IMG/VR virus record: IMGVR_UViG_3300030103_005372
Coordinates: 1 to 22,138 of that record
DNA length: 22,138 nt
From: a virus
Reading direction: 5' to 3' (one strand)
This document shows positions 1 through 22,138 of this stretch, piece after piece (the first letter of the stretch is position 1; each line of letters begins with the position of its first letter). The translations under genes and the position numbers were made by a program. The notes under the pieces are model-generated. The model did no database searches. It worked only from the letters and a program-made list of their open reading frames with translations, and had not been told where the DNA came from.

Positions 1-49
1 GCAACGGTTCATCTTTCAATAACAACCAAGACATCTCCATTGGGTTCAT
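1..49 (-). CDS. Partial small protein with PMExSW-LLK motif (5' end only)
   Basis: Only the first 16 or so codons are in the window. The upstream gene ends in TGA whose last base is the A of this ATG (TGATG), and GAGGTG lies five bases upstream, so translation coupling is likely. An ATG three bases earlier (position 52) is in frame but too close to the ribosome binding site. The visible peptide reads MNPMEMSWLLLKDEP. The segment PMEMSWLLLKDEP closely resembles PMEISWRLLKKDP near the C-terminus of the 147-aa protein at 14864-15307. Function unknown. Confidence 0.6.
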   Translation of the reverse strand, partial: MNPMEMSWLLLKDEPL

Positions 50-315
50 CATATCACCTCTTCTGTTTTACCGAGATTGTAGTCCATAGGTTTCTTACAA
101 GCACCGCATCGCTCAAGGTAGCAAAAGTGTAGCATACCGCAAAAGCGACAGCGTGTGCCACTACCGATGTTCACGATGTCTCGGATATTGCGCGTCTTCA
201 TGTTTTGACGCTTGACAACACCTTTCAACTTATCGCGCTCATCGGTCTTAACCATTGACTCTTCAGCCTTACGCCAGCCTTGTTTCTCAAGCCTTCGCAG
301 TTGTTGTAGGTCCAT
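49..315 (-). CDS. Small zinc-ribbon protein, 88 aa
   Basis: Residues 1-50 are charged and probably helical. The C-terminal part holds five cysteines (C56, C59, C65, C70, C73) in a CRFC...CGAC pattern, which is a short zinc ribbon. An earlier in-frame ATG at 330 overlaps the stop of the upstream 57-aa gene (ATGA) and would add five residues. I prefer 315 because GAGGGTGA lies five bases upstream of it, while nothing similar precedes 330. Role unknown; small zinc ribbons of this type act in protein-protein or nucleic acid contacts. It follows the head genes in the same operon, so it could be a late accessory protein. Confidence 0.8.
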   Translation of the reverse strand: MDLQQLRRLEKQGWRKAEESMVKTDERDKLKGVVKRQNMKTRNIRDIVNIGSGTRCRFCGMLHFCYLERCGACKKPMDYNLGKTEEVI

Positions 316-326
316 GTCGCTCACCC

Positions 327-500
327 TCATGAGGTGACGACTACGACATATAAGTTGCCCTGCATGGTATATGATGTTATACTCTCAACGGTCTTGCTTT
401 GAGTATAAGCATCAAGCACCTGTTGGACTCCACCCGCAACAGCCGCGCCTGTTTCACAAGCCTCGTTAGGCGTGAACTCAAACACTTTGGTATCGGACAA
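327..500 (-). CDS. Hypothetical protein, 57 aa, TTG start
   Basis: This frame fills the gap between the 85-aa gene and the zinc-ribbon gene. It opens with TTG, preceded by GAGGTGA at six-base spacing, and an in-frame stop lies directly upstream, so TTG is the only plausible start of the full frame. The product begins MSDTKVFEFTPNEACETG and ends in a hydrophobic LYVVVVTS strand. Its TGA is overlapped by an ATG (ATGA) in the next frame. No family is recognised. Its position after the capsid genes suggests a minor structural or assembly protein. Confidence 0.65.
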   Translation of the reverse strand: MSDTKVFEFTPNEACETGAAVAGGVQQVLDAYTQSKTVESITSYTMQGNLYVVVVTS

Positions 501-511
501 GGTGAATCACC

Positions 512-769
512 TCATCGCTTGCCGAAGACCATCAAACGACCACCGCTCGCGCCGGGGTCCGCAAAGCGGACTTTGGTCGCGGAAGTCGTATCAATTGAAG
601 CGGCCAAAGGTGCGCCACCGGCGGCGGCGGCGTTGGAAACAGCCGTCACCATGAGGATTTCCGTGAGGAAAGCACCCAATTCGGCGTCTTGGTCGCCGTT
701 CGCGACGGTTCCGGTAATCACAATCAAGTCGCCCAATGTGTGGGGTCGGTTATCGCTTACAAATGCCAT
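512..769 (-). CDS. Small beta-rich head-region protein, 85 aa
   Basis: The protein is rich in short beta-type segments (LIVITGTVANGD, ILMVTAVSN, KVRFADPGASGG) with Gly/Ala linkers, typical of small virion surface or decoration proteins. Two earlier in-frame ATGs (805 and 778) exist, but 805 lacks a ribosome binding site and 778 is too close to one. The ATG at 769 has AGGAG nine bases upstream and begins one base after the upstream stop codon. It is third downstream of the major capsid gene. Decoration or head-completion protein is an inference; no family is recognised. Confidence 0.8.
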   Translation of the reverse strand: MAFVSDNRPHTLGDLIVITGTVANGDQDAELGAFLTEILMVTAVSNAAAAGGAPLAASIDTTSATKVRFADPGASGGRLMVFGKR

Positions 770-770
770 A

Positions 771-1145
771 TCATTCATCTCCTGTTGTTTCTGCTTCTTC
801 GCCATCGGTTAAAGACTCTTCGGGCGGGTTAAGGTGCGCGTCAATTAACGCGAGCAACTTCGCCTTTGTTTTGAGAGAGGACGCGCCTTCAACGCTGTTC
901 TCTTCCATCCACGAGAGGATGTCGCCTTTCGTCCAACCCATGTCGGGTAGACCGTCGTTGCCTTCGTCCACAGTCTCAACCTCAAAGGTGTGTCCTGTGA
1001 TGACAAATTCCGGTCCGTCAACAGCCGCGCGGTTGGCGTCAAGCCATCCAGCCGACACTTCGCGAGTCTCACCCCAAATCCACCATCCTAAGCGTCCACA
1101 GTTCGCGCCAGCGCGTCGTGAACCTTTGTAGGTAATTGTAGGCAA
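771..1145 (-). CDS. Head-region protein with C-terminal HeH/SAP-like domain, 124 aa
   Basis: Residues 1-60 are Gly/Trp-rich and probably beta. Residues 69-105 (MGWTKGDILSWMEEN ... LKTKAKLLALIDAHL) match the helix-extended loop-helix (HeH, LEM/SAP-like) pattern, in which a TK-x-(E/K)-LL-x-LI helix follows a short loop. An acidic tail ends the protein. HeH domains occur in virus head-completion or connector-region proteins and may bind DNA. A GTG at 1154 would add three residues but lies inside the GAGGTG ribosome binding site. TTG at 1145 has correct spacing and gives MPTITYKG, resembling the MVAITHRG start of the upstream gene. Confidence 0.8.
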   Translation of the reverse strand: MPTITYKGSRRAGANCGRLGWWIWGETREVSAGWLDANRAAVDGPEFVITGHTFEVETVDEGNDGLPDMGWTKGDILSWMEENSVEGASSLKTKAKLLALIDAHLNPPEESLTDGEEAETTGDE

Positions 1146-1155
1146 AGAAAGCACC

Positions 1156-1767
1156 TCAAGCCAAAAGCAGAAGCAAGGTCACGGATTCAGTTGTTCCCGA
1201 AGTGTTCTTCAAGACCAAAGGAGTCCTCTTGTGCAAAGGCGCGTCATCGTTCATTTGAACGGTCGCGTTTCCGGCAAGAGTGATTTCCGTTGCGGTTAGC
1301 GCGGTCAGCGTTCCAACAATTGCTCCTTCTGCGTTAAGAACGAAGTCTCCAACGCTGAATTGAGTTGTTGCGTCAACTGTGTCAACAGCGGCGACTGACT
1401 CACTCGTCAAGAAGTGGGAACCATCGTTGATGAGAACGCCACTTGACGCGTGCTGGGAAAGACCCGGTGCGGCGTTGGATTCACTCCATTGGCAAGAAGC
1501 ATGCAGGATTTCGCTGACTTGACCGGAGAGGGTCAATGTGGCATTGTCCGTCGCTGTTGACCAATGAACAACAACCAATCGTGGGTTGAACCTGTTTGCT
1601 CGGTCGGTTTGTTGTGGCTCAAAAGAAGCGAGAGAGCCGGGATAGGACGCGCCCATCCAAAGCGTCTCATCTTGGTCAACGCCGCCTTGCATTGGCAAGT
1701 CTGCGAGAACATCAACGCCGCCTGCGCTACTCGTGTAAGTAATTCCTCTGTGTGTTATTGCTACCAT
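1156..1767 (-). CDS. Probable head decoration/structural protein, 203 aa
   Basis: The gene directly follows the major capsid gene and has GAGGTGATG before the ATG. The product is Thr/Ser/Ala/Val-rich with alternating hydrophobic strands (PRLVVVHWSTATDNATLTLSG, TTQFSVGDFVLNAEGAIVG, EITLAGNATVQM), so an all-beta fold is likely. There is no signal peptide or membrane segment apart from a hydrophobic SVTLLLLLA end, which reads as a closing strand. Position after the capsid protein and beta-rich composition suggest a decoration, head-fibre or stabilising protein. This is inference; no specific family is recognised. Confidence 0.85.
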   Translation of the reverse strand: MVAITHRGITYTSSAGGVDVLADLPMQGGVDQDETLWMGASYPGSLASFEPQQTDRANRFNPRLVVVHWSTATDNATLTLSGQVSEILHASCQWSESNAAPGLSQHASSGVLINDGSHFLTSESVAAVDTVDATTQFSVGDFVLNAEGAIVGTLTALTATEITLAGNATVQMNDDAPLHKRTPLVLKNTSGTTESVTLLLLLA

Positions 1768-1778
1768 ATTTCATCACC

Positions 1779-2918
1779 TCATTGTAGGTCGCGAATGCTC
1801 CCGCTTGCGCCAAAGAACGAACACCAAAGTTCGCCCATTGTTCGGTAAAGCCCCTCTTGTCCAAGACGGTTAATCGCGAATGGGTCGCCAGTCTCAATAC
1901 CGCTTTCGTAGTATTGGGTTGGGATTGCAGTTTGGAACCACAAGTAGTCCGTGTCCAAGTAGTAGATGCGCGACAGACTGCTTGCGCCTTCGTCGGGCAT
2001 GTCCTTGGTTGGAATCATTGGAACGCCGTTGTAGGTTGCGACGATGAACCCAGCCTCAAGACCGGGGACACCCTTCACGCCGTTGTAGGTAGGCGTAATT
2101 CGCTTGCTGTCCATGAATCGCTGTTGGGATTGGAGCAACTGCTGAACGCGCATCAAAGTGTCGTAGCCCGTAAGCATAACCTTCGGGTTACCACCACGAG
2201 TCCAAAGTTGCTGGAACAATCCGTCCATTTGATTGAGGGACAGGTTGCGGTTAGAGGAGGCAACATCAACTTCTGCGCTGTGGAAAGCGGCGGAACCATC
2301 GCGAGTGATGGAGTAGATGTCGTGGTCCGTGGTTGCGCTTACATGCGCTGTTCCGATTGTCATCTTGTCGGGGTCGGACACAAGTCGGTCAAGCGACTCA
2401 AAGTCGTTTCCGGCTGGGGTGTCAATGTCCTGCAAGAGCATGCGGTTGATGTGTTCAGCGTGGTGCTTACCCATCTCTTCCTTCAAGACTTGGCGGACAT
2501 CGCCCATACCGTCGTCCTTGTCGGAAAGGAACATGCTCACTTCGGACAAGTCAAAAGTGTGCGCGACAGTCTTGGGCTTTGCGGCCACATGCAAGAATTC
2601 GGGTCGGCTGGTGTCGGGAAGAACGCCGTTCTCCGCGATGCCACCGCCCTTGGTAAAGGAAGCGCGCTCCGTGAGGATACGCCATCCACTTCGCTCCCAC
2701 GGCTTCTTTGGCAGAATGGAGAACGCGTTGAACTCTTGGTTCAACTGCGACCACACTTTGCGACCGTAGATTGCTTGGTAGGTTCCCGCGGTGCTGGACA
2801 TGAGAGGGCTGTCAGCCTTCAAAATGTCGCTTGACCCGTAGGTGTATCCGGTTTGAGAAGCCCCACCGTAGTAGTAACGCTCCATGTCTTGAACAGTTCT
2901 CACATAATTTCGTGCCAT
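1779..2918 (-). CDS. Major capsid protein, HK97 fold
   Basis: At 379 aa this has the length and layout of an HK97-type major capsid protein. Residues 1-34 form an N-terminal arm; roughly 60-115 fit the E-loop region; KHHAEHINRMLLQDID (about 151-166) fits the spine helix region; PKVMLTGYDTLMRVQQLL (245-262) and GVKGVPGLEAGFIVATYNGVPMIP (280-303) carry the P/A-domain signature near the C-terminus. It assembles the icosahedral head. SDILKADSP around K34/A35 could be a maturation cleavage site resembling the K/S site in HK97. The start codon overlaps the protease stop (TGATG) with GGAGGTGAAT upstream. The gene order protease then capsid protein supports the call. Confidence 0.92.
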   Translation of the reverse strand: MARNYVRTVQDMERYYYGGASQTGYTYGSSDILKADSPLMSSTAGTYQAIYGRKVWSQLNQEFNAFSILPKKPWERSGWRILTERASFTKGGGIAENGVLPDTSRPEFLHVAAKPKTVAHTFDLSEVSMFLSDKDDGMGDVRQVLKEEMGKHHAEHINRMLLQDIDTPAGNDFESLDRLVSDPDKMTIGTAHVSATTDHDIYSITRDGSAAFHSAEVDVASSNRNLSLNQMDGLFQQLWTRGGNPKVMLTGYDTLMRVQQLLQSQQRFMDSKRITPTYNGVKGVPGLEAGFIVATYNGVPMIPTKDMPDEGASSLSRIYYLDTDYLWFQTAIPTQYYESGIETGDPFAINRLGQEGLYRTMGELWCSFFGASGSIRDLQ

Positions 2919-3802
2919 CAGTATTCACCTCCGTTCAACGCTTTTCCTGCAAGTCGGTGGACATCGTCCCACGACATGTTTGCAAGTTCGGCGGTGTCGG
3001 GAATGGTTACGCTTGCAGTCGCGGCGGACTTTGCAATCGTAGAAGAGCCGGACGAAACATTGTCAATCCGGTCGTTGAGGGCAAGGACTGCCTTCTGCAA
3101 CTCAACCATTGGAGCGCGAGCATCAAAGTTGGACTTTGCAATTTCGTTCTCCTCGGCCTTTTGCTCCTTGAGGAAGCGTTCGGTGAAGTGGCTGTTCAAG
3201 TCAGCCTTGAATTGTTGCTCGGTAGCCGCGGCTTTGAACACCTCGTAAGCGGACTCAATCTCGGACTGCGAAACATTCGCGGCGTTGAGATAGTCGGACT
3301 TGATGACATTCTTGTTGCCTGTTGGGGCAGAGCCGAAGTTGGGTTGTGGACGCTTGCCGGAATCGTCTTCGCCAGCACCTTCAAGGGAACCCTGTCCGCG
3401 CATGTCAAACGATGTTTCTTGTGGTCCGTAGCCCTTGCCGAAGTGGTCGCGAGCGGCGTTCGGGTCATACCCTGCGCTCTTTGCAGTCTGCTCAAGCCAC
3501 ATTAGGTAGTCGCTCGTAATCATGTCATCTCCTTTTTTCATGTCTTTCTTCTCCTTTTTGTCTTCGTCGTCGTCGGCATACATCATGTCTTCGTTTTCGT
3601 CGTCTTCGTCGTCGTCGTCGTCGCCGAATGGACCGGGGTCACCATCACCGTCGGGGTCAAGTGAACGAGGCATCGTTTTCTTCTTGGGCTTTTCATCGTC
3701 CATCATGCCTGCGTCTTTTTCTTCTTTGTCCTTGTCATCGTCCTCTAATTTCTTTGAAAGACGCTCAAGCACGCTTTGTAGTTCGCTCATCGTGTTGGTC
3801 AT
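2918..3802 (-). CDS. Possible nested scaffold protein, internal in-frame start (294 aa)
   Basis: Met178 of the protease-scaffold protein falls exactly at the end of the protease domain. Its codon (3802-3800) is preceded by GGTGA at four-base spacing, with GGAGG further upstream. This is as good as the sites used by confirmed genes in this operon; the giant-protein gene also uses GAGGTGA with four-base spacing. An internal start would give a free 294-aa acidic scaffold, as lambda Nu3 is made inside the protease gene C. The site could also arise by chance from the codons for KEDTGEN. Confidence 0.4.
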   Translation of the reverse strand: MTNTMSELQSVLERLSKKLEDDDKDKEEKDAGMMDDEKPKKKTMPRSLDPDGDGDPGPFGDDDDDEDDENEDMMYADDDEDKKEKKDMKKGDDMITSDYLMWLEQTAKSAGYDPNAARDHFGKGYGPQETSFDMRGQGSLEGAGEDDSGKRPQPNFGSAPTGNKNVIKSDYLNAANVSQSEIESAYEVFKAAATEQQFKADLNSHFTERFLKEQKAEENEIAKSNFDARAPMVELQKAVLALNDRIDNVSSGSSTIAKSAATASVTIPDTAELANMSWDDVHRLAGKALNGGEY

Positions 3803-4333
3803 ATTCTCACCGGTATCCTCCTTGAGTATGCGAAATTGTGCTTCCGGGTTGATACCCTTCTCACAAATCGTAACCTCGTGGAGTTCCATGCGACGGATTT
3901 CGCGGTAGTCGCCGCGCGTTTGGTCGCTCTTGTTGACGCGCTCAAATGCTTGACCGCCGATGGAGAACGAGCGCAGGCTCCCCTTGCGGATTTCCGAAGC
4001 CACTTCGCGTGCCTTCTCAATGTCGCCGCGCAACTTGATGACGACGAACATGCCGGTGTCGTCAACTTCCGACTTCCACAAACGACCCGATGAGTCGGTG
4101 TAGGAAGGGATGACGCTCCCGACTTGAATGTTAGAGTGAGCAAGTTGCACATTGCGAAAGCCATCGGCTTTCATAAATTTGCCAAACGCGTCTTTCAATG
4201 CTCCGCGTGTGATGAGGTCGCCTTGCTTGTCAACCATCTCAACTGACGCGTATCCAGCGACAACCAAGTCGTTACCAATCCCCTTCAAAATGATGGGGTC
4301 GGAGGACGAAGCAGGTGCCGCGAGAATCGCCAT
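2918..4333 (-). CDS. HK97-type prohead protease fused to acidic scaffold region
   Basis: Residues 18-175 match the HK97 prohead protease family (peptidase U35): a GYASVEMVDKQGDLI strand, a candidate catalytic His66 in NVQLAHSN, GSVIPSYTD, EKAREVASEIRKGSLRSFSIGG with candidate Ser122/Ser124, and ELHEVTICEKGINPEAQF. The family cleaves scaffold and capsid N-termini in the prohead. Residues 178-471 are unlike the protease: an Asp/Glu/Lys-rich stretch (about 197-270), a linker, a helical region (350-430) and a tail MSWDDVHRLAG. This part is probably the scaffold (delta-domain function). An internal start at 3802 may express it alone. GGGTGAGC precedes the ATG. The capsid gene follows with a one-base overlap. 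Confidence 0.9.
   Translation of the reverse strand: MAILAAPASSSDPIILKGIGNDLVVAGYASVEMVDKQGDLITRGALKDAFGKFMKADGFRNVQLAHSNIQVGSVIPSYTDSSGRLWKSEVDDTGMFVVIKLRGDIEKAREVASEIRKGSLRSFSIGGQAFERVNKSDQTRGDYREIRRMELHEVTICEKGINPEAQFRILKEDTGENMTNTMSELQSVLERLSKKLEDDDKDKEEKDAGMMDDEKPKKKTMPRSLDPDGDGDPGPFGDDDDDEDDENEDMMYADDDEDKKEKKDMKKGDDMITSDYLMWLEQTAKSAGYDPNAARDHFGKGYGPQETSFDMRGQGSLEGAGEDDSGKRPQPNFGSAPTGNKNVIKSDYLNAANVSQSEIESAYEVFKAAATEQQFKADLNSHFTERFLKEQKAEENEIAKSNFDARAPMVELQKAVLALNDRIDNVSSGSSTIAKSAATASVTIPDTAELANMSWDDVHRLAGKALNGGEY
3560..3622 (-). repeat. Asp/Glu codon-repeat tract in scaffold region
   Basis: Runs of GAC/GAA codons (gtc/ttc on the plus strand) encode a D/E-dominated stretch at residues 238-258, broken only by N, MMYA. 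It is an imperfect trinucleotide tract that can change length by slippage. In the protein it makes a highly acidic, disordered segment of the scaffold. Confidence 0.7.
3807..3811 (-). promoter_or_regulatory. Internal ribosome binding site (GGTGA) before Met178
   Basis: GGTGA, with GGAGG at 3817-3821 just upstream, sits inside the protease coding region four bases before ATG 3802. It is the main evidence for a nested scaffold start at the domain boundary. Confidence 0.4.
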
Positions 4334-4351
4334 TGCTCACCCGACTTCTTT

Positions 4352-7300
4352 TCATCCTATATGAAAGGAACTCTTCTCAACCGCGATTACCCCGTCCTCT
4401 TCCAGCGTTGCTTCTTCACCTTCGGTGCTTCGCAGTCGCTTGGTTTTCTTGGCCGTAGCGGGTTTCAACTCATCATCTCTTCGCGCTTGAGGGTCAAAGT
4501 CCGGCATGGTGTCGTCGCGAATGTTTTCAGTCGGGCCGCGAGGAGACTCGTCATAAGTCGCGTAACCAATACCCAACCCTTGAATTCCGGTGCTGGTCGT
4601 TTTCTCCTTCGTTAGTTGTTCCAAACCACGCTCCAACAATTCAAGCCCGCGCTTGATGACTTCTTCTTCCTCTTCCAACACTTTCTTTGGTTTCTTGCTG
4701 TGACCTGCTGGCGGTTCGGGGACGACCTCATCGTATTCCGGCTCTTCGGTTTTTTCTTTCAACAGCAACAGCGCGGCTGATGCTTCCCAATACGGCTCTT
4801 GGTCGCGAGCCAACTTGACGAGGTATTCGTTGCCCCATAGCGAAGAGTGAGGTTCAATGGTCCAAAGACCCTCTTCCTCACGCGTTTTGCAAATAACTTC
4901 ATCGTCAAATGCAGGGAACGACACCACGATGTTTCCTTTCTTCACAGACACCTTCTGCGGAACATTATGGTCGCCTGCCATGATAGCCAGCGTCTCCACG
5001 CTGTTTGCGGCAAACGGTTCGTTGTCGGTGATTTTCGCCGCACGGATTCGGTAGAGTGGATGTTCTTTCTTTGTCACCGAAACGCCGGTGCAACGCACCG
5101 TTGCGAAGTCGCCGACCTTCAATCCACGCGGTCCTTTTGCGCTTCCTACATTCATGTAGTGTTCATCGCCAACTTGTTGCGCGCGCTTCCCGTAGTGTTC
5201 CGGGTGCATGAGCGGACCAACACCGATGCCGTAAGTTGTGCCGGAGACAGAGAGTATGACGACATCCACGACCTTCTCCTTGGTGAGCAACACCCACTTC
5301 GGATGCCGAGGTTCACCTTTCATGTAAGTCGCGTTAGCGTCGCGTAGTAGGATGTCCTCTTCATTTTCTTTTAACAAACCGTCAACCGCGGTTTGCAACC
5401 CTTCGTCATCGCTACGCTTGGTGTTGATAGGTTCGGGCATTTTGATGTGTTCGCTGGATTCGTATTGAGCGCGTAGATGACGGATGCGGTCCTTGGTCGG
5501 CATGTTGTGCGTGTCTTCGTCTGCCGTCTTGAGCAAGTCAAGAACGGTCATTATTCCATCATGAAGAATCGCGTGAACCGTGAAGTCCTTTTCGTAGACT
5601 TTGTCCACCTCTTCCACAATCGCCTCATCCAACTTCACTTCTCCTTCTGCCCCATACGCTGTGAACTTTTTACCTTTCCTCGTCGCAATGACATGTTCGC
5701 CTTGTGGGTAGAGCGAGATGACCCAATCGCCCGTGAAGCCGCGCAAGTGTTGCATGTCTTCCAAGTCAAAAATGCGATGCATGAACTTGACAGGAGGTGG
5801 GCGACCGTCGTCCTTCATGAAGAGCGTGTCATCCATCAACGCGTTGAGTCGGAGGGAAAGAGAATACTGCATGATGTCGTCGTTGAGCGTGACCGGCGTC
5901 TCCTGCTGTGTTGGATGGGCCATGATGTTCTGTATTTGCTGACCCACGCGAATGTTGGGGTTCGGCTCCATACCTTGCGCGAACTCGGCGTAGTTGATGT
6001 GTTGCCGGTCGTTTATGTTGAGAGGCTTCAAGTCCCGGTTTACATGACGCATAGGGTCGCGATTCATGACGCTTTGCGTGGTGGGCATGGGGTTGTAAGC
6101 GTGGGCGTTGTCGTCTTCAATGATGAGAAAACCATCAGCCATTGCGTCTTCGTTGAAGGTGTGGGTGGACTTGGAAGGCAAGCCGAAGTGAAATTGATTT
6201 TCTCTTGACGCGTTGACGGGATAGGGGGAGGCATGAGCAAAGTCGCCACCGCTCGTGCCAACAGCCTGTTTGCCTCCCGTCAACACCGTGGCCGAGCCTG
6301 TTTTGGTGGTGTCACCCGTTGCTAACCCAAAGTTCAACAGCGACTTGGGGTCGGCGAAGTTCATCATTTTCTTTGCTGTCATGGCAACATTGCCTCGGAA
6401 ACCTCGCGCGACCGTGCTGAAGTCCATTGCGACATCGCTACCTTTGCCCGTCTCTTGCAGATAATGGTTCATGACCTCGCGAATAGCCTCGCGCTCTTGA
6501 TAGATGTTGATGTCCTTCTCTTGCCTCTTTGCGTTGACGACCTTTACGGTGTCGCCACCGTGGAGAAGCCCTTCTCGCTGTGCTTCGGCTGAACGGTGCA
6601 TACCACCCAAGTTGCCGCTCTTGATGTTCCTAAAAGAAGCAACCAATTGCTGTCGCAACTCTTCGTTGTTGACATTGGCAAAGTTGGGGTATCCCTCAAG
6701 GGGCTTCGCTTGAAGTGCGCGATTCTTGTATTTGTATCGCTCTCCCGACCGCTGATGTGGATAATAACGCGCGGCGAACGCTTCGGCAAAAGTGATGCCC
6801 TGTTCTTCTGCCGCCTTCTCAACTTCGGCCATGACCTTTTCGTAGATGGTAGTTGAGCGCGCATTGGCTTTTTTGCCCCCAGCACCTTGCGCTACGGAAA
6901 GCGCGGCTTTGTAGGCCGTTGGTTGACGACCTTCAAAATGTTCGTCCTTGAGATGACTGGCGAAGGATTCGTTGGCTTCATGAACTTCGCGCTGGGACGA
7001 CAAATCAATGATGCTTCTTTTTTCTTCTTCGCTGAACAGTTCGCCGAGAGTGAAACGCTTGCCGTTGTAGAAGAGGTTGTTCTTTGTCGTCATCAACTTG
7101 GCTCTCGCGGTTGGTCCAAGCGATTGCAACATTTCAGCAATGCGCATGGTGTAAGCGGTCATGTCATGGTCCGCGTTGGTGCCTTTGTTATACGCGTTCG
7201 GGATGTGTTTCTCAACACCCTTACGCAACATGTTGAACAGCGTCTTTGTGTTCCTGTGCGACTCAAACATGTTTGTCAAATATCGCTCCATGTTCTTCTG

Positions 7301-10300
7301 CGTCTCCTGTCCAGCACTTTCCACGGGCGCGTTGCTGTTCATGGCTGACAGCGTTTGACTCAACCGTTCTGTTTCTTCTTCGTCTCCCGCGCGTTGAGCC
7401 AAAGTCAAAGCGCGTTGCACTTTCGCGGCTTTTCGTTTGTAGATGTGAGCGGGTGTTGGTGCCACCACCAATCCCTGCAAAGAAACGCCTTCGTCCTCGT
7501 CATGTCGTTCTCGCAAACCGACATGAGTGCCTTCCTCAATTTTACCTTCGTTGATAAGTCGCGCAAGTTCAGCCTTGCGTTGCTCTTTCTGTCGCGGTCC
7601 GGCGTTTTGGTAGATGTTGTCAAGTTCCAACAGAGAATTGAGCAAGCGGTTTTTTGTCTTGATGCCATGAGTGACAGCCTCCGGCATGGGGTTGTGTTGA
7701 AGGTGGAGCAACTTCTCGCTGTCGTTCCACTTCTTCCATTCATCAGCGTCGTAAATAGCAAAGCGCGGGGTGGTTTCTTCTTCAAACAGGTCGTTGAAGA
7801 GTTGAGGATTTTTGCGACCGTAGCCGATGGGGTCGTGGTGCAACCTATTTTTCAACATCTCAACGCGCCTTCCATCGTTCTCCGGCTTGCTTAATTCCTC
7901 AAAGAAGTCCAACGCGTCATCGTCGTGAATGCTCAAATCGTGGTGCGCACCCATTGCGAGCGACATGAGGACCATCTGCTGTTCTTGCGTCAATTCGTCT
8001 TTCTTGGTGTGAAGAATGTTGCGCAAATCGGAGTCGGGCATTTGTCTTGATTTCGTCAAATTACGACTGTTACTGTTGCGAGCGTGGGTGTGGGTCGCTC
8101 GTAGGTTACGCTTGGGTGTCGCGTGCGTCACATCGTGCCGCGACTTAGGCATACTCTCAAGACTGGTGAAGCCGACCAAGTCCATGCCCTTCTCTTCCGG
8201 TTCTACGGAGCCTCGCGTGATGTGGTCGCTGAAAGGTGCGAGGAAAGAGTGAAGACTGCTGGTCGCGGGTATGCGTGGGTTTGGCATATCCCCTGCAAAT
8301 TCTTGCGCGTCGCCTTTGGGTAGTATCTCCAATGTCGCACTCATTGGGTCTTGCAGACGGTCGCGCTCAACGACCACGGGCTTGCCGGATTTGAAACGAG
8401 CAACCTGCTCGTCCAAGTCCGGCGAGTCTCCGAGGTCTTGACGCAGTTGGGCCAGCGTTTGCTCGTCCAACTCTTGGTCGCCGCTCGGCTCGTAAGTGTT
8501 CGTCTGTTCGGTCGTGGCGCGAGTTCTGCGTTTGTTCTCATCTCTCCGACGCGCAGGAAGGAAGGTGCGCTCATCCATCTCCTTGAACAACACATTCGGC
8601 ATTGCTTCGTGGAACAAGTTGTTGATGTCACCCTGTTCGCCGTGGGCGTTGCCATGATGTCCCAAACCGTCCATCAGCAGACCTTTAGCGGTCTTCTCAA
8701 CGACGGGTTCTTCGTTGACTTCAAAATCGTCTTTGACATCGTGCGTGTAGAGGTAGCCGTGCAACCCCTCGCGCAAACCAGCACTCTTTTCAAAATCGCC
8801 AAACGCGTTCACGGTGCGGTCGCATAATTCTTGGTAGATGTCCTCGTCTTCCTCAAAGAAACCTCCTTGATGTAGACGCTTCAAGTCGGGCAATTCTTCG
8901 TCCATGTAGATGTAGTCGCCATCAATCTCCGGGTATTGCCCACCTTCATTGACAACGATGCGACCTGTTCTGTCCGCAAAGCGTTCAGCGATGTCCTTCA
9001 TGTCAACGCCCGACAAGGCTTGCAGAAGCGTTTCGTCTTCAATGTTGTGCCATTCGCTTCCGTTGTTCAAACCTTCACGCAACTTATCCAAGCGCGCCTT
9101 ACGACCTTCTTCATTTTCGTCGGCCACTTTTTTGAGGCGGCGATTGCCAACGACTTGTGTGTGGCCGCGCGATTGCGGACCACCCGCATACATTCTGTTC
9201 AGCACACTCCCCATCAGCATGCTGTGATGCGACATGAAACCACGCGCGTCTTCTGCTGGCACGCCCAAAATTTTTCCCAAGTCGGCGTCGGTGCCAAGAC
9301 CACCCGCTTGTTTGAGCAACCACTTGCACATCTCAAAATTTTGTTCCGGCGGGAGCATGTAAGTGCCGAAAAGATAGGGAATGAGGCCGGTTCGTTTGCT
9401 TTCAATTTGCGGGTCGTTCTCCGCAAGGTCGCGTAGAGACTCCGCGGGCGTCATACCCTTGCGACCCTCTCTACGCAAGCCCGAAGCGTCATCGTTGATG
9501 ATTTCATTCATCACCGTTTTCTCATCAAGACCTTCGTTTATCCAATTCTTGATGAGCAGGTAGACTTTCGGTAGTTGCTTACTTTGCAAAAGAGGAGCCT
9601 GCTGACCGTATTTCTTTCTCATGGTGTCAAGAAATTGATTGTAGCCTTTTCCGTAAAACGCGAGAAGGTTCGCGTTAGAACCGTCCCACTTGGTGAATTG
9701 GTGAGGTTTTCTCAAATCAGCGTGGAGACCTTTCGCAACATGCCTCATCTTTCCATCAAGAAGGCGCGCGTTTTTGCCAAATGTTTCGTCTTCGGTTTTG
9801 TAGAGGTATCGCTTCATTTTTTGGAACATCGGTTCGCCAAACGAAACTCTTTTGCTGTGCGGTGGGTAGAGTTGCAGGGTCTCAAATTTGTGATGGCGAC
9901 CCGCGATGTCTTGGTGCAACTCGCGTCCTGTCGCCTCGTCTCTCACCGTGCGTTCTTTCCTGTTCGGAATGGTGTCAGCGCGCCACCCCATCGTTTTGCG
10001 AGCCAGTCTGTTCAACATGCTATCGTCGCCGCGTTGATGAGCCTCCAACGCTTCCAACAACATTTCCTCGTTGAAAATTTGCCGTGCTTTGAAATGGCGC
10101 GGAGGCGCGCGCTCCATGCTGGTGTCACGGCGAGAAATTGCCTGCGCCGTTTGTCGCGCTGGGACATTCAAACCCAAGTTGACTTTCGCTTTAGCGAGGT
10201 AAGCCTGCGCTTGCCCTTCATAGTAAGAAGCGTCATGACCGTAGTTGCGCATGTTTTGCGCACTTAGAATGACATTGACGGCTTCGTTTCTTGCATCAGC

Positions 10301-10369
10301 CTTGAGAAAAACAGCCTCTACAAACTCTTGGACAACTCGCGCGTTATACGCTACTGCATCCTCACGCAC
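4352..10369 (-). CDS. Giant 2005-aa head-region protein with degenerate DNA ligase-like domain
   Basis: The largest gene here begins with GTG after GAGGTGA and lies between the portal group and the protease. Residues 1-1500 are hydrophilic, rich in His, Asn and charged residues, without transmembrane segments or a fold I recognise. Residues about 1530-1790 follow the order of an ATP-dependent DNA ligase. WVISLYPQGEHV (1549-1560) aligns with the KxDGER motif I but has Tyr1554 for Lys and Gln1556 for Asp. ILHDGIMTVLDLL (1601-1613) fits motifs III/IIIa without the Glu. EDILLRD (1671-1677) fits motif IV, and HPKWVLLTKEK (1689-1699) motif V without its lysines. An OB-like segment follows (1700-1782). 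The domain is probably inactive and may bind DNA ends or serve as structure. The tail includes a coiled coil (EEEEEVIKRGLELLERGLEQL region) and basic stretches. It could be an internal virion or ejected protein. Confidence 0.85.
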   Translation of the reverse strand: MREDAVAYNARVVQEFVEAVFLKADARNEAVNVILSAQNMRNYGHDASYYEGQAQAYLAKAKVNLGLNVPARQTAQAISRRDTSMERAPPRHFKARQIFNEEMLLEALEAHQRGDDSMLNRLARKTMGWRADTIPNRKERTVRDEATGRELHQDIAGRHHKFETLQLYPPHSKRVSFGEPMFQKMKRYLYKTEDETFGKNARLLDGKMRHVAKGLHADLRKPHQFTKWDGSNANLLAFYGKGYNQFLDTMRKKYGQQAPLLQSKQLPKVYLLIKNWINEGLDEKTVMNEIINDDASGLRREGRKGMTPAESLRDLAENDPQIESKRTGLIPYLFGTYMLPPEQNFEMCKWLLKQAGGLGTDADLGKILGVPAEDARGFMSHHSMLMGSVLNRMYAGGPQSRGHTQVVGNRRLKKVADENEEGRKARLDKLREGLNNGSEWHNIEDETLLQALSGVDMKDIAERFADRTGRIVVNEGGQYPEIDGDYIYMDEELPDLKRLHQGGFFEEDEDIYQELCDRTVNAFGDFEKSAGLREGLHGYLYTHDVKDDFEVNEEPVVEKTAKGLLMDGLGHHGNAHGEQGDINNLFHEAMPNVLFKEMDERTFLPARRRDENKRRTRATTEQTNTYEPSGDQELDEQTLAQLRQDLGDSPDLDEQVARFKSGKPVVVERDRLQDPMSATLEILPKGDAQEFAGDMPNPRIPATSSLHSFLAPFSDHITRGSVEPEEKGMDLVGFTSLESMPKSRHDVTHATPKRNLRATHTHARNSNSRNLTKSRQMPDSDLRNILHTKKDELTQEQQMVLMSLAMGAHHDLSIHDDDALDFFEELSKPENDGRRVEMLKNRLHHDPIGYGRKNPQLFNDLFEEETTPRFAIYDADEWKKWNDSEKLLHLQHNPMPEAVTHGIKTKNRLLNSLLELDNIYQNAGPRQKEQRKAELARLINEGKIEEGTHVGLRERHDEDEGVSLQGLVVAPTPAHIYKRKAAKVQRALTLAQRAGDEEETERLSQTLSAMNSNAPVESAGQETQKNMERYLTNMFESHRNTKTLFNMLRKGVEKHIPNAYNKGTNADHDMTAYTMRIAEMLQSLGPTARAKLMTTKNNLFYNGKRFTLGELFSEEEKRSIIDLSSQREVHEANESFASHLKDEHFEGRQPTAYKAALSVAQGAGGKKANARSTTIYEKVMAEVEKAAEEQGITFAEAFAARYYPHQRSGERYKYKNRALQAKPLEGYPNFANVNNEELRQQLVASFRNIKSGNLGGMHRSAEAQREGLLHGGDTVKVVNAKRQEKDINIYQEREAIREVMNHYLQETGKGSDVAMDFSTVARGFRGNVAMTAKKMMNFADPKSLLNFGLATGDTTKTGSATVLTGGKQAVGTSGGDFAHASPYPVNASRENQFHFGLPSKSTHTFNEDAMADGFLIIEDDNAHAYNPMPTTQSVMNRDPMRHVNRDLKPLNINDRQHINYAEFAQGMEPNPNIRVGQQIQNIMAHPTQQETPVTLNDDIMQYSLSLRLNALMDDTLFMKDDGRPPPVKFMHRIFDLEDMQHLRGFTGDWVISLYPQGEHVIATRKGKKFTAYGAEGEVKLDEAIVEEVDKVYEKDFTVHAILHDGIMTVLDLLKTADEDTHNMPTKDRIRHLRAQYESSEHIKMPEPINTKRSDDEGLQTAVDGLLKENEEDILLRDANATYMKGEPRHPKWVLLTKEKVVDVVILSVSGTTYGIGVGPLMHPEHYGKRAQQVGDEHYMNVGSAKGPRGLKVGDFATVRCTGVSVTKKEHPLYRIRAAKITDNEPFAANSVETLAIMAGDHNVPQKVSVKKGNIVVSFPAFDDEVICKTREEEGLWTIEPHSSLWGNEYLVKLARDQEPYWEASAALLLLKEKTEEPEYDEVVPEPPAGHSKKPKKVLEEEEEVIKRGLELLERGLEQLTKEKTTSTGIQGLGIGYATYDESPRGPTENIRDDTMPDFDPQARRDDELKPATAKKTKRLRSTEGEEATLEEDGVIAVEKSSFHIG

Positions 10370-10378
10370 TTTCTCACC

Positions 10379-10732
10379 TCAATAAAAGTCGGTGAGATTG
10401 TATGCTCCTTCGGGATTTTTATCGGATGGGTCGCCAGCCTTGTTCTCGCGCATCTCAACAACATTCGGCCATCCGGCATGTGTCTTGAGTTTTGCTTCCT
10501 CTTTCTTCGCGCCGGTGTTCTTGACATCCTCAACCTCAATCTGTTGCTGGTTCGTCCAATAAGTGCCGGGACGAACTTTGTCAACACCACGAACGCTTTC
10601 AAACGAGTCGCCGGTCTTTGACCCCAACTGCTTGCCTTTGGCCTCGGCCTTCTCAATCAACTCGTTGGCCTGCTTGATGAGTTCGTCAATATCGGGCGCG
10701 TGTTGTCCTGCTTCAACCTTCATTGGCTTCAT
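10379..10732 (-). CDS. Hypothetical helical protein, 117 aa
   Basis: The ATG overlaps the upstream stop (ATGA) and has GAAGGAGG at eight-base spacing, so expression is certain in principle. Residues 15-35 (IDELIKQANELIEKAEAKGK) form an amphipathic, coiled-coil-like helix; the rest is polar and ends PEGAYNLTDFY. No family is recognised. It lies just before the giant protein and could be a small head-assembly or connector partner. Confidence 0.82.
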   Translation of the reverse strand: MKPMKVEAGQHAPDIDELIKQANELIEKAEAKGKQLGSKTGDSFESVRGVDKVRPGTYWTNQQQIEVEDVKNTGAKKEEAKLKTHAGWPNVVEMRENKAGDPSDKNPEGAYNLTDFY

Positions 10733-11082
10733 TGGTCAATCCTCCTTCCTTCAACTTCCGCGGCGGTGTTCGCCATCGCATGAATATCATCCCATGACAT
10801 GTCGTGCCATGCTTCGTTCGTTTCGGGCATAGCCATGCCTGCGTCATCAATCGCGGCGGCGGCTTTGCTGATAACCGAATCGCGTTCGCCGCGTAATGGG
10901 TCGCCCCAAACATCCTCGTTTGCAGGAGTGTTGGTGCGAACAAAACCTGCGCGCTTAAGCAACAGTTCCGGTGTGTTCATGCTTTTTCGCATGGTTTGAA
11001 TTTCAGCGTCCATCGTCTCCATTTTGCTGATGAGTGCTTTCATCAGCAACATAGCGTCTCCGGCTTCCTCGGACACGCTCAC
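10729..11082 (-). CDS. Small head-region protein with scaffold-like SWDD tail, 117 aa
   Basis: Starts with GTG overlapping the upstream stop (GTGA), with AAGGA upstream. Residues 10-36 form a coiled coil (MLLMKALISKMETMDAEIQT). Residues 69-103 (SVISKAAAAIDD ... P-E-T ... MSWDDIHAMAN) align with the last 40 residues of the protease-scaffold protein (STIAKSAATA ... P-D-T ... MSWDDVHRLAG). Codons differ between the two copies although the peptide is kept, so the similarity is at protein level. It may be a minor scaffold or a capsid-interior protein that docks through the same tail. That role is inferred. Confidence 0.82.
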   Translation of the reverse strand: MSVSEEAGDAMLLMKALISKMETMDAEIQTMRKSMNTPELLLKRAGFVRTNTPANEDVWGDPLRGERDSVISKAAAAIDDAGMAMPETNEAWHDMSWDDIHAMANTAAEVEGRRIDQ

Positions 11083-11417
11083 ACCTGTCCTTGCTTCTTG
11101 AAGTATCCACCGATGCGGTCGGGACCGATGTAGCCCATCGGTCGGTCGCTCTTTGCGATGACTCCTTGAGTGCTGTTGAATTGAGCAACAGGGAAGCCAC
11201 CTGCAAATCGGTCGTTGACGCCTAACACTTTGTCGCCGCCTGTTTGAGATTTGTAAATCGCGGTCACATCGTCAGCGAGGAAGTCTGCGGTCGCGTTGAT
11301 ACTGCGTAAAAATTGTTCAGCAGATACGAGGTCGTTATTTGCAAGCGCGACTTTGAATTCCGACATAGCGGTCTCCAACTTGCGCACCATTGGGTCCATC
11401 TTCGCGAGCAGGCTCAT
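11079..11417 (-). CDS. Hypothetical head-region protein, 112 aa
   Basis: The gene follows the portal after a 31-base gap. The ATG at 11417 has no ideal ribosome binding site; GGGTGATG lies about 18 bases upstream, and an in-frame stop blocks longer versions. Residues 8-55 are helical (VRKLETAMSEFKVALANN, AEQFLRSINATADFLAD) and the C-terminal half is Gly/Pro-rich, including GVIAKSDRPMGYIGP. The IAKS site matches motifs in the scaffold and 604-aa protein. Function unknown; a small portal-associated or internal head protein is possible. Confidence 0.78.
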   Translation of the reverse strand: MSLLAKMDPMVRKLETAMSEFKVALANNDLVSAEQFLRSINATADFLADDVTAIYKSQTGGDKVLGVNDRFAGGFPVAQFNSTQGVIAKSDRPMGYIGPDRIGGYFKKQGQV

Positions 11418-11448
11418 GCGTCCGACGAGGACACATCACCCCTTTAAC

Positions 11449-13287
11449 CTATTGGAAGCCGCTTTCTTTTTGTTTCGCGGTCGGGTCTTTTGCCGCTTGA
11501 ACGCTATCAAGTGCTTCCTCAATGGGCGTTTTCTTCGCGCCGCGTTGATTCTTTTTTGTTGAAGGCGCGCCGGATTGATGCGTTTCGGAACTGATGGGGG
11601 CGGGACCACGGTCGCGTTGACCTGTTCCTTCGCCGAGACCAATAGCCTTCTCCATCATCATGATTTGACCGCCACCGGGAGAAGGCCCTCCACCTCCGGG
11701 GGGAAGCCCCACCCCCGGTGGCATCATCGGACCCCCACCCTGTGGAGGTATGCCGCCCCCCGGCGGCATAGGTGGAGGCATACCGCCACCGGGAGGCATT
11801 CCTCCGGGTGGCATACCGCCGCCCATCGCGCCGCCAGCCTGTTGTTGCATAGCGGCTTCTTGTGGGTCGGGTTTCTTGTAGACAAAGCGTATGTCGCGTC
11901 CAGCATCCTCGGTCAATTCCGGCTGGAACCCAAGAGCCTGCATACGCTGTGCGATGTTGACTTCCTGTTCGTCGCGTCGTAGTCGCGTAATTTCGTCTTC
12001 TTCTTCATTCGGATAAAGCGTGAGCGACCAATCGTGAACGCCCATCTGCTCAAGAAGGCGCGGGAATAACTCGCGAGAATACAATTTTTGTCCCGACTCA
12101 ACAGCACGGTTGGTCACGAGTATTTGCATCCCCTCGTTGTTGAGTCCGCCGGATTTGCCAGCGTCCATCATAAAAACATTGGATACACCGTAGAAAGCGG
12201 CTATGCGCATGCGGATTTCATCGCGAACCTGCGCGTATTGCATCTCGTCAAGACTGTCCATGAAACGAACGAACTCAACTTTGCCACGACCCGATGCTGA
12301 TTCAACACCAACTTTAGGAATGTAGTGCGGGTCGCGCTCCATTTTTTCTTCTGCGCCTTTCCAAAACGAAGCGGTGGATTGAATGTTGTCGGTGGTGATG
12401 GCGAGAACACCACGAGGTATGCGTCGTTTTTGATACGCGAGGTAAATGTAGTTGTCCATCGCGGTGAGCGATTGCGCCTGTCGCCACATGCTGGCGACGG
12501 GTGAGCGACCGTATAACTTGGACGGATTGAATTTTGAAAGGTGCAACACTTCACCGTCAATGTAATACTGCGTCTTGCCGCTACCTGCGGTGTTGATGTA
12601 GTGGACATCTTGGAGAGGAAGAGAACACACATCGCATTTGCTGTGGTCGCCGTTGTGCGGATATGTTTTATCGCGATGCACAGGACAAAGTAAGTAGCGT
12701 CCCCCGCGTTTGCCTGTTTTGTCAGCCACAATGCGCATGAAAGTTGGGTCACCACGCACCAACTCTTTGATTCGGAAAAATTCAATTTCACCACTCTTCG
12801 GGTCAATGAAATACTCCTTGATGAGCAACAGGAACGCGTCGTCAACGATGTCCAAGTCCCACTCAATTTCCTTCATCACCTCAATAAAAGACTGGTCCAT
12901 ACTGTTTCGCCGTTTCATCAACCACCGCGGGTAGAGGATTTGGTCCGCGTCGGGAGTCTCAAATTCTTCGTTTCCGCAGATGCGACATTGAGTCACGGTG
13001 TCGTGCTGATATTCTTCTTCGCAGTTGTTGCATTTCTTGTGAAATTTTTTCTCCCAATAGTAGCCGCGACGGAAAATTTCTTGGCAAAGCGTGTTGATGG
13101 TTGTTCGGAGGATAATGGATTCTTGCACCGTTGAATACAGAGCAGGTATGGATACGCCTTGGACGAGAACAGGTTCTTGAATCCCCGCCTTCCATAGAGG
13201 CATGATTGGTTCGGGGGTCGTGCGTCGGTTGAATGGACGCGTCAGCGACGATAAAAAACGCCCGACTAAGCCCTTTTCTTCTGCCAT
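11449..13287 (-). CDS. Portal protein with two inserted zinc-binding motifs
   Basis: 612 aa. The portal forms the dodecameric DNA channel at one head vertex, on which terminase docks. Portal-family features are VSIPALYSTVQESIILRTTINTLC, the long domain to about residue 470, KFNPSKLYGRSPVASMWRQAQSL (252-274), a spine region EEMQYAQVRDEIRMRIAAFYGVSNVF-like segment (348-372), and NRAVESGQKLYSRELFPRLLE. Unusual additions are a CxxC-x11-CxxC ribbon (C86, C89, C101, C104) and a second C201-x2-H204 ... C218-x2-C221 site. The C-terminus (485-540) is a Met/Pro/Gly-rich repeat followed by a basic tail. The ATG at 13287 overlaps the upstream stop (TGATG) with GGAG eight bases upstream; a TTG one codon earlier is less likely. 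Confidence 0.88.
   Translation of the reverse strand: MAEEKGLVGRFLSSLTRPFNRRTTPEPIMPLWKAGIQEPVLVQGVSIPALYSTVQESIILRTTINTLCQEIFRRGYYWEKKFHKKCNNCEEEYQHDTVTQCRICGNEEFETPDADQILYPRWLMKRRNSMDQSFIEVMKEIEWDLDIVDDAFLLLIKEYFIDPKSGEIEFFRIKELVRGDPTFMRIVADKTGKRGGRYLLCPVHRDKTYPHNGDHSKCDVCSLPLQDVHYINTAGSGKTQYYIDGEVLHLSKFNPSKLYGRSPVASMWRQAQSLTAMDNYIYLAYQKRRIPRGVLAITTDNIQSTASFWKGAEEKMERDPHYIPKVGVESASGRGKVEFVRFMDSLDEMQYAQVRDEIRMRIAAFYGVSNVFMMDAGKSGGLNNEGMQILVTNRAVESGQKLYSRELFPRLLEQMGVHDWSLTLYPNEEEDEITRLRRDEQEVNIAQRMQALGFQPELTEDAGRDIRFVYKKPDPQEAAMQQQAGGAMGGGMPPGGMPPGGGMPPPMPPGGGIPPQGGGPMMPPGVGLPPGGGGPSPGGGQIMMMEKAIGLGEGTGQRDRGPAPISSETHQSGAPSTKKNQRGAKKTPIEEALDSVQAAKDPTAKQKESGFQ
11668..11835 (-). repeat. MPPGG-type low-complexity repeat in portal C-terminus
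   Basis: Residues 485-540 of the portal consist of Gly, Pro and Met with repeated MPPGG/MPPGGG units, GC-rich in DNA. It is probably a disordered extension and a site of length variation among relatives. Confidence 0.75.
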
Positions 13288-14687
13288 CAAATCATCTCCA
13301 CAAGTCGGTTAGCGTCGTCAAGAAGACGAAGGGTTTCACCATCCCGACTGAACATCGCATGAACTCCCGCTTCATCAATGTTCCACTCCTTGAGCAATTC
13401 TTCTCGCTTGCCCGGAACATCCTTCCAATTCAACCATTTGACGATACGGTAGAGGTCATCGCGACGAGATTTGACAATGTCGCTTTTTCTACCGCGCAAA
13501 TCAAGTAATTCAAGAATAGCACCTGCTTGACCTTTCTTCATGCGCAGATGAGGACGCATGCCTTTCATCAATGCGCGTAGGTCATTTTCGCTGTAAAATT
13601 GAAGACGGTGTTGCGTTCTTCGGCTGTTCTTGTGAATTTTCAAATCCGTTTGTAGCACACCGCAACCTAACGCTTTTTGCAGTTGTTCGCAATGCATTTT
13701 GCCTCGTTCGCCCGTAGCAATAAATCCTGCGCGCGGCTCAAGCCTTTTCGTGATGGTGATGTAACCGTCTGCGTCAAGGAAACCTGCGGCGTAAGCCCAC
13801 ACATCCTTGAAAATGACATCGTTGCGAACAATACCCCAATTGATACCAACCTTCTCAATGTCATATTCAACGCCATGCATTTTGAACAACGAACTCAACT
13901 TCGCGGCGGATAAATGTTTCACACCGTCGCCCATGCTCGCAAAAATCTCATTTGAAGGTAGTGGTCCGCGCGCCTCAAGAATGTCTGCGGCTTTTGTGAG
14001 CCACATAGCCTCTCCTTTCTTGATGTTATCAACAGAATGCAAAGTGTTGCGCCACTCCTTCTTTGAATTCTTTTTAAGTTGTTGCGCGTCAACCCATGTC
14101 TGCCGTTGCTCTTTGTTGAAATCACCGTCAATCAACAACAACTTGCTGATGATGTCGTTTGCCTTCTCCCATTGAACGCAAGCCCGACGAAGTGCGTATT
14201 CGCGTGCTTTGCCATGTTTGCGAAGAGCAAGCAAATCTCGCTCGCTAATTCCTAAACTGCGGACGGTAGATTCGTGCTTGCCAATCCAGTCAATTGATTG
14301 AAGAGTTGCCTCAACTTCTTGCTTTTTCGCAATCCGAATAGCGTCAATGGCATAATCAATGGCTTCGCGCATGTCTTTATTTTCGCGTCGCGCCATTCGT
14401 AGGTCTTTGACCAAGTCTCCCGCACCGCGACCAAACATGGACTGAAACCAACCGCCGTCGGGGAGGGAACGGTTGAGTTGTTGTCTTACCATTTGTTGCG
14501 TTTTCTTTTTCTGCTCGCTCTCTTCAATTTCGTTCGGTTTGGGTGGCATTGGATTAGCACTCAATTGACCTGCACCGCCAGCGATTGGCTTTGGTGCATC
14601 ACCGAATGAAGCACCGCGTATGTCCGTCTTGACGAGAGGATGTGAGGCCAGCATCGTCGCGATGTCGTTAAGGTCAATGAGAGTCAT
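13287..14687 (-). CDS. Protein with LAGLIDADG endonuclease-like domain, 466 aa
   Basis: Residues 1-230 are Pro/Gly-linked then helical, with many charged residues and no family I know. Residues 236-295 look like a winged-helix segment (ILEARGPLPSNEIFASM ... LSAAKLSSLFKMHG). Residues 298-400 match a single-motif LAGLIDADG homing endonuclease: AYAAGFLDADGYITI (298-312) with acidic D305/D307, then QLQKALGCGVLQ and the ending MRPHLRMKKGQAGAILELL. No flanking intein splice residues are seen and the frame runs through to a 65-residue C-terminus, so this is a fusion, not an intein. It may be a domesticated nuclease used in DNA processing, or a selfish insertion in a structural gene. GGTGA precedes the ATG; the portal gene overlaps its stop. 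Confidence 0.82.
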   Translation of the reverse strand: MTLIDLNDIATMLASHPLVKTDIRGASFGDAPKPIAGGAGQLSANPMPPKPNEIEESEQKKKTQQMVRQQLNRSLPDGGWFQSMFGRGAGDLVKDLRMARRENKDMREAIDYAIDAIRIAKKQEVEATLQSIDWIGKHESTVRSLGISERDLLALRKHGKAREYALRRACVQWEKANDIISKLLLIDGDFNKEQRQTWVDAQQLKKNSKKEWRNTLHSVDNIKKGEAMWLTKAADILEARGPLPSNEIFASMGDGVKHLSAAKLSSLFKMHGVEYDIEKVGINWGIVRNDVIFKDVWAYAAGFLDADGYITITKRLEPRAGFIATGERGKMHCEQLQKALGCGVLQTDLKIHKNSRRTQHRLQFYSENDLRALMKGMRPHLRMKKGQAGAILELLDLRGRKSDIVKSRRDDLYRIVKWLNWKDVPGKREELLKEWNIDEAGVHAMFSRDGETLRLLDDANRLVEMI

Positions 14688-14691
14688 TTCT

Positions 14692-14856
14692 TCACCAAGC
14701 CTGTCCCCACGCTAACGCCGCGTCAATTTGACAAGTCAAGCATTGTTGTGTCACGCGCACTTTTTTGCACTTGCGGCAGACCGTAGCGAAACGGACGCGC
14801 TTCGGCAACTTCTTTCGCACTTTGTGCTTGAAAACATCGTAATGTTTGCTCGGCAT
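14692..14856 (-). CDS. Small basic zinc-ribbon protein, 54 aa
   Basis: Starts at ATG 14856 with GGTGA seven bases upstream, overlapping the end of the preceding gene. Longer in-frame starts (to 14973) would run inside that gene without a ribosome binding site. The N-terminal 22 residues are Lys/Arg/His-rich. CRKC-x8-CLTC (C27, C30, C39, C42) is a classic zinc ribbon, followed by a hydrophobic IDAALAWGQAW end. Nucleic acid or protein binding is likely; the exact role is unknown. Confidence 0.8.
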   Translation of the reverse strand: MPSKHYDVFKHKVRKKLPKRVRFATVCRKCKKVRVTQQCLTCQIDAALAWGQAW

Positions 14857-14863
14857 CACCACT

Positions 14864-15307
14864 TCACCTTGTCCGCCCAATACGCGGGTCCTTCTTGAGA
14901 AGCCGCCAAGAAATCTCCATCGGTTCACCTGCGTTCTTTTGTGAAAAGTCGTAGCCGAAGGGGTATTGGTCATATCTGCCAGCCGAATACGGATGCGTTC
15001 TTTGGTCGGGGCGTGGGTTGGTTTGGATGGTCGGTTGTTCCTCTTGTTGAAACATTTGACTCATGAACTTGCTCGTTTGCTCGCGAATACATGTCATGCA
15101 TCGCGGCTCTTCAAAATGAGCATTTGGGACTGCCGTTTGACCGCTCCCGCATGGACAGGTGTTCGCCATTCTTTGGTGATACTGTTCAACCGATTCTCGG
15201 GGCAATTTGTCGGTGAGACGCGACCGATGAAGTTGATATGCGAAGTCATCCTCTAATTCTCCGTCCGTCATGTTCTTGACGAAGACCCAAGAGGAAATAC
15301 CGCTCAA
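14864..15307 (-). CDS. Zinc-binding small protein with PMEISW-LLK tail, 147 aa
   Basis: TTG at 15307 overlaps the upstream stop as TTGA and has GAGGTG at six-base spacing. The GTG three codons earlier is part of that ribosome binding site. C51-x-C53 (CPCGSG), H64 and C70-x2-C73 suggest a zinc site. A Pro/Gln/Tyr-rich linker (90-125) leads to the tail PMEISWRLLKKDP (129-141), nearly the same as the start of the partial gene at the left edge. No enzyme motif is visible. Function unknown. Confidence 0.8.
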   Translation of the reverse strand: MSGISSWVFVKNMTDGELEDDFAYQLHRSRLTDKLPRESVEQYHQRMANTCPCGSGQTAVPNAHFEEPRCMTCIREQTSKFMSQMFQQEEQPTIQTNPRPDQRTHPYSAGRYDQYPFGYDFSQKNAGEPMEISWRLLKKDPRIGRTR

Positions 15308-15720
15308 CAATTCCACCTCTTCAACGCCGCGCCTTTTGGAGTCATTTTACCACCCTTACTCGTTGGTCCTTTGACTCCACTCATCCGCGCGCAAAAAGAC
15401 TTCCTGCGCTTGGCCTTCTTGCCGCCGGGTTTGAGTTTGCTCGGTTTGGTCGTGACCGGCGGCTTGAGATTCGCACCACTCTTCCGCTTCGCGGCGGCGC
15501 GACCTTTCGCGTTCAACCCACCTTTGCGACTGTGCTTGTTTGGGTTGTAGCCGTGGAAGGGTTTGCTCTTTTTCTTCGCTTTCAACACCGTGTTCGCGAT
15601 GTCAAACGGTGAACAACATGTGCAAAACGACACCTCTTTCGCGATGTCTTCGTCGTTCATCATTGCTAATTCTTCGGCTGTTATCGGCTCTTCATGGTAA
15701 ATGTATTCGTATTCTGTCAT
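15304..15720 (-). CDS. Basic protein with KSFCARMSG/KRWNC signature (DUF6321-like), 138 aa
   Basis: The N-terminal 30 residues are acidic and followed by CTCC (C33, C35, C36). The C-terminal 75 residues are very basic with GGLNAKGRAAAKRK, NLKPPV, KKAKRRKSFCARMSG and the ending ALKRWNC. From memory this set of motifs defines an uncharacterised virus domain (DUF6321); I could not search it. ATG 15720 shares its A with the upstream TGA and has GGAGG seven bases upstream, so I prefer it to the GTG one codon earlier. A virion-associated DNA-binding role is possible but unproven. Confidence 0.82.
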   Translation of the reverse strand: MTEYEYIYHEEPITAEELAMMNDEDIAKEVSFCTCCSPFDIANTVLKAKKKSKPFHGYNPNKHSRKGGLNAKGRAAAKRKSGANLKPPVTTKPSKLKPGGKKAKRRKSFCARMSGVKGPTSKGGKMTPKGAALKRWNC

Positions 15721-16322
15721 CACATATCCTCCATTGTTCGTTGACCTTCCGGCAATTGTAAGAGTTGATTCGGAGAAGGTGTGAAACCTTCTTGCACCAG
15801 TCGTTTGATGTTTTTAGCGTTGAAGGCTTCGGATGGGTGCTTATACTGCCCTCTGCTGGGAGACCTCCCTCCTCCATACGAACCTAAACCATACGGGTGT
15901 TTGGGTCTTTTCACTTGTCTTATCGGGAGATGGACTTCAACTCCTTCATCGCCCATCAATTTTCTCGCGCCTGTGATGCCGCTACCTTCAAAGTGGGATT
16001 GTAAATTTTGGTTACGGTTTCGCTCTTTCTCCGCACGCCCTTGGTCGCGAATTTGACGAGAGATGTTTGCGTTTCGGGATGTAAAAGTCGCGTTTGGATT
16101 GATTGAAACCTCTTTTACTTCGTCGGGATTTGTGAATTTGATATTTTTATGCTGAACACCAGCCAATGCTTGCGGTGCGCGAATGCTCACCATACTACGA
16201 GGACCAACTTTGCCATCAGCAAAATGCTTATCGCGTCGTTCAGCGAACTCTTCTAAATCACGCTGGTCTTCTTTTCGGCGTTTAGCCGCACCACGCGCTT
16301 TAAGGACATTCCACCAATCCAT
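15720..16322 (-). CDS. Hypothetical basic protein, 200 aa
   Basis: The protein begins MDWWNVLKARGAAKRRKEDQ, a W-x-x-L-K segment directly followed by a basic GAAKRRK stretch like those of its neighbours. The remainder is polar with many Asn, Arg and Gly (RNANISRQIRDQGRAEKERN; YGLGSYGGGRSPSRGQ) and looks partly disordered. There are no cysteines. It starts five bases after the preceding stop, with a GAGGGG site upstream. No family recognised. Confidence 0.8.
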   Translation of the reverse strand: MDWWNVLKARGAAKRRKEDQRDLEEFAERRDKHFADGKVGPRSMVSIRAPQALAGVQHKNIKFTNPDEVKEVSINPNATFTSRNANISRQIRDQGRAEKERNRNQNLQSHFEGSGITGARKLMGDEGVEVHLPIRQVKRPKHPYGLGSYGGGRSPSRGQYKHPSEAFNAKNIKRLVQEGFTPSPNQLLQLPEGQRTMEDM

Positions 16323-16326
16323 GTTA

Positions 16327-16782
16327 TCAACCCCTCGTCAAATGATGATACCCGCATACGCATGGGTATGTTGAAATCGGTCGCCCCGATTGTTGCGATT
16401 GATAGTCCGCAACCTGTTTCGCTTCTTGAGCAGTTTGATACTTGCCTTTGGCCGGAGTAGGGCATGGTGGATAATCGCCGCGCCCCTTCATGAACAGCCA
16501 CGCCTCGTCCATCGCTTTAACGATGGTGGGCTTTCCGCCCACGCCCTGCTTTTTGCTACGCTTGCGTTTCGTTGCCGCGCGCTTTTGACCTTCTGTCATA
16601 GAGCCGGATGTCTTCGGCGTTTTGCTTGATACCTTGACGGACGGGCGACACTTAGGATACCCCTTGCTACCCTTCTTTGCTTTGGACCGTCCACATGGAG
16701 GATGTGTGCCATCCTTCTTCTTGCGTGAAACATCCACCCACTTCTCCTTGAACCAACGGTTCAAGTTTTTCTCAACCGTCAT
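16327..16782 (-). CDS. Basic Cys-containing protein (DUF5872-like) with C-terminal CxC-HH motif, 151 aa
   Basis: Residues 8-75 (WFKEKWVDVSRKKKDGTHPPCGR, GYPKCRP, MTEGQKRAATKRKR) match, from memory, an uncharacterised domain common in marine and giant viruses (DUF5872). Residues 90-99 are AMDEAWLFMK, the W-x-x-(L/M)-K motif. The C-terminus (C107, C141, C143, H146, H147; YPCVCGYHHLT) resembles a short zinc site with a WHLT-like end. The frame is open upstream to 16866, but ATG 16782 overlaps the stop of a Cys-rich gene in another frame (ATGA) and is the likely start. Probably nucleic acid binding; unproven. Confidence 0.82.
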   Translation of the reverse strand: MTVEKNLNRWFKEKWVDVSRKKKDGTHPPCGRSKAKKGSKGYPKCRPSVKVSSKTPKTSGSMTEGQKRAATKRKRSKKQGVGGKPTIVKAMDEAWLFMKGRGDYPPCPTPAKGKYQTAQEAKQVADYQSQQSGRPISTYPCVCGYHHLTRG

Positions 16783-16943
16783 ACCACGCGCACCATTTTT
16801 TTCAAAGCAGTTTTTTGCTTGTCCATCAAAGCATAGCATGGGCATTTGGGGGATTTTGCAGAACATTGATTTCCTTCAATCATGCAAACGCACGGAGTCT
16901 TTTTTGTGCCACCGCAACAGCATTTGTCTTTCTTGAGTTTCAT
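16779..16943 (-). CDS. Cysteine-rich mini-protein, 54 aa
   Basis: This short frame is easily missed because it is overlapped by an extended version of the next gene. Its ATG overlaps the upstream stop (ATGA) with GGGAGGT eight bases before it, and its own TGA overlaps the next ATG in the same way. It encodes eight cysteines in 54 residues (C8, C9, C10, C18, C20, C27, C34, C36: CCC-x7-CxC-x6-C-x6-CxC), then a basic helix. The pattern suits a metal-binding or zinc-cluster protein. Metallothionein-like function is a guess. Confidence 0.75.
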   Translation of the reverse strand: MKLKKDKCCCGGTKKTPCVCMIEGNQCSAKSPKCPCYALMDKQKTALKKMVRVV

Positions 16944-17140
16944 TTCTTTTTACCTCCCTTCTTTTTCTTGCCTTTGAACTTGCCGCGACAGTATTGAACA
17001 GCCCATCCGTTTGCATACGCGCTCGGATACACCTTGAACTTCCGCTTGGCCGCGGCTTTGCCAGCCGGACACAACTTCTTCTCAAGGTAGCCAAACGCGG
17101 CATCCGTTCCTACGCATAAATCACAATTACAATCAGTCAA
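16940..17140 (-). CDS. Small basic protein with CxCxxC and VYPSAYAN motif, 66 aa
   Basis: Starts with TTG overlapping the terminase stop (TTGA); an in-frame stop a few codons upstream and the lack of any internal ATG leave TTG as the start, though its ribosome binding site is weak. C4, C6, C9 form a CxCxxC, with C24 and C51 further on. Residues 27-49 (GKAAAKRKFKVYPSAYANGWAV) recall a motif seen in uncharacterised marine virus proteins. The tail is nearly pure Lys/Gly. Likely binds nucleic acid; role unknown. Confidence 0.78.
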   Translation of the reverse strand: MTDCNCDLCVGTDAAFGYLEKKLCPAGKAAAKRKFKVYPSAYANGWAVQYCRGKFKGKKKKGGKKK

Positions 17141-18540
17141 TCTAACAACCCCGCCATTATTTCATCCAAGTCCACAATGCGCTCACGGAATTCCGTGGTG
17201 GCCCAATGAGCCAACGCGAGAGCAATAGCAAAGTCGTCATGCCGACCGATGCTGTCAAGCCGTCCCTTCTTACTCATGCCGAACATGAGCAGTTCGCGCT
17301 CAAGTTCGGACATCAGCGTTCGGGAGCGGTCGTCGCCCCACGGCAGACGAATTTGCTCTTTCTCAAAGCGCAACACCAACCCCATGAGAAGCGACTCGCG
17401 GCGTTGGCGTGTGGAAATGAAAGTCTTGATTGGAAGGTCAGTATCCGCGCGCAGTTCTGTTGCGAACACGCGCTGAAAGTTGTTCGCCTCCAACTCTATG
17501 ACATCGGGGTTGAACTTCGCGTTCAACCGCTGAATCTCGGTGATTTGCGTTCGGAAATCCATATTCTTCCGGCGAACCGCGTGAACCAATTCAAGCAGTT
17601 CGGGATTGGTGGAGGGGCGACGAAGCACGACCATAACGGTATAGTCAGCCGAGCGGTCCGACGAAATAGCAGGGTCCCAGCCGATGAAGTATTGGTCATC
17701 GGGGTCGCCTACCTCACGCTCAATCAATTTCAGCGTTGAGTCTTTGGAGGCTTGGAGAATGGTTGAGGGGAAAAGACTGCTCACATCGTCCATCGGTTCG
17801 CACAGGTATTCGCGCGCAAACGCAATGGCTGGCATGTCGTTGCGACGAGCATCCAACGATTCCAAGTCCCACCGTTCCGGCCAAAGAGCCTCGCCTTTGG
17901 TGTTGATGGCAGGGTAGGTTTCAACGAGATAGCCTTCCCTGCTTTCCAACTCTGTGTAAAGGTCAGTTGGTGTAAACGGCGTTCCAACAATCATCAATTT
18001 GGAAGTGTGGTGAAGTGTCGGCACAAGGACTTCGTAAAACCACGAAGCGACGCGAGCAAGTTCGGTGTCCGTCGTTCCCCACAAAATGTCGTCGCAAAGA
18101 ATGAGGTCGGGGTGGATACCACGAATAGCACCACCGACCGACTTTGCGCTGATGTTGGACCCGTTGCTGAAACCGAAGAAGGTCTTTGACCATGAGTCCG
18201 CTTTTTTCATTTTTGCAAGGAACGGCACACCGTCAATCAAGTCGTTGAGGGTGCGCATGTGATGGATAGACTGATGCAGGCTGTGAGAAATCAACACGGC
18301 CTTCGTCTTGGGGTTGAACGCCGTCTTCCATAGCATGTAGCCGAGAAACAGCGTTGATTTGCCGTGGTCACGCGCGGCTTTGACACAATACCGCTTGCGC
18401 GATTCAAGGTTGTTATACCATTGCTCGTGGTGCCACGACAGTTGAAAGCCAAGTATCTCTTCAAAAAAGAATCTAAAATCGCGCTTCGCTACCTCAAAGT
18501 CAATCTCTTCAATTGCTTCAAGGGACAGCGACGACTGCAC
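17137..18540 (-). CDS. terL: Terminase large subunit (packaging ATPase/nuclease)
   Basis: 467 aa with both terminase domains. ATPase: Walker A variant AARDHGKST (55-63), Walker B LILCDD (146-151), and the VGTP coupling motif (185-188). RNase H-type nuclease: GWDPAIS with D289, VIELEAN (E349/E351) and GRHDDFAIALA (D435/D436). The enzyme docks on the portal, drives DNA into the prohead with ATP and cuts the concatemer. GTG start, with GGTGATG four bases upstream; six bases separate it from the preceding gene. No separate small terminase gene of usual type is adjacent; the 604-aa protein two genes upstream ends in a helix-turn-helix pair. Confidence 0.95.
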   Translation of the reverse strand: MQSSLSLEAIEEIDFEVAKRDFRFFFEEILGFQLSWHHEQWYNNLESRKRYCVKAARDHGKSTLFLGYMLWKTAFNPKTKAVLISHSLHQSIHHMRTLNDLIDGVPFLAKMKKADSWSKTFFGFSNGSNISAKSVGGAIRGIHPDLILCDDILWGTTDTELARVASWFYEVLVPTLHHTSKLMIVGTPFTPTDLYTELESREGYLVETYPAINTKGEALWPERWDLESLDARRNDMPAIAFAREYLCEPMDDVSSLFPSTILQASKDSTLKLIEREVGDPDDQYFIGWDPAISSDRSADYTVMVVLRRPSTNPELLELVHAVRRKNMDFRTQITEIQRLNAKFNPDVIELEANNFQRVFATELRADTDLPIKTFISTRQRRESLLMGLVLRFEKEQIRLPWGDDRSRTLMSELERELLMFGMSKKGRLDSIGRHDDFAIALALAHWATTEFRERIVDLDEIMAGLLD

Positions 18541-18546
18541 ACGACA

Positions 18547-20241
18547 TCACCGAATGTTCAATCCTTTCAACAGCGAATCCCAAGAGGCTTCGTGTTTATC
18601 GCTACTCAACGCGAAATCCTCCAATTCCTGTCCCGTTGGAGGCAACGGCTGTTCATCAAAGGTTGGCGTTTGTTCGCCACCGACTGCCGCTTCAACTTTC
18701 TTCTTCGCTTGGGGGTTGCCTTGAGCCGCGTCTTGCGCAGTTGCTACTGCCTCGGCCATCGTCATGCCCGCGCGTTGCAACATTGCCACGACATTGTCGC
18801 CCATTTTGCTTTTTGGGAAATCGGTTCGTGAGAACTCTCCGCCTCGGCGGTGCGTCTGCGCGATTTTGCGTCTCATGTCTCGGCCTCCGTATTGCTTTTC
18901 TTCGTCGGTGAAAAGAGGCGCAACCGTTTCATCGTAATACTGTAAATCGTCTGCTTTGGTCGGTTTCTTCGGTGTGGCCGTCGCGGTCTCTCCTGCCGCC
19001 GCTGGTTCGCCTCCGTCAAAGGTAGGCGTGCCTCCTGCTGGGAGAGGTGGTTCAGTCTCCGGTCCTGTTCCGTCAAAGGATGGCGTTTGTTCGTCCTCTT
19101 GTGGAATGTCGGTGATGGCCGCTTGGTCCGCTGGGTCTTCGGTTGCAAATCGCGTTTCTTCCGGCTCCGGCAAAGGAACATCCGGTTGTGCTTCCGGTGC
19201 TTCCGCTTCGGGCGTCTTCATACCGGCAAGACGAGCGACGCGTGACCGGTATGTTTCTTGATTACGCAACTCGTTGTCAAGTTCACTCATTTTTGCTCGC
19301 GTTGCACCTCTTCGCTCATTTATGTCTTTCAAGCGGTCTTCGGTTTGACCCGGATACATGTATTTAGCGCGGTCTTCTTCATCGTCAAGTTGAGTGAGAC
19401 TGCTAAGACCTTCGTCCTTCATACCGGCTCCGCTCTCCAACGAGTCGCGTCGGTATCGGTCTCTCATGTTTCGCGCCCTTTCAAGACCGCGACCAACCGC
19501 CGCTCGCGGACCATGTCGGAGATGACGACCTGCGCCCTGCATGAATTCTCCCATGCGCTGTTTTGCACCGGGGAATTTGCGGCTGAAAGCGTCAGCCGCT
19601 TGACCGGCCTTTTGTCCCATGAACGCGCGTGCTTGACCAAGCCCTCGCCCCATCGCATTGCCGACTTGACCAAGCCCTCGCCCCATCGCATTGCCGACAT
19701 TTGTCACGCCTTCGTTGAATCGCTCGGACATTCCTTGCAACTTGTCCGCTCCTGCTTGTGCGGCAGGCATGACTTTTTCTGCCCCAATGTTGCGAATACC
19801 TTGAGCGAGACCAGCCATGCGCTGACCTCGTGTTGCCAAATCGCGTCCTCGCGGTTGTTGTCCTGCGGCTCGTGCGTCTTCAACGCGAGTGTTCGCTTGG
19901 TTGACGCGTTGCGCGGCCAACAAGTCTCGCGCCTCCTTTTGTCCCGTAGCGGCGGTCTGCCGTCCGCCAGCCAAGTTGACAGGCACAGCACCTTGGAAGG
20001 TTTGAGGATTGACACCAAACATTGGGTCTTGCGCTTGCTTGCGGATGATGTCGGGATGTGAGTTGTCGCGTTCTGCCACGGCTTTGATGAGAGGTTCCCA
20101 AGTATCGTCGTGCGCGCCGAACATGACATAATTCAAATCGGTCAGCGTGCCACCTTTTGCGAAAATAAATTCCATCGTTCCGTTATCGCGTCCGTGTTTC
20201 AGCATACTGCTGTTCCATTCTACTTCCCAAAGTTCAACCAT
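18547..20241 (-). CDS. Low-complexity protein with tandem repeats, 564 aa
   Basis: Residues 1-60 look like a small folded domain (WEVEWNSSMLKHG ... EFIFAKGGTLTDLNYVMFG). Residues 90-270 are Ala/Gly/Arg/Gln-rich and basic with amphipathic helices, including a perfect 11-residue repeat VGNAMGRGLGQ (182-203). A charged coil (285-340) leads to a Pro/Glu-rich acidic linker with three TP(S/T)FD units (386-390, 405-409, 525-529). The tail EASWDSLLKGLNIR echoes the SW-LLK motif of other proteins here. ATG 20241 overlaps the upstream stop by eight bases, with GGTGGTG upstream. No family recognised; it could be a virion or packaging partner of terminase. Confidence 0.85.
   Translation of the reverse strand: MVELWEVEWNSSMLKHGRDNGTMEFIFAKGGTLTDLNYVMFGAHDDTWEPLIKAVAERDNSHPDIIRKQAQDPMFGVNPQTFQGAVPVNLAGGRQTAATGQKEARDLLAAQRVNQANTRVEDARAAGQQPRGRDLATRGQRMAGLAQGIRNIGAEKVMPAAQAGADKLQGMSERFNEGVTNVGNAMGRGLGQVGNAMGRGLGQARAFMGQKAGQAADAFSRKFPGAKQRMGEFMQGAGRHLRHGPRAAVGRGLERARNMRDRYRRDSLESGAGMKDEGLSSLTQLDDEEDRAKYMYPGQTEDRLKDINERRGATRAKMSELDNELRNQETYRSRVARLAGMKTPEAEAPEAQPDVPLPEPEETRFATEDPADQAAITDIPQEDEQTPSFDGTGPETEPPLPAGGTPTFDGGEPAAAGETATATPKKPTKADDLQYYDETVAPLFTDEEKQYGGRDMRRKIAQTHRRGGEFSRTDFPKSKMGDNVVAMLQRAGMTMAEAVATAQDAAQGNPQAKKKVEAAVGGEQTPTFDEQPLPPTGQELEDFALSSDKHEASWDSLLKGLNIR
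19632..19697 (-). repeat. Perfect 2 x 33-bp tandem repeat
   Basis: Two identical 33-base units (19632-19664 and 19665-19697) lie in frame in the 564-aa gene and encode VGNAMGRGLGQ twice. Identity at every base points to a recent duplication by slippage or unequal recombination. Confidence 0.95.
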
Positions 20242-22048
20242 TTATTGCACCACCGCAAGACTTCTTGATAACGCGAACCACATCGCGCGTCGTGTTAAAA
20301 GATTTCGCTATGACACCCCAGTCACCGAGCGACATGGCAATCGCGCGAACCGTGATGCTGGGAACGCCCACTTCATCACCCAATCGCGCCATGTCCAACG
20401 CGCTCAACGGGTCGTATTTTCTCAAAAGCGACCCGCCAGCATCATGCAATTGCACGCGCTCCATGATGGTTGCAATGACACCCATTGGGTCGTCATCGGA
20501 ATAAGCAAACGCGTCGGGTCCTCGGAAGTCTGTTGCGCTAATACCACCGCCAAAGCCGCTCACACCACCGCCGATGCCAGCGAAGCCCCCGCCAAGTGGG
20601 GGTTGAGGGTCGTCTTCGGGCGCAGGTGGTAAGACGGACAATTCTTCGTCGGGAGGTCGTGCGCCGCCATCGGGGTCGTCGTCTCTCTCTTGTGGTTCAG
20701 CACCGATTGAGCCGCTGGTCAAGTGGGCTGGGAAAGAGTCGTAGAGGTGTTTTGGGTTGTCGTTGAATTTGCCTCTCATGCTGTGCATTTCCTCGGACAC
20801 GCCTAACGAGGCCATATCAATTGGCTTACCGCCCACGGCTTGAGCGTGCTGTTGCCAACCTTCAACAACGCGTTGAGGCGCAGGTGGTTTGGATGACAAT
20901 TCGCGCGGGTCCATACCCATAGCCTCTGCTGTTTTTAGCATAGCCATAATTTCAGCCGCGGCTTTGGTTCGCCCCTTGTCCGCACCGCCAAATTGCATGG
21001 CAATGTCGTGGAGTTGCCGCGTGTAGATGTTTTCCACATCGGGGTTGCTGTGAATGTTCAACCTGTCAGCCATCGCTTTCATCGCCAAACGAAGTCCGGT
21101 CTGTCGCCCGTCTTCGCCCGAACCGTATAGCAATTGATTGACGGGGGCGCGAGCCATTTGATATGCCGTCTCATCGTCGTATCCTTCGTCAATGAGCAAG
21201 TCGCGTATCCGCGTTGACATGTTGCCGCTTGAAGACGGATAGAAGAAATCGTTGGGCAGAACGGAAATGATGTCTTCGGGGCGTATCTGCCCGAACGCCG
21301 CTTCCTGTGCGTGCCTGTCCTTGTAGTAGGACGGCATTGTGGTGTTGTGTTTAGAAGTCGGGTCTTTCTCGTTGGACGAGTAGCGACGCGTGACGCCACC
21401 CGTGATGTGTTGGGGTTCAAGCACATTTTGCTTGGCACCGATGTCCGTTTGAATGCCGCGTTTCTCCACTTCGTCGTTGAATTCGTTGGCATGATGAAAA
21501 GCGTGCGATTCAAGGTGCAAACCCAGCGTTTTGTGTGGTTTGTTATTCGTGTTGAGATTGATGAGTCGCCCTTGTTCGTCTCGCGTTTGTCGGTCAACCG
21601 TGGGTATGCGACGCGATTGATGCGCTCCGTAGTGGTTGGTCATGTATTCCGGGTGCAACGAACCGTCTTCTTGAAACGGAAGAGGGACGGTGTGAAAGTC
21701 GTCGCCGTTGTCGCGTTTGGTGTTGTTGAAAGTGCGTGCTGATGAGTTCTGCACTTCTTTCGCCATTTGAAAGGCTGAATTGAAAGTCGCAGGCTTTCTT
21801 TTCACACCCGTCTCGTCAAGAAAACCATGTCGCATAATGTCCTTTGCCAATTTACGCGTCACTTTCTCCATCGGCCAATGACGCTCCTCGGCTGGAATTT
21901 CCTTGAACGGCTCACCCGTCACCGAATTGATGTAAAAGTGCGACATTTCTTTATGAGCAGATTCGCGAGGCGGAAAGGACATCGGATGCATAACGCCATC
22001 CTCGTCCATATACCACACTCCCTTGCCCTTGAGAATGATGTCGTTCAA
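20234..22048 (-). CDS. 604-aa protein with tandem HTH-like C-terminus
   Basis: TTG at 22048 overlaps the upstream stop (TTGA), after a GGTGGTG site. The N-terminal 330 residues are polar and rich in His/Asn/Arg (HFYINSVTGEPFKEIP; MTNHYGAHQSRRIPTVDRQ). Residues 440-530 are a Pro/Asp then Gly-rich linker (GGGFAGIGGGVSGFGGG). Residues 546-598 hold two helix-turn-helix-like units: MARLGDEVGVPSITVRAI and WGVIAKSFNTTRDVVRVIKKS. No small terminase gene is visible, so a DNA-recognition role in packaging is possible. The composition resembles the giant protein, and an internal virion protein is the alternative. Confidence 0.83.
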   Translation of the reverse strand: MNDIILKGKGVWYMDEDGVMHPMSFPPRESAHKEMSHFYINSVTGEPFKEIPAEERHWPMEKVTRKLAKDIMRHGFLDETGVKRKPATFNSAFQMAKEVQNSSARTFNNTKRDNGDDFHTVPLPFQEDGSLHPEYMTNHYGAHQSRRIPTVDRQTRDEQGRLINLNTNNKPHKTLGLHLESHAFHHANEFNDEVEKRGIQTDIGAKQNVLEPQHITGGVTRRYSSNEKDPTSKHNTTMPSYYKDRHAQEAAFGQIRPEDIISVLPNDFFYPSSSGNMSTRIRDLLIDEGYDDETAYQMARAPVNQLLYGSGEDGRQTGLRLAMKAMADRLNIHSNPDVENIYTRQLHDIAMQFGGADKGRTKAAAEIMAMLKTAEAMGMDPRELSSKPPAPQRVVEGWQQHAQAVGGKPIDMASLGVSEEMHSMRGKFNDNPKHLYDSFPAHLTSGSIGAEPQERDDDPDGGARPPDEELSVLPPAPEDDPQPPLGGGFAGIGGGVSGFGGGISATDFRGPDAFAYSDDDPMGVIATIMERVQLHDAGGSLLRKYDPLSALDMARLGDEVGVPSITVRAIAMSLGDWGVIAKSFNTTRDVVRVIKKSCGGAING

Positions 22049-22138
22049 CCTACACCACCCCGTCGCGTGTAGAGGTCATACGCATGCGCGCCCCACATCG
22101 TTGCGTCGTCATCGGGGTCAGTCTCCGTCGCCCCGGTT
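22045..22138 (-). CDS. Partial gene, C-terminal 30 residues only
   Basis: An open frame enters from the right edge and ends in TGA overlapping the next TTG start. The visible tail reads TGATETDPDDDATMWGAHAY, then DLYTRRGGVG. The overlap with the following start and absence of stops support a real gene end. Too little is present to assign a family. Confidence 0.6.
   Translation of the reverse strand, partial: TGATETDPDDDATMWGAHAYDLYTRRGGVG

Follow-up and report, generated by a model that had tools for sequence, protein, structure and literature searches.

We found that the C-terminal region of a giant protein encoded in a viral head operon (residues ~1528-1785 of 2005) is homologous to ATP-dependent DNA ligases and, as read from its sequence, is catalytically dead. 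We are almost certain that this region is derived from a ligase and is not a ligase. The best explanation is that a ligase core, composed of a nucleotidyltransferase domain and an OB fold, was co-opted long ago for a non-catalytic use. We favour a role in anchoring or binding, as part of a head-associated protein and without catalysis, and we give this reading a probability of roughly 0.55. It would be a clear case in which an enzyme of DNA metabolism has entered the head gene cluster of a tailed virus in a non-catalytic capacity, and a giant protein so far uncharacterised becomes a target that can be tested, with one conspicuous conserved module.

The giant gene and its neighbourhood

The window is the whole stretch of DNA that we analysed, positions 1 to 22,138 (22,138 nucleotides) of the IMG/VR virus record IMGVR_UViG_3300030103_005372. 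Its head gene cluster lies on the minus strand, to which all coordinates given below refer. The giant gene (4352..10369, 2005 aa) was identified by ORF calling and starts with GTG at a position that matches the start in relatives. Downstream it adjoins the gene of the head maturation protease (2918..4333; PHROG match E 1e-13, and synteny), which is followed by the gene of the major capsid protein, MCP (1779..2918; PHROG match E 3e-58, and synteny). Three small conserved genes, recognised as ORFs and by synteny (10379-10732, 10729-11082 and 11079-11417; span 10379..11417), separate the giant from the portal gene (11449..13290), which was identified by PHROG search and whose product is ~30% identical to the portal of the Haloarcula viruses HVTV-1/HCTV-5. 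The terminase large subunit is encoded at 17137..18540 (PHROG match E 2e-63).

We compared gene order at 15 loci representing all branches, each scored only as far as the locus extends. The order that they all keep is terminase, a LAGLIDADG/HNH-like gene, the portal gene, the small genes, the giant, protease and MCP. Orthologues of the giant are 1785-2400 aa long and are present in every branch of relatives.

Homology and fold of the ligase-like domain

The original prediction had placed a ligase-like region at residues ~1530-1790 of the giant. The region is real. Its ligase-like part starts slightly earlier (at MHRIF, residue ~1530), and a further conserved beta/helix domain comes after it, reaching to residue ~1875. 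We distinguished three domains. The nucleotidyltransferase (adenylation) domain (residues ~1528-1697, 5279..5788) was delimited by NCBIfam and Pfam matches, AlphaFold2 and Foldseek. It is followed by the OB fold (residues ~1698-1785, 5015..5278), delimited by AlphaFold2 and missing from one clade of relatives. The post-OB beta/helix domain (residues ~1789-1875, 4745..5005) was delimited by AlphaFold2 secondary structure and alignment; in the alignment of relatives it is retained even where the OB fold is lost.

The giant alone matched NCBIfam models of ATP-dependent ligases with E 2e-4 at full length and 6e-5 when only the domain was used, and it matched Pfam PF01068 with E 1e-3, which is below the cut-off of that family. 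NCBIfam ligase models matched 26 of 30 relatives (best E over all models 9.6e-8) and PF01068 matched 15 of the 30 (best 2.1e-6), while many giants in longer related contigs were above the PF01068 cut-off. When the domain was compared by hhalign with an intact Bacillus phage ligase, E was 3.7e-5; an unrelated terminase profile, used as a control, gave a probability of 0.1. A PDB sequence search with the giant alone returned nothing relevant. Pfam matches of giants to DUF4538, 7TMR-HDED and Snurportin were inconsistent between members and were rejected as noise.

We modelled the domain with AlphaFold2, with no templates and with our own alignment of 30 relatives. The model had a pLDDT of 79 (mostly 80-91 in the nucleotidyltransferase part) and superseded an earlier run based on close relatives only, which had given a pLDDT of 51 and weak hits. 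As expected under ligase descent, it contained a nucleotidyltransferase fold followed by an OB fold. In a Foldseek search against the PDB the first 50 hits were all DNA ligases, the best being a Thermococcus ligase (E 6e-14, probability 1.00), and the search against viral models likewise retrieved mostly DNA ligases. TM-scores to solved ligases were modest (mostly 0.38-0.46, over two domains), which we attribute to the comparison of two hinged domains at once. The structure, together with the agreement of many profiles, ruled out chance resemblance. Structure prediction with Foldseek and a profile search had been proposed as checks in the original prediction, and both retrieved ligases.

The domain shares fold, domain order and framework residues with the core of ATP-dependent DNA ligases (PF01068 and OB; archaeal/LigD-type models), and motifs I, III, IIIa, IV and V have the same spacing. 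Unlike that core, it is embedded in a head-operon protein of 1785-2400 aa, its OB fold is lost in one clade, and all sampled members lack the nucleophilic Lys, the Glu of motif III and the first Lys of motif V.

Loss of catalytic residues

We aligned the giant with its relatives and located the remnants of the catalytic motifs. Motif I is reduced to LYPQGEH (residues 1553-1559, 5693..5713), in which Y1554 stands for the nucleophilic Lys, Q1556 for Asp and H1559 for Arg. Motif III is represented by FTVHAIL (residues 1596-1602, 5564..5584); VHAI replaces LDGE and the Glu position is I1601. The stretch from motif IV to motif V reads EDILLRDANATYMKGEPRHPKWVLLT (residues 1671-1696, 5282..5359), with L1694 and T1696 in place of the motif V lysines. 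The motif residues named in the original prediction lie where it had located them. Its motif IV, EDILLRD, does hold a Glu (E1671), but this position is not conserved among relatives.

The same loss was observed when the motif residues were read in homologues, as had also been proposed. Among 199 distinct relatives there was no Lys at the nucleophile position, which is mostly Trp, Tyr, Leu, Phe or Ile and in one clade also His, Gln or Met. Neither a motif III Glu (mostly Ile, Val or Thr; 0/199) nor a Lys at the first motif V position (Leu, Met, Val or Ile instead; 0/199) was found, and only one of the 199 had Lys at the second; hydrophobic residues or R/S/T/A stand in place of the motif V lysines. 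The table of 199 sequences required a GExRHPKW-type string, while an HMM-collected set of 160 distinct sequences did not, and in the latter, too, Lys was never found at the nucleophile, Glu never in motif III and Lys never at the first position of motif V. We do not expect ATP-dependent sealing of nicks, since the residue in place of the nucleophile is bulky or polar.

The extent of the loss varies. Motif I reads WPxGER, KWYDGxR or [QH]KDGKR in relatives and motif III reads LDG[VI], so that some branches retain more of the motifs (KWYDGxR, TLDG[IV]) and others less, as in the giant studied here (YPQGEH, VHAI). The framework was kept throughout the 199 sequences (motif IIIa Asp in 197, motif IV Arg/Lys in 198, Tyr in 198, Trp in 199), and the stretch between motifs IV and V carries a family signature, TYMxGExxHPKW.

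A constant domain in a fast-changing protein

The N-terminal three quarters of the giant (residues 1-1514, 5827..10369) evolve fast, apart from the first ~50 residues, which are conserved. Between the giant and relatives whose MCP is ~90-96% identical, residues 1-1514 are only ~30-40% identical, which is unusually fast evolution for a head-operon protein. In the same pairs the dead-ligase domain is ~80-82% identical and the C-terminal tail ~80%. For the domain dN was ~0.1-0.15 and dS was above 1 (partly saturated). When profiles of all branches were compared, the giant could be aligned throughout in two parts only, its first ~50 residues and its last ~620. Therefore the dead ligase is the constant core of a fast-changing protein. 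Pseudogene decay was ruled out by the near-invariant framework residues and the low dN/dS.

The giants of seven relatives (L142, L145, L148, L153, L156, L157 and L162) end with a Cys-rich, zinc-ribbon-like tail (CWCGAKxGEDCxQGMGHKxEDCP).

Loss of the OB fold and the proposed role

Catalytic residues are gone in every relative examined, yet the domain is the best-conserved part of the giant, and so it is probably a binding or anchoring part. We propose that the giant is associated with the head, probably on the inside and close to the portal. The lineage-specific work would fall to its fast-evolving N-terminal ~1,500 residues, while the dead-ligase module would be a constant anchor that ties the giant to a conserved partner. 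This partner could be packaged DNA, a conserved head protein (portal, capsid protein or protease), or both, and the contact would be made through a new, nearly invariant surface (HRIF...LRGF / LRDxxSTYMxGExxHPKW). The gene order points to the giant being present in the virion, which we consider somewhat more likely than not. Conservation of the domain leaves the surface used unspecified, and DNA binding may occur under the anchoring reading as well. Precedents for such a module are the inactive ligase domain of poxvirus A20, which belongs to a polymerase holoenzyme (PMC11142717), and catalytically inactive DNA ligase IV, which is reported to promote repair (PMC9638927).

The original prediction had suggested that a ligase fold without chemistry, encoded in the head operon, could bind nicks or DNA ends in the virion or after ejection. 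The first half of this claim is supported; the second is weakened, as the following comparison indicates. DNA ligases enclose a nick with the nucleotidyltransferase and OB domains together. In one clade of relatives (L439, L440, L463, L474 and most of L478-L535) the OB fold (~95 aa) is cleanly gone and the nucleotidyltransferase core joins the post-OB beta domain directly. The clade has a support of 100/99 and is nested among OB-bearing branches, and the loss is a single change on the tree. Nature has thus made a deletion in which the contributions of the two ligase domains can be told apart. As the OB fold was deleted and the core was kept, while ligases clamp nicks with both, the clade argues against a nick-clamping role and for a retained function that would reside in the core and the family-specific surface.

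Such a binder would clamp nicks or DNA ends of the viral genome, either packaged or just ejected, and protect or mark them without sealing. The position among head genes fits this idea, and most branches retain the OB fold and the nucleotidyltransferase framework. Moreover, catalytically inactive human DNA ligase IV is reported to promote DNA repair still (PMC9638927). On the other side, besides the clade without the OB fold, the motif V lysines have become hydrophobic residues or R/S/T/A, and the most conserved segment, TYMxGExxHPKW, is a novelty of the family and corresponds to no ligase motif. Further, upstream of the ligase-like part there was no profile match to the helical N-terminal DNA-binding domain of larger ligases. 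We consider the nick or end binder unlikely; that anchoring rather than nick or end recognition is the main role seems to us an even call.

Somewhat less likely still, the giant could be an injected effector of the polyvalent type, whose dead ligase competes for a partner of the host ligase (e.g. the sliding clamp) or blocks repair or defence. Delivery together with phage DNA has been described for polyvalent proteins and, like MuF fusions, they are also giants near head genes, sometimes with inactive domains (PBECR, Mu MuF); the portions of that paper used here name RNA ligases among their domains and no DNA ligase domain (PMC5512222). In HVTV-1 (Druskaviridae), the same portal-protease interval encodes large proteins, gp113-gp115 (L172 16724-25058), which include a MuF protein and a 1313-aa zeta toxin/ADP-ribosyltransferase protein, and the N-terminal part of our giant evolves fast. 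However, gp113-gp115 have no ligase domain, and on comparison they showed no detectable homology to the giant. Searches of its 2005 aa with Pfam, PHROG and NCBIfam found no toxin, nuclease, MuF, effector or polyvalent domain, and the dead-ligase module belongs to what is constant in the protein, not to what varies.

A third possibility, which we regard as improbable, is a protein made with the head genes that works as a cofactor, without catalysis, at the replication fork. The middle domain of poxvirus A20 (MPXV A22) is an inactive ligase, with nucleotidyltransferase and OB fold, in a processivity factor (PMC11142717), and by that description it resembles our domain in being an inactive module within a larger viral protein. 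The viruses studied here also encode their own family B DNA polymerase. Nevertheless, A20 acts in a replication holoenzyme, belongs to an unrelated virus realm and lies outside a head gene cluster, whereas the giant gene sits between portal and protease, away from replication genes. This gene order argues against an A20-like processivity factor that would bind a polymerase or glycosylase. Finally, an active enzyme with changed chemistry, using another nucleophile such as the shifted Lys of KWYDGxR, is very improbable. In its favour, one branch retains DGxR with a Lys one residue off, and the Asp of motif IIIa and the Arg/Lys of motif IV hardly vary. However, most branches have no such Lys, none retains the Glu of motif III, and a hydrophobic residue always occupies the first position of motif V.

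Distribution among viruses

Up to 489 IMG/VR contig stretches encoded a relative in one scan. Four scans used the GExRHPKW string or a variant of it, and therefore the full conservation of that string is partly built in. Scans based on MCP, which are blind to the domain, recovered the same domain in marine relatives with enough upstream sequence, with the exception of L417, L418 and L472; the HVTV-1-like viruses (L400-L416) were also without it. No Lys nucleophile was present in the motifs read among members of the MCP-based scans. We did not find a cellular or proviral copy in a scan of cellular genome contigs, and when 50,697 phage records were searched with the domain by tblastn, no homologue appeared, the nearest match being a true DNA ligase at E 4.

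By portal, the nearest named viruses are the haloarchaeal HVTV-1/HCTV-5 (~30% identity), which lack the domain. The viruses studied here are abundant, and relationship and literature assign them to marine archaea, probably Poseidoniales, as hosts. Genome size, PolB, an ERCC4 nuclease, a portal of the Druskaviridae type and the ligase-like gene next to the protease would be in keeping with Magrovirales.

The reported DNA ligase of magroviruses

Magroviruses are said to encode a DNA ligase (PMC10768690, PMC12999244, PMC10160649). In the Group A magrovirus contig_156409 an ATP-dependent DNA ligase gene was reported in 2020 beside the prohead protease gene (PMC7318539), which is the same place as that of the giant gene, and such a ligase is also listed in family profiles (PMC12999244, PMC10768690). 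It has been described as a replication enzyme, whereas the domain of the giant lacks catalytic residues in every sequence examined. Because of the shared place beside the protease, the reported ligase of Magrovirales may be the dead giant. PF01068 searches covered 52 contigs of related viruses, several of which are 95-118 kb long, and gave matches inside the giant ORF or none at all; no NAD-dependent ligase was found in 16 long related contigs. The fuller proposal, that the magrovirus ligase is the dead giant, that these viruses depend on the host ligase and that the domain is now a conserved virion anchor, is in our estimate equally likely to be right or wrong. If true, an enzyme of DNA replication would here have become a component of the head. 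The ligase of Poseidoniales viruses has been cited for independence from host replication, and this statement may need revision.

Other proteins of the cluster and its relatives

The protein encoded at 13287-14687 on the minus strand resembles LAGLIDADG/HNH endonucleases (PHROG HNH match E 1e-10 in its C-terminal part) and precedes the portal gene in relatives too, with ~37-45% identity. Since it is kept at this place, it looks like a fixed head or packaging gene and not a mobile homing element. In the portal protein (11449-13290), two stretches rich in Cys resemble zinc fingers (CNNC...CRIC; CPVH...CDVC), and the long C-terminus is rich in Pro and Gly. The head protease (2918-4333) contains a long low-complexity stretch rich in Asp, Glu and Lys, which is perhaps a fused scaffold. 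Very large tail-region ORFs were observed in relatives L082, L086 and L090-L093, and a 102.9-kb relative encodes a tail-region ORF of 5020 aa (G014 42893-57955).
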